This document shows, in pieces, positions 1-64,000 of a DNA stretch of 64,000 bases; within the stretch, counting starts at the first letter, position 1; the number at the start of each line of letters is the position of its first letter. This DNA comes from a virus. The stretch covers positions 1 to 64,000 of the IMG/VR virus record IMGVR_UViG_3300031787_000075, one strand, 5' to 3'. Below the pieces are notes generated by a model, which made no database searches, had not been told where the DNA came from, and saw only the letters and a program-made list of their open reading frames with translations. A program made the position numbers and the translations under genes.

Positions 1-804
1 CCTGTCTGCTTTGTTGTTTATAACCTCTTTCAGCTTTGGAACAGCATTGGCCATGGCAACATTGTCTGCTACTGCAGATAGTATTAATTGCGCCTTTTGA
101 TCTGGATTAGGTTCCTTGCCTTGAAATTCAGGTTCAGTATATACGGTTTTGTATTTTTCATTAAACTCCTCCAAGGTTTTTACTTTTGGTTCTAATGGAG
201 TTCCCTTTTTGTACCCACCTTTTGCATAAGCCTTGGCTTCTTCATCTGTTTTAAACTCTTTATACTCCCCTGTTTTCATAGCGTATTCAAACGCTTCATC
301 ATCGGAAAGTTCTTGTAAGCCCGGACCTTTTTGAATTATTGTTGGATAAGCAATATATTTTCCATCCACTTCGGCGCTTGCCATTTTGTGGGTTTTTGTT
401 TTTCCAGGATTTTCTTCATCAGGAAGAGCTGGTTGGTTAGGATTTTTAGCCCTAGTTTCAAATCCTTTTTCTTTATTTATACCGCCCGCCCAAGGCTGCG
501 TACCATCAATGATAGTGCCTGTGGATGTGAATGTTGATTTGGATTGGGGTTTTGGACCTGAACCAGTCTGCGGCTTTTGCCCAGATTGACCTTTTTTTTT
601 TAAGGTTTCGTGTTCGGTGTCGAAAAAGCTAAAAAAATCACTTCTAGCCCATTCGTACTCTTTGGCCAAATCCATATACAAGCTTTCCTTGTTTTTAGGG
701 TCCGAAAACGCTGCTCTAAAATCCTCTTCTGTTTTATACTTGTTGTATTGAGAAGATTTAAAGTCTTCAAAAAGGTCTTTTATTTTATCTTTATTCTCTG
801 GCAT
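1..804 (-). CDS. Internal virion protein, C-terminus outside window
   Basis: An open frame runs from an ATG at 804 to the left edge (268 codons seen, no stop). The N-terminus is acidic and helical, followed by a Pro/Gln/Ser-rich linker (residues ~75-95). A segment reading roughly KYIAYPTII...LSDDEAFEYA...G...F.T.EEA.AYA follows at residues ~145-195. That segment resembles a short module seen in phage virion proteins next to lytic enzymes (recalled, not searched). It follows the 555-aa gene at a gap of 8 nt and is probably co-translated with it. Its position at the end of the virion block suggests an ejected or internal protein. Function is inferred from context only. Confidence 0.6.
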   Translation of the reverse strand, partial: MPENKDKIKDLFEDFKSSQYNKYKTEEDFRAAFSDPKNKESLYMDLAKEYEWARSDFFSFFDTEHETLKKKGQSGQKPQTGSGPKPQSKSTFTSTGTIIDGTQPWAGGINKEKGFETRAKNPNQPALPDEENPGKTKTHKMASAEVDGKYIAYPTIIQKGPGLQELSDDEAFEYAMKTGEYKEFKTDEEAKAYAKGGYKKGTPLEPKVKTLEEFNEKYKTVYTEPEFQGKEPNPDQKAQLILSAVADNVAMANAVPKLKEVINNKADR

Positions 805-812
805 ATCAATTA

Positions 813-2480
813 TTATTTACTGCTTACTGGAGGCTTTCTTTTTGTTGGTTTGGTAGGTTGTTGCGCCTGCTTGTTTTGGTTTTGATAACTTGTATTAAAT
901 TGATTCATACCTGCAGAACTATAATACATAGATTGGTTTGCATGAGTTCTGTCGGTAGAATTGGTTAAATCGTATTGAACCTTAAAATCATTTCCATCTG
1001 CGTCTGTGAATATGGCTTGTAAATAAGGTATTGCTGTGGGGTCCGAAGGTGTTGAGGTTACACCGTTTTTGTCTTTAAACATAATAACAGGGGCGCTTTT
1101 AATGCTTCCTACAAATGTTTTATCTGAACCTGCGGGTTGATAATATCCTCCTCTCATTGTTAAAACATTTTGACCGTTAAATTGAAATGGAACTGCTTTC
1201 CCATCAGTTCCTAATTTAACCGGAGGAGAAGGCAATTCCAAAACATACCCTCCGTTACTTAATTTAACTGTTTTAACGCTTCCGCTATTATCTCCAAAAT
1301 TCAAAGCTTTGGCTATCTCTTGAAACTGCTCGTCTAAAGACATTGAAGAGGTTCTTATTTTTTCCAAAGTAGGAGTTATAGCCATGTTGTAAAAATCAGG
1401 CTCGGTTATTTTCTGATTATTTGCTCCTCCACCTCCAGGTGTTTGTTTTAAAATCTGCTGTTGGAAATAATTAGGTATTCTTGAAGGCTTTTCTTCTGTT
1501 GGATGGTAGTTTTTGAAGATTACTTTACCATACTCTCTTGATAATTTAGGTAAAATATCTTCTATTTTATCTGTTTTCTTTTTAGTTGCCATTAGATTGT
1601 CTATGGCAGCTTGCATATCAGGATTGTCTGAAATAAGTATCTTATTGCCATTTTTATCCTCAACTATTTCTAATTCAGATTTAACAGCTTTATCCATTTG
1701 TTTTCTAAACTTCTCTCCTTTTAAAGAGTTTCTTTCCCAAAAATCAGTAAACGTGCTTTCAAGTCTTTCAGGTTTTATGCCTTTTTTAATGTTCCAAAAC
1801 TTTTCCCCTCCAATAGTTTTTATGTCTTGATCCATCCAAGTATCTAACTTAACGCCTTGGCTTTTTATGTCCTCATTTATACTATAAGCTGCTTCGGGAA
1901 CAAATTTTCTCCAGTTCTGTACCCTCCATGGTATAACACCTCCTGCCTTTTTAATTTCTTCTTGTAATTCAGGAACATTGTATGGGTTTGCCAAAACCTC
2001 TTGGGCTTCGTCAACATTGTATATCCTACCATTAACCTCAACTTCTGTATCAAATTTGTTTGGGTCTTTTTTATAGGCATCTACATATTTTTGGTATTCG
2101 TCATATACTTGACTATCAGTTTTAGCCAACTCCTCTAATTGGTTGAATTTGTCTGCATATTCTTGCTTTAATATCTCCCTTTTGTAAGGGTCTTTTTCGT
2201 TTTGAATCTGCCTCATTACATCTCCAAATTGCTGCCTGTATTCTGAAATTTTAGGCATTATTTCTTGGAAATTAGTTTGTGACCACTTGCTTGTAACTGA
2301 ACCGGAGGTTAGTTTGGCCATGTCGGCAGTTTCTTTATCTCGCTTCTGCTTCTCATCCCTATCCTTTGCAAGTATTTGGTCTGCAATAGCTAGACCTGGG
2401 CCTCTACCAATTATTTGGGCCTCCCCAGTTCTTTCTATTCCCTTAAATACGCTACTTAAACCATCACCAGTATTTACCAT
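813..2480 (-). CDS. Putative internal virion (cargo) protein, 555 aa
   Basis: A long, hydrophilic, Lys/Gln/Glu-rich protein with many predicted helices in residues 1-370. A Gly/Asn-rich break (GGGGANN near residue 350) separates this from a more beta-like C-terminal third. It ends in a Lys/Pro/Gln-rich basic tail. No catalytic motif is visible. The start at 2480 is supported by an AGGAGG about 9 nt upstream. It lies 2 nt after the 255-aa gene, in the position where crAss-like and T7-like phages place ejected proteins. Role inferred from context; no family recognised. Confidence 0.65.
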   Translation of the reverse strand: MVNTGDGLSSVFKGIERTGEAQIIGRGPGLAIADQILAKDRDEKQKRDKETADMAKLTSGSVTSKWSQTNFQEIMPKISEYRQQFGDVMRQIQNEKDPYKREILKQEYADKFNQLEELAKTDSQVYDEYQKYVDAYKKDPNKFDTEVEVNGRIYNVDEAQEVLANPYNVPELQEEIKKAGGVIPWRVQNWRKFVPEAAYSINEDIKSQGVKLDTWMDQDIKTIGGEKFWNIKKGIKPERLESTFTDFWERNSLKGEKFRKQMDKAVKSELEIVEDKNGNKILISDNPDMQAAIDNLMATKKKTDKIEDILPKLSREYGKVIFKNYHPTEEKPSRIPNYFQQQILKQTPGGGGANNQKITEPDFYNMAITPTLEKIRTSSMSLDEQFQEIAKALNFGDNSGSVKTVKLSNGGYVLELPSPPVKLGTDGKAVPFQFNGQNVLTMRGGYYQPAGSDKTFVGSIKSAPVIMFKDKNGVTSTPSDPTAIPYLQAIFTDADGNDFKVQYDLTNSTDRTHANQSMYYSSAGMNQFNTSYQNQNKQAQQPTKPTKRKPPVSSK

Positions 2481-2482
2481 TT

Positions 2483-3250
2483 TTAAAACCCTCCTAAAAA
2501 CATTAATTCCATTAATCTTCTTTGCTCCGGAGTGTCATAAGACTGCATTTCCATACCTCCCATTCTTTGGATATTGTTGTTTGGAAAGCTTTGTGGCAAA
2601 TCGTCAATTATGGGATTGCTATAAAAATCTTCGGTTGGTGCTGTAAACTTTACTAAATCCTTTGAAAAAGGAGTTGCCGAACCTTGTGTTCCCACATTGT
2701 TAGGCTGTTCTAGCAATCCAAACTTTGCCATAATGCCAAACATATCCTGCAATCCACCTGCAAGATTTTGTATTCCTGCTCCTTTTAGTGCTGATATTTG
2801 AGCAACCTTGCTCATGTAAGGATCTACTTCGTCAAACTTAAACTTCTTGTTTTCCCATTCAGCCATTCTAGCTTGTTCTTGCCTTAATTTGTCTTGGTTT
2901 GTAAGCCACATATTTCCGGCTTGAACTCCTAGTTCTGTCTCTTTGTCTAATTGATTTCCATACGCCCTAGATGCAGCGTTTATGGATGAAACAGGGCTAT
3001 CGCCAATTCTTTCCAAAGTATTTAATGTATTGGCAGTAACCCTATCTAATCTGCCCTCTATTTGGGATTGACCAGGCAGCCTTCCCAAAGTGGCCTGTGT
3101 TTCCATTCCCTCTAATGCAGCTTTCGCCGATTCAGGTATTTCGTATTCAGGTCTTGTAGGTGGTTTTTGAGTAAATCCACTAATCGTTTGCCCTAAACCT
3201 AGCGCGGTTTGTGGCAAAGTCGTTAGAAGAGTCATGGTCAATGGGTCCAT
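2483..3250 (-). CDS. Putative ejection/internal virion protein, 255 aa
   Basis: The N-terminus (residues 1-30) is a Leu/Thr/Gly-rich amphipathic or hydrophobic stretch. The middle is a Gln/Glu/Asn-rich coiled segment, and a Gly/Ala-rich hydrophobic patch lies near residues 155-175. Small helical proteins of this kind just after the tail genes are often ejected with the DNA (compare T7 gp14), but no sequence family is recognised. It is followed 2 nt later by the 555-aa protein. Confidence 0.6.
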   Translation of the reverse strand: MDPLTMTLLTTLPQTALGLGQTISGFTQKPPTRPEYEIPESAKAALEGMETQATLGRLPGQSQIEGRLDRVTANTLNTLERIGDSPVSSINAASRAYGNQLDKETELGVQAGNMWLTNQDKLRQEQARMAEWENKKFKFDEVDPYMSKVAQISALKGAGIQNLAGGLQDMFGIMAKFGLLEQPNNVGTQGSATPFSKDLVKFTAPTEDFYSNPIIDDLPQSFPNNNIQRMGGMEMQSYDTPEQRRLMELMFLGGF

Positions 3251-3270
3251 TTATGAAGATTTTATTACTT

Positions 3271-4143
3271 TCAAAAGTAACAAATTTCTTCAACATATTT
3301 CCAAGAAGCAAATTCTCTGCTTAAATGATTGAAATCTAATCCTATTGGACTTTTAATCATGTAGTCGCCTTTGTAAAACATTTTGTCCTTATTTTCAGGC
3401 AGAACCCCGGCATTATGTAATATTTTAACCTCCTTTAATCTTTCTATTTTTGAGGTGCTAAATGTGAAATCTAATTCTTTTGAAACCGAAACAGATTTTC
3501 CATAAGCATACATATTCCATAGAGTTGCCCACATTTCTGCTGTCCAAGATTGAATAGGGTGTTTAATTCCTACCTGTGTTTTATGGCTTTGCATAACCCT
3601 TAGTAAAGTTAGGCTATCTGCCTCGACTTTTTCCCAAAACTCTTTTGGAGTATCATTTAAGAAATACTGGGCGCCAATAACATTGTTTTTATTAAACTCA
3701 ATGATGGCAGGATTTATATGGATGGAATTAGCCATATCCTCTAGTAAGCTTTCACCTTTGCTTTTTATGTATTCCACCCCTAAATATGCCCTACAATCGC
3801 TTCCATACCACTTACAAGTGCATAGCGTTTCTAGTTGTAATGGCTCTATTAAAACAATATCAGAATCATGATAAAAGAATTTTTGCCTTAAATATTGAGA
3901 GTGCTTTGCCATGCCTTGTGGTTTATACATAGCAACGTATGTCCTTGGTTCTATTTCATAACAAAATATTTTTATCGGCAGCCTTTTTTCTAACTCCAAA
4001 AGACCTTGTGTTTTTTCTTTTTGAATTAAAAATATGGCATGAATGTCTTTCGGGTCTATGCCTTTCCTTATAAAGTTTTTGGAATAGACCTCTACCTGCC
4101 AATGAAAGTATGGTGCATCAGGCTGTGAACTTACATATATCAT
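3271..4143 (-). CDS. Putative glycosyltransferase, GT-A-like, 290 aa
   Basis: The protein begins with a beta strand ending in SSQPDAPYFHWQ. It has a central HDSDIVLIEPL motif (residues ~92-102) that matches the nucleotide-sugar/metal-binding DxD strand of GT-A glycosyltransferases, and a conserved-looking QSWTAEMWA segment. This layout recalls the hydroxyproline/serine O-glycosyltransferase-like proteins encoded by some marine and Bacteroidota phages (from memory). The start codon overlaps the stop of the threonine-rich protein gene by 4 nt, so the two are translationally coupled. The obvious inference is that it glycosylates that protein. Substrate is unproven. Confidence 0.6.
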   Translation of the reverse strand: MIYVSSQPDAPYFHWQVEVYSKNFIRKGIDPKDIHAIFLIQKEKTQGLLELEKRLPIKIFCYEIEPRTYVAMYKPQGMAKHSQYLRQKFFYHDSDIVLIEPLQLETLCTCKWYGSDCRAYLGVEYIKSKGESLLEDMANSIHINPAIIEFNKNNVIGAQYFLNDTPKEFWEKVEADSLTLLRVMQSHKTQVGIKHPIQSWTAEMWATLWNMYAYGKSVSVSKELDFTFSTSKIERLKEVKILHNAGVLPENKDKMFYKGDYMIKSPIGLDFNHLSREFASWKYVEEICYF

Positions 4144-5579
4144 GGAGCTGGAATTGTTACTTCATAAATACATGGACCCAAGAAGAATATAAACTTAACA
4201 GGCAACGTATAAGGGGCAGATGGTATGGTAAGTGATAGTAAATCAATGTTTGTGCCAACTAAAACTCCAAATTCATCGTAAACATAATCAAAAGGACCCA
4301 ATGGGCTTCCTGTAAATGTTATGTTTCCATCAAGGTCTTGCCCTACAATCTCGTTAGGAGGACACTCTGTTGTTGTCGTTGTTGTGGTAGTGGTGGTAGT
4401 TGTTGTGGTGGTTGTAGGCATTGTGACAACAACATCGTATTCACAGCCTCCAATAGTGAATGTCCATGTTCCTATTTCTAAAGAGAAGCTAAATGGCAAT
4501 GTTATGTTATTATAAACAACATTAGAAGGGCTTGTTATTGTAAATGGACCCGAAGGGCTTCCGTTAAATATTATGTACCCAGGGCCTATTATATAAGTTA
4601 TTTCGTTTGGTGCACAAGTTGTTGTAGTCGTAGTGGTTGTTGTGGTAGTAGTTGTTGTGCTAGTAGTAGTGGTGGTTGTCGTAGTGGTTGTGGTAGTTGT
4701 AGTAGTCGTTGTGGTTATACCTATTTCGACATTATAAACACAAGAGTCATACTCTCCTCCAAAAACAGTAAACTCCCATGTTCCTGCCACATCTCCAATC
4801 ACATCAAAAACTTCCGGCAATTGAACCTCTGAAAAGAATTGAACTAACAAAGGATCGGAAGGAGTAAATTTTACATTAAAAACATAGCTTTCAAAATCTT
4901 TTGCCTCAAAAAGAATAGAAGACTCTGTAATTATTGAACCAACGATAGGTATTACAGGGCAGGAGTTTATTGTTGTGGTGGTAGTTGTGGTTGTAGTGGT
5001 TGTAGCTGTTACCGCGCAAAAATAAGAACACTCTAATGTTTCAAAACCTATACCATCGCTGTTTTTAAGTAAATTAAACTTATATGTTCCTTGTTGTATT
5101 CCCAGTTCTAATGTTCCTGAACTCACAACAAAATTTCCTAAATCTTGTGGCTCACCCAATTCAGGATAGTAAATAACATTGTAGGTTCCGTTTTCAGAAA
5201 TATTGAATACTAGAACTGTTTCTTGAACTGTGTAAGATATGATTATTGTGGGGCAATTTCTAGGTGCGACTGCAGGAACTTGAACTACTTTGTCGCAATC
5301 GTCATTGCAATTATCTTTTACTACATCATAAACACTCATACCTAAAACATTCATTACATACAATTCGCCAATCAATATCCTTGTGCCATCTTCTTTTTGG
5401 CAATAAACAAATATTTGAGCATCGTTAAGGTAAATAGAGGTTATGACCGTTTTTACAAAACAAACTTCATAATAGTATTTACAATCAATATCAGTCGATA
5501 TGAAATCTCTTACCGCTTTTATCAGATACGCCTCCGGACCTGAATTAATGTCGTTTCTATAAAAAGTTTGTATTGGCAT
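4140..5579 (-). CDS. Virion-cluster protein with three polythreonine tracts
   Basis: 479 aa. An N-terminal domain (residues 1-190) is followed by three compact beta-rich, two-cysteine domains separated by nearly pure Thr runs: about 11 Thr near residue 192, about 32 Thr with one Ser near 290, and 16 Thr near 390. The spaced domains look like small Ig-like units, with phrases such as GPFTI, GTWTFT and GGxYD recurring. The Thr codons are mixed (ACA, ACC, ACT, ACG), which points to selection for the amino acid. Long Thr runs behave as extended, mucin-like linkers and are favoured O-glycan acceptors. The gene follows the 1174-aa tail gene and overlaps a glycosyltransferase gene. Likely a tail or surface decoration protein. 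Confidence 0.7.
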   Translation of the reverse strand: MPIQTFYRNDINSGPEAYLIKAVRDFISTDIDCKYYYEVCFVKTVITSIYLNDAQIFVYCQKEDGTRILIGELYVMNVLGMSVYDVVKDNCNDDCDKVVQVPAVAPRNCPTIIISYTVQETVLVFNISENGTYNVIYYPELGEPQDLGNFVVSSGTLELGIQQGTYKFNLLKNSDGIGFETLECSYFCAVTATTTTTTTTTTTINSCPVIPIVGSIITESSILFEAKDFESYVFNVKFTPSDPLLVQFFSEVQLPEVFDVIGDVAGTWEFTVFGGEYDSCVYNVEIGITTTTTTTTTTTTTTTTTTSTTTTTTTTTTTTTTCAPNEITYIIGPGYIIFNGSPSGPFTITSPSNVVYNNITLPFSFSLEIGTWTFTIGGCEYDVVVTMPTTTTTTTTTTTTTTTTECPPNEIVGQDLDGNITFTGSPLGPFDYVYDEFGVLVGTNIDLLSLTIPSAPYTLPVKFIFFLGPCIYEVTIPAP

Positions 5580-5581
5580 TT

Positions 5582-8500
5582 TTAAGACCTTTCTGAACCT
5601 ACTACTTCCATTGAACTAGAGTACAATATTACTATTTCGTTTCCATTAAATTCTGTAATTGTATTGCAGGCATGACCACGCAAATCATCTCCGTTTATCA
5701 ATCCATTTCTTTTTTGGGCATCGTTTAAAGGAGTTCCAAATCTTAAATAGTTTTTGTTTGTGGCAGCATGATAAACGCCTTCTTTCATCCTGTATTGAGC
5801 GCCTTTTATTTCGCTTTCTTGTCCATTAGGATTTACTTCGGAAGGTGGTATGGATTGAAATGAAATCAATGGAACCCTATTGCTTCTTAAAGAATGAGCG
5901 TCAAAAACTTTAACCTTCTTTGGTTCTACATTTGTAACCACACCAGCTTTCATGGTTTTAGCCTGCCCTAAAAAATTTAAAAAATCATCTCCGCTATTCA
6001 TTATCCAAATATTACCTTGATAGAAAGCTACTCCTAATCCAACGCAATCTCCATAATTATCAATAGGGTTTATTCCAAAACAATGGTCGTAAAATCCATG
6101 CCAGTAACCTTTATCCGGACACCAAGCTATTGCATCGTAAAACTCTTCATTTTTGGTTATTAAAACGTAAAGTAATTTGTTTTCTTGATCCCAACCAGTA
6201 ATAACCTCCGAATCTGCTTCTCCTGATAATTGTTCTGAAACGTCTTGCCAAAACCTTATGGCCTTTCTTTTGGATATGTCTTCGCTTCCGTTTGGAGAAT
6301 TTCTAACAAAGCATCGGTTTAGCACGTCAAAAAAGTAAACACTTCTTTCGTTTACATAGACAGACTCCGGATGCTTGGTTCCGTAACTATCCTCTGAATA
6401 GTTTATTGAACCTATTAGCGAATCCGTAACAACAAGCTGTGTGCTTCCATCTGCGTTTTGAATTTGTCTTCTACCTATAAAGGCAGAACTGATATTGGAC
6501 CATTGCAGTATCTTCATGGTGTAACCAATAAGCCTCAACCCTGTTATTGCTCCATACTTTTGCTCCAGTATTCTGTAATCGCCTTCATAAAAAACATTAG
6601 TGTTATTTACGTTGGTGTTTTCAAATAGCTTTCCTGTCCACCTCAACATTGAAAATATGTTTTGACTTTTCATGTTAGGGGTTTCGGCCTGCACCCTTCC
6701 TTTGGAATAAAATTCAGACCTCCACCATTCAGATATGCTAAAACTTTCTATATGGTATTGTCCAGGCTTTGACGCATCTGAACCCATAGACCTCCATCTT
6801 TTGTAAATATTGCCTGCATAGGTTTCAAATCCTGAACCTAATCCATAAGACCTTGCTTCTGTTCCGGGGTCAATTATCTCTCCGTATTGAATACCTGAAT
6901 CATACTCATTCATTGGCAATTCAAAGTAAACCGGTTCAAATCCTGGCTGATAAACCTCAAATAAAGTATTGTCACCTATTTTTGAGGCAGGATACCCGAA
7001 ATCTGAAATGCTTATTACAGGATATCCGCTTCCATCTAATTTAACACTCAATATTTGAACATCTATGTATTGAGGCACAATTATTCTATTGGTATCATCC
7101 AAATCGTTGTCGTGTTGGGTTTGCGTTAAAAACCTTAACCTGTTTCCTGCCCATTCAGTGTATTCAAAATCAACCACTCCCTTTGAACCAAATCTTATAG
7201 AAGAAATTGTTGGGTTATTTCCTTCCACAAAAAACTTATAAGAAGCTACGGTTATTTCAATCACATTATCTACATAATGTATATTCGATAAAGTAAAAAA
7301 CGCGCATTTTTTTACGTTGCATTTATGGACTATTTTAAAATACTTTGCCCATATCGGAGGTTGTGTTGTTATGTTTATTTTGGCTCCGTACTTCTTAGGA
7401 ATGTATTCATAGGAATCTGATATTGGATACCTTTCTTGAACAAATGGTATGTATAACTCTCCTAAAACCTCTGTTGCGCCCTGCCTCATAAATTCATCAA
7501 AATGAACTATGGCAAATTTATGTGTGGCACCTTCTTTAAATGCTTGTTCAGGATTGTTTGTGCTATAAACATAAGAGTCGTTTATTTTATATCCTATCAA
7601 TGGATTTACTAATGTTCCATATAAATAGTTGCTTACAGAGTTCCAAAATATATCGGCTCCAACAATATTAGTTAAAGCAATAGAAAGATTTGTTCCAAAA
7701 GTATTTAACGAAGCTATGTCTGCAGATGTTAAAACATAAGACCAACTATAAGTTTCTGTGTCTGTCGGAGAAGAAACGATTGAATATGTTCCATAAACAA
7801 TATCTCCTACACTTCTGCTTGCCACAGAAGACACTATTGATATGAAATAAGGAGGTGTGGGGTCAATAACCACTAACTCTATTATTTTTTCAGGGTAAAA
7901 ATTAAAAACCAAGCTTTCTTCTATTTCTTCTATTTCAGCTTCCACTCCAATTGGATTGTAACCCTCGGTTATATCTCCATATAAAACTTGGTTTCCTGGA
8001 ACTATTTCTTGTTGGTTAGCTAATTGAGGTATGGCATAAAAATTTGTTTCGGCTTCGATATCGCTTAATGCGATCGTTTCTTCATCTCCGTAAAAATTAA
8101 CAGAATTTACTGGGGCATCTATTTCAGCAAACCTATACCAATTAGGATTTGTTTCTCCCGAACCTGCTCCATTTCCTTCCCTAACAAACCATTCAACCTT
8201 TTCAACGGTTTCATGTATTGGCGCTGTACTATAAACAGAAATGTAGTTGAAATCGTCTGAACCTGATATTGGTCTATCAAAATTTAAGTAAAAGCCTTCT
8301 TTTTTCCATAACAAACTTATTTCGCTAAATGGGCTTAAAGGGGAGTATTCTCCATCCTTGTACTTGTATCTTAGCGCGAATTGGTAATGGTTGTATGGCA
8401 GAAAGTTTGTCTTCCTATTAAAGTCTTTTTGAAAAGAAAGCATGGGGCTTCTTTGCGGCTGAATCTTGCCAACACTAATCCAAAACTTATCTATATCTAA

Positions 8501-9106
8501 GCTTCCACCTTCCTGCAATTTAAGGTAAACATCAACGGTATTAAGTCTTTTTGGAATATCTACCCCATCTGTCCAAAACAATAATTGAACTGGTATGTCA
8601 TTCCCAAAAACAGGATGCAATGGTTCTCTTTCCGGCCAATCAGAAATTACTTTTCCTGTTTCTACTATGAAAGGATTTTGAAACCTCTTTGTGAAATTTA
8701 ATACATCACCCCAATTTAATGGAGGTATTCCTGGGCTGTATAAAGACAATGCTTCGATAAAAGGAGTTAATCCTATTGGGCTTCTCCAATATCTATAAAT
8801 GGCATGATAGCCATTACTATTCATATTGAAAAATATTATAGCATTGTTTTTTATGTCTTTACACCATGCCACACACTTGTTACTGCCTATTGGCAATTGA
8901 AAGTTATTTGTAAATGATTGCGTAACCGCGTTCCAAAATCTAGTCACTTTGGTCCACGACTTTAAAGACTCTGCTGCACCTTTGTTTCTAGCACTAGAAG
9001 AGTTTGCTGTGGCATTTCTCAAATAAGAGTAAAAACCCGGCTCTATGTTTCTGAAATCGCTGTCCAGATCCAAACCATTTCTAAATAAACTTTCTTGTTC
9101 AGGCAT
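5582..9106 (-). CDS. Large tail protein, muzzle-like, 1174 aa
   Basis: The largest virion gene of the left block. The protein is beta-rich throughout, full of aromatic and Asn/Ser/Gly turns, with no membrane segment or enzyme motif. It begins MPEQESLFRNGLDLDSD and has repeated blade-like segments such as NKCVAWCKD, NKLLYVLI and GNIWIMNSG. In crAss-like phages a protein of similar size placed after the ring proteins forms the tail 'muzzle', and similar large beta-rich proteins form T7-like nozzles. Assignment rests on size, position and composition. The start overlaps the stop of the 266-aa gene by one base. Confidence 0.6.
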   Translation of the reverse strand: MPEQESLFRNGLDLDSDFRNIEPGFYSYLRNATANSSSARNKGAAESLKSWTKVTRFWNAVTQSFTNNFQLPIGSNKCVAWCKDIKNNAIIFFNMNSNGYHAIYRYWRSPIGLTPFIEALSLYSPGIPPLNWGDVLNFTKRFQNPFIVETGKVISDWPEREPLHPVFGNDIPVQLLFWTDGVDIPKRLNTVDVYLKLQEGGSLDIDKFWISVGKIQPQRSPMLSFQKDFNRKTNFLPYNHYQFALRYKYKDGEYSPLSPFSEISLLWKKEGFYLNFDRPISGSDDFNYISVYSTAPIHETVEKVEWFVREGNGAGSGETNPNWYRFAEIDAPVNSVNFYGDEETIALSDIEAETNFYAIPQLANQQEIVPGNQVLYGDITEGYNPIGVEAEIEEIEESLVFNFYPEKIIELVVIDPTPPYFISIVSSVASRSVGDIVYGTYSIVSSPTDTETYSWSYVLTSADIASLNTFGTNLSIALTNIVGADIFWNSVSNYLYGTLVNPLIGYKINDSYVYSTNNPEQAFKEGATHKFAIVHFDEFMRQGATEVLGELYIPFVQERYPISDSYEYIPKKYGAKINITTQPPIWAKYFKIVHKCNVKKCAFFTLSNIHYVDNVIEITVASYKFFVEGNNPTISSIRFGSKGVVDFEYTEWAGNRLRFLTQTQHDNDLDDTNRIIVPQYIDVQILSVKLDGSGYPVISISDFGYPASKIGDNTLFEVYQPGFEPVYFELPMNEYDSGIQYGEIIDPGTEARSYGLGSGFETYAGNIYKRWRSMGSDASKPGQYHIESFSISEWWRSEFYSKGRVQAETPNMKSQNIFSMLRWTGKLFENTNVNNTNVFYEGDYRILEQKYGAITGLRLIGYTMKILQWSNISSAFIGRRQIQNADGSTQLVVTDSLIGSINYSEDSYGTKHPESVYVNERSVYFFDVLNRCFVRNSPNGSEDISKRKAIRFWQDVSEQLSGEADSEVITGWDQENKLLYVLITKNEEFYDAIAWCPDKGYWHGFYDHCFGINPIDNYGDCVGLGVAFYQGNIWIMNSGDDFLNFLGQAKTMKAGVVTNVEPKKVKVFDAHSLRSNRVPLISFQSIPPSEVNPNGQESEIKGAQYRMKEGVYHAATNKNYLRFGTPLNDAQKRNGLINGDDLRGHACNTITEFNGNEIVILYSSSMEVVGSERS

Positions 9107-9906
9107 TATCTTTTAATAGATTGTGAGGTGTTACTGTATTTTGTATCCAATATCTCTTGAATAGTAAACATATTCTTGTATGTGCGCATCAATTCTATTG
9201 CTCTATGATATTGGTCCATTTTTCTGTCTTTTTCGTTGGCAGGAACTCTAGGGTCGTTCTCTATCCTTTGCCAAGTCAAATAGGTTCTTATAGGCGAAAT
9301 CAATTCCTGCTCAATTATAGTATTTGGACTTACGCCTGTGCTTTGGTATTCTACAATGACTTCTCTACCTATCAATGCTGTTCCGGCTAACTGAAACCTT
9401 TTTGCTGTATCATCCCATCTGAATTGAGGATTTGTAAAACCTCCTCCTAATCCATACATGGCACTTACAATTTGTCCTTGCGGATTTGCATGCTCTGAAA
9501 AATAATAGCCATCTACTGGAGAGAATACGGATAATCCACCCCTAACTATATCGTCAACAGGGCTTCCGCACCTAGTTGCTCTATTTAGTATTATATCCTC
9601 GTTTACGGATAGTATGTATAGGAACCCTCCAATGTTAATGCCTATTTTTATGTACTTAAGGCAGTCTTTTGGCATTTCGATTATGCCGGAATCTCCTACC
9701 TTGGTGTAAAACACTTCCACATTTGCGGCATGGTAAAGTCTAATTTCTTCACTAACGCACTCTATGGCTATTTGCATTAACCTTTTGTACTCATTCGTGC
9801 TGTAATTGCCAACCCTATTTAGGGTGCTCATTACAACCTGCCTTAATGTTTTTCCTGCAGCTACATTAGCCGGTCTTATTACCTGATTGTTTTGTTCCCA
9901 ATTCAT
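9106..9906 (-). CDS. Putative tail/connector ring protein, 266 aa
   Basis: The N-terminus has a helical region (LRQVVMSTLNR, YKRLMQIAIECVSEEIRLYH) followed by a beta-rich core (FYTKVGDSGIIEMPKDCLKYIKIG) and helical ends, a pattern common in portal-proximal adaptor proteins. It is packed head-to-tail (1-nt overlaps) with the 202-aa gene and the 1174-aa gene. Synteny with crAss-like ring/adaptor proteins is the main argument. No specific family is recognised. Confidence 0.55.
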   Translation of the reverse strand: MNWEQNNQVIRPANVAAGKTLRQVVMSTLNRVGNYSTNEYKRLMQIAIECVSEEIRLYHAANVEVFYTKVGDSGIIEMPKDCLKYIKIGINIGGFLYILSVNEDIILNRATRCGSPVDDIVRGGLSVFSPVDGYYFSEHANPQGQIVSAMYGLGGGFTNPQFRWDDTAKRFQLAGTALIGREVIVEYQSTGVSPNTIIEQELISPIRTYLTWQRIENDPRVPANEKDRKMDQYHRAIELMRTYKNMFTIQEILDTKYSNTSQSIKR

Positions 9907-10514
9907 TATGGCATCTCCTTATTTTCGTTTAAATCATCGTTTGGCTTTTGATTTTGCCAGTATTGCATGGCAGATATGTAAAGCGCCTGTGTCGGAACCT
10001 TTATTTCGTCTTCCGGGCTTAATTGAGAAAAGTTAGGTATAATCTTGGCCAAAACTTTTGTTGGATGAAGATTGGATGGAAATTTTTGGTCAAAATATAT
10101 TCTGTCTATTTCCACCATAACTCCTATCGTATTGTCAATAGTGTTAACATCTAACTCGTTCCATATAGGTTCACTTACGGCATCTATGATAGCAAATAAA
10201 TAAGATTGGTTTTTAGGCAATGTAAATTGTCTTGCAAACCTTTCATCATCAACATGAAGGTCTATGTAATATTGCGCCCTGTCTTCATCATATAAAACGT
10301 CTTTCACATACGTTTTTATCATCGAATCTGAACCAGGCAGAATGTACTCTCCAAACTTATCTGCACCCTGTACTATTTGCTGTAAAATAGCATCATAACC
10401 TAGTTCAATACTTTTTTCAACCACTCTTGGGTGATATCTATTATTTGAAGCGATAGTTGAATTACCACCTGTTAACTTGTTCCTAATCAGCGATATTAAT
10501 TCGTTCTTTTTCAT
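9906..10514 (-). CDS. Putative tail/connector ring protein, 202 aa
   Basis: Starts MKKNELISLIRNKLTGG, with a helical first 45 residues, then a beta-rich middle and a C-terminal helix (YISAMQYWQNQK). Helix-beta-helix proteins of 200-270 aa repeated in series after the capsid gene are typical of head-tail connector rings. It lies 2 nt after the 243-aa gene and overlaps the next by one base. Function inferred from position. Confidence 0.55.
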   Translation of the reverse strand: MKKNELISLIRNKLTGGNSTIASNNRYHPRVVEKSIELGYDAILQQIVQGADKFGEYILPGSDSMIKTYVKDVLYDEDRAQYYIDLHVDDERFARQFTLPKNQSYLFAIIDAVSEPIWNELDVNTIDNTIGVMVEIDRIYFDQKFPSNLHPTKVLAKIIPNFSQLSPEDEIKVPTQALYISAMQYWQNQKPNDDLNENKEMP

Positions 10515-10516
10515 GA

Positions 10517-11248
10517 TTACCAGCCTTGTATTTTACGGTTTTGAGCGTCTTGAATATTTACCCCTGATTTAATGTTAACGGCCATCCAATTGTAAAGTAT
10601 TACGGCAAATTCATTATACATCTGTTCCGGCCAATCGGGTTGAGTTGAACCAATTTCATTATAAACAATGTTATAGTTGTCGTCAATTGTGTAACCCAAT
10701 ACAGAAGGATTTGGCTTTCTTAAATATGTAAAATCTACTGAACCTAGTTTTCTTGGCCTAAACTCTATGTACCCTGAATTGAATCTGCAGATAGGGTATT
10801 CCATGTCAGGCTTCATTAAAACATCTGCAATCCTAGTATCCCAATCGCCATCTTTTACAACCTCTACTGGAACCCTTATTTCGTCTTGCTCTTCATCGCC
10901 ACAAACATAGCTGTAATCTACAAAGGCAATTGAGGAGTAGTGTAAATAATTTTCAGGAATATCGGCATATCCATCCTTGTCAATTGGTAATTGTGCTTCA
11001 TTTCTGCCACCCATGTAAACTTTCAGGTGCGACAAAGCATCTGTTATTTCTTGGGTTATTTCCCATCCTTGAGCTGGAATTGGCATGCCGGGCCTATACT
11101 GCTCCGGAAGGCCGTACTTAAGTTTCATCAACTCATAATCGGCAAAACCACAAGCCAAGTTAAACTCTTCTGGAGTAAAAACTCTTCCTGATTGATCCTT
11201 ATTCAATCTGAAATTGACAAACTGATATATATCCCAAATAGTTTTCAT
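10517..11248 (-). CDS. Putative tail/connector ring protein, 243 aa
   Basis: The N-terminal helical part (IWDIYQFVNFRLNKDQSG, then EEFNLACGFADYELMKLKYG) resembles adaptor proteins. A beta-rich centre contains the phrase IEFRPRKLGSVDFTYLRKP, a recurring motif in structural proteins of Bacteroidota phages as I recall it. The C-terminus is a helix with EQMYNEFAVILYNWMAV. Its start shares one base with the stop of the upstream 393-aa gene, indicating coupling. Confidence 0.55.
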   Translation of the reverse strand: MKTIWDIYQFVNFRLNKDQSGRVFTPEEFNLACGFADYELMKLKYGLPEQYRPGMPIPAQGWEITQEITDALSHLKVYMGGRNEAQLPIDKDGYADIPENYLHYSSIAFVDYSYVCGDEEQDEIRVPVEVVKDGDWDTRIADVLMKPDMEYPICRFNSGYIEFRPRKLGSVDFTYLRKPNPSVLGYTIDDNYNIVYNEIGSTQPDWPEQMYNEFAVILYNWMAVNIKSGVNIQDAQNRKIQGW

Positions 11249-12429
11249 TATGCGCTATACAAAGGGGTTATTAATTCGGGCTCACCATCTGCTCCTGCTC
11301 CTGAACAACCGCAATCGCAATTGGCTCCGGAGGTATTCATAAATTCTTTTAATGCAGATAATATGTTACTTGCTGCGACTGTGTCTTGACATTCTACGGC
11401 AAGTTCATACCTCATTCTGTATATGCTAATATTGAATAACTGATTAGCAAGAGAAGCCATGTCTTTTGAACCAACCCTTAATGCTTGAAGATATTTCTCA
11501 TGAATACTATCAATACACTCCCTTAAACAGCACCATGAGGTATCGCATTGAATGTTTGGATACTTAAACCCTTCTACTGCCCCTTCTACTACAAGACCAT
11601 CTTCTTGGGTGTATAAAACATTTGCTGAAACAGATATAGTGTAGCCTCCTGTGTAAATATTTGGTCCAACAATTAATGAATATTGGTCTGTTTCAACTGG
11701 AGATGCTACGGCAGAACCGGCTTTATTTCTTGGATATTGCAGCTTTATTAGGTGGTCTGAAACATTGTACCCTGCAGGCCAAATAGTTTTGTCAGAAACG
11801 CTTATTTGTGCTCTTAGGCAATCTCCAAACACTTCTATACAAACATCAGGCAATGTATTGCAAAAGTTGAAAGTATATTCTTTTGAATAGTATGTAACAA
11901 TTCTAAAAGAATCTGCATCGGCATAAGTTGATAATGCTTGAACCTGAACAGATATTGAACCAGCTCCAAAACTAAAATTTCCTGCAATGTTTCTAATTCC
12001 AAGCAAATTTGCTCCGGAATCATAAATGGCAATTGCTACTTGGTTCGAATTAGTTATCAACGCATTTAATTGTGATGAAACATCTGAACTAGCAAAACTA
12101 ACATTAACAGAACTTGTCATACTTCCGGATGCTCCTGCAGTAACTACTTCATCAAATACTCTTATACTGTACTTGAAATTATATATGCTTTCAGGCAGCT
12201 TGCTTCCCGGACCTGAAATCGTATCTACCAAACTTGTTCCTGGGCTAATGTCTGGAGCATCATAGTTTGTTGTGGAATGAAAAACCGAATTGGCTCTTTT
12301 TGCGGTTATAATACCTGCTACTTTTGAAGGAGTAATGCTCTCTGCAGCATAGTCTGTATTGTCGGTAAACTGAACCTGTAAGGTATCTAATAAAAATTTT
12401 ACCGCTAAATTTATGTCTTGGTTTTGCAT
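11248..12429 (-). CDS. Putative structural protein, 393 aa
   Basis: I take the ATG at 12429 (MQNQDINLAVKF). An in-frame ATG 24 nt upstream would add eight residues. Residues ~75-190 are Ser/Thr/Ala/Val-rich beta structure, typical of an Ig-like or decoration domain. The middle contains several cysteines (FCNTLPDVCIEVFGDCLRA, CDTSWCCLRECID). The C-terminus is a helix followed by a Cys/Gly cluster (NCDCGCSG). A terminator hairpin precedes the gene, so its expression may be set apart from the capsid-proximal genes. Candidate head-fibre, auxiliary-capsid or tail-hub protein. Confidence 0.55.
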   Translation of the reverse strand: MQNQDINLAVKFLLDTLQVQFTDNTDYAAESITPSKVAGIITAKRANSVFHSTTNYDAPDISPGTSLVDTISGPGSKLPESIYNFKYSIRVFDEVVTAGASGSMTSSVNVSFASSDVSSQLNALITNSNQVAIAIYDSGANLLGIRNIAGNFSFGAGSISVQVQALSTYADADSFRIVTYYSKEYTFNFCNTLPDVCIEVFGDCLRAQISVSDKTIWPAGYNVSDHLIKLQYPRNKAGSAVASPVETDQYSLIVGPNIYTGGYTISVSANVLYTQEDGLVVEGAVEGFKYPNIQCDTSWCCLRECIDSIHEKYLQALRVGSKDMASLANQLFNISIYRMRYELAVECQDTVAASNILSALKEFMNTSGANCDCGCSGAGADGEPELITPLYSA

Positions 12430-12470
12430 TTTAATTTGCTTTTGTTTCAACAAATTTAATGTTTTTTAAA

Positions 12471-12500
12471 ACAAAAAAGCACCCCCTATTGGAGATGCTT
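12471..12500 (-). terminator. Intrinsic terminator within the structural block
   Basis: On the minus strand an 8-bp stem (GCATCTCC / GGGGGTGC, two G-U pairs) with an AATA loop is followed by six T. The hairpin spans 12479-12498. It lies just after the 304-aa gene and before the 393-aa gene, so it could attenuate transcription between capsid and tail genes. Confidence 0.7.
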
Positions 12501-12537
12501 TATTGTATAATCACATGGCAAATTAAAACACTAAGTT

Positions 12538-13452
12538 TTAAGGCTTTTTCTTGGTAGTAGTTTTAGGCTCTTCTGTTTCATCAGAAGAGTTGTAAGATTT
12601 AAACTGCTCCCACTTATTTTTATCTGTTTTTAATACATAGATAAGCGAATCCATTGGGCTTTTTCCAACAATGACATCGCAAATCTTTGAAGATATTTCG
12701 TACTTGCTTTGGTCTTTATTAAAGCTTAAGAAATACCAGGCATCGCTGAAATTAATTAAATTCAAATCAGTCAACTCTTGAATCTTGGCTCTAATGTCCA
12801 TTTCCATTTCGGATTGAGTAATCTCCATAAAAGCATTTAATCCATGACTCTTTTTAACCAATGAAACTAATGTTGCTTGTACTTGCGAAATGCCAATCAA
12901 ATTTTTGTCTAATGCGTTTGGAATAGACATTGCTGCGGCAACCTTTCTAACCTTGTTTTCGGTCCATTCACCTGTAATAAACCAAATAGCTGCTGCTTCT
13001 TTCTTTTCTCTATCTACAAATTCAGCGCTTTCAGCCTCAATGTTTTCTAACATAAACATTGTTCTTGTGTTTGGAGTGGCATGAATACTTCCTTTTAAAA
13101 TAGGGCAGCAATTCAATAAGAAAAACAAAAAATCCATTCTGTTTGAACCTACTGTCATTTCGACTTCAAAGCTAATCATGGAATCTGAACTTGTTAAAGT
13201 TCCGTTTTTATCCTTCTTAAATGTTCTTCCATAAACCCATGTGACAAATTCGTCTTCATGAGTAACAACACTTTTTGTTACAATATTTACTCCTGGAGGC
13301 CTAATAATCCTACCCTTGTTTACTGGGTCTGGACGAAATAGTTCTGGAACCATTTTGAATTTTACTGGAAATTTATTTCCAACTTTTTTCCTTATCGCGC
13401 TTTTGTCAGCATCAGTTAAGGTGTAAGGAACACCGTTTTTTAATAGTGGCAT
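12538..13452 (-). CDS. Putative capsid-associated structural protein, 304 aa
   Basis: I choose the ATG at 13452 (MPLLKNGVPYTL), preceded by an A-rich leader. A GTG at 13494 would extend the protein by 14 residues. The protein is mixed alpha/beta with a basic N-terminal third (KSAIRKKVGNKFPVKFKM) and a Lys/Thr/Pro tail. No family recognised. It is isolated by terminators on both sides and has its own promoter-like sequence, so it may be made at a level different from the capsid protein. Location after the capsid gene suggests a head protein. Confidence 0.55.
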   Translation of the reverse strand: MPLLKNGVPYTLTDADKSAIRKKVGNKFPVKFKMVPELFRPDPVNKGRIIRPPGVNIVTKSVVTHEDEFVTWVYGRTFKKDKNGTLTSSDSMISFEVEMTVGSNRMDFLFFLLNCCPILKGSIHATPNTRTMFMLENIEAESAEFVDREKKEAAAIWFITGEWTENKVRKVAAAMSIPNALDKNLIGISQVQATLVSLVKKSHGLNAFMEITQSEMEMDIRAKIQELTDLNLINFSDAWYFLSFNKDQSKYEISSKICDVIVGKSPMDSLIYVLKTDKNKWEQFKSYNSSDETEEPKTTTKKKP

Positions 13453-13519
13453 ATTTTTATTTAAAGGTTTGATTCGAACAAACAAGCCGGACACTTTTTA
13501 GTGTGACTTATCCAACAAC

Positions 13520-13562
13520 TTTGTTGCCGCAACAAATGTAATTATAATTTTATAAAAACAAA
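13520..13562 (-). promoter_or_regulatory. Promoter with overlapping palindrome
   Basis: On the minus strand TTTG (13559-13562), 18 nt and TACATTTG (13533-13540) match the Bacteroidota -33/-7 consensus. A perfect 17-nt palindrome, TTTGTTG-CGG-CAACAAA (13520-13536), overlaps the -7 box and predicted start site. It could be an operator or a 5' hairpin. A second palindrome ACACTAAAAAGTGT follows in the leader (13491-13504). Confidence 0.5.
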
Positions 13563-13583
13563 ATGGCCAGGTTTCCCCGGCCA
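13552..13583 (-). terminator. Terminator after the capsid gene
   Basis: On the minus strand a stem TGGCC/GGCCA with an inner GG-GAAA-CC hairpin (13564-13583) is followed by a T-rich run (TTTTGTTTTTA). It sits about 35 nt after the stop of the major capsid gene. Its T-run overlaps the -33 box of the next gene's promoter. Confidence 0.7.
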
Positions 13584-13616
13584 AATTGAAAAATAAACGA
13601 TATATGAAGATACAAC

Positions 13617-15203
13617 CTATTGAGGCCTTACATTGATAAAACGGTTTGAACCGAAAAACTCTGCGAAAAACTCACACATCATGTTTACATTACGAACGTC
13701 ATTTTCGTCTGTTGAGTAAGGTCTTGCATTTGCGCCGGTTTCCCAAACCTTCATTCTACGGCTATAACCACCAAGGCCGCGATAAACAATACCCATTGTA
13801 GGTATGCTATTTTTGGTTTTAGGGTCTTTACGTTTTGCTAATGGAATAACAAATCCTCTTTGATTATAGTCATAGGTATCTGCACCATATAGTTTTGGAT
13901 GATAGAAAGCATCTACGTTTTTAATACAGAAAGTAAAGCCATCAACGGTAACGTATTTGAATCCAATGGCCATTTCTGTTTGTCTGCCATCATCATCCAT
14001 GTTTCCAAATAAATGGGCTTGCGCTCTTTCGATAAACACCGCTGCGGTATCTTTGTTGGTTTCGAACAAGCTTTGATCTAATTCTTGTCCTAAGTCAAGA
14101 CCTACGAAAAATGCAGCATATCTATCTGTATATTTCTTCTTCATTAATTTAGAGAAGTTATAGAAATCTTGCATTTCCCATGCTCCTGGTGTGTATGGAT
14201 AAAACTCTGAATTAAGGTTCATTTCAGGAATTAAACCTCTAGTACCTTCTCCAACTAAGGATGCGTTAGCGTTGTTACCATCAACGGCTAATGTACTTGT
14301 AGCTACCTTACCTGATAAGAAAGCGCCTTGGATTTTTAATTGTTGCTCATACTCTAGGTCTAAGAAACCTTTATTTGCCCAAGTTCCTACGTGCTCACCA
14401 TCTACTGATTGAATCCATGACTCGGTGGCAAGTTCACGTCCAGAAGCTTTACGCTTTGATTTAATGGTTTGTGAAGAGTTTTGCCATTTGTAAACACCTT
14501 GTAAGATAGAACTTGGCTGTCCACTACCCTCCGAAGCATAAGAAGTAATAATCGCTAACTTAGTGTTTGCAGCTACGGCAGGAATTGTATCTGTCGCATC
14601 TACTGGGGCAACCGTTAAAATCGGAGCGCTAGGAGTAGTTACGTTGATAGCTGTGATAACACCTAAAATATCATTAGGGAATAATACCGCATGACCGATT
14701 TGAGGAAAATACTTGTTGTCAGAAGTTACAGACTCCGGTGCTAATGTAAATCTACAAGCCGTATTCACAGTAGGAGTATATGCGCCTCCACCTGTTGCTG
14801 TTTGGCTTAAAGAAGTAAACGTGTTCCAGATCCATTCTTCTTCGTAATGTTCCAAAATATCAACCCCATCTGTCCTTACAAAACCTAATGCGTGAATGGT
14901 GTCGAAAAATTCTTTACCCTGCGTACCGAACCTACGATACAATTGAGGTAAAACTTTTCTAGCGTTAAGGTCTAACGTGGTTATGTAGTTGTTGAAATAG
15001 TCGGCAGTAATGGCCGGGGCAGTAGGGTTTGAACCTAAAGCATTTACAGGTAAAGCACCTGAAATAGAGAAAAAGCCTAATACAACAAATGTGGTTAAGG
15101 CTGTGGCACCTAAATCGGTTTCATAACTAGCCGAAATTGGAGCGGCAAAGACAAAGCTTGCCATAATTAGCGCAATGAGCGCGAATAAGATATTTTTTTT
15201 CAT
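13617..15203 (-). CDS. Major capsid protein (putative), 528 aa
   Basis: Assigned by position directly after the scaffold-like gene and before connector genes, by size, and by features of a HK97-type capsid protein. These include a long helix region after residue 90 (LDLNARKVLPQLYRRFGTQGK), a central beta domain and a C-terminal P-domain-like end (FAEFFGSNRFINVRPQ). I start at the ATG at 15203, one base beyond the upstream stop; an upstream in-frame ATG at 15320 would lie inside the scaffold gene. Oddly, residues 1-20 look like a signal peptide (KK, then a 15-residue hydrophobic run, then AAPISAS). A second hydrophobic segment follows at ~33-50. These may be a removable N-terminal domain. Confidence 0.75.
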   Translation of the reverse strand: MKKNILFALIALIMASFVFAAPISASYETDLGATALTTFVVLGFFSISGALPVNALGSNPTAPAITADYFNNYITTLDLNARKVLPQLYRRFGTQGKEFFDTIHALGFVRTDGVDILEHYEEEWIWNTFTSLSQTATGGGAYTPTVNTACRFTLAPESVTSDNKYFPQIGHAVLFPNDILGVITAINVTTPSAPILTVAPVDATDTIPAVAANTKLAIITSYASEGSGQPSSILQGVYKWQNSSQTIKSKRKASGRELATESWIQSVDGEHVGTWANKGFLDLEYEQQLKIQGAFLSGKVATSTLAVDGNNANASLVGEGTRGLIPEMNLNSEFYPYTPGAWEMQDFYNFSKLMKKKYTDRYAAFFVGLDLGQELDQSLFETNKDTAAVFIERAQAHLFGNMDDDGRQTEMAIGFKYVTVDGFTFCIKNVDAFYHPKLYGADTYDYNQRGFVIPLAKRKDPKTKNSIPTMGIVYRGLGGYSRRMKVWETGANARPYSTDENDVRNVNMMCEFFAEFFGSNRFINVRPQ

Positions 15204-15204
15204 T

Positions 15205-16266
15205 TTAATCTTCGAATAATTGTGATTCAAAACTCTTAGCGGATTTGCCTCGCGGCTGTTCTCCAGAATTTCTGCTTTTAAAAGCGCTTGGATTATCAAG
15301 TTCAATCTCAAATTGTTCAACTATCTCTTGCTCGCGTTGTTTAATTGCGGCATGGATAATTGTTTTGAAATTCTCGGTAATAGCGTTGTTAATTACAGCG
15401 GCTCTAATGTTAGGAAGAGTTTGTTCCGTAACATCTATACCTTGTTTTGCGATTATCCTTGACATATTTTCTGCCGACTTAGCAATAAACTCTTCCGGAA
15501 TGGCAAAATCCATGACTTTAACCACTTTTCCATCTTTGTCTGCTGCTTCAATCGGAATAGCTTTAATGTCGGCAATCGCCTTCATTATTTGAGGCTTTGT
15601 TGACTCGTATCTTTGGTTAACAGCGGTTTCAATCGACTCTTTTGATACCGGAGAGAATTTAAGGTCTTGGTACTGCTTTAGCATCTCGCGAAGCGGTTTA
15701 ACCCTTTCCTTCAACTCAATCATTTTGACATCAATTTCGTCTTGACTAAGCGTTCCATTGTCTTCTAGCCCATGCTGTCTTTCGATTTCTTTCCGTAAAA
15801 TAGACTCCTTACCTATCAGTTCAGGATTTTTAAGAACTCTGTCGGCCACCATTATCTCAATTGGGTCGGCAGTTTCCGCTTGTAAACCCTTTACATAATT
15901 AAAGGTTTGGAAATCATTAATTCCGGTTTTTTTAACGAACTCGTTGAAACCTGCTATGGTTTCATTAGCGAATGGGTTAGAATTTAAAGATTTCAAGTCT
16001 TCAATTTCTTGTAGTTTGGTTTCGTATTCTCTGGCTTTTGATACAAAATCAGGGATTTTTGTTTTTAATTCATCCCAATTATCGGCAACATCAAAATTTT
16101 CACCAAAAAAATCTTTTGGAGAAGGCAATTGTGCTTGTTGGGTTTGCGCCTGTTGCGATTGTTGAGATTGCTGCTGCTGTTGTTGGCTAGAACCACCGGG
16201 CTCACCACCATCTGCAGGCTTAAATCCTCCTAATTCTGAATAAAAATCATCGTTTTCTGTGTTCAT
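15205..16266 (-). CDS. Putative scaffolding protein, 353 aa
   Basis: A Gln-rich low-complexity segment at residues ~27-46 is followed by a highly charged, mostly helical body. The C-terminus is basic/Ser-rich (SFESQLFED). No hydrophobic domain. A charged helical protein immediately before the capsid gene is characteristic of a scaffold. Its stop lies one base before the capsid ATG. A promoter-like sequence precedes it. Confidence rests on context. Confidence 0.65.
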   Translation of the reverse strand: MNTENDDFYSELGGFKPADGGEPGGSSQQQQQQSQQSQQAQTQQAQLPSPKDFFGENFDVADNWDELKTKIPDFVSKAREYETKLQEIEDLKSLNSNPFANETIAGFNEFVKKTGINDFQTFNYVKGLQAETADPIEIMVADRVLKNPELIGKESILRKEIERQHGLEDNGTLSQDEIDVKMIELKERVKPLREMLKQYQDLKFSPVSKESIETAVNQRYESTKPQIMKAIADIKAIPIEAADKDGKVVKVMDFAIPEEFIAKSAENMSRIIAKQGIDVTEQTLPNIRAAVINNAITENFKTIIHAAIKQREQEIVEQFEIELDNPSAFKSRNSGEQPRGKSAKSFESQLFED

Positions 16267-16273
16267 ATATATG

Positions 16274-16306
16274 CAAATTTAAAGTGTTAGTTTAGATTTA
16301 TCCAAA
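16274..16306 (-). promoter_or_regulatory. Candidate promoter for scaffold-capsid genes
   Basis: On the minus strand TTTG (16303-16306), 21 nt and TAAATTTG (16274-16281) fit the Bacteroidota promoter consensus. The expected start of transcription would be within a few bases of the scaffold ATG at 16266, giving almost no leader. It lies in the 41-nt gap after the portal gene. Confidence 0.45.
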
Positions 16307-16307
16307 T

Positions 16308-18638
16308 TTATTGTTGAGTTTGTGTGGTTTGACTAAGTTGAGGTATCAAATAAGTCTTTAAAACCTCGTTTTGTAGTTTTGAGGTTTCGTTTAGATCGTT
16401 TGCTTGCATTTGGAACAATCCTTTAATTAGTTCCTTCATCAATTCATCCTTTCTCTTCTGTGCTTCAAATGCGGCTTTTTCGGCATTTGTTTTTCTAGCT
16501 TCTTCTCCAGTTAACCTAATGTTTTCTTCCTGAATTTTTCTTGCCTCTTCTTTTCTTAGGTTTAATCTGTAATTCAAAAGCATCCTAGCTTGTTTAAGCA
16601 TGCCTCTAAATACCATTTCGCTAATCATTAGGTAGTCTGCTGCAGAAATGTTTTCACCATCCTTTCCAGGTTTTAATGCTTCTCCAAGAGTTTGTAGCAT
16701 TGTTTGGGCATAAGCACCATTTGGAATAACCTCTATTTTTATTCCATAAGCCCTGTCAGCATACTCTCTGCTTATTTTGAAATTTTCTATTGTGGCAGAA
16801 CCCAATATCGGGTAGTAAACATCATAACCCTCTCTGTATTTTACTTGCTGCCTTATTCTTTCAATAGCGTTTTTGGCGCCACTTTCTCTAACTTTTTCCC
16901 AGCTTTTAACTACACCCTGAATAACATCGGATGCGGAGGCCATGGTTTGATTTATTTCTGTGGCAGTAACCTCTCCTCCTTTTGGAGCAACGGCAGAAAG
17001 CCTATCAATTCCAGAAAGTTCAGCTATGAAATTAAAGTTTATTTCAAAGGTGGAAACTAATTCGTTAAATAATGGGCCTATACCTCCTTCCAATTTTTCA
17101 ATTGGCTTGCCTTGATACATATTATACTTTCCATTGTGAGTGGTAGCTTTATAGACCATTCTTCCGGATGCTTCGTATATATTGATAAGGTTAATAGGCT
17201 TTAAATCTCCATTTCCAAGGTTTATGTTATTTAGCGCATTAAACTCTATTGCCAAACCATTTGGAGCGGCAGTAGCCATCGCGTTTTGCATTTTCAAATA
17301 TGCCAATTCTATTTGGTCTAATGGTCCAATACATCTTTCAACCATAGACTTTCCAGGCAATGCGTCAGCATGAATACTTAGCCTAGGAACTCTTTTAGGA
17401 CCTACTCTTGGAATATCGTTTTGCAGGCCATAATCATAGCAGATATCGGAACCAATTATCCATGTGCATTTATAAACATTTGGAATGTTTCTAACAACGG
17501 TCTTTTTGTTTGGAGTATCCCAAACCTTGCCCCAGTCTGATTTGCCATAAATAGTTGTTCCGTATTTTGTTGTTCTTTTGGTTCTGTAATTTATGTCATT
17601 GCTTAACATTTCGCATTGTACGGTAGGAACAAGGTAATTGTCGTAAACATAAGTATTTGTTACAGGGTCGTAAATGTTTGTCATGTCGGCTTGCATTTGG
17701 TCCCATATAAATGCAGGATTTCCAAAAAACTCCTGATATTTTTGGCAATACTTTACCAATTCTTTTTCAGGCAATCCTGTTTTTGCTCTAACATTTGCTA
17801 TTGTTTCAAATCTTAAGTATCCCCAAAAGCGACTCTTCTTAAATCCTACCTCTCTGTTTCCATCTATAATAACTCTAGCAAAGTCTAGGTATTCGTATTT
17901 TTCTACTCCATCTACATCGACAAAGTCTAGGTATGCTCCACAACCAATGGCAAGCATGTCAAAATAATATCTCCTTCTAACGTCTTCGATATCGCTTATG
18001 TAATCAGTATATGACAATGCCTTTTCAAAATCTACCTCATGCTTTAGTTTAAATCCTCCTGCATTGTTAAATGCTTCTAATTCTTCCATGCTAGAAGGAA
18101 CGTACTTTGTGCCTGAATCTTTGTTTGGTATTTTGGCAGCTTTTCTAATGGCCTCTTCTTGCTTTCCAAATTGCAGTTCAAAATACTTATCCCACATTTC
18201 ATTTTCTCTTTCTACACCTGAAATTGGGTCTATGGCAGAAACAGTTATTTTATGGTCTTGTTGCTCTAACCTTCCAATTACTTTTGATAAGTATGCAGGC
18301 ATAGGCGAGAATATGGACCAATCCACATTGTAATACCCTTTTCTATTGGCATTGTTAGATATATTATTTGACTTCAATAAAAAGTCTTTATACTTATCGG
18401 TAGGTTGGTTTCCTGTGGCATAAAGTCTTAGCAATTCAAATCGCATCATTCTATCCACGCTAACATAAGACTGGTTATTTAGCATTTTTGAATACAGGGC
18501 TTTTGCCCATGCCATACACCATTCAGGACCTTTTTTTACTTCCGGGTCAACATCATCAGAAGGAAACGTATATGCCTTTCCTATATACTCTTCATCTTTA
18601 TAAAGGAAATCGGGTTTAACTGCTTTATTGTTTGCCAT
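16308..18638 (-). CDS. Portal protein, 776 aa
   Basis: Located directly after the terminase large-subunit gene and before the scaffold gene, the usual place for the portal. The length is close to that of portals in crAss-like phages. The sequence is mixed alpha/beta in the first 600 residues, with long helices and a Tyr-rich middle. A long charged coiled coil follows (residues ~680-750: LRKEEARKIQEENIRLTGEE and similar), then a Gln/Thr-rich tail. The coiled coil would correspond to the crown/barrel that lines the DNA channel. I see no enzyme motif. Confidence 0.75.
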   Translation of the reverse strand: MANNKAVKPDFLYKDEEYIGKAYTFPSDDVDPEVKKGPEWCMAWAKALYSKMLNNQSYVSVDRMMRFELLRLYATGNQPTDKYKDFLLKSNNISNNANRKGYYNVDWSIFSPMPAYLSKVIGRLEQQDHKITVSAIDPISGVERENEMWDKYFELQFGKQEEAIRKAAKIPNKDSGTKYVPSSMEELEAFNNAGGFKLKHEVDFEKALSYTDYISDIEDVRRRYYFDMLAIGCGAYLDFVDVDGVEKYEYLDFARVIIDGNREVGFKKSRFWGYLRFETIANVRAKTGLPEKELVKYCQKYQEFFGNPAFIWDQMQADMTNIYDPVTNTYVYDNYLVPTVQCEMLSNDINYRTKRTTKYGTTIYGKSDWGKVWDTPNKKTVVRNIPNVYKCTWIIGSDICYDYGLQNDIPRVGPKRVPRLSIHADALPGKSMVERCIGPLDQIELAYLKMQNAMATAAPNGLAIEFNALNNINLGNGDLKPINLINIYEASGRMVYKATTHNGKYNMYQGKPIEKLEGGIGPLFNELVSTFEINFNFIAELSGIDRLSAVAPKGGEVTATEINQTMASASDVIQGVVKSWEKVRESGAKNAIERIRQQVKYREGYDVYYPILGSATIENFKISREYADRAYGIKIEVIPNGAYAQTMLQTLGEALKPGKDGENISAADYLMISEMVFRGMLKQARMLLNYRLNLRKEEARKIQEENIRLTGEEARKTNAEKAAFEAQKRKDELMKELIKGLFQMQANDLNETSKLQNEVLKTYLIPQLSQTTQTQQ

Positions 18639-18650
18639 AATGTTTCAAAA

Positions 18651-20993
18651 TTAATCATTATACTCTCTTTCTACAAAGATTTGTCTATCAGTTGTTTTTT
18701 CTCGTTCTGCACTTTTCTTCTGCTCTTCATTCAAATATACTATTTGGCTGCCCATAATAGCGCCACCATTGGCAACTAATAAGTCTAAATCTGTAAAATC
18801 TTCTATACTTCCTGCATCCTTACATTGCTGCATAAATCTTATATGCTTTTCTCTGTGGCCATGCTTTTCTATGTAATCTCTTACAGAATTAAATAGCTTT
18901 TGTTGGCTACCCCTACTTGTAAATCCTGGAGTATTTTTAAGTTTTTTAGTGGCAGGGTCAATATCATATTTCATATAGCCTCCGAAACCTTTTTCATCAA
19001 AATAATGCCATATAGCGGGAACGTCAATTTCAGGGTATGACATAGCATTGTAATACAAGGCAGCTTTCAATTGGTCTTCACAATATTCTGTTAAGGTACC
19101 TGGCCTATACAAATATGTTGCTACGGTGGTGTGACTGGACCATTGACTAACAGGAATGTTGTGATCTATTCTTTCATCGTAATTCCAAAATATGGAACCA
19201 CCACCTAATGACATTCTTTTACCTTCTGTTTTGTTGGCCTTAAATGGGTCGCCTCCATGAGTAAATTCTTCTGAAAATCTTGGGTCTGGTTCAAAATGAA
19301 ATCCGTTGAAAATTCTTTTGTTGTTGTGATGTATAAGTTTTGTTACATGCCATCTGCCATCGCTTTTTTCTACAAACTCAACTTTGCCTCCAAATATGTT
19401 ATCTACCCATTCAAAATCTCCAATTCTAAGTTCTGGAGGATTAAACTTAAGTTCATCAATCCTGTCTTCTATTATCTTGGAGTTAAATCCTATTTCACCA
19501 TCCTTTGTTCTAAAACACTCTCTAAATTTAACTGGATATAGTCTAACCTCTTCATTGTAACTATCAATATCTCCAACTTTTATGTAGGCATCTCTTTGGC
19601 TTTTTAAGGCAACTTTAGAACCAACGGTTATAAATTTTCCGTTTACGCCTTTTACAGGAACTTTAGGTGTTTCTACTACCGTATCACCATATTCATCAAC
19701 ATAACCTTCCAAACCATCCCATGCAGGAAAAAAGAAATTCATTAATCCGCTAGGTGTTTGCCCTAACGCATCTCTTGTCTGCCAATGCGAAAGTTTTGAT
19801 AGTCTAAAATAAGAATCTCCACCCTTTTTGGTCATTTCGCCAACGGTTGAAGGATAGCCTATAAATCCGTTTACAACGGCCCTATTTCCTTGCGCAACAC
19901 ATGGCAGCAATACCTTGTGTCTTGCATCTACTTTTTCTGCAGTTGTTTTTCCTCCCTCGTCTGCCAATAACCAATACAGCTTTAAACCATCGTAAAATGA
20001 ACCACTTGCCTTGTCTGAATAAGTTATCCTAGACCTTAATGCTTTGTTTTTAACGCTGTCCTTGTCAGCTTTTGTTTGGTTCTTATTCTTTTGAGGTTTA
20101 AATTCTAATCCGGCAGAAGGGTCGTCATATCCACCAGTCATTGGTTTGAAAAAGAATGGCATCCTTCTCCATCCAGGCAAAAGTATTGTGTCGTAAATCT
20201 CCCCGGCTTTATCTCCTGTATCGGCAATTATTCCACTTTCTATACCAGCTTTATAAATTGTTTCAAGGTATTGAGCGCACAAATGTTTGTTTGTTGCTCC
20301 ATCCCTTCTGCCTTTTGGATATTGATATCCAAGCATGGTTCTTTTGCCAACGTCTTTTGTTTTTGGTTTTTTGCCATAAATGGTTTCTTCGTAAACCATT
20401 CTTCCGTATTCATCAAAAACAGGCGTTTCAGACGTTGTGTAAGCGTATTTTACGGCATGATACCATCTTCTATCTTTATCCCTGTAATCAGGTGGTGTAA
20501 GGTCTGCAAACAACCAAAAATTTAGATAGGTATAATGCCACCCATCTATGTATGTGGGCTTTCCTTTTATAAACTGCCATTCCCCAACAAACCTTTTTTT
20601 AATGGCTCTTTTTATCCAAACAATTTCATCATACCAATCAACTCCTGAATTTTGTTTTAAAATATCCCAAATCCTGTCTGAATTATTTTCTTCTTCAAAA
20701 ATTAACCTTTTAAGTCGTTCCGGCATTTCATCCTTTACAAACTTTTGCTCTAATGCAGGTAAACCCCAGTTAACCATTTCATGGAGTTCGGGCATTTTTA
20801 TTTTGACAAAATTGTGGTTTATTGTATGAACATTCCACTCCTCTCTAGGTTGAGGCAACTCAATCCATATCTCATGCAAATCTTCATCTCCCCTGTTTAA
20901 AATAACATACTTGTCGGGTCTTTTATAGGTGACAAGTGTTTTTGGGTCGATTTCATCTTTATATCTTGATATTAAATCAGACAGGTAACTCAC
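18651..20993 (-). CDS. terL: Terminase large subunit, 780 aa
   Basis: The motor ATPase and nuclease that packages DNA. An unusual P-loop region, YPKGRRDGATN (residues ~230-240), takes the place of a classical GxxxxGK[TS]; Arg-rich variants of this loop occur in other terminases. A Walker B-like strand YWLLADEGGK follows ~110 residues later. The C-terminal nuclease half has Asp-containing motifs including THGGDPFK. It overlaps the putative small-subunit gene by 17 nt and is followed by the portal gene. The length agrees with large-phage TerL proteins. Confidence 0.85.
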   Translation of the reverse strand: MSYLSDLISRYKDEIDPKTLVTYKRPDKYVILNRGDEDLHEIWIELPQPREEWNVHTINHNFVKIKMPELHEMVNWGLPALEQKFVKDEMPERLKRLIFEEENNSDRIWDILKQNSGVDWYDEIVWIKRAIKKRFVGEWQFIKGKPTYIDGWHYTYLNFWLFADLTPPDYRDKDRRWYHAVKYAYTTSETPVFDEYGRMVYEETIYGKKPKTKDVGKRTMLGYQYPKGRRDGATNKHLCAQYLETIYKAGIESGIIADTGDKAGEIYDTILLPGWRRMPFFFKPMTGGYDDPSAGLEFKPQKNKNQTKADKDSVKNKALRSRITYSDKASGSFYDGLKLYWLLADEGGKTTAEKVDARHKVLLPCVAQGNRAVVNGFIGYPSTVGEMTKKGGDSYFRLSKLSHWQTRDALGQTPSGLMNFFFPAWDGLEGYVDEYGDTVVETPKVPVKGVNGKFITVGSKVALKSQRDAYIKVGDIDSYNEEVRLYPVKFRECFRTKDGEIGFNSKIIEDRIDELKFNPPELRIGDFEWVDNIFGGKVEFVEKSDGRWHVTKLIHHNNKRIFNGFHFEPDPRFSEEFTHGGDPFKANKTEGKRMSLGGGSIFWNYDERIDHNIPVSQWSSHTTVATYLYRPGTLTEYCEDQLKAALYYNAMSYPEIDVPAIWHYFDEKGFGGYMKYDIDPATKKLKNTPGFTSRGSQQKLFNSVRDYIEKHGHREKHIRFMQQCKDAGSIEDFTDLDLLVANGGAIMGSQIVYLNEEQKKSAEREKTTDRQIFVEREYND

Positions 20994-21588
20994 TAGGATT
21001 TTCTCTTAATTTTATGGCAATTTCTTCCGGTGTTAATTCTACCTTTTCTTCCAAGTAGTATCGTTGTAGTCTTCTAATTAAAACATCTGAACTTTCAGAT
21101 TTTATAATTTGATTTCTTGTAGCCAACAATTCTTTTTCTGCTTCGGTTAATGTTTTTATGGAATCTTTTTCTCCAGTCAACAATTCTTTTGAGGCTCTAT
21201 AATAAACCTGCATTAATACATGATATTTCTGCCAACGAATATCATTTGTCATTATCAGGTACCTACAAATCATTTCATTGATTATTGGATCCTCGCAAAC
21301 AATCATTTTTTCTACATTCTCCGAAAATTTTCCATTTTCTTTTTTAAACCCGGCAAGTTCGGCAGAAATTAGTTTGGCTCTTAAGGCATCTTTAACCTCT
21401 TCTAGTATAGGAGAATTTGGGTCATAGAAATATATGATATATTTTAATACATTCTTTCTTGGCAATGAAGATACAGCATAAAACTCTTGGTGTTTATTAA
21501 AACCTTCAAAAACCAAAAAAGGGTCTTGATTACCCTTTAATGTGTCAACTCTAAATGTTAGATTAGAAAAATCAAATTCCATCGGCAA
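20977..21588 (-). CDS. Putative terminase small subunit, 203 aa
   Basis: Positioned immediately before the large-subunit gene and overlapping it by 17 nt. Mostly helical, with a long charged helical centre and an acidic Pro-containing end. No clear HTH is seen. An alternative start is two codons downstream (MEFDF). Assignment as the DNA-recognition subunit is by position only; it might instead be a packaging accessory protein. Confidence 0.5.
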   Translation of the reverse strand: MPMEFDFSNLTFRVDTLKGNQDPFLVFEGFNKHQEFYAVSSLPRKNVLKYIIYFYDPNSPILEEVKDALRAKLISAELAGFKKENGKFSENVEKMIVCEDPIINEMICRYLIMTNDIRWQKYHVLMQVYYRASKELLTGEKDSIKTLTEAEKELLATRNQIIKSESSDVLIRRLQRYYLEEKVELTPEEIAIKLRENPSELPV

Positions 21589-22114
21589 GTTTATTAATAG
21601 CCATTTTGCCTAAAAATAAAAATATGGAAACTCCTCCAATAAAAGCCAATGCCTTCATCCACCATGGGGTATGCGTTATGACTCTAACAATTGGAGGCAA
21701 TGTTTTAACCTTTTCTTTGGTGCTTAACTTATAAGTTAAATTTTTTATTGTGGTTTCCTGCTCTTTAATCTTAGAACTAAATCTGCTTACTGAACCCTGT
21801 AAGTTAACTTTTAAGTCTATCATTCCGTTTTTAACAGATACATCAAAAACATCTCCTCCTCTTACAATTCTTGTTTTGGCTCCATCTACGCATGGCAAAC
21901 TTTGTTGAACAACTAAGCTATCTTTAATAACTACTGAATCTTTAATGTTCAATACGGTCTTAACAGATATGGAATCCTTTATCCTAATAGAATCTTTAAT
22001 GGCAATAGAATCGTGACTAGGACAAATCTTTTGCGCTCTTTGGCAGGGGGTCTTTCTAACCCCACAGCCAAAAAAGTAAACAGCAAATAACAATACTATT
22101 GTAATACGGCCCAT
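21572..22114 (-). CDS. Unimolecular spanin (u-spanin) candidate, 180 aa
   Basis: The N-terminus MGRITIVLLFAVYFFGC is a short lipoprotein signal with the lipobox Cys at residue 17. The C-terminus has a single transmembrane helix (residues ~152-173, ALAFIGGVSIFLFLG). An outer-membrane lipid anchor plus an inner-membrane C-terminal helix is the defining architecture of u-spanins, which fuse the two membranes in the last step of lysis. Between them lie about six hexapeptide repeats of the type xIKDSx (residues ~36-70) and a coiled segment. GGGAGG-like ribosome binding sequence precedes the ATG. It sits in the lysis cassette and overlaps the groES gene. Confidence 0.65.
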   Translation of the reverse strand: MGRITIVLLFAVYFFGCGVRKTPCQRAQKICPSHDSIAIKDSIRIKDSISVKTVLNIKDSVVIKDSLVVQQSLPCVDGAKTRIVRGGDVFDVSVKNGMIDLKVNLQGSVSRFSSKIKEQETTIKNLTYKLSTKEKVKTLPPIVRVITHTPWWMKALAFIGGVSIFLFLGKMAINKLADGI

Positions 22115-22365
22115 ACGTCTGCCTCCCTCATGATTAAATAATCTTCCGAATTGTAGTTGATTGAAGAACCCGCGTGTTTTGCAAACAAAACTTTATCGCC
22201 TTCTTTAATCTGAATAGGCTCGTCTTTTGACTTACCTGGACCGCAACTTACAACAACTCCTGTTTGGGTTTTTTCTTTGGCAGTATCCGGAATAAAAATT
22301 CCTGATGCCGTTTTTGATTCTGCTTGATCTGGACGTACCAGAACTCTGTCTGCTAGCATTTTCAT
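22096..22365 (-). CDS. groES: GroES-like co-chaperonin, 89 aa
   Basis: Clear GroES fold signature: LADRVLVRPD at the start, the mobile-loop equivalent with SGIFIPDTAKEK, GVVVSCGPG, the VLFAKHAG strand and a final DVWAVL. The length is that of bacterial GroES (about 95 aa). Phage GroES-like proteins (T4 gp31 is the model) replace or supplement host GroES to enlarge the folding chamber for capsid proteins. It lies oddly between the endolysin and u-spanin genes. A second, larger GroES-like gene lies at 28544-29251. Confidence 0.85.
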   Translation of the reverse strand: MKMLADRVLVRPDQAESKTASGIFIPDTAKEKTQTGVVVSCGPGKSKDEPIQIKEGDKVLFAKHAGSSINYNSEDYLIMREADVWAVLQ

Positions 22366-22381
22366 ATATCTGTGTAAAAAT

Positions 22382-22897
22382 TTAATTTGATAATTTTGGG
22401 TAATTAGTGCCTTGAATTACATTTTTTGTTCGAACCCTTTGGTCCAAAACAACAACCGATAATCCAAATGTTTTTTGGAAATGCGGTGCGTCCGGAAAAG
22501 AAGCCCAATCGCCTCCCCACTCCCAACCATATTGCTTGGCAATGGTAACGATCTCTTGCCAGTCTATTTTTCCGTCTTTGTCGAAATCTAATCTAGTATC
22601 CCAACTAGCTTCTTCGAATACGCCATCTCCATTTCTGTCAATTAATAGGCAAATATCAAAAGCTAATCCAAAATTGTGGTAGCTTCTGCCTCCTTTTGCT
22701 CTAGTAACTATTTTGCCAGGCTTTGTTCTGCCCTGCGCAAACAATTCATCTTGTTCTGCATAAGTAGAATAAACTCTAGTAAATCTAACCCTGATACGGC
22801 CAGATAATACTACGCACATTTCCTTATACATTTCTTCCAGCTCAAACCTAACTGCAGGGTGAGCGGTTTTAATACGGTCTAATGTTATCCTATCCAT
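22382..22897 (-). CDS. Endolysin, M15 peptidase with EF-hand insert, 171 aa
   Basis: VanY/M15-type L,D- or D,D-peptidase. The zinc site is visible as SYHNFGLAFD (His and Asp ligands, residues ~95-104) and DAPHFQ (third ligand His, ~140). Between them an insert has two calcium-binding loops: DRNGDGVFEEA and a textbook EF-hand loop DFDKDGKIDWQE. No signal peptide, so it depends on the holin for release. The start overlaps the stop of the neighbouring unknown gene by 13 nt. Cleaves host peptidoglycan cross-links or stem peptides during lysis. Confidence 0.85.
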   Translation of the reverse strand: MDRITLDRIKTAHPAVRFELEEMYKEMCVVLSGRIRVRFTRVYSTYAEQDELFAQGRTKPGKIVTRAKGGRSYHNFGLAFDICLLIDRNGDGVFEEASWDTRLDFDKDGKIDWQEIVTIAKQYGWEWGGDWASFPDAPHFQKTFGLSVVVLDQRVRTKNVIQGTNYPKLSN

Positions 22898-23481
22898 GCG
22901 TTTACTTTTTCAAACGAATATATAATTTGTTTTGGTGCTTTTTCATCTCCTCCAAAATATCCTGGGGCAGAAAAGCCTGCTAGACTTGGAATACTTTGTG
23001 AAAAAGAAAAGGTTTGGAAATCGTCTATTACAGGGTAAGTGTGTAAAAATGATGACCTTATACTTTTAGAATACCTAAAATTTACAATTTGCTTGTCTTG
23101 CTGTGGGTTAACTATTAAAAATATTTTTTCATCAACCTTTAGGTTTATTATAGGAAAATTTCCTAGTTCAGCCCAAATAGTCATTCCGTTTTGGTGGACG
23201 TATGGGGCAACTTGAAAGCACTCCAACTCCGGTTTCCATCTCCATGACCAACGGCTGCTATTGATTTTCATTTGGAATTGCTTTGCCAATGGAAACAATC
23301 CCCAGCTTGCGCCAAACAATTTATTCCAATCGTCTTGGTTAACCACATCTTTGGTTTCGTAAATAGCATCTTTACCAAAACTAATCATTGCGGCCATGGT
23401 TCCGGTACCAAAAAGATTTAGCCTCAAACCAGTAAATTGATTTGAGGCCAAGTGACAATTTTTGTTTATTCTAACCTTCAT
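22885..23481 (-). CDS. Unknown protein in lysis cassette, 198 aa
   Basis: A soluble, aromatic-rich, beta-type protein (many Trp and Phe) with no signal peptide or membrane segment. It overlaps the holin gene on one side (11 nt) and the endolysin gene on the other (13 nt), so it is certainly part of the same operon. Not recognised. It may be a small virion protein or a regulator of lysis. Confidence 0.6.
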   Translation of the reverse strand: MKVRINKNCHLASNQFTGLRLNLFGTGTMAAMISFGKDAIYETKDVVNQDDWNKLFGASWGLFPLAKQFQMKINSSRWSWRWKPELECFQVAPYVHQNGMTIWAELGNFPIINLKVDEKIFLIVNPQQDKQIVNFRYSKSIRSSFLHTYPVIDDFQTFSFSQSIPSLAGFSAPGYFGGDEKAPKQIIYSFEKVNAWIG

Positions 23482-23857
23482 TGCTTTTTCGTTGCAAGAA
23501 ATTAAATAATCCTTTTAAAATATCTGTGCCAGTAATTGCTTCTATATTTTCTCTCATTGACTGCAATTCTGTTAGGGCAATTATGGCTACCAATGGCTTT
23601 ACTAATGGAATATTGCTTTCGTCTGCAAAATACAATTCACACGCTCGAACCATCATTAAAGCAACTAGGTAGGCAGAACCAGTATAAAATTTCTTTATCA
23701 TGGATCTACTATTAAAATTTCCTTTTTTGGAGCCTTTTATCATTCCAGTCACCCAATCAAACATCACAAGGCTGCCAACAAATAAAAGTGAGGTATAAAT
23801 AGGAGCCAAATAAGCTACTATTCCCGCAATAACAAGTGGCAGATATTTTTCGTACAT
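23471..23857 (-). CDS. Holin, 128 aa
   Basis: Small membrane protein with three hydrophobic segments (residues ~8-20, 23-38, 58-72) and a charged C-terminal tail. The phrases LLFVGSLVMFDWVTGMIKG and TGSAYLVALM match the phage holin family 4 (toxin-secretion/phage-lysis holin) pattern. It forms the inner-membrane hole that times lysis and releases the endolysin. First gene of the lysis cassette, overlapping the next by 11 nt. Confidence 0.8.
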   Translation of the reverse strand: MYEKYLPLVIAGIVAYLAPIYTSLLFVGSLVMFDWVTGMIKGSKKGNFNSRSMIKKFYTGSAYLVALMMVRACELYFADESNIPLVKPLVAIIALTELQSMRENIEAITGTDILKGLFNFLQRKSNEG

Positions 23858-23859
23858 GA

Positions 23860-24201
23860 TTATTTACCTTCTATTAAAGCATCTACTTGGGCCAAAACAA
23901 TAGGATTAAATCCAGCTAATTTGCATTGCTGCTTAATTTCGGTTAAATCCTCAACTTTAAAATCAGGACATTCATTTTTAGTAATTGAAATAATCCAATG
24001 CCCTCTTTTTACCAATACGTCAACTTCTGGACCGTTCTCTTTTGGAACAAAGTTTAATGCCGTTTTTAACACTAATGCTAGTGTTAATGGAACTTCGATA
24101 ACTTCTTTTGGAGAGCCATCTTTGTTGTAACCTGTTACAGTTGTTTGTGTTGCGGGTTTACCTTCTAAGTCAAATAATTGTTTGGTTAAATCTAACTTCA
24201 T
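23860..24201 (-). CDS. Hypothetical protein, 113 aa
   Basis: I prefer the ATG at 24201 (MKLDLTKQLFDLEGKPA), which does not overlap the previous gene; an ATG at 24225 adds eight residues and overlaps it by 14 nt. The small soluble protein has the phrase TLALVLKTALNF and a Cys pair (ECPDFK, QQCKLAGF). Proteins of this size and pattern occur in phage structural operons, but the function is unknown. Confidence 0.6.
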   Translation of the reverse strand: MKLDLTKQLFDLEGKPATQTTVTGYNKDGSPKEVIEVPLTLALVLKTALNFVPKENGPEVDVLVKRGHWIISITKNECPDFKVEDLTEIKQQCKLAGFNPIVLAQVDALIEGK

Positions 24202-24211
24202 ATTTTGTAAA

Positions 24212-24586
24212 TTAAACGATTTCAAATTGAACTGTTGGATATGCTTCTTTTAGTTTAGTTAACATTTGATTTTGTAATGTTGTAAAACTTGGGTCTTCTT
24301 CTTTTGTTGTAAAAGAAGCAATAGTATCAGCTTTATCCCAATAATTGATAGTTTCTGTTTTAGGTACTTCTACCTTAACTGTTTCAAGTTCCTCTGTTTC
24401 AGGGTTAACAATTTCCTTTTCCTCAAATACTGAATAGTTTTGAGTTTTTTCTTTTACCTCCCCAATTTCTGCTGTTACTATTAACCCTATAAATTTATCT
24501 GGACTTGCGTAATCAACATTAATTAATGGATCTGTGTATTTAGCAATCCCATTGCTACCCACAATTATTCCTTTTGCTTGTATCAT
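24212..24586 (-). CDS. Hypothetical protein, 124 aa
   Basis: A beta-rich acidic protein with a Glu/Val/Pro segment (residues ~50-80) and a helical end. Not recognised. It lies 3 nt after the tail-fibre stop and probably belongs to the tail-fibre/lysis transcription unit; a fibre-assembly or baseplate accessory role is possible. Confidence 0.55.
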   Translation of the reverse strand: MIQAKGIIVGSNGIAKYTDPLINVDYASPDKFIGLIVTAEIGEVKEKTQNYSVFEEKEIVNPETEELETVKVEVPKTETINYWDKADTIASFTTKEEDPSFTTLQNQMLTKLKEAYPTVQFEIV

Positions 24587-24589
24587 TTA

Positions 24590-26398
24590 TTAAGATATTT
24601 TAATTGTTCCACCATCGTTCCATAATTCTCCAGGACTTCCTGCTGTTGTTCTTAAATTTTTCAAAAACACTCTACCTTGTTCTACATCTATTGCTCTAAA
24701 ATCTGGGGCAGTACCTATTGTTACTGTTCCCGTTCCAGACCCAGCTCCAGTAGCTACAAATACAACGCCTACAGTATTTGATGAAGCCCCTATTAATGTA
24801 AAGTCTGTAGTTCCAATACTTGCAATTGTATATCTTTGACCTACTGTTAGTCCACTAGAAACATTTACAGTAGCACCAATTAAAGGTGCAACCCATAATC
24901 CTCTTGTAATACCATTTGCACCGCCAGTTTGATTAATAGTTCCACTATAAACAAAAGCTGAAAAGTTAGCATTTCCAGATGTAGGAGCAAAACTTATATT
25001 CATATTAAAACCTGCTCTGTCTGTACTTGTATTTGTCCAAGCACTAATTGAAGTTAAAATAAAAGCATTTGGATTAAATGTTGTTGGTCCACCTACAGTT
25101 GCATTAAAAGCATTTCCTGCAAAACTTAATGTTACAACCCCCATTGTAATTAGTGGATTTAATCCCGGAACTTGTGGGTTGTATGTAATACCTGTCGTTC
25201 CACCTACGCTAAAAACTGTATTTCTAGCTAATGCAGTTCCGTCATTAAATAATGTATCAAAGTTTAATTGAGGTACAGGATTTGAAGCCGCTTGAACAGG
25301 AGCTAAATAAATCTCATAAGTTATTTTTTGACTTGCAGCAGTAGCATTTGTTTTCCAACCATTACCTTCTAGTATAATTGAAGGACTAAATTGTTGATTT
25401 CCTGATGTGGCTGCGGCAGGATTAGTTAATTGAATACCTATAGTTCTTGTATTTGAAGATACTCCATTTACATTATACATAAATCCTCTATTAACCATTC
25501 CATTTAGGTTAGTTAATGTAGCGTCTATTCTAATACCAGATGCAAAACCTGTTGCAGCAACAGCTACTGTACCTGTACCACTTCCTGCGCCTGTAGCTGT
25601 AAATACTAAACCAACAGTATTAGAAGCTGCGCCTATTGCAGTATAGTTTGTTGTGCCTACAGTTAAAATTATGTATGTTTCTCCTACTGTCAATCCGCTA
25701 GACACGTTTATAGCAGGAAGAGTATTGTTAATAGTATAAGCAAGGCTAAGACCTCTATAATTAATAGTTTTAGATGCAGCATTACTTATTCCAAAAATAT
25801 GAGAAGGAATGTCAATAATTGATGCTACTGAACCTGTCGGTGCTGTACTAAAAGTTCTGTCTGTGGCAAAAAATGTATAACTAGCGGTAGCAAAAGAACT
25901 ATTGTGGCCGCTAAATAGTCTAACGTACTCTCCATTACTTGCAAAAGTTGTCCCTAGTAATGTTGCGCCAATAGCAGGTGGTGTTCCTGCCGTTCCAAAA
26001 CCGATGCTATTGTTTGCTAATACTCTTGTAGCATTGACTTGGAAATGATTTACTGAATTTATTGTTACAGTATGAGTTCCTCCAGTAGGCAATACAACTC
26101 CATTAGAGTCTAAGTATCTATCTGCCGCAAAATGGTACCTGTTAGCTAAAACGGTTCCACTACTTGACTGAACCCATAAACCATAACTTGCAGAAGGATC
26201 GCCTCCAATACCTACATTTACATCAAACCTTAACTTATCTGCAGCAACTTGGATAGGCAAATTTGCACCAGTACCATCGGTAATGTAAATCATTGCGCTT
26301 CCTGCTCCCGGCAATGGCGTTCCAATGCTTGAACCAAGATTTAAAATGCCTTTATAATTGTTTGTGCCTCGAATATTTTGATTTAATAAATTTGCCAT
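24590..26398 (-). CDS. Tail fibre/spike protein, 602 aa
   Basis: Low-charge, Ser/Thr/Gly/Asn-rich beta protein typical of trimeric fibres. Two copies of a ~50-residue module (VSSGLTVG...Y...GTTxxTxIGAxSNTVGxxFxATGAGSGTGTV) lie near residues 225-275 and 510-560. This GTTDFT-type module recurs in many phage tail proteins. The C-terminus GELWNDGGTIKIS is a common fibre ending. Probable receptor-binding or side fibre. Confidence 0.75.
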   Translation of the reverse strand: MANLLNQNIRGTNNYKGILNLGSSIGTPLPGAGSAMIYITDGTGANLPIQVAADKLRFDVNVGIGGDPSASYGLWVQSSSGTVLANRYHFAADRYLDSNGVVLPTGGTHTVTINSVNHFQVNATRVLANNSIGFGTAGTPPAIGATLLGTTFASNGEYVRLFSGHNSSFATASYTFFATDRTFSTAPTGSVASIIDIPSHIFGISNAASKTINYRGLSLAYTINNTLPAINVSSGLTVGETYIILTVGTTNYTAIGAASNTVGLVFTATGAGSGTGTVAVAATGFASGIRIDATLTNLNGMVNRGFMYNVNGVSSNTRTIGIQLTNPAAATSGNQQFSPSIILEGNGWKTNATAASQKITYEIYLAPVQAASNPVPQLNFDTLFNDGTALARNTVFSVGGTTGITYNPQVPGLNPLITMGVVTLSFAGNAFNATVGGPTTFNPNAFILTSISAWTNTSTDRAGFNMNISFAPTSGNANFSAFVYSGTINQTGGANGITRGLWVAPLIGATVNVSSGLTVGQRYTIASIGTTDFTLIGASSNTVGVVFVATGAGSGTGTVTIGTAPDFRAIDVEQGRVFLKNLRTTAGSPGELWNDGGTIKIS

Positions 26399-26409
26399 TT
26401 TATGTGTAA

Positions 26410-26556
26410 TTAAAGATTATCACCCCATTTTTCTGTTCCACCGTTGTCACCCCATTTTTCAGTTCCGGCATTGTCGCCCCACCTCCAAACAACAGAAACT
26501 ATAGACGTAAAAGTCTGTCTTAAAAATTTTGAAATACCTATTCCTCTGCCTGGCAT
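26410..26556 (-). CDS. 48-aa protein with WGDN repeats
   Basis: Short gene whose ATG overlaps the stop of the 128-aa gene (TAATG). The N-terminus is basic/hydrophobic (MPGRGIGISKFLRQTFTSIV). The C-terminal half carries three WGDN units separated by AGTEK and GGTEK. Its location between two structural genes argues it is real. The final fibre residues also contain WNDGGT, so the repeats may be tail-tip motifs. Function unknown. Confidence 0.6.
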   Translation of the reverse strand: MPGRGIGISKFLRQTFTSIVSVVWRWGDNAGTEKWGDNGGTEKWGDNL

Positions 26557-26942
26557 TATATGTTGTCGTTAATTTTTTTATTCAAATCCTTTGTGCTTAA
26601 TAAAAGATAGGCAACAACGCTACCAGATGTTGGTCTTATTGTTGTAAAACAACCAAACCTTGGAACATAAATTTCTCCTGCATGCAAGGTTTCGCCATCA
26701 ATGTTTTGTCCGGTACCTGTAAAAAGAGTTGTTGCTCCAACTACGGTTACGATATCGTCACCTATAACATTAACTTCTGTTTCTTCTTGGTTTAAAATAA
26801 CCTTCTCCCTCAAAGTTTCAATGACAGTGTCTTCTCTAGGAATAAAGCTAGATACAGCGCCTTCAAAAGTTTCTCCTGTCTTTATAATTCTACTTTGCGA
26901 TGCTCCGGCAATTCTGTTTATTGGTGTATTTCCTCCTGCCAT
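26556..26942 (-). CDS. Small virion-cluster protein, 128 aa
   Basis: First gene of the leftward late block. Beta-rich, with GDDIVTVVGATTLFTGTGQ and GEIYVPRFGCFTTIRPTSGSV; it looks like a small decoration or fibre-attachment protein. A promoter-like sequence lies 20 nt upstream. No family recognised. Confidence 0.55.
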   Translation of the reverse strand: MAGGNTPINRIAGASQSRIIKTGETFEGAVSSFIPREDTVIETLREKVILNQEETEVNVIGDDIVTVVGATTLFTGTGQNIDGETLHAGEIYVPRFGCFTTIRPTSGSVVAYLLLSTKDLNKKINDNI

Positions 26943-26961
26943 GTCAATAATAATTTATCCT

Positions 26962-26994
26962 CAAAATTAATATTTTTTTGCAAATAAAATACAA
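26962..26994 (-). promoter_or_regulatory. Candidate promoter of the leftward late block
   Basis: Minus-strand TTG (26992-26994), 22 nt and TAATTTTG (26962-26969) approximate the Bacteroidota consensus; spacing is slightly long. It would give a leader of roughly 13 nt before the ATG at 26942. Confidence 0.4.
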
Positions 26995-27050
26995 GAGGTT
27001 ATTTTTGACCCGCTTCCCAAAGCAAAAACCACGAATGAAAAGATATTTTA

Positions 27051-27130
27051 AATTAAGCCATTCCTTGAACACGTTGGGTTTTCTGTGGACCCTTTGGGAA
27101 CGTGGGAGAGGGGTGGCTTAATTTTTTTTA
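27051..27130 (+). ncRNA. Structured RNA or attenuator in the divergent control region
   Basis: A 10-bp perfect stem AATTAAGCCA (27051-27060) / TGGCTTAATT (27114-27123) closes a loop with a second stem (CACGTT/AACGTG) and an inner hairpin (GGGT/ACCC). The closing stem is followed directly by a run of eight T on the plus strand. The shape is that of a rho-independent terminator with a long branched head, or a small RNA carrying its own terminator. It sits between the two divergent transcription blocks. No coding frame explains it. Confidence 0.5.
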
Positions 27131-27136
27131 CAAAAA

Positions 27137-27190
27137 AACAATAATATCGGAAAATAATCCTTGCAATATATCCGAATTAAGATTATTGTT
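27137..27190. repeat. Operator-like inverted repeat upstream of first rightward gene
   Basis: AACAATAAT (27137-27145) is repeated inverted as ATTATTGTT (27182-27190). Inner elements TCGGA and TCCGA are also inverted, at slightly different distances. It ends 5 nt before the ATG of the HTH protein gene, a natural place for autoregulation. Confidence 0.45.
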
Positions 27191-27195
27191 GCATC

Positions 27196-27687
27196 ATGGA
27201 AATACAAGTAGAAAAATCTTTGTCAAAGATTAAAGAACAAAAAATTTCAATTACAGAATTATTTTTTTTAGAATTAGTTAAAAAGCTTGGAGAGCCTATT
27301 GCTGTTAAAGATGTTATGCCTCACATTAAAGAAGCAAACATGAAGCAAGATACGGTTTACAGGATTTTAAAAAAGCTGGAAAAAAAGGGATTGATAAAAT
27401 ATAAATCTAATCTTACGCCTCCAGATTCTTTATATCTAATTATAAGCGAGCCTAGTAAATTACTTAAAATAGGAATAAGCAGTAATCCATTAAAAAGGGC
27501 TAAAGATATTTCTTTGGCATCAACTCTTCCAACAAAAGTTCTTTATTCTTTCAATGGGCTTTCTCACTTAGAAAAAGAACTTAAATTAAAGTACAAGAAC
27601 CTAAATATTGGAGGAGAGTGGTTTAATTATTCAGAAGAAATAGTTAAAGAATTTCAAAACTTAAAAAATAGCACGACAAATGAATAA
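27196..27687 (+). CDS. Winged-HTH plus GIY-YIG-like protein, 163 aa
   Basis: Two parts. Residues ~15-75 form a winged HTH (AVKDVMPHIK...DTVYRILKKLEKKGLIKYK), like MarR/Rep-type or transcription factors. Residues ~85-160 (SLYLIISEPSKLLKIGISSNPLKRAKDI...EKELKLKYKN...GEWFNYSEEI) match the T5orf172/MUG113 subgroup of GIY-YIG nucleases. First gene of the rightward block, directly after an operator-like repeat, so it may be a regulator. An Arg/Lys of the GIY-YIG active site (KRAKDI) is present. Combining both in one protein is unusual. Confidence 0.6.
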   Translation: MEIQVEKSLSKIKEQKISITELFFLELVKKLGEPIAVKDVMPHIKEANMKQDTVYRILKKLEKKGLIKYKSNLTPPDSLYLIISEPSKLLKIGISSNPLKRAKDISLASTLPTKVLYSFNGLSHLEKELKLKYKNLNIGGEWFNYSEEIVKEFQNLKNSTTNE

Positions 27688-28531
27688 GCAAGAATTTCAC
27701 ATGTTTAACACAGAGGAGGCGAAAGAATTTAGTATTGAATCCGCAATTCTTCTAAACAACATTAGGTTTTGGTTAAGAAAAAATAAGGCTAACCAAAAAA
27801 ATATTTTTGAAGGCAAGGTGTGGACTTACAATTCTGCAGAAGCTTTTACAATTCTTTTTCCTTACATGAGCAGGACAACTATTTGGAGGAGGTTAGACGA
27901 ATTGTTTAAAGCAGGAAAGATTTTAAAGGGTAATTTCAATGATGATAAAAGGGATAAAACTCTTTGGTTTTGCATAAATGAACCGGAGTTCACTAATCTT
28001 TCCAAAATGGATAATAGCAAATCTCAAAATGAAATCTCCATAGTTCAGGATGAAATTAACATAGTTCAAAATGAACCACCATTACCATATATTAAACCAA
28101 ATATAAACACAGATAATAATACCCCTATATCCCCAAAACAAAAAACCGCTTCTGACTACGTCCGCGGTTTTGTTTTGGAATCCAGAACAAGACCTGATGA
28201 TGGTAAATTAACTCTCCTAAATGATGAAGCTGTTTCAACAATAAAAAGATTTGAGCACTACTACTACAAAGAAAAGAAAAGGAATATGTCTTTAACGGAC
28301 CTAGTATTCACAGAAGCTTTTGAAGTAGAATTAGAATACTTTGGGCAGAAATACCATATCAAATCAATTATTGAGGACGTAAATCACGAAGACTTTAATC
28401 CAGTAGTATTTGAAAGAACACTAGCTGCCGCTAAAAAAATGAATGAATTAGGCTTTGAATGTTTTGAGTTTTACTTTAGCTACCTAAACATAAGAGCAAC
28501 AAACGTATTCAGAAAGTATTTTAACAATTAA
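27680..28531 (+). CDS. Replisome-organizer-like HTH protein, 283 aa
   Basis: The N-terminal ~110 residues (HMFNTEEAKEF...AILLNNIRFWLRKN...FPYMSRTTIWRRLDELFKAGKI) match the winged HTH found in phage replication-initiation/organizer proteins. The middle (residues ~120-155) is an Asn/Pro-rich linker. The C-terminal third is helical (EFYFSYLNIRATNVFRKYF). It would bind an origin and help load the primase-helicase. It overlaps the upstream gene by 8 nt. Confidence 0.6.
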   Translation: MNKQEFHMFNTEEAKEFSIESAILLNNIRFWLRKNKANQKNIFEGKVWTYNSAEAFTILFPYMSRTTIWRRLDELFKAGKILKGNFNDDKRDKTLWFCINEPEFTNLSKMDNSKSQNEISIVQDEINIVQNEPPLPYIKPNINTDNNTPISPKQKTASDYVRGFVLESRTRPDDGKLTLLNDEAVSTIKRFEHYYYKEKKRNMSLTDLVFTEAFEVELEYFGQKYHIKSIIEDVNHEDFNPVVFERTLAAAKKMNELGFECFEFYFSYLNIRATNVFRKYFNN

Positions 28532-28543
28532 TCACCTAAAATC

Positions 28544-29251
28544 ATGATAAAATTAAATCAAAAGCAAATCAAAAGCCTTAAACCTGGGGTTGGAAAAGTA
28601 TTGGTAGCACCAGATCGCAGAGTCGATGAAATAAATGTTGGCGACAAAAAGTTATACTTTGACCCTACATTCAATTACAACGAACACGCCCCAGTAACAG
28701 GTTCCGTAATTTCATTTAACCCTACACCGCATTGGAATCACAATCATTACCTTAGTGTTCCATACCTACAAGTAGGTGACAGAGTTATATTCAGTTATCA
28801 TGAAGGTTCAAAGATTTTAGACCCAAAGTTTGACGAAACCATTGTTTGTACCGACACCAATCAAATCTATTTGTTCATTCAATATTTCGAATGTTATGCA
28901 AAGGTTTGCCATGAAACAAATAAAATTTATGGATTAAATCATTACCATATCTGCTCTCCTGTGCAACGAAATGTTGTTGCCGGCATAGAACTACCACAAC
29001 ACATGAAAAAACGCAACAGCCAAAGCGTTTGTAAGGTAGAATTTAGCCCAATAGAACCAGTAAGGTACAGAAAAGAGGTTAGTCCAGGACAAAGAGTAGA
29101 GCCAGGAAGCTATATCGTATTCGATAAATTTGGAGATGTGCCGCTAGAATACGATATGCACAGAAGCTTAATGGGTAAATCCGAACTTTTTGCCATAGCA
29201 CAAAGAGATATTGTTGCCGTTATTGATAACCCCGAACAGGTAAACACATGA
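28544..29251 (+). CDS. GroES-like protein, possibly two-domain, 235 aa
   Basis: Residues 1-90 follow the cpn10 pattern: GKVLVAPDRRVDE, a loop, GSVISFNP, VGDRVIFSYHEG. The C-terminal half again begins like a cpn10 domain (RNVVAGIELP...VSPGQRVEPGSYIVFDKFG...IVAVID). The arrangement therefore looks like a tandem duplication of a GroES barrel, with a His/Cys-containing bridge (ECYAKVCHETNKIYGLNHYH). Mobile-loop residues are not obvious. A second, ordinary GroES lies in the lysis cassette. Confidence 0.5.
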   Translation: MIKLNQKQIKSLKPGVGKVLVAPDRRVDEINVGDKKLYFDPTFNYNEHAPVTGSVISFNPTPHWNHNHYLSVPYLQVGDRVIFSYHEGSKILDPKFDETIVCTDTNQIYLFIQYFECYAKVCHETNKIYGLNHYHICSPVQRNVVAGIELPQHMKKRNSQSVCKVEFSPIEPVRYRKEVSPGQRVEPGSYIVFDKFGDVPLEYDMHRSLMGKSELFAIAQRDIVAVIDNPEQVNT

Positions 29252-29739
29252 GAAGCGCTGACATAGAAAAAGCGATTTGGCTTCACTGGGCAAGAAAGCA
29301 AAACAGAGTAATCTGCCACAACGTGAGCTGGGGAATGTTTAACCATGAGTGTGATATCTTGGTCCTAGAACAGGATAACACCTTCACAGAAATAGAAATC
29401 AAGGTGTCAAAATCTGATGTCAAAAAAGACCTGCAGAAACCTCACAAACACGAAAGCAAAAAAATATCAAGACTATACTTTGCCATACCCGAAGACCTAT
29501 ACAGGCCCGATGTTATAGAACTAATACCAGATCGCGCAGGAATACTTGTGGTAACAACCAAATTACAGGTACAAAACAAAAGAAAACCTGCCAAACCTAA
29601 AACACCATATACTGCCAAAGAAAACGAAATCCGACAACTTGCATACCTCCTTCAATTCCGATTCTGGAAAGAACGTATCAAAGCCAATAACCTCAACCAA
29701 AAACTAATAGACAATAATCAGGTGAAACTAAATCTATAA
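29248..29739 (+). CDS. MmcB-like PD-(D/E)XK nuclease, 163 aa
   Basis: Residues ~20-60 contain the catalytic strand pair HECDILVLEQDNTFTEIEIKVSKSD: D (in ECDIL) and the EIK triplet of a PD-(D/E)XK core, as in MmcB and restriction-endonuclease-like proteins. Then follow KKDLQKPHKHESKKISRLYFAIPEDL. The C-terminus is basic and Pro/Lys-rich. Four-nt overlap (ATGA) with the upstream gene. It could act in DNA repair, recombination or host DNA breakdown. It ends exactly where a minus-strand gene ends. Confidence 0.65.
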   Translation: MRSADIEKAIWLHWARKQNRVICHNVSWGMFNHECDILVLEQDNTFTEIEIKVSKSDVKKDLQKPHKHESKKISRLYFAIPEDLYRPDVIELIPDRAGILVVTTKLQVQNKRKPAKPKTPYTAKENEIRQLAYLLQFRFWKERIKANNLNQKLIDNNQVKLNL

Positions 29740-29976
29740 CTAATATTTAGGCGTAGCCTCAAAATTGAAATCCACACACCTTACCTCCTCATACCTATCC
29801 CCAACCCTGTACTCGTAATACCAACACCCCTGCCTCACAAAACTCCCAACCAACTTTACCTCAACACCCTTAAACAAATACCACAGCTTCCGGTCCTGAT
29901 CCGTATTACGTGGCAACAAAACCTTCCAGTTATGCTTGTCCTTCTGCTCCAAACCCTTCCGCTTTACAACACCCAT
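29740..29976 (-). CDS. Hypothetical protein, 78 aa
   Basis: The real start is probably ATG at 29976 (MGVVKRKGLEQK), one base beyond the stop of the upstream HTH gene; an upstream in-frame extension overlaps that gene. Basic N-terminus, Trp/Tyr-rich beta core (SFVRQGCWYYEYRVGDRYEEV). The stop abuts the stop of the opposite-strand nuclease gene, with no gap. Codon use is rich in G and T relative to neighbours. Confidence 0.5.
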   Translation of the reverse strand: MGVVKRKGLEQKDKHNWKVLLPRNTDQDRKLWYLFKGVEVKLVGSFVRQGCWYYEYRVGDRYEEVRCVDFNFEATPKY

Positions 29977-29977
29977 C

Positions 29978-30391
29978 CTAAAACTCCGAATCCAAATCCA
30001 ATACATCACCGCCACCACCCAAAACACTACTAGGTATCCTCGGCAATCCACTCAACTCCTGCATAACCTCAAATGAACTCTTTACCGAAGTCTTAACCTT
30101 CTTCTCCTCCTTTGCCTTCACCACCTCAACAACCCCCTCCACACGCTCCGGTACCACTCCAAACTCTATCCCGCCAAAACTCTTTACCCTCGTCACCCTA
30201 TAACCCCTGAACTCATTCTCACCCCTACTCACCAAATTCCGCAACGTCCCCGGCCTTACCCCTGCATCCCTCGCGACATCACTCAAACTCCGGTAAACAT
30301 AAATCCTACCATCACCCAAATGCTGCAAAACCACAAACTGCTTGCCCTGGTTCCTATCACTCACCACAACCTCGCCCTTTTTAAACCCCAT
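29978..30391 (-). CDS. NUMOD1-like HTH protein, possible regulator, 137 aa
   Basis: Residues ~28-68 contain RIYVYRSLSDVARDAGVRPGTLRNLVSRGE, the pattern of a NUMOD1/HTH DNA-binding segment as in homing-endonuclease and phage regulators. The rest is basic and Val/Glu/Lys-rich with a Gly/Asp/Leu tail (GGGGDVLDLDSEF). Local base composition is markedly higher in G+C than the adjacent genes. Three ATTAC repeats spaced 10 nt apart start 5 nt upstream of its ATG, which suggests self-binding. No nuclease motif is seen. Confidence 0.55.
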   Translation of the reverse strand: MGFKKGEVVVSDRNQGKQFVVLQHLGDGRIYVYRSLSDVARDAGVRPGTLRNLVSRGENEFRGYRVTRVKSFGGIEFGVVPERVEGVVEVVKAKEEKKVKTSVKSSFEVMQELSGLPRIPSSVLGGGGDVLDLDSEF

Positions 30392-30395
30392 ATCT

Positions 30396-30433
30396 ATTAC
30401 TATTTATTACGCAATATTACCAAATTTTGTAAT
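30396..30433. promoter_or_regulatory. ATTAC repeats with imperfect palindrome, operator-like
   Basis: ATTAC occurs at 30396, 30406 and 30416, exactly one helical turn apart. The last one forms the left arm of ATTACCAAA/TTTTGTAAT (30416-30433), a palindrome with one mismatch. The block lies just upstream of the HTH gene's start. Related sequences occur at 31503-31528 and 47922-47948. Confidence 0.5.
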
Positions 30434-30893
30434 AAATGACAAAAAAACAATGTTACAAAAACCATACCTTATGTAAACGTGTGGCGTGGACCTTGATGAA
30501 AATTGATCCGGTCCAAGCAAAATCGCCCGACTCGAAATCGCGGACCCCTACCCCCAGTTTCAAGGCCAAACGTGTGCAATATCGAACACGAACGCAATCA
30601 ATAGCCATCGCCTTCAAAAGCACACAAAAGCAAGTAGGGGAGGGGAGAAGCATAACCCCATAGGATGAAATCCTTCACACCATCCAAAAATATCTACTTA
30701 ACATAATAATAGTTATGAGGACAATCTAACACCCATTAGACAGACATTGCACATTAGCGTGGAACATATTGCCAAGACAATAGCACGTTCCACGAATGAA
30801 TATCAATAACTTAGGCAGTCAAAACCCGCATTTTTTGATACCCTGATTTGCCAAATTAGGATATTTCTAGACCATTGCCTATGTTTGTTTTTT
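30434..30893. other. Non-coding stretch with inverted repeats
   Basis: No convincing gene; the ORFs in it are short and unsupported. Composition at 30470-30650 is G+C-rich relative to the rest. A perfect 8-bp inverted repeat CGTGGAAC (30758-30765)/GTTCCACG (30787-30794) encloses a nested ATTG/CAAT hairpin. A weaker GGACC/GGTCC stem lies at 30488-30514. It could encode a small RNA or contain an origin; nothing proves either. Confidence 0.4.
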
Positions 30894-31457
30894 ATGGACA
30901 CACAGACAAATAAACCTAATGTAAAACTTCAAGTTTTGCCTCGTAAACCCTTGACAACAAATAGATTAAACCAAAAAATCCCAAAAAATTATTTCCATTT
31001 TGAGGACAACGTGCAAGAGCGTGGGGTTTTGGATGGTTTGGTTTGCCCTATTTCTTTGCTTCTGTCGTCTTCTTCTTCTGTCTATCTTTCTCAATACATC
31101 TATTTGTGGCAGGACAGCATTAAACAATCAAAAAAAGCCTATTTTGACGCGTTACCAGTTGACAAGGCAGATAAACATCACGAACTTATAAAGTCATCAT
31201 TTCAGTTTGTTTATTTCATGGCTTGTCAGCCCTTCCCTCCTACCACCTTACAACTTACTTCTTTGTATGGCAAAAAGAGTATAAATGTGGGCAGATTAGT
31301 ATTACTCCGTAAGATAGGCATAGTTTATAAGCACCAAGGCGGTGGATGGTCTTTAACCCCCAGTATTTATGCGGTTATCAAGCTAATCAATGACAATGCA
31401 ATAACCATATTCAACAATAGAATAGAACTATTGATGCAAAACGACACTATTTTGTAA
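30894..31457 (+). CDS. Hypothetical protein, 187 aa
   Basis: ATG at 30894 (MDTQTNKPNVK) chosen over a TTG three codons upstream. Basic N-terminal tail, then a helical, Ser/Leu-rich middle (residues ~55-75). The C-terminal third (TLQLTSLYGKKSINVGRLVLLRKIGIVYKHQGGGWSLTPSIYAV) looks like a winged-HTH. It precedes the early mini-gene cassette and may be a regulator. Not recognised. A TATGTTTG sequence at 30880-30887 resembles a -7 box without a good -33 box. Confidence 0.5.
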   Translation: MDTQTNKPNVKLQVLPRKPLTTNRLNQKIPKNYFHFEDNVQERGVLDGLVCPISLLLSSSSSVYLSQYIYLWQDSIKQSKKAYFDALPVDKADKHHELIKSSFQFVYFMACQPFPPTTLQLTSLYGKKSINVGRLVLLRKIGIVYKHQGGGWSLTPSIYAVIKLINDNAITIFNNRIELLMQNDTIL

Positions 31458-31502
31458 CATTTATTAAATTTATCGGCCTGATTATTAGTGTTTTGTGTTT
31501 TT

Positions 31503-31528
31503 ATTACAAAAATATTTGTTTTTGTAAT
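31503..31528. promoter_or_regulatory. Perfect inverted repeat (10-6-10), operator-like
   Basis: ATTACAAAAA (31503-31512) and TTTTTGTAAT (31519-31528) are perfect inverses with a 6-nt spacer. The repeat ends 9 nt before the -33 box of the next promoter. It shares the ATTAC-AAA half site with the element before the HTH gene at 29978-30391. Confidence 0.55.
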
Positions 31529-31537
31529 ATTTAGCGC

Positions 31538-31567
31538 TTGCATAGTATAGACTATTGTCTATATTTG
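31538..31567 (+). promoter_or_regulatory. Bacteroidota-type promoter for the rightward cassette
   Basis: TTG (31538-31540), 19 nt and TATATTTG (31560-31567) match the -33/-7 consensus well. Expected start of transcription is near 31574, giving a short leader before the ATG at 31588. Confidence 0.6.
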
Positions 31568-31587
31568 TGATACCAAAACAAAACAAT

Positions 31588-31776
31588 ATGAACACACAGA
31601 ACACAACACTTTACAAGGTTTTTAAGGTTTTCCGCAAGTCAGGCAGAAGACAAATTTTAAGAGTAAATTTAAGCCTTGAACAAGCCAAGATGCTTGTAAA
31701 CTCTTACCCTGATAGCAGCCGTTCAATGGTTTGCTTTGCCTCTCAATCTTCACATATAACCATCGTAAAAAGATAA
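31588..31776 (+). CDS. Hypothetical small protein, 62 aa
   Basis: The ATG at 31588 (MNTQNTTLYKVFKVFRKSGRRQ) is favoured because a promoter ends 20 nt upstream. The protein is basic and beta-alpha like (ILRVNLSLEQAKMLVNSYP). Plausible small early protein of nucleic-acid or inhibitor type. Function unknown. Confidence 0.5.
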   Translation: MNTQNTTLYKVFKVFRKSGRRQILRVNLSLEQAKMLVNSYPDSSRSMVCFASQSSHITIVKR

Positions 31777-31781
31777 TTATC

Positions 31782-31934
31782 ATGAAAATGAGAACTATAT
31801 TTTCATCCGTTGCTGCCGCGTTGATGCTAGCAATGGCAATGGTTAGCGGTGAATCATTTTTTTTATTTCCCGTTGTACTTAGCGTTGGCGTTGCTGCCTT
31901 ATTTATTCACGAAGATACACATAAGGAGGCATAA
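31782..31934 (+). CDS. Small two-helix membrane protein, 50 aa
   Basis: ATG at 31782 (MKMRTIFSSVAAALMLAMAMVSG) gives a signal-peptide-like or transmembrane N-terminus. A second hydrophobic run (FFLFPVVLSVGVAALFI) is followed by a short charged tail. An early small membrane protein; may modify the host envelope or block superinfection (inference). Followed after 2 nt by radC. Confidence 0.45.
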   Translation: MKMRTIFSSVAAALMLAMAMVSGESFFLFPVVLSVGVAALFIHEDTHKEA

Positions 31935-31936
31935 GC

Positions 31937-32515
31937 ATGAAAGCAACTAAAGAACTAAGAGAACGCGCTGAAAGCTACGGAACAGCGCATTTATCAGACA
32001 TTGAACTTGCCGCGCTTATTGGTTACAAACCAAAGCCAAATGAAGCCCTTGTATCTTCTGAATTTATTAAACACGTTCATGAACTTTCTAACAGATTTAG
32101 AGCGGCAGATTTTGACCTTGCTATGAAGGTGCAATCTTCAAGGCAGCTATTTGATTACATTACCACGCGCCACACCCTTCAAAACTTATTTGTTGAGCAT
32201 TTCTATGTTATTGCCTTAAATCGTCAAAATAAAGTCATTAAAAGCATTAAAATAAGTGAGGGCGGTTTGGATGCTTGCCTTGTTGACCCTAGAGTAATTT
32301 TCACGCAATTATTGAGCATTAAAGGATGCACCACTTTTGCCCTATTTCACAATCACCCAAGCGGCAATTTAACACCAAGCCAACAAGACATCAACATTAC
32401 TAAGAAGCTAAAGGAAGGCGGCAAATTGCTAGACCTTCACTTATTAGACCACATCATTATTGGAGGCAATAATTTTAATACTTATTTATCACTAGGGGAT
32501 GAAGGCCATTTGTAA
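31937..32515 (+). CDS. radC: RadC-like JAB-domain protein, 192 aa
   Basis: The C-terminal MPN/JAB domain has the metalloprotease motif HNHPSGNLTPSQQD (residues ~145-158) and the closing LLDLHLLDHIIIG, both diagnostic of RadC. The N-terminus contains the LSDIELAALIGYKP hallmark of RadC, although the HhH region is abbreviated. Phage/mobile-element RadC proteins are common next to genes for DNA processing; the substrate is unsettled. AAGGAGG precedes the ATG. Confidence 0.85.
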   Translation: MKATKELRERAESYGTAHLSDIELAALIGYKPKPNEALVSSEFIKHVHELSNRFRAADFDLAMKVQSSRQLFDYITTRHTLQNLFVEHFYVIALNRQNKVIKSIKISEGGLDACLVDPRVIFTQLLSIKGCTTFALFHNHPSGNLTPSQQDINITKKLKEGGKLLDLHLLDHIIIGGNNFNTYLSLGDEGHL

Positions 32516-32540
32516 GCCTTCCCCCACAAATAAACCGATT

Positions 32541-32996
32541 ATGAACACATTTTTTGTAGTTGACATAGCAAATTATAGGGGTTGGATAGAAACCACTATA
32601 AACACAGACAAGGCAATAACCGACAACTTGAATAATTGCCTTGTGTCGTGGATGGATGGTATGACCTTCGAGCAATACCAAGCCAAACATGGCGGCAAAT
32701 TATCTATTATCACGCAGGAGGAATACGCTGCAATGAGAGCAAAGTATGTTTTAGCCCTTCAGGAAGATTTTAATGAGATTAGCCTAGATAAGTATTATGA
32801 GGCATTAAATTGTTTGCCTCCGTTAAGATTTACCTCACAATATGGCAAAGAAATGTTTTTTATTGGAGAGTGCTATACAGACAATTTATACCAATGCTAT
32901 GTAAAAATAGCCGACAAATGTTATACCGCGCTTCGCGCCATCAACACACCTAGAACCGATATTTTTAACCTTAAATCAATCAATCATGGAAGTTAA
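32541..32996 (+). CDS. Hypothetical protein, 151 aa
   Basis: ATG at 32541 (MNTFFVVDIANYRGW). The sequence contains a helical middle (EEYAAMRAKYVLALQEDF) and the phrase YYEALNCLPPLRFTSQYGKEMFFIGECYTDNLYQCY. The latter recurs, as I recall, in proteins of Bacteroidetes mobile elements. Not assigned. Overlaps the next gene by 11 nt. Confidence 0.55.
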   Translation: MNTFFVVDIANYRGWIETTINTDKAITDNLNNCLVSWMDGMTFEQYQAKHGGKLSIITQEEYAAMRAKYVLALQEDFNEISLDKYYEALNCLPPLRFTSQYGKEMFFIGECYTDNLYQCYVKIADKCYTALRAINTPRTDIFNLKSINHGS

Positions 32997-33309
32997 TCAA
33001 TTAGTAAAGGACTTTGTAAGCACCTTAAAACAAGCTAGTGAACATCAAGGCATCGAATATGATTTTGATGAATCCAAGGCATTTTTTATGAGTACCTATA
33101 AGGAAGAAATTCCTAAGATTATGGAGGTAATGAGAACAGACATGGAGGCAGCTAATTTGTTTGGGCAGGACCTTCAAAAAATGATTAAACAAGGCAAGCA
33201 ATTGCCTGCCTTGGTATCAGCAGCAGGCCAAATATCCTATAAGGCCGCAGTTTGTGAATATGTAAATAGATTTTTAGCCACACAAAAGAAAGAGGAGGTA
33301 ACAGCATGA
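32986..33309 (+). CDS. Hypothetical helical protein, 107 aa
   Basis: Entirely helical, acidic N-terminal half and neutral C-terminal half (ALVSAAGQISYKAAVCEYVNRFL). Overlaps both neighbours (11 nt and 4 nt). Not recognised. Tight coupling suggests a complex with a neighbouring product. Confidence 0.5.
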   Translation: MEVNQLVKDFVSTLKQASEHQGIEYDFDESKAFFMSTYKEEIPKIMEVMRTDMEAANLFGQDLQKMIKQGKQLPALVSAAGQISYKAAVCEYVNRFLATQKKEEVTA

Positions 33310-33689
33310 GTACATTATTTAATCAGTTAGTATGGCCAAGGGGTGGAAATGTTCCACCCTCCATTGTGTTTCATGAAGACGCGGGGCATGGATGGCTTCA
33401 AGTTCCTAGGCATTTATTAGAATCATTGGAAATAGCGGAAAAAATATCGGGTTATTCTTATAGTGACCTTGATAATGGATATCTAGAGGAAGATTGTGAC
33501 CTATTTTTATTTATTCAAGCCCTAGAGGCCAAATATGGATTAACAAGAGAAGAATCCATAAGATTTTTCAACGATATACCGAAAGAGTATTCAGAAAGAA
33601 GCAAGGTAAGGAGATTAAACCACTACCAATACAAGAAAACCACGACAAAAAATCAATTCAGTAATAACCAACAATTATCTTTTTTATGA
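33306..33689 (+). CDS. Hypothetical protein with HEDAGHGW motif, 127 aa
   Basis: Clear AGGAGG at 33293-33298 supports the ATG at 33306. The phrase IVFHEDAGHGWLQVPRHLLESL (residues ~20-41) and KISGYSYSDLDNGYLEEDCDL form a recognisable conserved-looking block. I recall related proteins in phages and mobile elements of Bacteroidetes but no function. Basic C-terminus. Overlaps the next gene by 4 nt. Confidence 0.5.
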   Translation: MSTLFNQLVWPRGGNVPPSIVFHEDAGHGWLQVPRHLLESLEIAEKISGYSYSDLDNGYLEEDCDLFLFIQALEAKYGLTREESIRFFNDIPKEYSERSKVRRLNHYQYKKTTTKNQFSNNQQLSFL

Positions 33690-34015
33690 TTATAAGATTA
33701 ACAGACAGCCGAGGCAGTTTATTTGCCCAAGTAGCAAGTTTTGAGGCCGCAAATTTAGCAGCCCGCGCAATTTGGAAGCGCGACAAATGGAGTGACATAC
33801 ACTATTTTATTGAATTTGATGATTTACAAGAAACTCATGGCTCAATAGATATTGAACCGCATGATTTTTTTGCTCGTAATCAAAGGCAAATTATTACTTG
33901 GCATCTTAAGACCTTTTGGGGCAATATCGTGAAGCATGGGGCAAATTTGCCCTATTCTATAAGTTCAGAAGACATTTCTTTTTTCAAATTTTTACTTACC
34001 AAATTACCTAATTAA
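33686..34015 (+). CDS. Hypothetical protein, 109 aa
   Basis: Small alpha/beta protein with SFEAANLAARAIWKRDKW and several aromatic residues. Overlaps the upstream gene by 4 nt and is followed 1 nt later by the next. Unknown. Confidence 0.45.
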   Translation: MIIRLTDSRGSLFAQVASFEAANLAARAIWKRDKWSDIHYFIEFDDLQETHGSIDIEPHDFFARNQRQIITWHLKTFWGNIVKHGANLPYSISSEDISFFKFLLTKLPN

Positions 34016-34016
34016 T

Positions 34017-34592
34017 ATGAAACCAAATTTCACTAGCGCAGGCATTGATACTGCAACCAAAGTAATGGCACTAATGGCAATGAAACAAACCATTGCTGAA
34101 AAGTACACTAATTTACAATCACAAGTTTTAGAGCAGTTGAAACTTGAACCTAGCGAGGCAAGAGTTGAGAAGCTAAGAGGCAGGGGGGTAGAAATACCTC
34201 CATATTGCACAAAAGAGGAGCATCTTTATTTACTAGAAATGGGCACAGATAAGGAAGGAAATTGTTTGCCTCACCTTCCAATAGCCAAATATTACAGCGA
34301 GATGGACAGAAGAGCGAAAGATATTGGTTTTATTAATGGGGTCAACGCGGTGGCGCAAGTGGATCATGAATTGAGATTAGCAAAGGTTAGTTTATTTCAG
34401 CACACACAAAATTTAGAAGGTATGCCCAATTTAGAATGGGACAAACTAACCGCATCACCTAAGTTTTACGACTCTTATTTTGAACTCACCCTCAAACTAT
34501 ATGCACCATTGGTTAAAGTTAATCAAAACCTTAAGTTAATAGAAAAAGAGGTTTTTAAATCACATATTCAACCATCATTTGTAACTAACTAA
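34017..34592 (+). CDS. Hypothetical helical protein, 191 aa
   Basis: Predicted all-helical. Contains MALMAMKQTIAEKYTNLQSQ, RRAKDIGFINGVNAVAQVDHE and other amphipathic helices. Not recognised. Starts 1 nt after the previous stop. Confidence 0.45.
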   Translation: MKPNFTSAGIDTATKVMALMAMKQTIAEKYTNLQSQVLEQLKLEPSEARVEKLRGRGVEIPPYCTKEEHLYLLEMGTDKEGNCLPHLPIAKYYSEMDRRAKDIGFINGVNAVAQVDHELRLAKVSLFQHTQNLEGMPNLEWDKLTASPKFYDSYFELTLKLYAPLVKVNQNLKLIEKEVFKSHIQPSFVTN

Positions 34593-34657
34593 AACATTGT
34601 TTTGTGTTGCCTAGCCCTTTGATGGGCGGGCAGCGCAGAACCTAATTAAGACACATC

Positions 34658-34876
34658 ATGAAGCACAAAACATTAGCAGCCAAAGAAAGGCATTTGAACC
34701 AACTATATGCAGACATTTTTAGTCAAGAGCAGGCAGTTGAACACTTTATTTATTTAACCAATAAAAGCCGCGGCAATTACACTACCGAGGCTAATATTCG
34801 CAAGCACCACACAAACCATACACTTGGTACTCTTTTACGCAAGTATGACCCAATAGCTTTTAATACAGCAGACTAA
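34658..34876 (+). CDS. Hypothetical protein, 72 aa
   Basis: Small basic helical protein (KERHLNQLYADIFSQEQAVEHF, HHTNHTLGTLLRKYD). Preceded by a 65-nt gap that contains no gene. Unknown. Confidence 0.4.
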   Translation: MKHKTLAAKERHLNQLYADIFSQEQAVEHFIYLTNKSRGNYTTEANIRKHHTNHTLGTLLRKYDPIAFNTAD

Positions 34877-34891
34877 ATAATATACAATCAC

Positions 34892-35581
34892 ATGGAAAGA
34901 ATTAAATTAACCCAAGACTTCGCCTGGTTTTCGCTAACCGAAAAAGAGGCCATTAAACTATTTGCCCTAGACTTTGAAATCTATTCAATCACAGATGGGG
35001 TGGATTCGCTTATTAAGACATTCAATGACCTTGATAATGCAATACAGACAGCGGATTATATTGCCTTAGAATGTGGCCATATAGCAGCGTTTAAATTGTT
35101 TCAACAAGAAGATTTTGAGTCACACTATGAATTTGTTGCAATGCTAGAAGGGCTTGAAAATTACCCTGAATCATTGGAAAGCACACCCGATAGATGGGAA
35201 TTTAGCAAGAAATTAACATTTGAGTTTAATGAGCAGCATAAAGAAACAAATTGGGGCACAGAACTAGACTATTTTGATGAACTAGAAAAGTTTTTTGATG
35301 CCAAAATTAAAGAGTTAAGCAATCCCCCTGCCACACCCGAAACCAATCAACCCACAGCTACTAAATTTTATTTGTTTGGGGGTGAGGCTTGCAGGCTTAT
35401 TGAGGAAGATGGTATTGATAGTCTTAAAAATGCAGACTTTGAAACCTATATGTTTAATCCAATGATTGACAATCCAAATGATTTACTAGCTAAATTCGAT
35501 GGATGGGAGGCATGGCGCGAAATAACAGAAGAGGAATTTTTGAAGCTAATGAACAAAGACTCTCAAAATGGAAGCAACTAA
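34892..35581 (+). CDS. Hypothetical acidic protein, 229 aa
   Basis: Highly acidic, helical-rich. The N-terminal part has SLTEKEAIKLFALDFEIYSI. A Pro/Thr-rich hinge (residues ~148-158) leads to a C-terminal domain with GGEACRLIEEDGIDSL. Acidic early proteins can mimic DNA; that is only a possibility. Overlaps the next gene by 14 nt. Confidence 0.5.
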   Translation: MERIKLTQDFAWFSLTEKEAIKLFALDFEIYSITDGVDSLIKTFNDLDNAIQTADYIALECGHIAAFKLFQQEDFESHYEFVAMLEGLENYPESLESTPDRWEFSKKLTFEFNEQHKETNWGTELDYFDELEKFFDAKIKELSNPPATPETNQPTATKFYLFGGEACRLIEEDGIDSLKNADFETYMFNPMIDNPNDLLAKFDGWEAWREITEEEFLKLMNKDSQNGSN

Positions 35582-35765
35582 TCTAACCTGCCAATTATCG
35601 GTATTGGCAAAACAACCTAAAACCTATGCAGTAAAACAAATACTGCATAAGTCATTGATACCGAAATCAGCGCGATATATTGATACAATCTATATCAATA
35701 ACTATGCGCAGGATATTTACAAGACCCCTAACAACATTTTTTACGCAACCAACCCAAAATACTAA
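35568..35765 (+). CDS. Hypothetical small basic protein, 65 aa
   Basis: Lys/Tyr/Asn-rich, predicted helix-strand, overlapping the previous gene by 14 nt and followed 2 nt later by the next. Could be real or a shadow; the position in the tight cassette supports it. Confidence 0.35.
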   Translation: MEATNLTCQLSVLAKQPKTYAVKQILHKSLIPKSARYIDTIYINNYAQDIYKTPNNIFYATNPKY

Positions 35766-35767
35766 TT

Positions 35768-36148
35768 ATGAACACAAACGAGTTTATTTTAATCAACTAC
35801 AATCTAGGTATGAAAAATGCCTTTATTGTGCAGGATGAAGCCAAAAGTGGCAACCTTGTATTCGCAAATTATGTGGCAGCCACCAACAAGGCGGCAAAAA
35901 TAAATGCCACAACTTACCCATCATTTGAGATTTTTGGCTTGGCAGATGTTAAGCAGTTTTTCAAGTGGCTACTGGAGGAAAAAATCAGTTTCCATCCCGA
36001 TGATGATTTTAAAGAGTATGGTTTAGATTGGCAAGCGGGGGAATTGTTCAACGCGTTAATGGAATCCTGCTATATTATTTGCGAAGAACACGAAGTTGAT
36101 ATATACGAACTAGCTATGCAGTGCATAGAGGAGGTGGAAAATGCCTAA
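35768..36148 (+). CDS. Hypothetical acidic protein, 126 aa
   Basis: Contains ADVKQFFKWLLEEK and an acidic C-terminal helical domain (ALMESCYIICEEHEVDIYELAMQC). Overlaps the Api92-like gene by 8 nt; the ribosome-binding AGGAGG of that gene lies within its 3' end. Unknown. Confidence 0.45.
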   Translation: MNTNEFILINYNLGMKNAFIVQDEAKSGNLVFANYVAATNKAAKINATTYPSFEIFGLADVKQFFKWLLEEKISFHPDDDFKEYGLDWQAGELFNALMESCYIICEEHEVDIYELAMQCIEEVENA

Positions 36149-36653
36149 TTGGTGTATTAATTTTGTTTCTTTCAGGTTTGAGAACCAAGAGAAAGCAACC
36201 TCACTTTATGACAAATTTTATGCTTTACAATCGTCAGATAAAGGAGAAGTTCCCGAAAATTGTCAATGCGTGGATGGGTATCTGTTTGATGTTGTTGTAG
36301 CAGACCAAGGTATTTTTCAGGTCGCTAATGAAACCAGCTTTGAGTTTGGTATTGTATTTTCAAGTCGATGGGCACCAATCAATGAAACCCTAATAAATAT
36401 TGCCAAAACTTATGATGCCATTGGCTTCGAGTGCGAATATTCTGAAACTGGCAATATGGTTTATGGCAAGTTTTTTTATGATACTGCCACAGATAATACA
36501 CTAGACCAACCATTGAGCGATGATGATTTTGATAAGTATGTTTGGAATGAAGAAACCGAAAATTACACCTACAATGGTGTTATTTACGAATCAGACGAAG
36601 AAATCCTTGAACTAATTCACGCAGAAAAATATCCTAATTTCTTTAAATCATGA
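36141..36653 (+). CDS. Api92-like (DUF1281-type) protein, 170 aa
   Basis: Starts MPNWCINFVSF, the hallmark N-terminus of the Api92/DUF1281 family found in phages and plasmids, which has a ferredoxin-like fold. Later aromatic motifs FEFGIVFSSRWAPI also fit. The C-terminus is acidic. Function of the family is unknown. AGGAGG 8 nt upstream of the ATG supports the start. Confidence 0.65.
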   Translation: MPNWCINFVSFRFENQEKATSLYDKFYALQSSDKGEVPENCQCVDGYLFDVVVADQGIFQVANETSFEFGIVFSSRWAPINETLINIAKTYDAIGFECEYSETGNMVYGKFFYDTATDNTLDQPLSDDDFDKYVWNEETENYTYNGVIYESDEEILELIHAEKYPNFFKS

Positions 36654-36775
36654 GAGTACAACCATTTCAACCTCTTGGGGTAAGAGTTAAGCCTAGGAAG
36701 GCTAAAATCAACAAGAAACAAAAATTAGAGGCAGTATTCGCCAAAATCGTTAAACCAATTAAACCCAATGACTAA
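36650..36775 (+). CDS. Small basic peptide, 41 aa
   Basis: ATG overlaps the previous stop (ATGA). 41 residues, about a third Lys/Arg (VRVKPRKAKINKKQK), with Pro-rich ends. Ends overlapping the next gene by 8 nt. Probably a nucleic-acid-binding or host-inhibitory peptide (inference). Confidence 0.4.
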   Translation: MRVQPFQPLGVRVKPRKAKINKKQKLEAVFAKIVKPIKPND

Positions 36776-36962
36776 CAGAATTTATTACATTGCCATTGCC
36801 TGCATGATTGTAGGCTTTGGCTTTACCCCTAACCAGCTCGCGATTAAAACCGCTTTTTTTGGCATGGTTTCATTCGCTTTAACAGCGCTTTATGAAATCA
36901 TAGTCATAATCATTCAAAACTTTAACAAACCACCTAAAAACAATGGAAATTACAAATTTTAA
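36768..36962 (+). CDS. Small membrane protein, 64 aa
   Basis: Two hydrophobic helices (IYYIAIACMIVGFGF and AFFGMVSFALTALYEIIVIII) and a short basic/Asn tail. Overlaps the genes on each side (8 and 20 nt). Member of a trio of tiny membrane proteins. Confidence 0.45.
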   Translation: MTNRIYYIAIACMIVGFGFTPNQLAIKTAFFGMVSFALTALYEIIVIIIQNFNKPPKNNGNYKF

Positions 36963-37110
36963 AATCGAACACCCATTTGCTTATTGGGTGGCACTCATTT
37001 TTTGTTCCATAGCTATTATTGGCATAGTATTGCTAGTATTAGCTGTGGCAGCATCATTTATTTATGAAGATATTGAAAATGAAGAGGAGGATCAATGGCC
37101 AAAGAGTTGA
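36943..37110 (+). CDS. Small single-helix membrane protein, 55 aa
   Basis: N-terminal 15 residues, then a 24-residue hydrophobic helix (ALIFCSIAIIGIVLLVLAV) and an acidic tail (EDIENEEEDQ). Overlaps the preceding gene by 20 nt and the following by 16 nt. Its 3' end carries the AGGAGG of the next gene. Confidence 0.45.
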   Translation: MEITNFKIEHPFAYWVALIFCSIAIIGIVLLVLAVAASFIYEDIENEEEDQWPKS

Positions 37111-37232
37111 TTATCCCGCTCACCCTTTTGTTTTTCTATATCTTATTTACTTGGGCGCAACCTCCAAAAGCAACCAAGCCCAAAGAATCAAAACCAAGTT
37201 CAAAACCAAAAAAATCAAAACACAAATGTTGA
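37095..37232 (+). CDS. Small membrane-anchored basic protein, 45 aa
   Basis: One N-terminal hydrophobic helix (LIIPLTLLFFYILFTWA) followed by a Lys/Pro/Ser tail (KPKESKPSSKPKKSKHKC). A clear GGAGGATCA precedes the ATG. The third of three consecutive tiny membrane proteins. Possibly a superinfection-exclusion or holin-like protein (inference). Confidence 0.45.
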   Translation: MAKELIIPLTLLFFYILFTWAQPPKATKPKESKPSSKPKKSKHKC

Positions 37233-37684
37233 AATACACAGATTTACAGCCTAACAAATTCTATACGATGATAGGCACAAACATGATGGCCGTAACGGTG
37301 GCTCAAACCATTCAGTTCATTAAAATTAGTGAGGCAGGCAGCATAATTTTCAAAAGGATTGAAAAGACCGGCTTAAGCAAGCAGTTATACACGCTACCAC
37401 CCAACAAGTATGAGTATTTGGATGGCAGCAAGACCAGTATTGGTATATGGACAGATGCAGAAATACCTTGCCACAGCGGATACATAACATTTCGAGGCGA
37501 CAACAACATTAATATTTGCGCCAAAGCAAGTGATGTCGATAAAGTTAAAGCTATCCTAGAGCAGGGGTTGAGCGAAGACTACAAGTCTAGGGTGTGCTTG
37601 TTTGTCATAGATGAAAAAACCAATACCAGATCAGATGAAGGAGAAATGATTTTTGATACCGAAAACCAATTAATTTACAAGTAA
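37226..37684 (+). CDS. Hypothetical protein, 152 aa
   Basis: ATG at 37226 (MLKYTDLQPNKFYTMIGTNM) chosen because it overlaps the upstream stop by 7 nt. Beta-rich, with repeated basic/aromatic segments, and a compact C-terminal part (VKAILEQGLSEDYKSRVCLFVIDE). Not recognised. Ends with its stop overlapping the next ATG. Confidence 0.45.
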   Translation: MLKYTDLQPNKFYTMIGTNMMAVTVAQTIQFIKISEAGSIIFKRIEKTGLSKQLYTLPPNKYEYLDGSKTSIGIWTDAEIPCHSGYITFRGDNNINICAKASDVDKVKAILEQGLSEDYKSRVCLFVIDEKTNTRSDEGEMIFDTENQLIYK

Positions 37685-37911
37685 TGGCAACATACATTCA
37701 AGACTTAAACATTAAATTAGCTTTTCATCCCGATGGGAAAAAAGCACAGCTATTCGTTCCAGAATCTTTGACCAAAGAGTTTCCAGCTCTCACCCCTCAT
37801 GTGTTTGTTTTGTCAGACAAAGAGTTTAATGGCCCATATTGTCGCGACATAATTGAACACAGATTGTCTAACTTTTACAAAACCGAAGAAGAGGAGGTTA
37901 GTAATGGCTAA
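37684..37911 (+). CDS. Hypothetical protein, 75 aa
   Basis: Beta-type small protein (IKLAFHPDGKKAQLFVPESL). Shares one base with the stop of the upstream gene. Overlaps the next gene by 8 nt and contains its ribosome-binding sequence. Unknown. Confidence 0.4.
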   Translation: MATYIQDLNIKLAFHPDGKKAQLFVPESLTKEFPALTPHVFVLSDKEFNGPYCRDIIEHRLSNFYKTEEEEVSNG

Positions 37912-38125
37912 GACTTTCACTAAATGGTACAACAATCTGCCTGCCTCCAAACAAAAGGAGGCAAGGCAGTTCATGACCACCATCATGGGCAGAAGCACCA
38001 TGTATAAAGTTATAGGCGAAGAGTTCAGCCCTTCGCCTGATAGATGCCAAAAAATAGCAGATTACGCTAGAGTACAAATTAGTTTTAACGACATAATTTA
38101 TTCGCCAAATGATACAATTCAGTAG
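37904..38125 (+). CDS. Possible HTH protein, 73 aa
   Basis: ATG at 37904 follows GAGGAGG by 7 nt. Helical throughout. The region KQKEARQFMTTIMGRSTMYKVI followed by SPSPDRCQKIADYARV is compatible with a small HTH (Cro/YdaS-like) domain, but this is uncertain. Overlaps the following gene by 17 nt. Confidence 0.4.
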   Translation: MAKTFTKWYNNLPASKQKEARQFMTTIMGRSTMYKVIGEEFSPSPDRCQKIADYARVQISFNDIIYSPNDTIQ

Positions 38126-38297
38126 GACCAGTCTTGCAGATGCCATGCTGCATTTAATTTATTTGAAAAAAAGTTTTGCCACCTATAAAATAATAGGAGG
38201 CAATTATGTTTTTAGGGCATTTTGCAGCAAGGAAGACAGAGATAAATCTATTTCTAACACCCAAGATGTATTAGTATTAATCGACATTAAGTATTAG
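38109..38297 (+). CDS. Hypothetical small protein, 62 aa
   Basis: Basic protein overlapping the previous gene by 17 nt. Contains a helix-strand pair (LHLIYLKKSFATYKII, VLVLIDIKY). Unknown; the reading frame is the only long one here, and the next gene starts 2 nt after it. Confidence 0.35.
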   Translation: MIQFSRTSLADAMLHLIYLKKSFATYKIIGGNYVFRAFCSKEDRDKSISNTQDVLVLIDIKY

Positions 38298-38299
38298 GT

Positions 38300-38632
38300 A
38301 TGGCAAAATTCACCAAAAAAAAGAAGGTAGAGGCAGCTAATTTGCAGATAGTGTATATTCATGCCTTATGCAAGGCCATCCACCACTCAATTAAGCTTCC
38401 AAAAGAAAATATTGGCTTAATCGGTACTGCCGAGGAGAAGGAGGCCATAAATCAACTATCTGCCAAAGTAAATTATTTTATCAAGACCTATGATAAGATA
38501 TTTGAGCAAGACCTTATGGCAAAGAAATATGTCATGGGCAATTTTAATAGCATAGACGAATTTTCGATGCAAATACTAGAACAAGTAGAATTAATTTTAT
38601 CCAAACCACATCATGAACAAAACAAACACTAG
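38300..38632 (+). CDS. Hypothetical helical protein, 110 aa
   Basis: Basic N-terminus (MAKFTKKKKVEAA), then helical (LQIVYIHALCKAIHHSIKL, SAKVNYFIKTYDKIFEQDL). Overlaps the MazG-like gene by 20 nt. Unknown. Confidence 0.4.
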   Translation: MAKFTKKKKVEAANLQIVYIHALCKAIHHSIKLPKENIGLIGTAEEKEAINQLSAKVNYFIKTYDKIFEQDLMAKKYVMGNFNSIDEFSMQILEQVELILSKPHHEQNKH

Positions 38633-38987
38633 AACCTTGGAGCAGGTGTTCCAAGACCTCACAGAATGGCAGATGGCCAAATTTCCAAATCCAAACCTCA
38701 ATGGATTAGTAAATCACATTAGAGAAGAATTGGTAGAGTTTGAGGCAGAAATTCAAGCCCTAACTGCCGAAACCCGAACCAAAGCCGCCACAGAGATTGT
38801 GGATGTAATTATCCTATCGTTTCAAGCACTTAGGGTAGTGTTACAGCCCATTAGTGATGAAACCAACACAGAAATGCTAAAATCGGTACTGGAGGAAAAA
38901 CTATCTGTACTTAAGGATAGGCAATATCCTACCGAGCCCGACCAGGATGGCAAGTTCAAGCATTTAAAAGGAGGTCAAGATGTATAA
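38613..38987 (+). CDS. MazG-like nucleotide pyrophosphohydrolase, 124 aa
   Basis: The helical pattern of the all-alpha NTP-PPase (MazG/DUF550) superfamily is visible. The metal-binding EExxE/ExxD pairs are HIREELVEFEAEIQ (Glu-Glu-x-x-x-Glu) and EIVDVIILSFQAL (Glu-x-x-Asp). Such phage enzymes remove (d)NTPs or alarmones to protect against host defence or control nucleotide pools. Overlaps the next gene by 8 nt. Confidence 0.65.
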   Translation: MNKTNTRTLEQVFQDLTEWQMAKFPNPNLNGLVNHIREELVEFEAEIQALTAETRTKAATEIVDVIILSFQALRVVLQPISDETNTEMLKSVLEEKLSVLKDRQYPTEPDQDGKFKHLKGGQDV

Positions 38988-39474
38988 CGCAGTACAAGTA
39001 GTTGACGCCATGGACCAGTTCTGTCGACAATGGCTGCCTGATTATTCATTTTCCAGCTCCAACACCTCTTATTTAAAAGCAAAATATAGTGATGGCAAAG
39101 ACTATAGTAATTATGAATATGGCTTTTTTATTAATTTTAACAAGCCAGTAATCGGGGTTGACAAGCAATACCTTCACTTGTCATTTAGCGTATCTCATAT
39201 AGAGGCAGATTTTCGGAATTTCAAAGAGTTTTGGCAAAGGTTTATTGACACCATAGAGCCTTTGATTTACTTGTCACCACTTAGCCCCAAATACGTTGAG
39301 TACAAGATTATGGGCGCAGTTCATGAGGCTGTTAGTACAATAGAATTGTTTGAGAGTATTCGTGACGTTCAAAGGCAGCGTGAAAGATTATATGGTACAG
39401 AACCCTGCCCTATCTGCCACTACCCTAGCAATGGCAAAGGCCATAGATGTATTCTAACCAATGAACAGCTTTAA
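38980..39474 (+). CDS. Hypothetical protein with C-terminal Cys/His cluster, 164 aa
   Basis: AGGAGG precedes the ATG by 6 nt. Middle is aromatic and beta-rich; the end has CPICHYPSNGKGHRC, a four-ligand zinc-binding-like knuckle (C-x2-C-x8-H-x-C). Probably a small DNA/RNA-interacting protein. Not recognised. Confidence 0.45.
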   Translation: MYNAVQVVDAMDQFCRQWLPDYSFSSSNTSYLKAKYSDGKDYSNYEYGFFINFNKPVIGVDKQYLHLSFSVSHIEADFRNFKEFWQRFIDTIEPLIYLSPLSPKYVEYKIMGAVHEAVSTIELFESIRDVQRQRERLYGTEPCPICHYPSNGKGHRCILTNEQL

Positions 39475-39486
39475 TCCATACCGACC

Positions 39487-39741
39487 ATGAGTAAAGTAAC
39501 AATGGAATTATCAGCCACAACAGCTTTGAATATACTAGGCTTTTTAAAAGAATTTGAACAAGAACTTAATTTGCATCCTCTATGTAGATTCATGTTAGAA
39601 AGCTATCAAGAATTTGAGGCAGAGATAAACTCTAAAATGACACAAGAGCAGTTTGAAGATGCCGTAAAGGAAATTAAAATAGCTGTATTAATGGGAAAGG
39701 CTCCAGACAATGCCAAAAGCGGTTCAATATTCAACAAATAA
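39487..39741 (+). CDS. Hypothetical helical protein, 84 aa
   Basis: Acidic helical protein (ATTALNILGFLKEFEQELN, EFEAEINSKMTQEQFEDAVKE). Separated from the next by 5 nt. Unknown. Confidence 0.4.
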   Translation: MSKVTMELSATTALNILGFLKEFEQELNLHPLCRFMLESYQEFEAEINSKMTQEQFEDAVKEIKIAVLMGKAPDNAKSGSIFNK

Positions 39742-39746
39742 AAGTT

Positions 39747-39950
39747 ATGAGCATCGAAGTAACACCAGAGAAGATATTGGCTAGAGCCAAGATTCTTCAT
39801 ATAGATATGCTTGCCGACCAAATAAGAATACGCCAGCATTTGTGCATGAGATTTTTTAAAGAAGAAAAAGATGACGAATTAAAAAGGCAGAGCCAAATTA
39901 AACACCAATTGGTTTGCATATTCTTGGACCGAATCAACAAACTAAATTAA
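39747..39950 (+). CDS. Hypothetical helical protein, 67 aa
   Basis: Helical, basic (IRQHLCMRFFKEEKDDELKRQ). Last gene of the rightward block; a bidirectional terminator follows 10 nt after it. Unknown. Confidence 0.4.
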   Translation: MSIEVTPEKILARAKILHIDMLADQIRIRQHLCMRFFKEEKDDELKRQSQIKHQLVCIFLDRINKLN

Positions 39951-39960
39951 CTTTAAAACA

Positions 39961-39993
39961 AAAGCCCGACTCTTAAATGAATCGGGCTTTTTT
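39961..39993. terminator. Bidirectional terminator between converging blocks
   Basis: Stem AGCCCGA (39963-39969)/TCGGGCT (39982-39988) with A-run on the left and T-run on the right, so it terminates both the rightward genes ending at 39950 and the leftward gene ending at 40007. Confidence 0.85.
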
Positions 39994-40006
39994 ATTTGCC
40001 TATATC

Positions 40007-40834
40007 CTAGTTTGAGTCACTACTCAACAACAACCTTATAATAGACTTGGTATCATCGGGAAAGTCTTTGCCCAAACACCAGTTCATTAATCCTCTTTGG
40101 TCATAATCTTGGGCATCTACTGGCTTACCCATAAACTTGCCAAACCCCCATGTGGTTACTCCATCTTTGGATCTGAAATTGCCACTAACATCAAGCATAT
40201 CGCCTCCGTATCTTGAAGCCTTGCCATACACCTCCCAAAAGTCCTTAAAAATGTCAGGCTCCGGGAAATCTTTTAGAAATGGGTAATAATTGTATTTCTC
40301 GAAATCAAGGTAAAGCATATCATTAATAGTGGCAGTTAAACTAGCGGTTGCCTCCACATCTACCATGGCATTATGGGCATCTCCATATTTATCCTTGATT
40401 GTTTCCCCAGTAAAGAAAAAGAATGAGGCTTCCAAGGTTCTAGGTGCTAATAGCTTTACTAAGTTACCTGTATCGAATACGTTTCTACCCTTAATCTCGA
40501 AATTTAGTCCGCAACGCTCAAATTCTTTATACAGAAGCTTTAAGTCAAAGCCAATGATATTGAACCCTGCCAATACGGTTTCGGCCTCCATAAAGTCATT
40601 AAAAACGACTTGCGCAAATTCAGAAAATTTAGGCTTGTCTTTAACCATATCGTCTGTGATTTTATGGACCTCGCTTGCCTCTGCACTTATCGGCTTTTCA
40701 GGATTGAAAAACAAATCGTGTCTAAAAATCTCATTAAATCCAGTATCAACTACTAAATAAGATAGCTGTACTATCCTATCGGTTTGGGTGTCTAACCCTG
40801 TTGACTCTATGTCAAAAAATAGAATTTTTCTCAT
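40007..40834 (-). CDS. DnaQ-like 3'-5' exonuclease (DEDDh), 275 aa
   Basis: N-terminal FDIESTG supplies Asp8 and Glu10. ExoII-like AGFNIIGFD follows (~residues 91-99). HNAMVDVEAT supplies the His and last Asp of the DEDDh site. Residues after ~190 include an additional domain (WEVYGKASRYGG, WGFGKFMGKPVD) found in some Bacteroidota phage exonucleases. Probably acts in replication proofreading or DNA turnover. Its start overlaps the HNH-like gene by 23 nt. Confidence 0.85.
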   Translation of the reverse strand: MRKILFFDIESTGLDTQTDRIVQLSYLVVDTGFNEIFRHDLFFNPEKPISAEASEVHKITDDMVKDKPKFSEFAQVVFNDFMEAETVLAGFNIIGFDLKLLYKEFERCGLNFEIKGRNVFDTGNLVKLLAPRTLEASFFFFTGETIKDKYGDAHNAMVDVEATASLTATINDMLYLDFEKYNYYPFLKDFPEPDIFKDFWEVYGKASRYGGDMLDVSGNFRSKDGVTTWGFGKFMGKPVDAQDYDQRGLMNWCLGKDFPDDTKSIIRLLLSSDSN

Positions 40835-41288
40835 GTTCGTATTGTTGTTTTAAAAATTGTTGATACTCTAGTAAATACTTGGCTCCTGGTCCAAGCTTTA
40901 AAAAATCCATCTTAGTGCCATGGTCGAAACAGCCATGAACATTTGTGTCATAATCGTAGCTTAACAAAACCACGTTAAAATCCTTCTCTCTATATCGGGT
41001 GTGGTTTCTTGTCAATACATGGGCAAAACTGCCGGGAACCATGTTTTTAATCGGCTTATAGGTCACGCAGCACACCCTATATTGCTTTGTGTGTTCATAC
41101 CATTCCTCCATACTCATGTACTCTCTCTTGACAAATTGACTTCCTGGCTTTCTTTCGGTCCAGATCCTTACGAATAAATCCATGAGATTCCTCTCCTTCT
41201 CCACCCTCTTTTTCTTTATAGGGGTCCTTTTTATGGCCTGCTTTAGTTTTTTCGCAGGCATACCTTTCTTTGGATACGGTTTTGCCAT
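40812..41288 (-). CDS. HNH-like protein, 158 aa
   Basis: Very basic N-terminal 35 residues. A Cys pair (RVCCVT) is followed by SFAHVLTRNHTRYREKDFNVVLL and VHGCFDHGTKMDF. This order (Cys near the start, AHxLxRxHxRYR, then VLLSY, H, DH) resembles HNH-type nucleases in Bacteroidota phages. A full zinc site is not assured. It lies 1 nt from a methyltransferase gene and could form a restriction-like or DNA-processing pair with it. Confidence 0.5.
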   Translation of the reverse strand: MAKPYPKKGMPAKKLKQAIKRTPIKKKRVEKERNLMDLFVRIWTERKPGSQFVKREYMSMEEWYEHTKQYRVCCVTYKPIKNMVPGSFAHVLTRNHTRYREKDFNVVLLSYDYDTNVHGCFDHGTKMDFLKLGPGAKYLLEYQQFLKQQYEHEKNSIF

Positions 41289-41947
41289 TACTTTATATCG
41301 TTTAGTTTGTTAAATACATAATCTCCAAACTGCTTTGCCATTGCATTGGCGATACCCTCAAAAAACCTGCTCCTTTTGTGGCCGCCACCATTAATACCCT
41401 TTATTGAATCCGTTAAATACCTTTTCTTGCCCGACTTATCTATATAAACAGGTTCAGGATATTCTGTATGAGTGCCTTGCTCAAACAAATTGGTGTTGGC
41501 GCTATGAACTAATTTAGGCAAATCCTTTAGCCACAAACAAGTTCTTTTTAACTCTCTGTCACCAAAATAATAGGGGTGAATTACTTGGTCATGCTTTCTT
41601 ATGGCAGCATCAGCACACCCCATAGGGTTCTCAATACAAATGTGTGGAATATTTGCCTCCAGTAGTGTTGCGAAAAATGTTAATGCCTCCAACCTCTTAA
41701 AAACCCTGCCTGGTTCATTCCAATACTTCTTGCCCGAAAAAGTTAAATATGTGCATGGTGGATGCCCTATCATAATATCCCAACCATCATTGATAATGTC
41801 TAACACACTACCTTTATAATGATTTCCCGGAACCTCTGTGTCTAAGATATCACAACTCCATGCCTCAAATCCTTGCCTAGCAAAAGCATCTCTAACGATT
41901 CCTGAATACTCACAAGCTACCAAAACCTTTATTTTACCTCTTTCCAT
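41288..41947 (-). CDS. DNA cytosine methyltransferase-like protein, 219 aa
   Basis: Rossmann-type start (KVLVACEYSGIVRDAFARQGFEAWSCDIL) gives SAM-binding motif I and the acidic loop. GHPPCTYLTFSG carries the PPC catalytic motif, and HICIENPMGC the ENP motif IV-like region. Short for a full m5C enzyme and lacking a separate recognition domain; a small phage-type methyltransferase that might protect phage DNA. Overlaps the HNH-like gene by 1 nt. Confidence 0.7.
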   Translation of the reverse strand: MERGKIKVLVACEYSGIVRDAFARQGFEAWSCDILDTEVPGNHYKGSVLDIINDGWDIMIGHPPCTYLTFSGKKYWNEPGRVFKRLEALTFFATLLEANIPHICIENPMGCADAAIRKHDQVIHPYYFGDRELKRTCLWLKDLPKLVHSANTNLFEQGTHTEYPEPVYIDKSGKKRYLTDSIKGINGGGHKRSRFFEGIANAMAKQFGDYVFNKLNDIK

Positions 41948-41952
41948 TCCAA

Positions 41953-42204
41953 TTAAATAATATAGCCTTTTTTATTTCTTTGAAACATCGGACCTTTTTT
42001 ATCATGTCCTTTGGGAAACATAAGTTTTACATTGCCTAAATCGTAATCGCTTTCTAACAATCCTCTATCGTTTCTTGGTTTAATACTTCTTTCTTGTCTG
42101 ATTATACATCTTTCTCCCAAATAGTCCGTTAACAAGAAAGGACTGGTTTCAACGCAATGAATGCGCTCTGGCAGGTTTAAGTGGCTGTTGTTGTCTGTGT
42201 TCAT
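41953..42204 (-). CDS. Hypothetical protein, 83 aa
   Basis: Hydrophilic, with a basic middle (CIIRQERSIKPRNDRGLLES) and Gly/Lys-rich end. Not recognised. Lies 5 nt before the methyltransferase start and after the Tad2-like gene in transcription order. Confidence 0.4.
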   Translation of the reverse strand: MNTDNNSHLNLPERIHCVETSPFLLTDYLGERCIIRQERSIKPRNDRGLLESDYDLGNVKLMFPKGHDKKGPMFQRNKKGYII

Positions 42205-42251
42205 AAATTTGGTTAATTAAAGGGCAGAGAAACTCCCTGCCCAGTGAAAAA

Positions 42252-42755
42252 TTAGTCTAGGATAATCCAATCTTCTGCTAGGGTGTCGCTTCCTGATGGT
42301 GTCCAAGTGGCAATATCTTCTTGGGCTGTTTTTAATGCCCAATAAGCACGATAGGGAACCATTGCGTTTTCTCCAAAGTGTGCTTTCGCTGCACCTGTTT
42401 GAGCGGGGTAACTTGCGGCAGGTACAATGTAGGCGAACATTCCACTTCCGTTCCAACCCAACCTTGCTACTCTCTTACCAGCTTTTGCGGCTTCGGTAGC
42501 GTGTCCAAAGGTTAAATGACCATTGGTTCTGTAACTTTCATCAAATGCTTTGGCAGGACTCCAAGAAATGTAATCATCGCTGTAAGCAACGACATAGCCA
42601 ATTTCGGTAGGGTCTTCATCGTCTGGCACTGACCAACCCTTAAGGTTGCAGTAATCTACTTTCGACATTGGCGCGGCATGGATAGTCTTTGTACCCATGT
42701 GCATTTGTAAGCTGATTTTAGAGCCTTCTTGTGGCCCATCTATAATTTTTGTCAT
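42252..42755 (-). CDS. tad2: Tad2-like anti-Thoeris protein, DUF2829 domain, 167 aa
   Basis: The C-terminal ~90 residues have the DUF2829/Tad2 signature in order: AGKRVARLGWNGSGMF, VPAASYPAQT, VPYRAYWALKT and SDTLAEDWIILD. These are the blocks I know from phage Tad2, which binds the cyclic ADP-ribose-type signal produced by Thoeris defence. The N-terminal ~75 residues form an extra domain (MHMGTKTIHAAPMSKVDY...YISWSPAKAFDESYR) also seen fused to DUF2829 in phages. It lies among other early genes for DNA metabolism. Signal binding is inferred by family. Confidence 0.75.
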   Translation of the reverse strand: MTKIIDGPQEGSKISLQMHMGTKTIHAAPMSKVDYCNLKGWSVPDDEDPTEIGYVVAYSDDYISWSPAKAFDESYRTNGHLTFGHATEAAKAGKRVARLGWNGSGMFAYIVPAASYPAQTGAAKAHFGENAMVPYRAYWALKTAQEDIATWTPSGSDTLAEDWIILD

Positions 42756-42786
42756 AATTTATTGTGTTCAGATTCCTGTTCCCGAT

Positions 42787-43527
42787 TTATAGTTTTTGCA
42801 AGAATTTATGTAGAGCCATGTTCCAACGTGCATCTTCTAAGGCATTATGCTCTTTAGTTATTTTTGGGTAGTTGGGCAAATCTTTAATTGATTTTATAGT
42901 CTTTCCTGCTTCCGACAAAATTCTAAGTTGGTAATCTGTTCTTCTCAATGAACTATAATAGTTTTCAATTTCGTCAAATTTTTGCTTCAAGTCAATACAA
43001 TACTTTGGAAACCCTTTTGGCAGGTCCAGCATCTTGCCAAACAGCCAACAAAAAACCACCCAATCATAGTCTGCATAGTAGCCGTAAAACTTAGGTTCGC
43101 TCTTGTAAGTATCATTGTACTTATCTTCTGTAGATTGATTATAAACAAATTCTTTAATTTCAATTGCTATTTCAGCATTGGTTTTGCCAAAGCTATTTAG
43201 CAGCATTTTCATACTTCCGTAGTTAAACTCTACTCTATTTCTTGCATCTCCATGAACCAACTCTGTGTAAATTTTGACAAGGACATTCTCTCTTATCCAA
43301 TACACTTTCTTCATGCCTCCGTTGTCAATGTCTGGTTTAAGGTCATACCTATTCCAAGCCTCACGCAAGTTAAAATCTTTTGATATAGCATAATACGCTC
43401 TGCCATCTTCTGCCACAATACCTATACTAATTAGGTCAATGGTAGGTTTGGTTTTTCCAAATGGTATTCCCAGAATACGTTTGGTTTGTGTTCCTTCTAG
43501 GAACTCTGTGTCTATATAGTAATTCAT
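42787..43527 (-). CDS. RNase T-like/DUF5051 exonuclease, 246 aa
   Basis: MNYYIDTEFLEG supplies the DxE pair (Asp6, Glu8) of a DEDDh exonuclease. YADYDWVVFCWLFG gives the second Asp, and EHNALEDARWNM the His/Asp pair. This is the Rv2179c-like 3'-5' exoribonuclease pattern (DUF5051). The middle ~70 residues contain an insertion. Likely RNA or DNA turnover. Precedes the Tad2-like gene in transcription. Confidence 0.7.
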   Translation of the reverse strand: MNYYIDTEFLEGTQTKRILGIPFGKTKPTIDLISIGIVAEDGRAYYAISKDFNLREAWNRYDLKPDIDNGGMKKVYWIRENVLVKIYTELVHGDARNRVEFNYGSMKMLLNSFGKTNAEIAIEIKEFVYNQSTEDKYNDTYKSEPKFYGYYADYDWVVFCWLFGKMLDLPKGFPKYCIDLKQKFDEIENYYSSLRRTDYQLRILSEAGKTIKSIKDLPNYPKITKEHNALEDARWNMALHKFLQKL

Positions 43528-43533
43528 GCTTGT

Positions 43534-43782
43534 TTACATATTTTGGTCCAACAGCCTATTGATAGCTAACCAGGTTTCCTTGTCTTTAAAGTAAATCTCC
43601 ATGGTTGTAGCACCTCCTTTTTCGTTCATGAGGTAAATGTCCATGCCGTACAGATTGGTATCGTCTTTATAGAAATAATACCCCTTAAAATCTATTTGGT
43701 TGAAGGTAAACATCACATATCCGTTGACATAAACCTTGATACGACCATTGTAGGTCTTGAATACATATTTTTTCTTGTTCAT
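43534..43782 (-). CDS. Hypothetical protein, 82 aa
   Basis: Small beta-rich protein with aromatic/Lys residues (KTYNGRIKVYVNGYVMFTF, GGATTMEIYFKDKET). Unknown. 3 nt gap from the next upstream gene. Confidence 0.4.
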   Translation of the reverse strand: MNKKKYVFKTYNGRIKVYVNGYVMFTFNQIDFKGYYFYKDDTNLYGMDIYLMNEKGGATTMEIYFKDKETWLAINRLLDQNM

Positions 43783-43785
43783 GAT

Positions 43786-44037
43786 TTAGAATTTTAAATG
43801 GTTTTCTTTGGGTACGCCTCTTCTGTCGTATGCAGGAATAAGTCTAACACCGCCATCGTTATGGATAATGAACATATATTGGGAGTTGTTATACATCAAC
43901 TCTTGAATATGCCTAATAATATGATTGCCTCGGTCTATCCTTTGTTTTAACTCCGAAATTTCCTTTTCTTTCTGATTGGCTAAGCTACTTGTGTATTTTA
44001 GCTTAAACATCAAGTTATTGTGCTTTCTTATGCTCAT
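43786..44037 (-). CDS. Hypothetical coiled-coil protein, 83 aa
   Basis: GAGGAGG is 7 nt before the ATG. Helical (LANQKEKEISELKQRIDRGNH), then a beta tail ending YDRRGVPKENHLKF. Unknown. Confidence 0.45.
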   Translation of the reverse strand: MSIRKHNNLMFKLKYTSSLANQKEKEISELKQRIDRGNHIIRHIQELMYNNSQYMFIIHNDGGVRLIPAYDRRGVPKENHLKF

Positions 44038-44038
44038 T

Positions 44039-44344
44039 TTACACCTCCTCTATTTGTAGCCCCCAAAATCTATGCGTTTCACTTTGTGTCATAAACGATT
44101 GAAACGATTTGAAGGCAAAGTTGTATTTTAAATTTTCAAAGTTTTTAGGGTCTGTTTCTGCAAAAAACATCATGTAGTATATAAATGCTGCCATGTCTTT
44201 AGTTTTTGCCTCGATAATCTTTTCAGGGAAAATGTCTGGATGCCCATCCATACCGCTTGCCAAATAAAAATAAGATATTTTAAACCGCTTAAGCTTAGCC
44301 TGATGTTTTTCAAGAGTGTCTTTGTATTTTTCTGTTCTATCCAT
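44039..44344 (-). CDS. Hypothetical protein, 101 aa
   Basis: N-terminal charged helix, then beta/aromatic (YFYLASGMDGHPDIFPEKIIEA) and a helix with FAFKSFQSF. Unknown, one base before the next gene. Confidence 0.4.
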   Translation of the reverse strand: MDRTEKYKDTLEKHQAKLKRFKISYFYLASGMDGHPDIFPEKIIEAKTKDMAAFIYYMMFFAETDPKNFENLKYNFAFKSFQSFMTQSETHRFWGLQIEEV

Positions 44345-44355
44345 TTTATTTCCTA

Positions 44356-44547
44356 CTATTCTGTTTGTCCGTTAAGCATTTTTAAGTGATTGCCTGACAA
44401 TACACCCTTGTTTTCAATCTCAATCTTCCTATCCCTGGCATAGATTACCATTTCTCCAATATCCTTGAATGTTTTTCTAAAGCTGTTGTTATCGCTGTCC
44501 TCCAATACACAGGTGGCGCCCACGATTTTGATTTTTGCCTTTTTCAT
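44356..44547 (-). CDS. Hypothetical protein, 63 aa
   Basis: Small basic beta-type protein (KAKIKIVGATCVLEDSDNN). Its ATG overlaps the stop of the helicase gene by one base, so it is translationally coupled. Unknown. Confidence 0.4.
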   Translation of the reverse strand: MKKAKIKIVGATCVLEDSDNNSFRKTFKDIGEMVIYARDRKIEIENKGVLSGNHLKMLNGQTE

Positions 44548-45977
44548 TATTTATTAACTATTAGTTTACAGAATTTACTCGCTCTTGTGATTGAGGTGTA
44601 TAAAATACGATTTCTTTCCTCTAGGTTAGGATTTCTTACTATATCCGCAACATCCACATATACTCTTTCGTATGTGCTGCCTTGGCTTTTATGTGCTGTA
44701 ATAGCATAGGCGTAGCTGTAATCGATGAAAAAGTCTTTGGCTTTATAAAATTGCATCCAAAACCATTTTCTCTTTATTGGAGGCGCAAACTTGGCTGAAT
44801 TAACCAATGAGTTTAATATCTTCTTGTAGGCATCCTTTTGGTCTTCCCTCAAAATATGTATATCCATCTCCACGTCTTTATTGGCATCAAAATCAAAGTA
44901 TTTAACCTTGGTTTCATAGCCCCAAACCTCTGTTTCGATATGCTCATTAGTAGAAAATGCCTTTTCCTTGAAACTTAAAACCATCATTTCTGTGTTAGAG
45001 TTCAACAATATTTTCTCTCCCTCCATTACTGGCTTATTGTTGATAATCAACTCGCCTTCAATTAGCTGTTTTAAGTCTATGCTAGGCAGCTTATGGTAAA
45101 ATCCCCTTATAATCCTGTTCCAAGAATCTACCTGAACATTTCTGTAAGCTATTACCTTGGCGTATTCAGAATTTGATTTTATTTCTTCGCCACCAAAAAC
45201 TCGTTTAACCTCATTCTTTAAAGTTTCCTTACTCTCAATAAAGGCAGTGTTTATTACCTCTAAGTCGTTTTCGGAATTGAACTGGTTAAAATCTATGTAG
45301 CTGCTATTAATATTCTCTCTGACATATATAGAGCTGGAAAGTATTTTACTTTCATCTGCCTGCCTCATAATCTTAGTTAACTCCAATACCTCAATGCCGT
45401 AAAAATCGGGCCTTATAAATGGCTCACAATCCACCTTACCAACTGGAGGAATCTGTTTAGGATCTCCCATGAAAATTATTTTAATGATGTGGCTGCCCCC
45501 AAACCTATGGTTAGAACTATTCTTCTTTGGGTCAATAGCCTCCAATAAGTCGTAAAACAATTCATCATTAAGCATTGAAACCTCGTCAATAACTACAATG
45601 TCGTAATTGCCAATCTCAACATTTTTTCCCGGCAGAAACAATTCGTTGCCATCATCGTCATAGCTAACCTTTACCCCTAATAATTTGTGAATGGTGGAAA
45701 AGTCTAATATGTCTTTAGCTTCCTCTGGAGTCGATTTCTTTAAAACCGTAACAGCTTTATTGGTTGGTGCTGTCAAACATATCTTTTTCCTCTTATTCTT
45801 ATTTTTAAAGTATTGAAGGCATCTAACAATGGTATATGTCTTACCTGTGCCTGCAAACCCCTTTAAGCATATCAACTGCCTGTTAGGGTCTTCCAAAAAT
45901 TCAACTAGGCCATTGAAAGCCTTATTTTGGTCCTCATTTAAACCACCGCTATAATCCTCTTTATTCACCTCTTTCAT
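44547..45977 (-). CDS. RecD/Dda-like SF1 helicase, 476 aa
   Basis: Walker A GFAGTGKTYT (residues ~39-48), TAPTNKAV motif Ia, Walker B VVIDEVSML, motif III GDPKQIPPVG, and the C-terminal UvrD_C_2 signature AITAHKSQGSTYERVYVD. This is an SF1B helicase of the Dda/RecD2 type, moving 5' to 3' on DNA and used for replication initiation, fork progress or recombination. Length fits Dda. Followed (upstream) by the RecT gene. Confidence 0.85.
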   Translation of the reverse strand: MKEVNKEDYSGGLNEDQNKAFNGLVEFLEDPNRQLICLKGFAGTGKTYTIVRCLQYFKNKNKRKKICLTAPTNKAVTVLKKSTPEEAKDILDFSTIHKLLGVKVSYDDDGNELFLPGKNVEIGNYDIVVIDEVSMLNDELFYDLLEAIDPKKNSSNHRFGGSHIIKIIFMGDPKQIPPVGKVDCEPFIRPDFYGIEVLELTKIMRQADESKILSSSIYVRENINSSYIDFNQFNSENDLEVINTAFIESKETLKNEVKRVFGGEEIKSNSEYAKVIAYRNVQVDSWNRIIRGFYHKLPSIDLKQLIEGELIINNKPVMEGEKILLNSNTEMMVLSFKEKAFSTNEHIETEVWGYETKVKYFDFDANKDVEMDIHILREDQKDAYKKILNSLVNSAKFAPPIKRKWFWMQFYKAKDFFIDYSYAYAITAHKSQGSTYERVYVDVADIVRNPNLEERNRILYTSITRASKFCKLIVNK

Positions 45978-46019
45978 TTCTGTACTAAATTAGATAGGGG
46001 AGCATGAACTCCCCTATTT

Positions 46020-47327
46020 TTATGAATTAATAAACCTTTCTACAATTACAGATGGAGCGTTGTCCAAAAAGTCTTGGAAATCTTTGTAGCCATTAGTTAT
46101 GGCAAAGGTTTCCCCAACAACGCTGTCCTTGCCTGCCTTAGAAATTAACTCCAATACATAGCCGCTACCATCAAAATCCCTTGGCGCTTCCGGAATGGCC
46201 ATTTCAGATGTTTGAGGAATTTCACTTGCTTCTGCAGGCACTTTTTGTTCTAATTCAGGAAACACAACCTGCCCAAAATGGTCTAAGCATAAAGCCTTGT
46301 ATCCGCTGCCATTTGGCTTCATATACATTAGAATGATGCCCGCAATCCTTAACGTGGATTTTGTTTTGGTAAACTCCAAAAAATTTGTAAGGCTGTCAAA
46401 ACCTTGTTTCTTAAACTCTTGGTTTAGGTAGTCTAAAACAGCATCCTTGTTTTTTGAAATAAATTCTACAACGCTTTCATCAGTCAATGCCTCTAGCTTG
46501 TTTTCAAATGATGGCTCCTGAATTTTGGTTTCAACAACCTTTGGTTCCTGGACCGGAGGCGCTACCTCTTCTTTTTTAGGTTCAGTCTTTTTTTCTGCGG
46601 CAGTAGCGGTCCTGCTTCTAGAAGCACTTTTTAAAGCTGCATCCTCCATTTTCTCTTGAACACTTAAATCGGCATTGGTGGATACTTGAACGCCTGTATT
46701 AGTAACAGCTTCCACTTTCAGGCTTTCTTTGCCATAATCTTCTGCCTCCTCTAGCGTAACCATACCTTGTAAAACATCAGGAAAAAGGTCACGACATAGG
46801 AAGCCTAGCGCCCTGTACTTTAACATTCTCTTAGGGTACTTGTACCATGCAGAATACTTTAGATTTCCGTTTCTGCTTGCGGCTTCATCAGTAATCCAAA
46901 GCCCTGCTCTTTTAGCCTCTAAAATAGTGAAAGTGGCAGTCTTAGTTTCCTTGGTGTCTTTTCTTGAAGCTGTAATTTTAAAGCCAAAATTATCTCCTTG
47001 GCCAACCTCTTCTTCCACCCACTTGTCACATAGGCCCGAAGACATAATTAACGCCTTGGCTCCATCTCCTTTAATTGACAAGGTATTGTTTACTGGAACA
47101 ATTTGTTGAATGGCTTGAAGGTCTGACATACCAACTTCTTTTCCCATTTGAATAACCAATAAACAGGCTTGTGCAGAACCATCTTTTGGTTTTCCATTTT
47201 CGTAATAATGCTTTGGAAGCATACCCGACTTTACTAATCCTTCTGCATACACTAATGCAGATTTTAGGCTCTCTAAAGCCTTCTCTACAAACCCTAATTG
47301 GGGCTTACTTGATTTTGCTAACTCCAT
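46020..47327 (-). CDS. recT: RecT-family recombinase, 435 aa
   Basis: The first ~200 residues carry RecT core motifs: SGMLPKHYYENGKPKDG, QIVPVNNTLSIKGDGAKALIM, AGLWITDEAASRN and KYPKRMLKYRALGFLCRDLFPDVL. An added long Glu/Lys/Pro-rich linker (residues ~205-265) and a C-terminal domain follow. It anneals single strands, probably with the YqaJ exonuclease at 49792-50931 and the SSB at 47957-48409. Together these resemble a phage Red-type recombination module. Confidence 0.8.
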   Translation of the reverse strand: MELAKSSKPQLGFVEKALESLKSALVYAEGLVKSGMLPKHYYENGKPKDGSAQACLLVIQMGKEVGMSDLQAIQQIVPVNNTLSIKGDGAKALIMSSGLCDKWVEEEVGQGDNFGFKITASRKDTKETKTATFTILEAKRAGLWITDEAASRNGNLKYSAWYKYPKRMLKYRALGFLCRDLFPDVLQGMVTLEEAEDYGKESLKVEAVTNTGVQVSTNADLSVQEKMEDAALKSASRSRTATAAEKKTEPKKEEVAPPVQEPKVVETKIQEPSFENKLEALTDESVVEFISKNKDAVLDYLNQEFKKQGFDSLTNFLEFTKTKSTLRIAGIILMYMKPNGSGYKALCLDHFGQVVFPELEQKVPAEASEIPQTSEMAIPEAPRDFDGSGYVLELISKAGKDSVVGETFAITNGYKDFQDFLDNAPSVIVERFINS

Positions 47328-47625
47328 GTTTTTTATTTAAAATTTTCTTGTTTTTCTTGCTTGCAATGACAATTCCTTTTCTTACCACATACTGATTTAG
47401 TAGTCCTTGGCTCAAATACGCCTTAATTCTTTCTCCAGTATCCATTTTGGTTGACTTGTCTTTGTCAACCATTATGTACTTACCAGATCCAATATACATT
47501 AAATCGTTTTTGCCTGACACCACTAAATCACCTAACTGTCGGTCTTTATGGAAAGGCATATCAATTTTGATAATAGGCTTCCTGCTGAAAGTTCTAATAC
47601 CCCAAAACCAAATCCTTTTTATCAT
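47305..47625 (-). CDS. Hypothetical protein, 106 aa
   Basis: Basic (many Lys), beta core (GDLVVSGKNDLMYIGSGKYIM). Overlaps the RecT gene by 23 nt and the upstream gene by 4 nt. Possibly an accessory to recombination. Unknown. Confidence 0.45.
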   Translation of the reverse strand: MIKRIWFWGIRTFSRKPIIKIDMPFHKDRQLGDLVVSGKNDLMYIGSGKYIMVDKDKSTKMDTGERIKAYLSQGLLNQYVVRKGIVIASKKNKKILNKKHGVSKIK

Positions 47626-47921
47626 AGCTGTGTTAATGATTGGCCTTGGAAACTCATATACACTTTACCCTCCTTTGAACTGCCTCTATAAGTAACCGTA
47701 ACCATGTAGTTCTTACCAGCTTTTACCATGGCAGGAATGTGAGAGTTTTGGCCAACGAAATCTACGGCCACAAATTGAAATCGGTCTTTTTCAGGAACCC
47801 TAAAAATAACCTTTCTTAAAGGAATACTTGTTTGTCTTCCAATATCCTTTAAATCATCTACTGATACGGCTTCTGCCACAAAACTAAAACTATCGTTTGC
47901 TAAATTTACTTGTTGATTCAT
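47622..47921 (-). CDS. Hypothetical OB-fold-like protein, 99 aa
   Basis: I start at 47921 (MNQQVNLANDSFSF). Residues ~35-99 (IPLRKVIFRVPEKDRFQFVAVDF...KNYMVTVTYRGSSKEGKVYMSF) look like a small OB-fold, in the manner of DUF3127-type proteins. Next to SSB, so nucleic-acid binding is plausible. A promoter-like sequence lies right at the start. Confidence 0.45.
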   Translation of the reverse strand: MNQQVNLANDSFSFVAEAVSVDDLKDIGRQTSIPLRKVIFRVPEKDRFQFVAVDFVGQNSHIPAMVKAGKNYMVTVTYRGSSKEGKVYMSFQGQSLTQL

Positions 47922-47925
47922 ATTA

Positions 47926-47955
47926 CAAAAATATAGGTTTTTACAATATTTCAAA
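47926..47955 (-). promoter_or_regulatory. Candidate promoter, almost leaderless
   Basis: Minus-strand TTTG (47952-47955), 18 nt and TATTTTTG (47926-47933) match the consensus. Expected transcription start falls on or next to the ATG at 47921. The same stretch (ATTACAAAAATAT at 47922-47934) resembles the ATTAC operator-like repeats at 30396-30433 and 31503-31528. Confidence 0.35.
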
Positions 47956-47956
47956 A

Positions 47957-48409
47957 TTAAAATGGCAAATCATCTTCCGGTTCTGAATTTGGAACCAATG
48001 ATGGCTGTGTTGTTGGATTATCAACCACATATTCAGAAGCCTTATTTTCTTGCTGTGGCTTTTGAGAATCGTCTTTCTTGCTGTCTAGCAATAAGATTTC
48101 TGAAACCCTTAACTCTAAAATAGCCTCTGCAACATTGTTTTTATTCATGTACGCTCTGGCAGAAGCTTTGCCCTCAACCATTACATGAGTGCCTTTTTTT
48201 AGAAACTGCGTTATGGCTTGACTCTCATTTTGACCAAAAAACTTAGAGCAACTAACCCAAGTGGTTTGCTGCTTTTTCTCTCCAGTCTTTGAATCCTTCC
48301 ACACCTCTGTTGTGGCAACACTAAAGTTTAGGACCACACTTCCGCTTGTTAGCGTTTTTAGGTCGGCATCACCTCCAAGGTGGCCAACAATTCTTAATAC
48401 ATTTCTCAT
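47957..48409 (-). CDS. ssb: Single-stranded DNA-binding protein, 150 aa
   Basis: OB-fold start MRNVLRIVGHLGGDADLK, GSVVLNFSVAT, TTWVSCSKFFG, KKGTHVMVEGKASAR, ending in an acidic Pro-Asn-rich tail with the EDDLPF tip that recruits partner proteins. Length normal. Overlaps the RuvC-like gene by 4 nt. Acts in replication and recombination. Confidence 0.9.
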   Translation of the reverse strand: MRNVLRIVGHLGGDADLKTLTSGSVVLNFSVATTEVWKDSKTGEKKQQTTWVSCSKFFGQNESQAITQFLKKGTHVMVEGKASARAYMNKNNVAEAILELRVSEILLLDSKKDDSQKPQQENKASEYVVDNPTTQPSLVPNSEPEDDLPF

Positions 48410-48897
48410 TTTGTTTCCTTTATTTTTTTACAATAATTTGCTATTAATAGGGCATCGGCCATGTCGTTGGTGATTTTGATTTTTGGCCATAACTGCTCTG
48501 CCCTTTGTTTTAGGTTTCTCTTATGGTCGGTTTGGCTTTCGGTTTTGGCATCTTTCTTTATTCCATAATACTTCTGCCATGTTTGAGGAACATAAAACTC
48601 GGATGGTATGTATGTGGCAGTTAAGAAAGCTTTTAACTTGCCATTATTCTCTCCAAAAACAAACATGGTTTGAGCGCCCATTTTCCTTGCCTCTCCATCT
48701 TCTCCTTTGGCAGGCATGGCCCAAACCTTTTCCATGACAGCAAAACAATCGTACTTGAATGACAATGCGCTCAAAAACTCATAGATTTCTTGGTCTGTTG
48801 CCTTGGCAAATCTTAGGTAAGTTATTTCACCGCTTTCTGTTATAGCCGCTATCGCTCCACTTGCTCCAGGGTCTATTCCTATATAGCACTTTTCCAT
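48406..48897 (-). CDS. RuvC-like Holliday-junction resolvase, 163 aa
   Basis: RNase H-fold nuclease: GIDPGASGAIA supplies the first Asp, VMEKVWAM the Glu, and NDMADALLIANYC the last Asp. Typical length for phage RuvC-like (Ydc2) resolvases. It would resolve branched replication/recombination intermediates before packaging. It shares one base with the next gene upstream (48897). Confidence 0.85.
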   Translation of the reverse strand: MEKCYIGIDPGASGAIAAITESGEITYLRFAKATDQEIYEFLSALSFKYDCFAVMEKVWAMPAKGEDGEARKMGAQTMFVFGENNGKLKAFLTATYIPSEFYVPQTWQKYYGIKKDAKTESQTDHKRNLKQRAEQLWPKIKITNDMADALLIANYCKKIKETK

Positions 48898-49781
48898 TAA
48901 AATTCTGCGTTTTCGTCAATGATTTTAGAAATAGAAGCTGCGATTAGAGTTCTTACGTCTTCACTCAATTTGCCATCAAGGACAAATGAATACCCTGCAT
49001 ACGAAAATGTTTGATTTTGTTGGATCATTGGTGCGGTATGAGCGCTTGTTGAACCCGGTATTGGATTTCTAACTTGTTCTGCAGGAAGAGTATCTTTTGG
49101 CGTATGAGGATAAACCGAATGTCCGTTTTGATAAACATCAGGTATGGTTTTAACACTTTCTTGTGTCAACTCCTCTTCTTCAAACTGCACCTCCTGAATT
49201 TGCTCTAATTCAGCTTTTTCAGCCTCCTCCTCTTTCTTCTTTTGGGCCAAGGCAGCCTCTAAAGCAATCTTATGACTAGAAATGGCAGATTTTAACGCGC
49301 TTACGTTTTGATTGATTTCATCCTTAAACTCTTCGCCATCATAGGTGAACTCCCAATTAATCAAATCCTGCTCCATTTGATTTAATTCATCGATTTCTGT
49401 TTTCTGAAACACAGATATTAACCTGTTTTTTAAACCTTCGATAACTTTCTTATGCTTATCCACCCTCTCTTTTTCAATATTCTCTATTGCCTGAACATTT
49501 TTCTGTATTTCATCTTCGACCGGCTTGATTACGGCAACCAATTCTGTTTCTCGCTCGTCATTAATCTTTTTGGCCTTGTTTAAAGCATCTTTGTTGGCTT
49601 TAGCAATTCTCTGTATCTCCAATCTCTTTCGATACAATACAAGGCGCTTTTCATTCATTTCCTTGCAATTGTCTGCAGTAACTACTAATCCCCTAAAATC
49701 CTTTACAAACTCTTGTAATTCGGATTTTTGTTGTTCGAACGGAGTTAATACAACTAACTCCTTTTTTTCTTCATTGTTCAT
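48897..49781 (-). CDS. DUF1351-like coiled-coil protein, 294 aa
   Basis: Long charged coiled coil (residues ~10-215), with a Glu/Gln-rich section, a Pro/Thr/Gly linker, and an end IIDENAEF that is acidic with a terminal aromatic. DUF1351-type phage proteins sit beside YqaJ and RecT genes, as here. Probably an accessory of the recombination complex. Confidence 0.55.
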   Translation of the reverse strand: MNNEEKKELVVLTPFEQQKSELQEFVKDFRGLVVTADNCKEMNEKRLVLYRKRLEIQRIAKANKDALNKAKKINDERETELVAVIKPVEDEIQKNVQAIENIEKERVDKHKKVIEGLKNRLISVFQKTEIDELNQMEQDLINWEFTYDGEEFKDEINQNVSALKSAISSHKIALEAALAQKKKEEEAEKAELEQIQEVQFEEEELTQESVKTIPDVYQNGHSVYPHTPKDTLPAEQVRNPIPGSTSAHTAPMIQQNQTFSYAGYSFVLDGKLSEDVRTLIAASISKIIDENAEF

Positions 49782-49791
49782 ATATGTTTAA

Positions 49792-50931
49792 TTAAAGGTT
49801 GTTCAATATCTGTGATACCAATCTCTTGGCTTTGGCCTGAATTTCTTCCAACGACTCTCCTTTTGGTTTGGCTTTAAAACCAACAAAATCTAATGTGTGG
49901 GTCTTTCCGTTTCCTTTTATGTAATACCTTAATTTACCATCGCTGCCTGCATCCATATACTCTATACCTCTTAGGGCAAATTCTCTTCTTATTTGGTTCT
50001 CAAAAGCATCTATTTCAGCCTGAATTTCTTTGACAGCTGCGGTTAGCTTAACCCTAGATATGGCATTTTCATATACATCTTCCGGCATCTTTTCCAGCTC
50101 TTTTTGTTTCTGAAACTTCTCGCTGTAAAACTTTTTGTATAAAGGATTTTCATCAGGCAATGGCAAAATAGAGTCGATATGACTTTGTATCTTTTCCTTT
50201 TCTGAATAAGGTGCATTTTCTTTTGTAAACACAAGTTTCTTTACGGTTTCAATTGTATTCCAAGCCTCTTCACTCTTCTCCAAAATTATATTTACTATAA
50301 CCTGGCTTAACTCTAATGGTTGAACTATAAATTCTGTTCCATTTTTTAGCATGGCAAATTCGCAATACTCCACGCCAAAAATCATCATTTCTTGATTGGC
50401 CTGAAAAATGTATTGAGGAGGAACACCACTAACCCACTTGTCGTTATGGAACCCTGAAATAATCTTTGACTCTACCGGAAATCCTATTGGCATTTGTTCG
50501 GCAGTTATAAGGTTAATAGAACCAGGTAGCGCCCAACCATCTGTACTTGTAAATAGTCTTGGATACTTTTTATTGGTCATGTAGCCGCTGAATTGGCTCA
50601 TTTCGCGTATAATCTTATTCGCTACATAATTTTCTACCCATGACCTGCCATTTCCATCCCAATGCTTCCAACGCCTCAAAATACCTGCCTCTGCTAATAA
50701 ACCCGCTACCATGCTTTCGTTCATGACATTTTCCTGCCTTAAACCTACCTTTTCCTCAATTAACTGTGGCAATATCTTCCATTCCGAAGCCCCAGTCACA
50801 ACACCTATCTCGGATGCGCCAAAACCTCTATTTCTGAACTCAAACCACTCCTTAGAATGGGTTTTAATGTTGTAATGTGTGCAATCAGGGTTTAATCTCC
50901 ATGGCTTGCCCTCAAATTTTGTCTGTGTCAT
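49792..50931 (-). CDS. YqaJ-type recombination exonuclease, 379 aa
   Basis: WFEFRNRGFGASEIGVVTG (residues ~31-49) and the catalytic GFPVESKIISG (Glu-x-Lys) with PPQYIFQANQEMM match the lambda-exonuclease/YqaJ family. The C-terminal ~150 residues are helical. It would resect dsDNA 5' ends for RecT. Overlaps the preceding small gene by 4 nt. Confidence 0.75.
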   Translation of the reverse strand: MTQTKFEGKPWRLNPDCTHYNIKTHSKEWFEFRNRGFGASEIGVVTGASEWKILPQLIEEKVGLRQENVMNESMVAGLLAEAGILRRWKHWDGNGRSWVENYVANKIIREMSQFSGYMTNKKYPRLFTSTDGWALPGSINLITAEQMPIGFPVESKIISGFHNDKWVSGVPPQYIFQANQEMMIFGVEYCEFAMLKNGTEFIVQPLELSQVIVNIILEKSEEAWNTIETVKKLVFTKENAPYSEKEKIQSHIDSILPLPDENPLYKKFYSEKFQKQKELEKMPEDVYENAISRVKLTAAVKEIQAEIDAFENQIRREFALRGIEYMDAGSDGKLRYYIKGNGKTHTLDFVGFKAKPKGESLEEIQAKAKRLVSQILNNL

Positions 50932-51278
50932 AATTTGTAATCCTCAATATCTTTAATTTTAATCATTTGTTCCTTGATCCATTCCAATTCCTTTTTTTGA
51001 ATAGGCATTAAAACATCTCTTTGCCCAATCTTAAATTGGTCCATCTTATTAACTACCATTTCTGCCATCGCTAAAAAGTCCATATTTATAACTCTAGCCC
51101 TTTCCAATGCAGAAGCAACCTGCTCCAACAACTCTTCTTGTGATGCTATTTTTTTGTATTGAGAATTGCCCGGTCTTTGGCTTATCGGAAAGTCTTGCTT
51201 CCTTTTTTTAGCCATGTCCACTATTTCAGTTCTAAATCTCTCAATCAAATCTAATGTTATGTCGGTTTTAGCTGCCAT
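50928..51278 (-). CDS. Hypothetical helical protein, 116 aa
   Basis: All-helical, basic/acidic alternating (LLEQVASALERARVINMDFLAMAEM). Four-base overlap with the exonuclease gene, 3 nt after the primase-helicase stop. Unknown. Confidence 0.45.
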   Translation of the reverse strand: MAAKTDITLDLIERFRTEIVDMAKKRKQDFPISQRPGNSQYKKIASQEELLEQVASALERARVINMDFLAMAEMVVNKMDQFKIGQRDVLMPIQKKELEWIKEQMIKIKDIEDYKL

Positions 51279-51281
51279 ATC

Positions 51282-53336
51282 TTAAAAAGGTAAATTATCT
51301 GGGTCATCGTCAAAGTGAAATCCATCGTCTTTTTCATCTTGCTTTGGATTGTCAAGTAGTGGCGTATCTAGTTTTGCGCTCTTATGGGTTTTCTCTTCCA
51401 CCGTTTTTGCAAAATCATCATTAGCCTCTAACTTGTAGTAATCAGGAATGTCGTAAACAAATGTTTCAGCATGCTTCCAATCCATAAACATTTCAAAATC
51501 TCCCTCCTCTCCTATTTCTGCTTGCTTAATCTTGTTTACAATTACTTGGGTAGGAAAAGTATTATCTCTGACCTCTTTGTAAACTGGTCTGTTACCCATT
51601 TTGCCAATCTCTATTTTCTTGTATTTCTGCCTATGGATGGTAAGTCCTAAATCTGCTTTTTCGTACCATGCAGAACTTCCTTTTACATTGTATAGATCTG
51701 GTGGTTCATAATTTCTACTGCCCTTTATTCTCTCTAATTTGGTTGGATGGGCAATAATGCCTCCAAAAAGGTCTAAATCTCTATTAAAATCCAAAACCCT
51801 ATCTAATTGCTTTGAAACAAATTGTTCATCGCTTTGGCCATTAGGTTTTTGGTGGTCTATTTTATTCCAAGCATCCACGCAATACCCAAAAATATTGTAT
51901 TGAAGCTTTAGGGTTTCTAGGTAATAAAATAACGCATCCAAACTCTTTACTCCTTGTTGGCCTTGGCTTATTTTGGCAATTAACTCTTGGTTTCTATAAT
52001 CAGGCTTAATAAGGTAAAAATGCTCCCTAACGAAATCTTTAGCACGTCTTCTCTGAACCTCTGACATAGACCATGGTTTATTTCTTTCCCATTTAGCACC
52101 ACAAGTTATTTCGGCAATTTTAGCTATTTCCCGCTCTTCGGGCCTACTATCAGGAACAAACAAACCCCATTTAACACCATTCTTTATTGATTGTTGGGTC
52201 ATGTACCACCTCCAAAAAGATGTTTTACCCATACCCGGTATTCCTGTAATAACTCCTAGATACGGCCTTTTTAAACTTATGTACTTATCTACTCCGTTTT
52301 CATGCTCTTTTTCTCCCAATATTAAACCTCTCTGAAATCCTTGCAAGGAAAGTTCTTCCAACTTAGATTCCATCATGTCAAAGGTTACAATTCCTCCTAC
52401 CGGAAATGGTTTCGCGTTCTCAAAACATTGAATTACGCCTTCTTTTCCAAGGCCCTGCAGTTCCTTTTTCTTTTCGCCTGCATGAACCTCGTTTATATCT
52501 TTTCTGCCGCTATAAGTAATGATGTAGCATTTTGATTTACCTATAATACTGGCCAACTCTTCGCGCATCCTTATCCCTGGACCATCATCATCTAGTGCTA
52601 AAAAAACTCTTTTAGCTTTGGCATAGACATTCTCTATAACCCATGGGTCTTTGGCAAAGTCAAGTTTATCATCAATGCTAACTACATTTTCATTTATGGC
52701 TCCATTGGGAACGCTCAATATGTTTTTAAATCCGGCTTCATCCCATGTCATTGCATCTATTTCGCCTTCTGAAATAATTAGGTCCTGACATTCTTGGAAA
52801 TCTAGCAAATGCAATCCCCAGTAACAAACCTTGGCTCCATCCTCCTTTTTCATCTGCCAATTTTTGGAGCAATAGTTTTCCTCTCCTTTAGAATCAATTA
52901 CTTTAATGTCGTATTCTAATCTCCTAAATTTGACATTGACTAACGACCCTCTATAAAAGTATGGAAATCCAACCTGCCCATATTTTTCACCTTTAGATGT
53001 CCAAGCCGGTATCTCGTATAGCAACCATTTTTTAGCTGTGTTAACTGAAATCTTCTTGGGAGAAAGCAGCATATTAACCGTATCCACACCATAGATTTGA
53101 GGAGTTTCTGCAGGAAATCTTGACTTTATTCTTACGGTTTCATACTTCTCGTAGGATTCTAGGTTTCCAGAAAAATTACAATGCTGACATTTGAACCAAT
53201 TATTGTTCGGCTCCGAATTAACGGTTAGGCATGGAACCTTACTTTTCTTTCTGTCCTTGCTGCATTTTGGGCAAGTAGTATAAAACCTTCCGGTCTTGCC
53301 TTTGGTTTCTATGCCTAGGCTTTCAAAAGTGGTCAT
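51282..53336 (-). CDS. Primase-helicase, T7 gp4/Twinkle-like, 684 aa
   Basis: N-terminal zinc finger with Cys22, Cys25, Cys50 and Cys53. Toprim primase: LIISEGEIDAMTWDEAG and VFLALDDDGPG (DxD). C-terminal RecA-like helicase: Walker A GIPGMGKTS and a Walker B-like strand ending in YCVDAWN. It combines the functions of DnaG and DnaB at the replication fork. Unusually, the C-terminus ends FDDDPDNLPF, an SSB-like acidic tip. AGGAGG lies 8 nt upstream of the ATG. The start overlaps the neighbour's stop. Confidence 0.9.
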   Translation of the reverse strand: MTTFESLGIETKGKTGRFYTTCPKCSKDRKKSKVPCLTVNSEPNNNWFKCQHCNFSGNLESYEKYETVRIKSRFPAETPQIYGVDTVNMLLSPKKISVNTAKKWLLYEIPAWTSKGEKYGQVGFPYFYRGSLVNVKFRRLEYDIKVIDSKGEENYCSKNWQMKKEDGAKVCYWGLHLLDFQECQDLIISEGEIDAMTWDEAGFKNILSVPNGAINENVVSIDDKLDFAKDPWVIENVYAKAKRVFLALDDDGPGIRMREELASIIGKSKCYIITYSGRKDINEVHAGEKKKELQGLGKEGVIQCFENAKPFPVGGIVTFDMMESKLEELSLQGFQRGLILGEKEHENGVDKYISLKRPYLGVITGIPGMGKTSFWRWYMTQQSIKNGVKWGLFVPDSRPEEREIAKIAEITCGAKWERNKPWSMSEVQRRRAKDFVREHFYLIKPDYRNQELIAKISQGQQGVKSLDALFYYLETLKLQYNIFGYCVDAWNKIDHQKPNGQSDEQFVSKQLDRVLDFNRDLDLFGGIIAHPTKLERIKGSRNYEPPDLYNVKGSSAWYEKADLGLTIHRQKYKKIEIGKMGNRPVYKEVRDNTFPTQVIVNKIKQAEIGEEGDFEMFMDWKHAETFVYDIPDYYKLEANDDFAKTVEEKTHKSAKLDTPLLDNPKQDEKDDGFHFDDDPDNLPF

Positions 53337-53587
53337 AACAATACCTCCTTTTCGTTTTTATGCTCTACTTTGTATTCTGTCACCAGCTTTGCAATAGAAA
53401 CTCTTACTCCATTGTATAAAACCTTTCTAATGCCATTTTTATTTGTAACACTAGCTTTTTTTAATCCCATGAACTTCTTACCAACTTGTCTTGGCAACAA
53501 ATAAAAGTCTTCACCATCGTAAGCTAAATGGCTGTATGGCGGCTTAAAACCAACCCTGTAAGTGAATTTTTTATCTGATATAGGCAT
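53333..53587 (-). CDS. Hypothetical protein, 84 aa
   Basis: Basic small protein with beta segments (FYLLPRQVGKKFMGLKKASVTNKN). Overlaps the primase-helicase by 4 nt and the glycosyltransferase by 1 nt. Unknown. Confidence 0.45.
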   Translation of the reverse strand: MPISDKKFTYRVGFKPPYSHLAYDGEDFYLLPRQVGKKFMGLKKASVTNKNGIRKVLYNGVRVSIAKLVTEYKVEHKNEKEVLL

Positions 53588-54357
53588 TACAATAAATTAT
53601 CTATTAAAACTTTAAATCCGTTGTTAGAAACAAAATCATAATGGTTCTTGCCTTGACTAACTACATTAGGAGCATAGGTGCAAACCTCTAGCATCCTAGG
53701 AACCTGATTAAACTCTGCTATTGCATAAAACAAGCTTTGGTTTCCTATGTATAATTGGCAGCTTTTAATTAACTCCTCTGCTTCTTTAAGGCTTTTGACA
53801 TCGTTTTTTATAGCGGCAGGAACATCTTGTTTAAAAATATTAAACTCTTCGTCTGTGCCAATAAAAACTATGTTGCTGTCAATTTTATTCAGATACGAAT
53901 AATCAATGTATGGGTTTTGCCATCTCGTGGTTCTGTTAACCAAAACAAAATTTTCTTTTATTAGTGAGTAATCTGTGTTAAAAAAGAGTTTTCCTGTATT
54001 TAGTTCCGGATAAGCAAAAACATACCACTTTCTGATATCTGAATATGGTATTGCTATTGACTGGCCCAATTCTTTTACATAATCTAAATCCAAACATACT
54101 TGTCCATTATATTTTGAAACTTTGATATCCAAACCTTCCAACCAATCCTTTATAAATGATATGGCATCATCGTTAATTCCTCCAGGATACAAATGCCCTT
54201 CGTCTTTCAGGTTTTTTAGAGCTGAATTATCCCATAAACAATACTCTAAATCAAAGTCGTGAACCTCTGAATATGCTTTTAGCACCATTACGCTGTAAAC
54301 CACATCTCCTAGCCTACCGCAATGCTTAACTCTTAATAATTTCTTAGGTGTGCCCAT
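53587..54357 (-). CDS. GT9-like glycosyltransferase, 256 aa
   Basis: Starts KLLRVKHCGRLGDVVYSVMVL, the GDV/VxR-type N-terminal strand of GT-B fold family 9 (ADP-heptose-like) enzymes. NFVLVNRTTRWQN, VFIGTDEEF and LYIGNQSLFYAIAE supply the C-terminal sugar-nucleotide domain. Short relative to the full GT9 length (about 320-350), so the first domain is trimmed. Member of a three-gene glycosyltransferase operon. Confidence 0.65.
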   Translation of the reverse strand: MGTPKKLLRVKHCGRLGDVVYSVMVLKAYSEVHDFDLEYCLWDNSALKNLKDEGHLYPGGINDDAISFIKDWLEGLDIKVSKYNGQVCLDLDYVKELGQSIAIPYSDIRKWYVFAYPELNTGKLFFNTDYSLIKENFVLVNRTTRWQNPYIDYSYLNKIDSNIVFIGTDEEFNIFKQDVPAAIKNDVKSLKEAEELIKSCQLYIGNQSLFYAIAEFNQVPRMLEVCTYAPNVVSQGKNHYDFVSNNGFKVLIDNLL

Positions 54358-55115
54358 TTCTGTATTAATTTAGGTAAATCTTCGTGAATAGGTGTAGTAT
54401 CAAATACGTCATGCCATGCCCAAGGATTAAACTTATCCATGCCCTTTAGCTTTTTATCGCTATCCATGACGAACACGTCTTCCTGCATGGTTTTGATTTT
54501 AGTTGGGTGAATGTATGGGTCACGAACAAATCCCATGTGGTATATTCTAAGGTGAGGAATACTGGCAGTATTTGTTATTGGCTTTAATGAACCTATGCTT
54601 TCGGCATCTCCATGCGCACCATAAATTTTATCTGATTTAACCAACCTAGTTACTATTGTACTACAAGGCTGTCCATTTTTTGGATGATCTAAATATTGGT
54701 ATGGCGAACCCCATAAATTAAACCTAGTGAACTGGTATTCGTTATACTTGGAATCAGAATCAACTATTCCCCTTAAAACATCGTAGCTGTCTTCATGCAA
54801 AATTTCATCTGCTTGCAAGCTAAAAACCCAATCGCAATTTCTCATTTTTACTAAATGGTCTATGCCTAAATTGGTGTAATAGCTAAGTCTTAGTTTGCCA
54901 ATTCTTTTAAAACTATTCCATTCGTAATCGGTGCAAAATATTCTATCTATGTTTTGAATAGAATTAATAATATCAAATGTTTGGTCCTCGGTTTTGATAC
55001 AAACCACGCAAACATGGTCGCAAACCTGTTTCAAGCACTCAATGGCTTGCTGAAATGGGTAATCTAGTTTAACACCATCTCTTATGAACAATACTCCTCC
55101 TAATTTATTTTTCAT
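54333..55115 (-). CDS. GT2-like glycosyltransferase, 260 aa
   Basis: GT-A domain with WVFSLQADEILHED (Asp-Glu metal site) about residue 95, and AIECLKQVCDHVCVV near the start. LRIYHMGFVRDPYIHP near the end is typical of the acceptor side. Overlaps the GT9-like gene by 25 nt and the bifunctional glycosyltransferase gene by 11 nt. Probably adds sugars to a phage protein or to host surface structures. Confidence 0.65.
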   Translation of the reverse strand: MKNKLGGVLFIRDGVKLDYPFQQAIECLKQVCDHVCVVCIKTEDQTFDIINSIQNIDRIFCTDYEWNSFKRIGKLRLSYYTNLGIDHLVKMRNCDWVFSLQADEILHEDSYDVLRGIVDSDSKYNEYQFTRFNLWGSPYQYLDHPKNGQPCSTIVTRLVKSDKIYGAHGDAESIGSLKPITNTASIPHLRIYHMGFVRDPYIHPTKIKTMQEDVFVMDSDKKLKGMDKFNPWAWHDVFDTTPIHEDLPKLIQKWAHLRNY

Positions 55116-56475
55116 CGTGCCAACAACATAAAGGTATTTGTAATCCTAAAATACATGGTTGGCCTTGGGTTCCTCCTTCTATATGCCAACACCCATGATA
55201 CTCGCATTTGCCTTGCCTAATATCAATATCTGATAGGTCTAAATGAATCAATTCAGGCTTAACGCTTCCAAAATAAATTACAGACTTCTTTTTCATAGCC
55301 ACAGCTAAATGAGAAGGACCGGAATCTATTCCTATGAAAAATTCGCTATGCCATATAATTGACATAATAGTTGTAATCGAAAGATTAATGACAGGAATAA
55401 CGCCTTCAACATTATAAACATCCTTATCCAACTTTTCGCCATTGCCAATCAATATAACATTGGTTCCTGAATCAACTATCTCCTTGCATATTTTAGCAAA
55501 ATTATCTACTGGGTTTCTGTAATTCTGCTCTCTTCTATCAATGTGCATTACGGCATAAGGAAAATCAAATATTCTATTAGTGTCATTCAACTCTATTCTT
55601 GGTGGGTTAGCTTTTGGCCTTTCTCCAAATGCTGCAAAATAAGCCTCGATATGATTTAGGGTTGGCATCATTTCGTATGACATATCCAAATCCACAACTA
55701 AATCATAATCTATTTGACTTGTATGTAATCTAACCGTATAGGGTTGAAAAGTAAAAACTTGTTCTAGCCCTGGTGTGGTTTCTAAATAAACGGTATAACC
55801 TTTTTCGCTAAAATACCTTAATACTGGCTCCACTTGAATTACATCTCCAAGCGCTCCCATTCTCTTAACCAAAACATTCTTGCTTGCTATTTTGTGAAAT
55901 GTGCCATGAAAGCCAAATGTTTTACCTTTAGGAGGATTAAGTTCATAGGAAAATTTACTGGCAATATGCTCTGGGGCAAATTTACACCCGCTAATTTCTA
56001 AGCTGCCTCTCCATAACCTGCCAATACATTCATCCTCCGGACCTAAAACAGGCTTATCCTCTGTTAATTCAAGTAGCTTTTTACTCCTTAAACTAAAACC
56101 TCCATTACCTACGTTTCTACCATCAATGTAAAGCCATGGCGCTCCAATGTAATCGTATTCTAAAAATTCGTTGGACCATTCGCTGCCATTAATTACAAAT
56201 CCATCATGCTGAATCACCAATACATGACTATAATCCAAGTTCAAGCTGTTTAACAGGTGCGGCATCTTGTTAATAATAAACCTGCTGTAATCATTAGCAT
56301 CTACAATTTTGTCTATTTTGTAGGTAATTGTGTTGGTAACACTAATACTAAGGTCCGTAAACCAAACCACCTTTTGAGGTCGAATGTGTTTTAGGGTTTG
56401 ATTGATTGCATATACGCAATCGCTATAATTCTTTGTGTCAGCAATGACGACAACTATTTGTTTTAAATCAATCAT
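55105..56475 (-). CDS. Bifunctional glycosyltransferase, DUF5672 plus GT9, 456 aa
   Basis: The ATG at 56475 (MIDLKQIVVVIADTKN) is preferred because an upstream extension would run through the tRNA-like gene. Residues ~1-190 match DUF5672: DYIGAPWLYIDGRNVGNGGFSLRS and EDECIGRLWR. Residues ~195-440 form a GT9-type GT-B unit: VLVKRMGALGDVIQVEPVL, VILIGNGEK and FFIGIDSGPSHLAVAM. C-terminal Cys/His cluster (QGKCEYHGCWHIEGG). First gene of the glycosyltransferase operon. Fusing two transferase folds suggests consecutive sugar additions. Confidence 0.75.
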   Translation of the reverse strand: MIDLKQIVVVIADTKNYSDCVYAINQTLKHIRPQKVVWFTDLSISVTNTITYKIDKIVDANDYSRFIINKMPHLLNSLNLDYSHVLVIQHDGFVINGSEWSNEFLEYDYIGAPWLYIDGRNVGNGGFSLRSKKLLELTEDKPVLGPEDECIGRLWRGSLEISGCKFAPEHIASKFSYELNPPKGKTFGFHGTFHKIASKNVLVKRMGALGDVIQVEPVLRYFSEKGYTVYLETTPGLEQVFTFQPYTVRLHTSQIDYDLVVDLDMSYEMMPTLNHIEAYFAAFGERPKANPPRIELNDTNRIFDFPYAVMHIDRREQNYRNPVDNFAKICKEIVDSGTNVILIGNGEKLDKDVYNVEGVIPVINLSITTIMSIIWHSEFFIGIDSGPSHLAVAMKKKSVIYFGSVKPELIHLDLSDIDIRQGKCEYHGCWHIEGGTQGQPCILGLQIPLCCWHDEK

Positions 56476-56479
56476 ATTG

Positions 56480-56561
56480 TGGGGAGGACAGGATTCGAAC
56501 CTGCACGATGTTTTAGTTGTCGTTACCAACCTTACTACCACCATTCCACATCTACCTCCCC
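56480..56561 (-). tRNA. tRNA-like gene, anticodon uncertain
   Basis: 82 nt. A perfect 7-bp acceptor stem (GGGGAGG/CCTCCCC), discriminator A, and a T arm GCAGG-TTCGAAT-CCTGT are canonical. A possible anticodon arm GGTTG-GTAACGA-CAACT would give U33 and anticodon AAC, but no good D stem is seen. A GATGT/ACATC pairing competes with the ordinary fold. CCA is not encoded. Its 3' end is 5 nt before the ATG of the next gene. Confidence 0.5.
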
Positions 56562-56565
56562 CTAC

Positions 56566-56585
56566 GTCCGATATATGCCTCGGAC
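56566..56585 (-). other. Hairpin just 5' of the tRNA-like gene
   Basis: GTCCGA/TCGGAC stem with an 8-nt loop, ending 5 nt upstream of the tRNA-like 5' end. It could be a processing signal. The remaining ~110 nt to the second tRNA-like gene (56586-56694) show no gene. Confidence 0.35.
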
Positions 56586-56694
56586 AACGGCCGTACGTCT
56601 AATAGTTTTTGAGGCTATCGTTTCCGTTCTTGTCAACCACCCTTTGTTCAGTCAGCTATGTTTTTACAAGCTTCGCTGTTAAGGCAGGATTTTG

Positions 56695-56765
56695 TCACCT
56701 CACTTGGACTTGAACCAAGAATACTACCCCAGCGCTAGGGCTGCCTCACATTTGGCTTTGAGGTG
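56695..56765 (-). tRNA. tRNA-like gene, atypical anticodon arm
   Basis: 71 nt. A 7-bp acceptor stem CACCTCA/TGAGGTG, discriminator A, D stem GCC/GGC and a perfect T arm CTTGG-TTCAAGT-CCAAG are clear, and the total spacing is that of a class I tRNA. The anticodon stem has only about three good pairs (CCC/GGG area) and no U33 in the expected place. It may be a pseudo-tRNA, or an RNA that uses only part of the tRNA fold. No CCA encoded. Confidence 0.5.
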
Positions 56766-56790
56766 ATTTGGAATACAACAATACAAAAAA

Positions 56791-56834
56791 TCAATTATAA
56801 GTCAATCATAGGTCAATTATAAGTCAATTATAAT
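56791..56834. repeat. Four 11-bp tandem repeats, iteron-like
   Basis: Unit TCAATTATAAG (with TCAATCATAGG and TCAATTATAAT variants) occurs four times in a row without gaps, in a gene-free A+T-rich gap upstream of the tRNA-like genes and after a terminator. The 11-bp period matches one turn of DNA. Confidence 0.7.
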
Positions 56835-56860
56835 TTATTTAAAACCCTGATTTTTAAGCA

Positions 56861-56896
56861 AAAAAAAATCCAACTCTTTTTTGGAGCTGGATTTTT
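56861..56896 (-). terminator. Terminator after 56914-57189 gene
   Basis: Minus-strand stem AAAAATCCAGCTC / GAGTTGGATTTTT (one mismatch) with an A-rich loop and following T-run. It ends 18 nt after the stop of the 91-aa gene and isolates that gene from the tRNA/glycosyltransferase unit. Confidence 0.7.
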
Positions 56897-56913
56897 AAAT
56901 TAGCTAAAAACTA

Positions 56914-57189
56914 CTAGGCGTTAATGTCGGCAATGATATCGGCAACGCTTTTGTTGGTGTAATAGGTCTTGTAACCTCTACGACCGTTTTTAACTTGAAT
57001 ACCCGCGCTAATGAAGCGATAAATACTTTCATCAACGGTGTCCTCTACTCTTGCCCAGGTGCTACCTTGACGTGTTGGGAATACACCTCTGCGAGTAATT
57101 TCCTCCACAGGCAAACCTTGGGTTTGAGGGGTAACTAACTTGCTACCATCAATTTGATAGACAAGGATTGAAACTACTGATTTTGGCAT
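56914..57189 (-). CDS. Small structural-like protein, 91 aa
   Basis: Sequence begins MPKSVVSILVYQIDGSKLVTP and ends in a helix (SVADIIADINA); beta-rich middle with YRFISAGIQVKNGRRG. Followed immediately by a terminator, preceded by the giant polyvalent gene with a 37-nt gap that contains TAGTTTTG, a weak promoter-like -7 box. The gene is set off by its own terminator and may be highly expressed. Unknown function, possibly a virion protein. Confidence 0.5.
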   Translation of the reverse strand: MPKSVVSILVYQIDGSKLVTPQTQGLPVEEITRRGVFPTRQGSTWARVEDTVDESIYRFISAGIQVKNGRRGYKTYYTNKSVADIIADINA

Positions 57190-57226
57190 CTTTTTAAAAT
57201 ATTAATTGGTTAAACAGAAATCAAAA

Positions 57227-60200
57227 CTACATTTTTTTAGGTAATTTTCCATAAATAGATTTGATTTTATCTTTTTGGGCAGGAATTAAAGCTTTATTGG
57301 TCATTAACTTATCTAAGAAATCTTTGGCCTGAACGTACTGCATAGGAAGGTTTCTGTTAAATGCGTACAACAATTCAAACCATTGTAATTTCTGCTCTGG
57401 TGTTATTGACTCTTTTTCGCTTAAATCATCAACTATGTAAGATAATTCCTTAAGGTTTTCGCCAAACCTGAATTGCTTATAAGAATCCTCGAATTGCTTT
57501 GCCTCTACTGGAAACTCTTTCTTAAACTTTTTCATGTTTTCAGGCTTTACATAATCTGCAGGAGTTATGTGGTCGTCATTGAACATCTTTTCTATTTCTA
57601 GCATGTTAACGCCTTTTGACTCTAGCATAGGATTAAAGCTGTTTTTGTGTTTTGTAACGGCTTCTAATTGCTTCCAAAACAAAGCGTATTCTCTACCTCT
57701 TTGCCATGTATTTTTAGTGGCAAAACGATATGGATTTTCAAGTAGCTTTCTTTCGCTATCGCTATTTAGTTCTAATGCAAATCTAGCGTTTGCACCAAAC
57801 TGCGCTTTTAAGAAATAGTCTGTCTTCATAGGGCTTACACCAAACTTTTCTCCCATCCACTTAGCAAACTCGCTTGTGTTCTTGTTTTGTTGGTATTGAC
57901 TCTCCATATTAGCGTACTCTCCTGTTACAATAGGCATTAATGTAGGGTAAGATTTAACACTTAATAAAGTATTAATTGTTGGAGAAACAGCTGTTGGAAT
58001 CATTTGCAAAGCATTTGCTCCTGCCATATCGCTATCTCCAGTCAAAATACCTTCCAAAATACCTTCCGCTTGTTTAACTCCTCCTGGCAAACCCTCTCTT
58101 ATTGGTGAAAAATATTGGCTTGGAGTGTATTTGAATGGTGCTTTTTTGTTTTTCTCATAAGCATAAGAAAAGGCAGCCATTTGAGAAATACCTGTGATCG
58201 CTGTAATAGATTCAGGAACCCTTACCCTAATCCATTTCAATTCAGGTCCACCCCATATAAATACATACTTGGCAAACTCTTCTGATGGTTTATTGGCCAT
58301 TGCAGCAATATCATCATCATCTCCTCCTCCATTAAACACCTGCATAATACTATACGCACTTATAAATGCTAATGTGGCAGCTAATCCTCCTCCTCGTTTT
58401 GGATTTTTCTTTATCGACTCTATGTTTTTTAGTAGCGCCTGCAATGATGCGTTCCAATAAACGTGTGACCTATAAGCTACCCTTCCAGCTCTACCAAACA
58501 TTAAACCTCTTCTGTAAAAAGGGGCAGAAACATTGGCTGCCATAAATAATGCTGTACTATCGTCATAACCTAAGTCTATTGCTCTTTTAAATTCAGCAAA
58601 CCTAGTCATAATCTCTGTGGCATTAACAGGAGCGGCCAAAACATCAATGGCGGTATCAAAAACTTGTTTAGCCTTGGTTCCAATTGTTTTCTTAGGAGAA
58701 ACTCTGTTAATTATTTCACCTACGGTTTCTGTTCTGTCAAAATTAAACGCCTTAGAAGCATTGAATCTATCCCCTGCTAGTGCTAAATACTTTTTAAGCA
58801 ACTCTTCACCTTGCGGGGTGTCTATCTTCATTCCCAACTCGTTTAAAACAGTTCTCCATTGCGTGAATACTTGTATAGCATCTCCGGCACCAATGAAATC
58901 TCTTTTTCCTGTAGTTGAGTTTATAAAGGCAGATATTTGGTCAATGGTAAAGTTTCTTAACGCAAATGTCGGGTTGGCGGCTGTGGTCATTAATCCAAAC
59001 ACATTAGCACCTGCAAACAATATCTTTTCCCATGCACCATTCATGTCTTCCGGGCTTAATGTTGTGGCTAAAGCCTTAATCCAATCCGCTGCCTCGTAAT
59101 ACTGCTTGCTTCCATTTATGTAAAAACTAACATACCCTCTGTTCTCTAAGTGGCCAAATGTAGGAACGCCACCAATCATAACAGCGGTCTTAGGTACTCT
59201 AATAAAATCTTGGTTTAGCTGTCTTTTACTTATGCCCATGTCCTCACCATGCTCGTTAACGAATTGGGCAAATTTCATCCAAAACATATTGTTGTAACCC
59301 TTCATGATGGTTTTAGGAATATGTAAAATCATTGCCTCTAACGGACCAATGAAAGACTTTCCTGAACTACCAGTTCTCTTTTTAAACTGTGTTAGGTTTC
59401 CTCCTTGTGAGTTTCCTCCCCCTGTCATTAAATCGTCATGGATATATCTTTGGAAGGAAGCATAGTCTTTATTTTTAGACCATTCCTTATAAGACTCTTC
59501 ACTTATTAAGCCGGTATTCCTAGCGACCTCTAACAAATGCTCATTTATCTTATCAAAAATGGCAGTAGCATCTTTAAACTCTTTCTCAAAGGCAGCTATG
59601 CCTGCATTTACCTGCCTAATATCAAAATTATCGTTGTTTACTATGGTTCTGTACTCAACAAATTTATCAAGAAGCCTTTTAGCTATTTGGGCTTGAACAG
59701 GAGTCATTGCATCAGGGTCCGGAAAGTTTGCCATATACATATCGTAATCGTTCTTAGCATCAACCATTCTATTATAATCCCCTTTTGCCCTCCTGTTGAT
59801 TAGGTATTGATTAAATACATCTCTAACAAACTCTATATCCCTATCATTCTTTTTTGCGATCCTACCTAATTCATCCAAAATACTATTAACACTAAGTTTT
59901 TCATATTTGTAGGTTCCATTTTTTTGAATAATGGCCATCATTTGCTTTCCATTTAACCATGCCTGGGCAATAGGTCCGCTCTGCATATTGGTAAAATAAG
60001 CAATCTCTAGGCTTTCATCACTCAATGCGGTATCAGCTAATTCATCCAATGTCCTAAATGCGCTGCCGGTGTCGAATTGCAATGCCATATACATTTTAAA
60101 TCCTACATCAGACACGTTTACGTTTTTCCATGAACTTTCAGCGCCAAAACCTTTTTTAACCTCTTGTTGCGCATCTGCCATCCTTAATCCTGTACTGAAT

Positions 60201-63200
60201 ATTGGTGACAACTGTTTTACACCATCCATTATGTTAGCCATGGCATCATACAGCTTGTTCACCAATGGATGATTGTATGTTGAACCACTAACAAATACTT
60301 TATTGAATATCTCTGAATAGTCTTGCGAAATCTTAATAGGGTCCGCTAAATACTCATTCATAAACACCGCTAGACCTTCTATTACTTGTAAGCTTGTTGG
60401 GTGTGTTGGCTTGGCATTAGGATAAAATTCTTGGTAAATCTGTTTTAGTTCATTTATTAAATCCTTATCCCCTGAATCAATAATGTTTTTGGCCATACCA
60501 TTTGTTTGGTCGATAAAGTGCATGCCCTCATGTATGGCAGTAAATATCTCCATCAACGATCTGGTGCCAATATATTTCTGCCTAATAAAATACGCTCCCA
60601 ATGCTCTAGGAACCTTTTTCTCTCTTACAGGAACTCCAATATCATTTAAAGCCTTTTTAACTCTGCCAGACAAACTAAAATAATCAGCTGTCAAAGGACC
60701 CATTCCTCTATCATTGTAAATGTATTGAGGAACACCATTTCTATTTACGGCGATTTGAACATTTGGTTTAGCATTTCCTACCTCCGATATGAATTGTTGG
60801 GCAGTTTTTAGGTCTTGGTAAGCCATTGACTTTAACGAGGCAAATATTTGTTTCTGCTCTTCATTGTCGGTTGCCGCTGCCAACGCATCCATATTCTGTA
60901 AAAACTCTCTTAGCGTTTTTGCAGGCATTAACTTGGCAGCGCTAACGGCATCAACAAAACCTTTACTTGCGCCTTGTCCAAAAACAGCTAATGCCAGGCT
61001 ATCTGTCGTAACGGCTTTGTACTTTGTCTTAACCCTTTCGTAGGCGTATCTAATCCATTCCTCTGAACCCTGTCCTAACCTTACCGCTAAATCTTTGAAA
61101 TTAGTAATGCCTTGTTTTACATATAAGGCAACTACTTTTATGAACTTACCTGCCATAACTAAGCCGGTAGGGTCGTTTTGATTTGGCCTAATGCCTAAAC
61201 TCTTGTTTTTATCCCATTCCGATTTTAAATCGTCTATGGCGGCTTCTAGTTTTGTTTTTGAAACTTCATATTGTGGGCTCTCAACTTCATTAAAGATTCT
61301 TTGGCGTTCTGCCTCAAAGAATTTATCTCTGATTGAGTTAAGCGACTTGAATTTATAAATTCTTGCTGCTTGTCCTTTAGTAAGTTCTTCTGTGTTTCTT
61401 GCGATTCCATAATCTTGGACAAATGTATTTAATTTTTCTTTACCAAACTTATCATTCAACTTATTTAATAAATCTTTTGAAATAATTTGGTTTGGACCAA
61501 ACCTGCCTTGCGCCAAATTTGTTGACAAAACAACCTTTCCTCCGTTTTCCTCTACAAAAATTTCTAAAGCCTTCAAAGTTGCTCCGCTAGTGCTTACATC
61601 ATCAATAAGAATGTATTCTTGACCTGGATTTATTTTACCATCGAAATATACAGGTCTTAAAAGTCTTGCAGCTGGGGAAGCGCCTGTATGATAAGACCTA
61701 TTTGATTGAACAATATCTGTTTCTATCTCATTTCCGTATATTTCATGTATTTTTTGAGCATAAGCCAAAGGCAGCATATTTCTACCTGTCCTTTCATTTG
61801 ATATTACAGGAATTAACTTAGCGTTAGGGTAATTAGATATGCTAGACAATCTTTCACTCTTTACTATCTTATTTACAATCTCGTAAGCTGAAATAATATC
61901 ACCTGATTTAGCTTTTTCGTAATCTTTTGTTTTGACTAAATTAGAAATTGAGGTATGATTAATGTTTTCAACCTGCATTAAAGGCAATCCCCTATCAGAA
62001 AGTGCATTGTAAAGATTATCGGTTATTGGAATAGACATTCCGGAGGTGTATCCTTTTGCGTAATCCATGTCAACATCTATTGGAGAAACCCTTACGTTTT
62101 TGTCGTACTTTCTAGCAACCTTCTCAAACGCCTTGCCTACATCGCCTATTTCACCTTCTTTTACTGAACCGTAATACTTTTTCATAGGTTCAGAACCAAT
62201 AGTATGCTCGTCAACCTTTATTTCTTTTAAACCTGTGCTATACTCTCTGCCTTCTCCATTTTTTATTTTATTGGCTATTTCAGAACCTAATAAATCTTTA
62301 ACCCTATCAAAAGAAACATTTGTTTCAAAAAAAACTTCTTTGTTATTGTAAGTACCTGTTATAAAATAATTGTCGTAGGTCTTAAAGTAGTTATACTGAA
62401 TAGTATCAACAACATTGGATATTCTAAATCTTTGAGAAACCTGCTCCCCAGTATTCCATGCCACAGCATCATATCCGTTTTCAACCGCGTATTTTAATGC
62501 TCTCTTAGCGGCAAGGTCTGTATAAGTTTTTTTGAATGGGGCAATTGGAGTTTTGCCTTCTTTAATTCTGTATGATTGGTCTGTAAATTCAGGGTTGTTA
62601 ATCGCCCAATCCTCGGCCTCTTCTGATGAATAGAAAATAGGAGCTCCTTTTATCTTATCTCCATTCATTTTAGTGACAAAGAATTGACCTTTATAGCCAT
62701 AATCTCTTCCAGCTTCATGCCTTTGGCTTTGTATTTCGTCAATAACCATTACTTTTCTGCCATCCTCTGTAACGGAATCTCCAAACCTTAGCCACACCAA
62801 GGCTCTGCCAGTTGTTACTGTTCCAAAATGTATATCATCATTTAGATTATATAATTCAACCTCTTTAGAATATTTTGCATTACTTGAAAATTCTCTTCCG
62901 CTTGCGTATATAACAATTTCTTTTTTATTAGATAAATCAGGTGAGGTGTATTGTAATCTAGTTGAGTTTATTTGGTTTTCGTACTCTTCAAAATATGATT
63001 CCCTTATTTCGTCTTGAACAGCTTCTTTAATTGTATCTACTGAATTAAGAAACTTATTGGCATAATCAAGCATATCCATAGCGGTTGCAAACGCATCTGG
63101 ATTTTGAATTAAATTTGAGGTTATAAGTTCTTGTTCTAAAACCTTTAAGGAGTCTTCGTTAGGGTTTTGATTATATTTTGTTACAGCATCTCTAACATCT

Positions 63201-64000
63201 TCAATATAAACCACGTCTTCTTCTGTAGCATCCCATCCTGAACCAAAAACATAATAAGAAGAGTCTTCACCTCTGCTTAAGTTATTTTCACTTAAAAACA
63301 GTCTAGCTTCGGCTATTGTGGCTCCATCTAAACTGCTTTTCTTTTCTGTTGACAGTATCTTTTCAGCAATCTCAACCTTGTTTTCTTTCAAAAACTTTAA
63401 TGCAGCATCCTTAGTGATTTTATTGTACTTGTTCTCTTCAATGTAATCCTCGAAGCCGGTCCAATAAACCTCTTCTCTGTCCAATAACCCTTCGTTTGCT
63501 CTTGCCTCAATCCAATCCTTCCATTGCGCTCCGGTCATGGTGTTGCCTTTTTGTTCAATAGCTGAATTTAGTCTGCTGTACCAGTCAACAACAATTGTTT
63601 TGGCAGTTTTATCCTTGGCAATGTCTTGAATAGCGGCTTTGTCAAACATGGTTTTAACAGCGGCTTGTGTAAAGGCATCTAAATCCATTTCAGACAATTG
63701 TTTGGCAGTAACCTTGTCTAGGCCAACTATATCTTTAATTGCTTGCCAAAACTCTTTTAGCCACTCCGTAAAGCCTTTCTTTTCATTGGCAGCCATTACC
63801 ACTCCTTTGTCTGCAATGGCTCTTACTAGGGCTTCTTCTTGCTTCTGTTTGTACGTTAATTTAGCATAGGCAGGATTGTTCTCCACCTCTTCTAAATACT
63901 TGCTACCCACAACCAATTCCAAACCTCTTCTTAAAACATCGGGTCTGTGTTCTGAAAGCAATTTAGTAAAGGCATGGCCAAACTCATGTATTGGCGTTTC
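57227..64000 (-). CDS. Giant polyvalent protein, N-terminus outside window
   Basis: 2257 residues are visible. The frame continues past 64000, so the true start is not seen. Domains in order: a zinc-protease motif HEFGHAF at the right edge (HExxH); a conserved module with VMVIDEIQSQRHEAGRDYGY...FKKTYTDLAAKRALKYAVENGYDAVAWNTGEQ (about residues 400-520), common in phage polyvalent proteins; a phosphoribosyltransferase-like motif YILIDDVSTSGATL (~residue 795); a second HExxH, IHEGMHFID (~1155); and a C-terminal LPD38-like region (~1650-2100) with hydrophobic stretches. Such proteins are usually carried in the virion and ejected into the cell. The individual activities are inferred from motifs. 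Confidence 0.75.
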   Translation of the reverse strand, partial: ETPIHEFGHAFTKLLSEHRPDVLRRGLELVVGSKYLEEVENNPAYAKLTYKQKQEEALVRAIADKGVVMAANEKKGFTEWLKEFWQAIKDIVGLDKVTAKQLSEMDLDAFTQAAVKTMFDKAAIQDIAKDKTAKTIVVDWYSRLNSAIEQKGNTMTGAQWKDWIEARANEGLLDREEVYWTGFEDYIEENKYNKITKDAALKFLKENKVEIAEKILSTEKKSSLDGATIAEARLFLSENNLSRGEDSSYYVFGSGWDATEEDVVYIEDVRDAVTKYNQNPNEDSLKVLEQELITSNLIQNPDAFATAMDMLDYANKFLNSVDTIKEAVQDEIRESYFEEYENQINSTRLQYTSPDLSNKKEIVIYASGREFSSNAKYSKEVELYNLNDDIHFGTVTTGRALVWLRFGDSVTEDGRKVMVIDEIQSQRHEAGRDYGYKGQFFVTKMNGDKIKGAPIFYSSEEAEDWAINNPEFTDQSYRIKEGKTPIAPFKKTYTDLAAKRALKYAVENGYDAVAWNTGEQVSQRFRISNVVDTIQYNYFKTYDNYFITGTYNNKEVFFETNVSFDRVKDLLGSEIANKIKNGEGREYSTGLKEIKVDEHTIGSEPMKKYYGSVKEGEIGDVGKAFEKVARKYDKNVRVSPIDVDMDYAKGYTSGMSIPITDNLYNALSDRGLPLMQVENINHTSISNLVKTKDYEKAKSGDIISAYEIVNKIVKSERLSSISNYPNAKLIPVISNERTGRNMLPLAYAQKIHEIYGNEIETDIVQSNRSYHTGASPAARLLRPVYFDGKINPGQEYILIDDVSTSGATLKALEIFVEENGGKVVLSTNLAQGRFGPNQIISKDLLNKLNDKFGKEKLNTFVQDYGIARNTEELTKGQAARIYKFKSLNSIRDKFFEAERQRIFNEVESPQYEVSKTKLEAAIDDLKSEWDKNKSLGIRPNQNDPTGLVMAGKFIKVVALYVKQGITNFKDLAVRLGQGSEEWIRYAYERVKTKYKAVTTDSLALAVFGQGASKGFVDAVSAAKLMPAKTLREFLQNMDALAAATDNEEQKQIFASLKSMAYQDLKTAQQFISEVGNAKPNVQIAVNRNGVPQYIYNDRGMGPLTADYFSLSGRVKKALNDIGVPVREKKVPRALGAYFIRQKYIGTRSLMEIFTAIHEGMHFIDQTNGMAKNIIDSGDKDLINELKQIYQEFYPNAKPTHPTSLQVIEGLAVFMNEYLADPIKISQDYSEIFNKVFVSGSTYNHPLVNKLYDAMANIMDGVKQLSPIFSTGLRMADAQQEVKKGFGAESSWKNVNVSDVGFKMYMALQFDTGSAFRTLDELADTALSDESLEIAYFTNMQSGPIAQAWLNGKQMMAIIQKNGTYKYEKLSVNSILDELGRIAKKNDRDIEFVRDVFNQYLINRRAKGDYNRMVDAKNDYDMYMANFPDPDAMTPVQAQIAKRLLDKFVEYRTIVNNDNFDIRQVNAGIAAFEKEFKDATAIFDKINEHLLEVARNTGLISEESYKEWSKNKDYASFQRYIHDDLMTGGGNSQGGNLTQFKKRTGSSGKSFIGPLEAMILHIPKTIMKGYNNMFWMKFAQFVNEHGEDMGISKRQLNQDFIRVPKTAVMIGGVPTFGHLENRGYVSFYINGSKQYYEAADWIKALATTLSPEDMNGAWEKILFAGANVFGLMTTAANPTFALRNFTIDQISAFINSTTGKRDFIGAGDAIQVFTQWRTVLNELGMKIDTPQGEELLKKYLALAGDRFNASKAFNFDRTETVGEIINRVSPKKTIGTKAKQVFDTAIDVLAAPVNATEIMTRFAEFKRAIDLGYDDSTALFMAANVSAPFYRRGLMFGRAGRVAYRSHVYWNASLQALLKNIESIKKNPKRGGGLAATLAFISAYSIMQVFNGGGDDDDIAAMANKPSEEFAKYVFIWGGPELKWIRVRVPESITAITGISQMAAFSYAYEKNKKAPFKYTPSQYFSPIREGLPGGVKQAEGILEGILTGDSDMAGANALQMIPTAVSPTINTLLSVKSYPTLMPIVTGEYANMESQYQQNKNTSEFAKWMGEKFGVSPMKTDYFLKAQFGANARFALELNSDSERKLLENPYRFATKNTWQRGREYALFWKQLEAVTKHKNSFNPMLESKGVNMLEIEKMFNDDHITPADYVKPENMKKFKKEFPVEAKQFEDSYKQFRFGENLKELSYIVDDLSEKESITPEQKLQWFELLYAFNRNLPMQYVQAKDFLDKLMTNKALIPAQKDKIKSIYGKLPKKM

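What the first reader, a model, noticed from the sequence alone, without database searches (positions are those of the whole stretch)
3271..5579. Polythreonine 'mucin-like' virion protein coupled to a glycosyltransferase
The 479-aa protein has three pure Thr tracts of about 11, 32 and 16 residues separating small beta domains. The next gene overlaps its stop codon and encodes a GT-A-like protein. Thr codons are varied, so the tract is kept at protein level. A phage-made O-glycosylated surface protein would be a clear, little-described system that could hide the particle or bind mucus or host glycans.
Basis: partly seen in the sequence, partly recalled or inferred. Interest (0 to 1): 0.75.

Follow-up and report, generated by a model that had tools for sequence, protein, structure and literature searches.

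The report
Phage poly-threonine tags with paired glycosyltransferase
A crAss-like phage carries a protein with long runs of threonine next to an uncharacterised sugar-transferring enzyme, and across very different phages the same enzyme sits beside, or appears and disappears together with, threonine runs on capsid, tail and fibre proteins, so phages probably use it to coat their own particles with sugar.

Summary
In detail: ORF 4140-5579(-) has threonine runs of 11, 32 (one Ser inside) and 16, and its stop overlaps (ATGA) the start of ORF 3271-4143(-). That enzyme belongs to phrog_4417 (unknown function; no Pfam/NCBIfam/PDB sequence match); AlphaFold gives a confident GT-A fold (pLDDT 96) with an invariant DxD. 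The strongest evidence is comparative. In 111 of 125 loci encoding this enzyme there is a poly-Thr ORF, often the adjacent gene (47 of 76 dereplicated loci; 13 expected). Carriers fall into 32 sequence clusters: major capsid, major tail, connector, Ig-like and fibre proteins. In three separate major-tail-protein groups, tail proteins whose locus has the enzyme carry a C-terminal Thr tail (19 of 19, one short), and those without it never do (0 of 96); on one tree the enzyme switches repeatedly. Eighty loci from the window's own phage group lack both. I conclude that this is a phage-encoded O-glycosylation module in which poly-Thr is a portable acceptor tag. Sugar transfer itself, the donor and the benefit are inferred. 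Mycobacteriophage virion glycosylation is the nearest known case, but uses unrelated enzymes and, in Che8, no Thr tails. Poly-Thr also occurs without this enzyme.

The parts
4140..5579 (-). poly-threonine carrier protein, 479 aa, proposed glycan acceptor
   Evidence: ORF with three Thr tracts; directly after the muzzle-like gene, so likely a tail appendage (inference)
4971..5003 (-). Thr tract 1 (11 Thr)
   Evidence: sequence
4617..4715 (-). Thr tract 2 (18 Thr, Ser, 14 Thr)
   Evidence: sequence
4368..4415 (-). Thr tract 3 (16 Thr)
   Evidence: sequence
3271..4143 (-). phrog_4417 family GT-A glycosyltransferase, 290 aa, start overlaps the carrier's stop (ATGA)
   Evidence: phrog_4417 E 1.5e-66; AlphaFold pLDDT 95.9, pTM 0.91; Foldseek to GT-A glycosyltransferases; no hydrophobic segment, maximum Kyte-Doolittle 0.71, so probably cytoplasmic
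3859..3867 (-). DxD motif (Asp-Ser-Asp) of the glycosyltransferase
   Evidence: both Asp invariant in 49 aligned members; DSD invariant in 7
5582..9106 (-). neighbour: muzzle-like virion structural protein, 1174 aa (context)
   Evidence: phrog_14478 virion structural protein E 1.5e-36; tblastn to Cellulophaga phi38:1 'structural protein'

Best explanation
The two genes form a virion O-glycosylation module. The phrog_4417 enzyme is a soluble, cytoplasmic GT-A glycosyltransferase that puts a sugar from a host nucleotide-sugar on threonines (and probably the interspersed serines) of poly-Thr tracts in structural proteins made at the same time, before or during assembly. The tract is a portable tag: here it joins domains of a probable tail appendage; in other phages it is a short tail of 6-10 Thr on the major capsid protein, major tail protein or a connector, or stretches in fibres. 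The particle thus carries clusters of O-glycans. Shown: the tracts, their protein-level maintenance, linkage, co-gain and co-loss of enzyme and tracts, the GT-A fold with DxD. Inferred: transfer of sugar, Thr as the attachment point, donor, retaining chemistry, the advantage (most likely shielding from protease, antibody or unproductive contact, or altered surface binding).
For: (1) 111 of 125 loci with the enzyme, from Bacillota prophages, lytic phages and environmental virus contigs, have a poly-Thr ORF; in 76 dereplicated loci the enzyme is adjacent to one in 47, against 13.4 expected by random placement, never reached in 100,000 simulations. Most exceptions have a tract a few genes away, shorter runs of 6-7 Thr in the neighbouring capsid or tail gene, or truncated contigs. 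(2) The tract carriers fall into 32 clusters without detectable similarity, 18 with a member within 120 bp of the enzyme. (3) Presence/absence in three major-tail-protein groups: enzyme present 3/3, 5/5 (one short tail, TTTSTTS), 11/11 with Thr tail; enzyme absent 0/35, 0/26, 0/35; where enzyme and tail are present the capsid protein is often tailed as well. In the second group the enzyme label needs 5 changes on the tail-protein tree, at least 2 forced by well-supported branches. (4) Control: 80 loci of the window's own phage group fetched by the muzzle gene hold no enzyme; only 2 pass the tract threshold, with TQTTTQTTT. (5) Of 177 distinct tracts none is made of one codon. (6) GT-A fold, nearest solved structures all glycosyltransferases (WbbM, blood-group A/B transferases, Skp1 galactosyltransferase, xyloside xylosyltransferase, glycogenin).
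Against: No chemical evidence of glycosylation. Structural similarity to solved glycosyltransferases is only fold-level (TM about 0.45-0.55), so donor and acceptor cannot be read from it. Poly-Thr ORFs often occur without this enzyme nearby: 7 of 71 poly-Thr viral loci had it in the fetched stretch, though 6 of the 7 lie within 25 bp of it; other enzymes or a plain linker role must exist. A few loci have the enzyme away from any tract (L024, L031 next to a DNA polymerase-like gene) and two Bacteroidota chromosomal homologues have none. No close relative of the window's own carrier was found, so for this carrier the link rests on adjacency.
Confidence: 0.85

Rival explanations
1. The Thr runs are flexible linkers or stalks with no modification, and the enzyme acts on something else (phage DNA, or the host's cell wall as in serotype conversion); they sit together only because both lie in structural modules.
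For: Poly-Thr fibres exist without this enzyme nearby. Some enzyme-positive phages, such as VPE25, also glucosylate DNA, but the paper assigns that to a separate T4-like beta-glucosyltransferase (PMC4999554).
Against: Co-gain and co-loss of C-terminal Thr tails, which link nothing, with the enzyme in three tail-protein groups; the tract moves between unrelated carriers while the enzyme stays.
Confidence: 0.08
2. The enzyme is a GT-A-fold protein without sugar-transfer activity to protein, for instance a nucleotidyltransferase or a catalytically dead chaperone that binds poly-Thr.
For: No sequence match to any characterised family; only moderate TM-scores.
Against: Invariant DxD and other conserved polar residues across 49 diverse members; nearest solved folds are glycosyltransferases.
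Confidence: 0.05
3. It is the mycobacteriophage type of virion glycosylation (Che8, Corndog, Myrna) in another host.
For: Same general outcome: phage enzymes glycosylating C-termini of capsid and tail-tube proteins (Freeman 2023 as described in PMC12619734 and PMC12363180).
Against: The Che8 glycosyltransferases are GT25- and GT2-like and do not match this family's profile; Che8 capsid and tail proteins end without Thr runs.
Confidence: 0.02

Closest known systems
Mycobacteriophage virion glycosylation (Che8, Corndog, Myrna; Freeman et al. 2023, read only through papers citing it)
   Same: phage-encoded glycosyltransferases act on capsid and tail-tube proteins, at their C-termini
   Different: Che8 enzymes are GT25/GT2-like and unrelated by profile; no poly-Thr tails in Che8; in Che8 the enzymes are encoded at the far end of the genome rather than beside the acceptor
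PHROG family phrog_4417 ('prophage pi2 protein 34', bIL285 Orf45)
   Same: the enzyme is a clear member (E 1.5e-66)
   Different: family is annotated as unknown function; no acceptor had been linked to it in anything I could find
GT-A glycosyltransferases such as GT6 blood-group A/B transferases, glycogenin and xyloside xylosyltransferase (GT8), WbbM
   Same: fold and DxD motif
   Different: about 9-13% identity, TM about 0.45-0.55; no Pfam glycosyltransferase family matches the window protein
Mucins and other Pro/Thr/Ser-rich O-glycoproteins
   Same: dense Thr tracts, often with Pro/Ala spacers (KPTTTTTTT, AAPTTTTTT)
   Different: no homology; made in a bacterial cytoplasm, often as a short tail of 6-10 Thr

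Membership tests
phrog_4417 | profile match over full length | tested here: met
   E 1.5e-66, residues 1-287 to positions 1-288 of 293
GT-A glycosyltransferases | GT-A fold | tested here: met
   AlphaFold pLDDT 95.9; 249 Foldseek PDB hits at E<=0.001, the 50 listed all glycosyltransferases
GT-A glycosyltransferases | DxD metal/nucleotide-sugar motif | tested here: met
   both Asp of DSD invariant in 49 sequences
GT-A glycosyltransferases | match to a known Pfam/NCBIfam glycosyltransferase family | tested here: not met
   none for the window protein; one of 49 members hits Nucleotid_trans weakly, E 0.007
GT-A glycosyltransferases | sugar transfer activity | not testable with these tools
   needs an assay
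Mycobacteriophage-type virion glycosylation | homologous glycosyltransferase | tested here: not met
   profile against Che8 gp108, gp109, gp110 gives no significant score; they are GT2/GT25-like
Mycobacteriophage-type virion glycosylation | modification at C-termini of capsid and tail-tube proteins | tested here: inconclusive
   the proposed Thr tags are C-terminal on capsid and tail proteins in Bacillota phages, but not on the window's carrier, and the glycan is not shown
Mycobacteriophage-type virion glycosylation | reduced antibody recognition | not testable with these tools
   -
Crassvirales-like phage (the genome) | TerL, portal, structural and muzzle homologues in the usual order | tested here: met
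   phrog_6681, 6547, 13704, 14543 (weak, E 0.0056), 13977, 14478; nearest isolates Cellulophaga phi38:1 (Pervagoviridae) and Flavobacterium elemo phages

The most novel reading that the evidence does not exclude
phrog_4417 is a dedicated poly-threonine O-glycosyltransferase, and its enzyme plus tract form a mobile two-part system by which phages of Bacillota and Bacteroidota hosts add sugar coats to whichever structural proteins they tag: a previously unrecognised, widespread kind of phage particle modification.
Probability: 0.65. Interest if true: 0.85.

Novelty: new variant of a known kind. Interest (0 to 1): 0.74.

Why it matters
Glycosylated phage particles are documented in a few mycobacteriophages. 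This gives a function and an acceptor to an uncharacterised enzyme family found in many phages and prophages, including well-studied laboratory ones (Lactococcus bIL285, Enterococcus VPE25), and a sequence rule (poly-Thr tract beside phrog_4417) that predicts which virions carry sugar and on which protein. It bears on phage surface chemistry, immune recognition and adsorption, and could supply a simple cytoplasmic enzyme and tag for making O-glycoproteins in bacteria.

Tried and rejected
Sequence searches of Pfam, NCBIfam and PDB for the enzyme: nothing. Single-sequence scan of viral contigs with the window enzyme: no relatives; the alignment scan worked. Single-sequence AlphaFold of the carrier: pLDDT 35, not interpreted. 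Relatives of the carrier's N-terminal part or of the masked carrier among the loci fetched by then: none. DNA microsatellite expansion: rejected, codons are mixed. Strict one-to-one pairing of poly-Thr with this enzyme: rejected, most poly-Thr loci lack it nearby; their neighbours are mostly tail-fibre and other structural genes, with a family 2 glycosyltransferase in 3 of 36. Pfam Mucin and silk hits of the carrier: below cut-off, compositional. A further tail-protein alignment (A5) was too divergent to scan with. Literature searches for poly-Thr phage glycosylation found no prior description in the open-licence PMC set; subscription papers are not covered.

Full report
Observation. The 479-residue protein at 4140-5579(-) is real and has Thr runs of 11, 18+14 (one Ser between) and 16 residues. 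Its Thr codons follow the phage's normal Thr codon use, so the runs are maintained as protein. The stop codon overlaps the ATG of the 290-residue ORF at 3271-4143(-). The carrier follows a muzzle-like structural gene in a virus record of 73.5 kb whose terminase, portal and structural genes are of the crAss-like group, closest to Cellulophaga phi38:1 and Flavobacterium elemo phages.

The enzyme. It matches phrog_4417, unknown function, at 1.5e-66, and no Pfam, NCBIfam or PDB sequence. Isolate phages with relatives (74 records) infect mostly Enterococcus, Lactobacillus, Staphylococcus and Lactococcus, plus Chryseobacterium MA9V-3. Among 49 aligned members the two Asp of DSD and the residues G-Q, W-A-M, H-A-G and F-K are invariant. 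AlphaFold gives pLDDT 95.9 and pTM 0.91, and the best PDB folds are GT-A glycosyltransferases that, from general knowledge, belong mostly to retaining families: WbbM, blood-group A/B enzymes, Skp1 galactosyltransferase, xyloside xylosyltransferase, glycogenin. TM-scores near 0.5 mean that only the fold, not donor or acceptor, can be inferred.

Linkage. Reading the first isolates showed Thr runs in quite different genes directly before the enzyme: the major tail protein of phiFL1A, the major capsid protein of Enterococcus 4995_1, a 115-residue protein of Lactobacillus Semele, a 428-residue protein of MA9V-3. A collection of 80 virus-contig and 39 bacterial-genome loci plus six isolates gave 111 of 125 loci with a poly-Thr ORF. 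After dereplication, 47 of 76 have one as the neighbouring gene, against 13.4 expected. Most of the rest have a tract one or a few genes away, shorter runs of 6-7 Thr, or truncated contigs. Carriers fall into 32 clusters without detectable similarity, 18 of which have a member within 120 bp of the enzyme. Single-linkage clustering of masked sequences may split very distant relatives, so 32 is an upper-side figure. Several Bacillota prophages carry tags on capsid, connector and tail protein at once (L092, L093, L106).

Presence and absence. Three major-tail-protein groups were fetched by the tail protein's core, without its tail and regardless of the enzyme. Group 1: 3 of 38 loci have the enzyme, and exactly those three have Thr tails, on tail and capsid proteins both. 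Group 2: 5 of 31 have the enzyme; all five tail proteins end in Thr runs (one only TTTSTTS); 0 of 26 others do. Group 3: 11 of 46 have the enzyme and a run of 9-10 Thr; 0 of 35 others. Many loci within a group are near copies, so these are not 115 independent events; on the group 2 tree the enzyme label needs five changes, two of them forced by well-supported branches. Limits: absence means absence in the fetched stretch (about 1.5 kb each side in group 2, up to 10 kb in groups 1 and 3, several contigs shorter).

Controls. Eighty muzzle-gene loci from the window's own phage group have no enzyme, and none has a real poly-Thr tract; two reach the threshold with TQTTTQTTT. In the reverse direction, of 71 virus loci chosen for poly-Thr ORFs only 7 hold the enzyme in the fetched stretch, six of them within 25 bp. 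So the enzyme almost implies the tract, but the tract does not imply this enzyme.

Mechanism. The simplest reading is that the enzyme glycosylates the tract. Thr is the dominant acceptor, with Ser interspersed (3243 Thr to 423 Ser in 177 tracts). The absence of hydrophobic segments and the tagging of capsid and tail-tube proteins, which are made and assembled in the cytoplasm, point to cytoplasmic action with host nucleotide-sugars. ATGA overlap would allow coupled translation (inference). The window's carrier is probably a tail appendage whose domains are joined by glycosylated, stiffened stalks (inference). Two Bacteroidota chromosomal homologues, longer proteins, lie in clusters with a LanC-like gene or next to a peptidase-type ABC exporter gene and a LanC-like-looking gene, which would fit peptide acceptors but is only suggestive.

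Comparison. Phage-encoded glycosylation of capsid and tail-tube C-termini is known from mycobacteriophages (reported in PMC12619734 and PMC12363180; the original paper was not available). The Che8 enzymes are of other families and its capsid and tail proteins end without Thr runs. Hence: works like that system, is not a member of it. I file it as a new variant of a known kind.

Noticed in passing
L094 7465-12693 and L114 6704-12133 (Mucilaginibacter oryzae, Sphingobacterium sp.): Chromosomal homologues of the enzyme, in longer ORFs (566 and 711 aa), lie beside a LanC-like gene (L094) and beside a peptidase-type ABC transporter and a LanC-like-looking gene (L114); L094 also has an 85-aa double-glycine-leader-like ORF. 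They may be peptide-glycosylating RiPP-type clusters.
   Followed up: partly
L278-L357: Poly-Thr tail-fibre and other structural ORFs are frequent in environmental virus contigs without phrog_4417 nearby; 3 of 36 neighbours are family 2 glycosyltransferases, so other enzymes may use the same kind of tag.
   Followed up: partly
L399 (Enterococcus phage VPE25) 2367-8243: A laboratory phage with the enzyme (SCO93502), a Thr10 tail on its major tail protein and a TTTTTTKKP stretch in a 392-aa structural-region protein.
   Followed up: partly
L089-L106, GT ORFs about 355 aa: Bacillaceae-type prophages have the enzyme with a C-terminal extension of about 60-70 residues (..FPKPANKKVSEERLKELSS..) of unknown role.
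   Followed up: no
window 57227-63961 (-): 2244-aa ORF with an LPD38 large-polyvalent-protein domain (Pfam E 4.6e-12).
   Followed up: no
window 56479-56561 (-): Single tRNA-Val (anticodon aac) gene, overlapping the start of ORF 55105-56544.
   Followed up: no
L411 (tail protein ending EKGTETTDTGTGKTNGTTTP): Tail protein 89% identical to the Thr-tailed bIL285 one but with a broken, Thr-rich tail and no enzyme in a short contig: possibly a decaying tag after enzyme loss.
   Followed up: no
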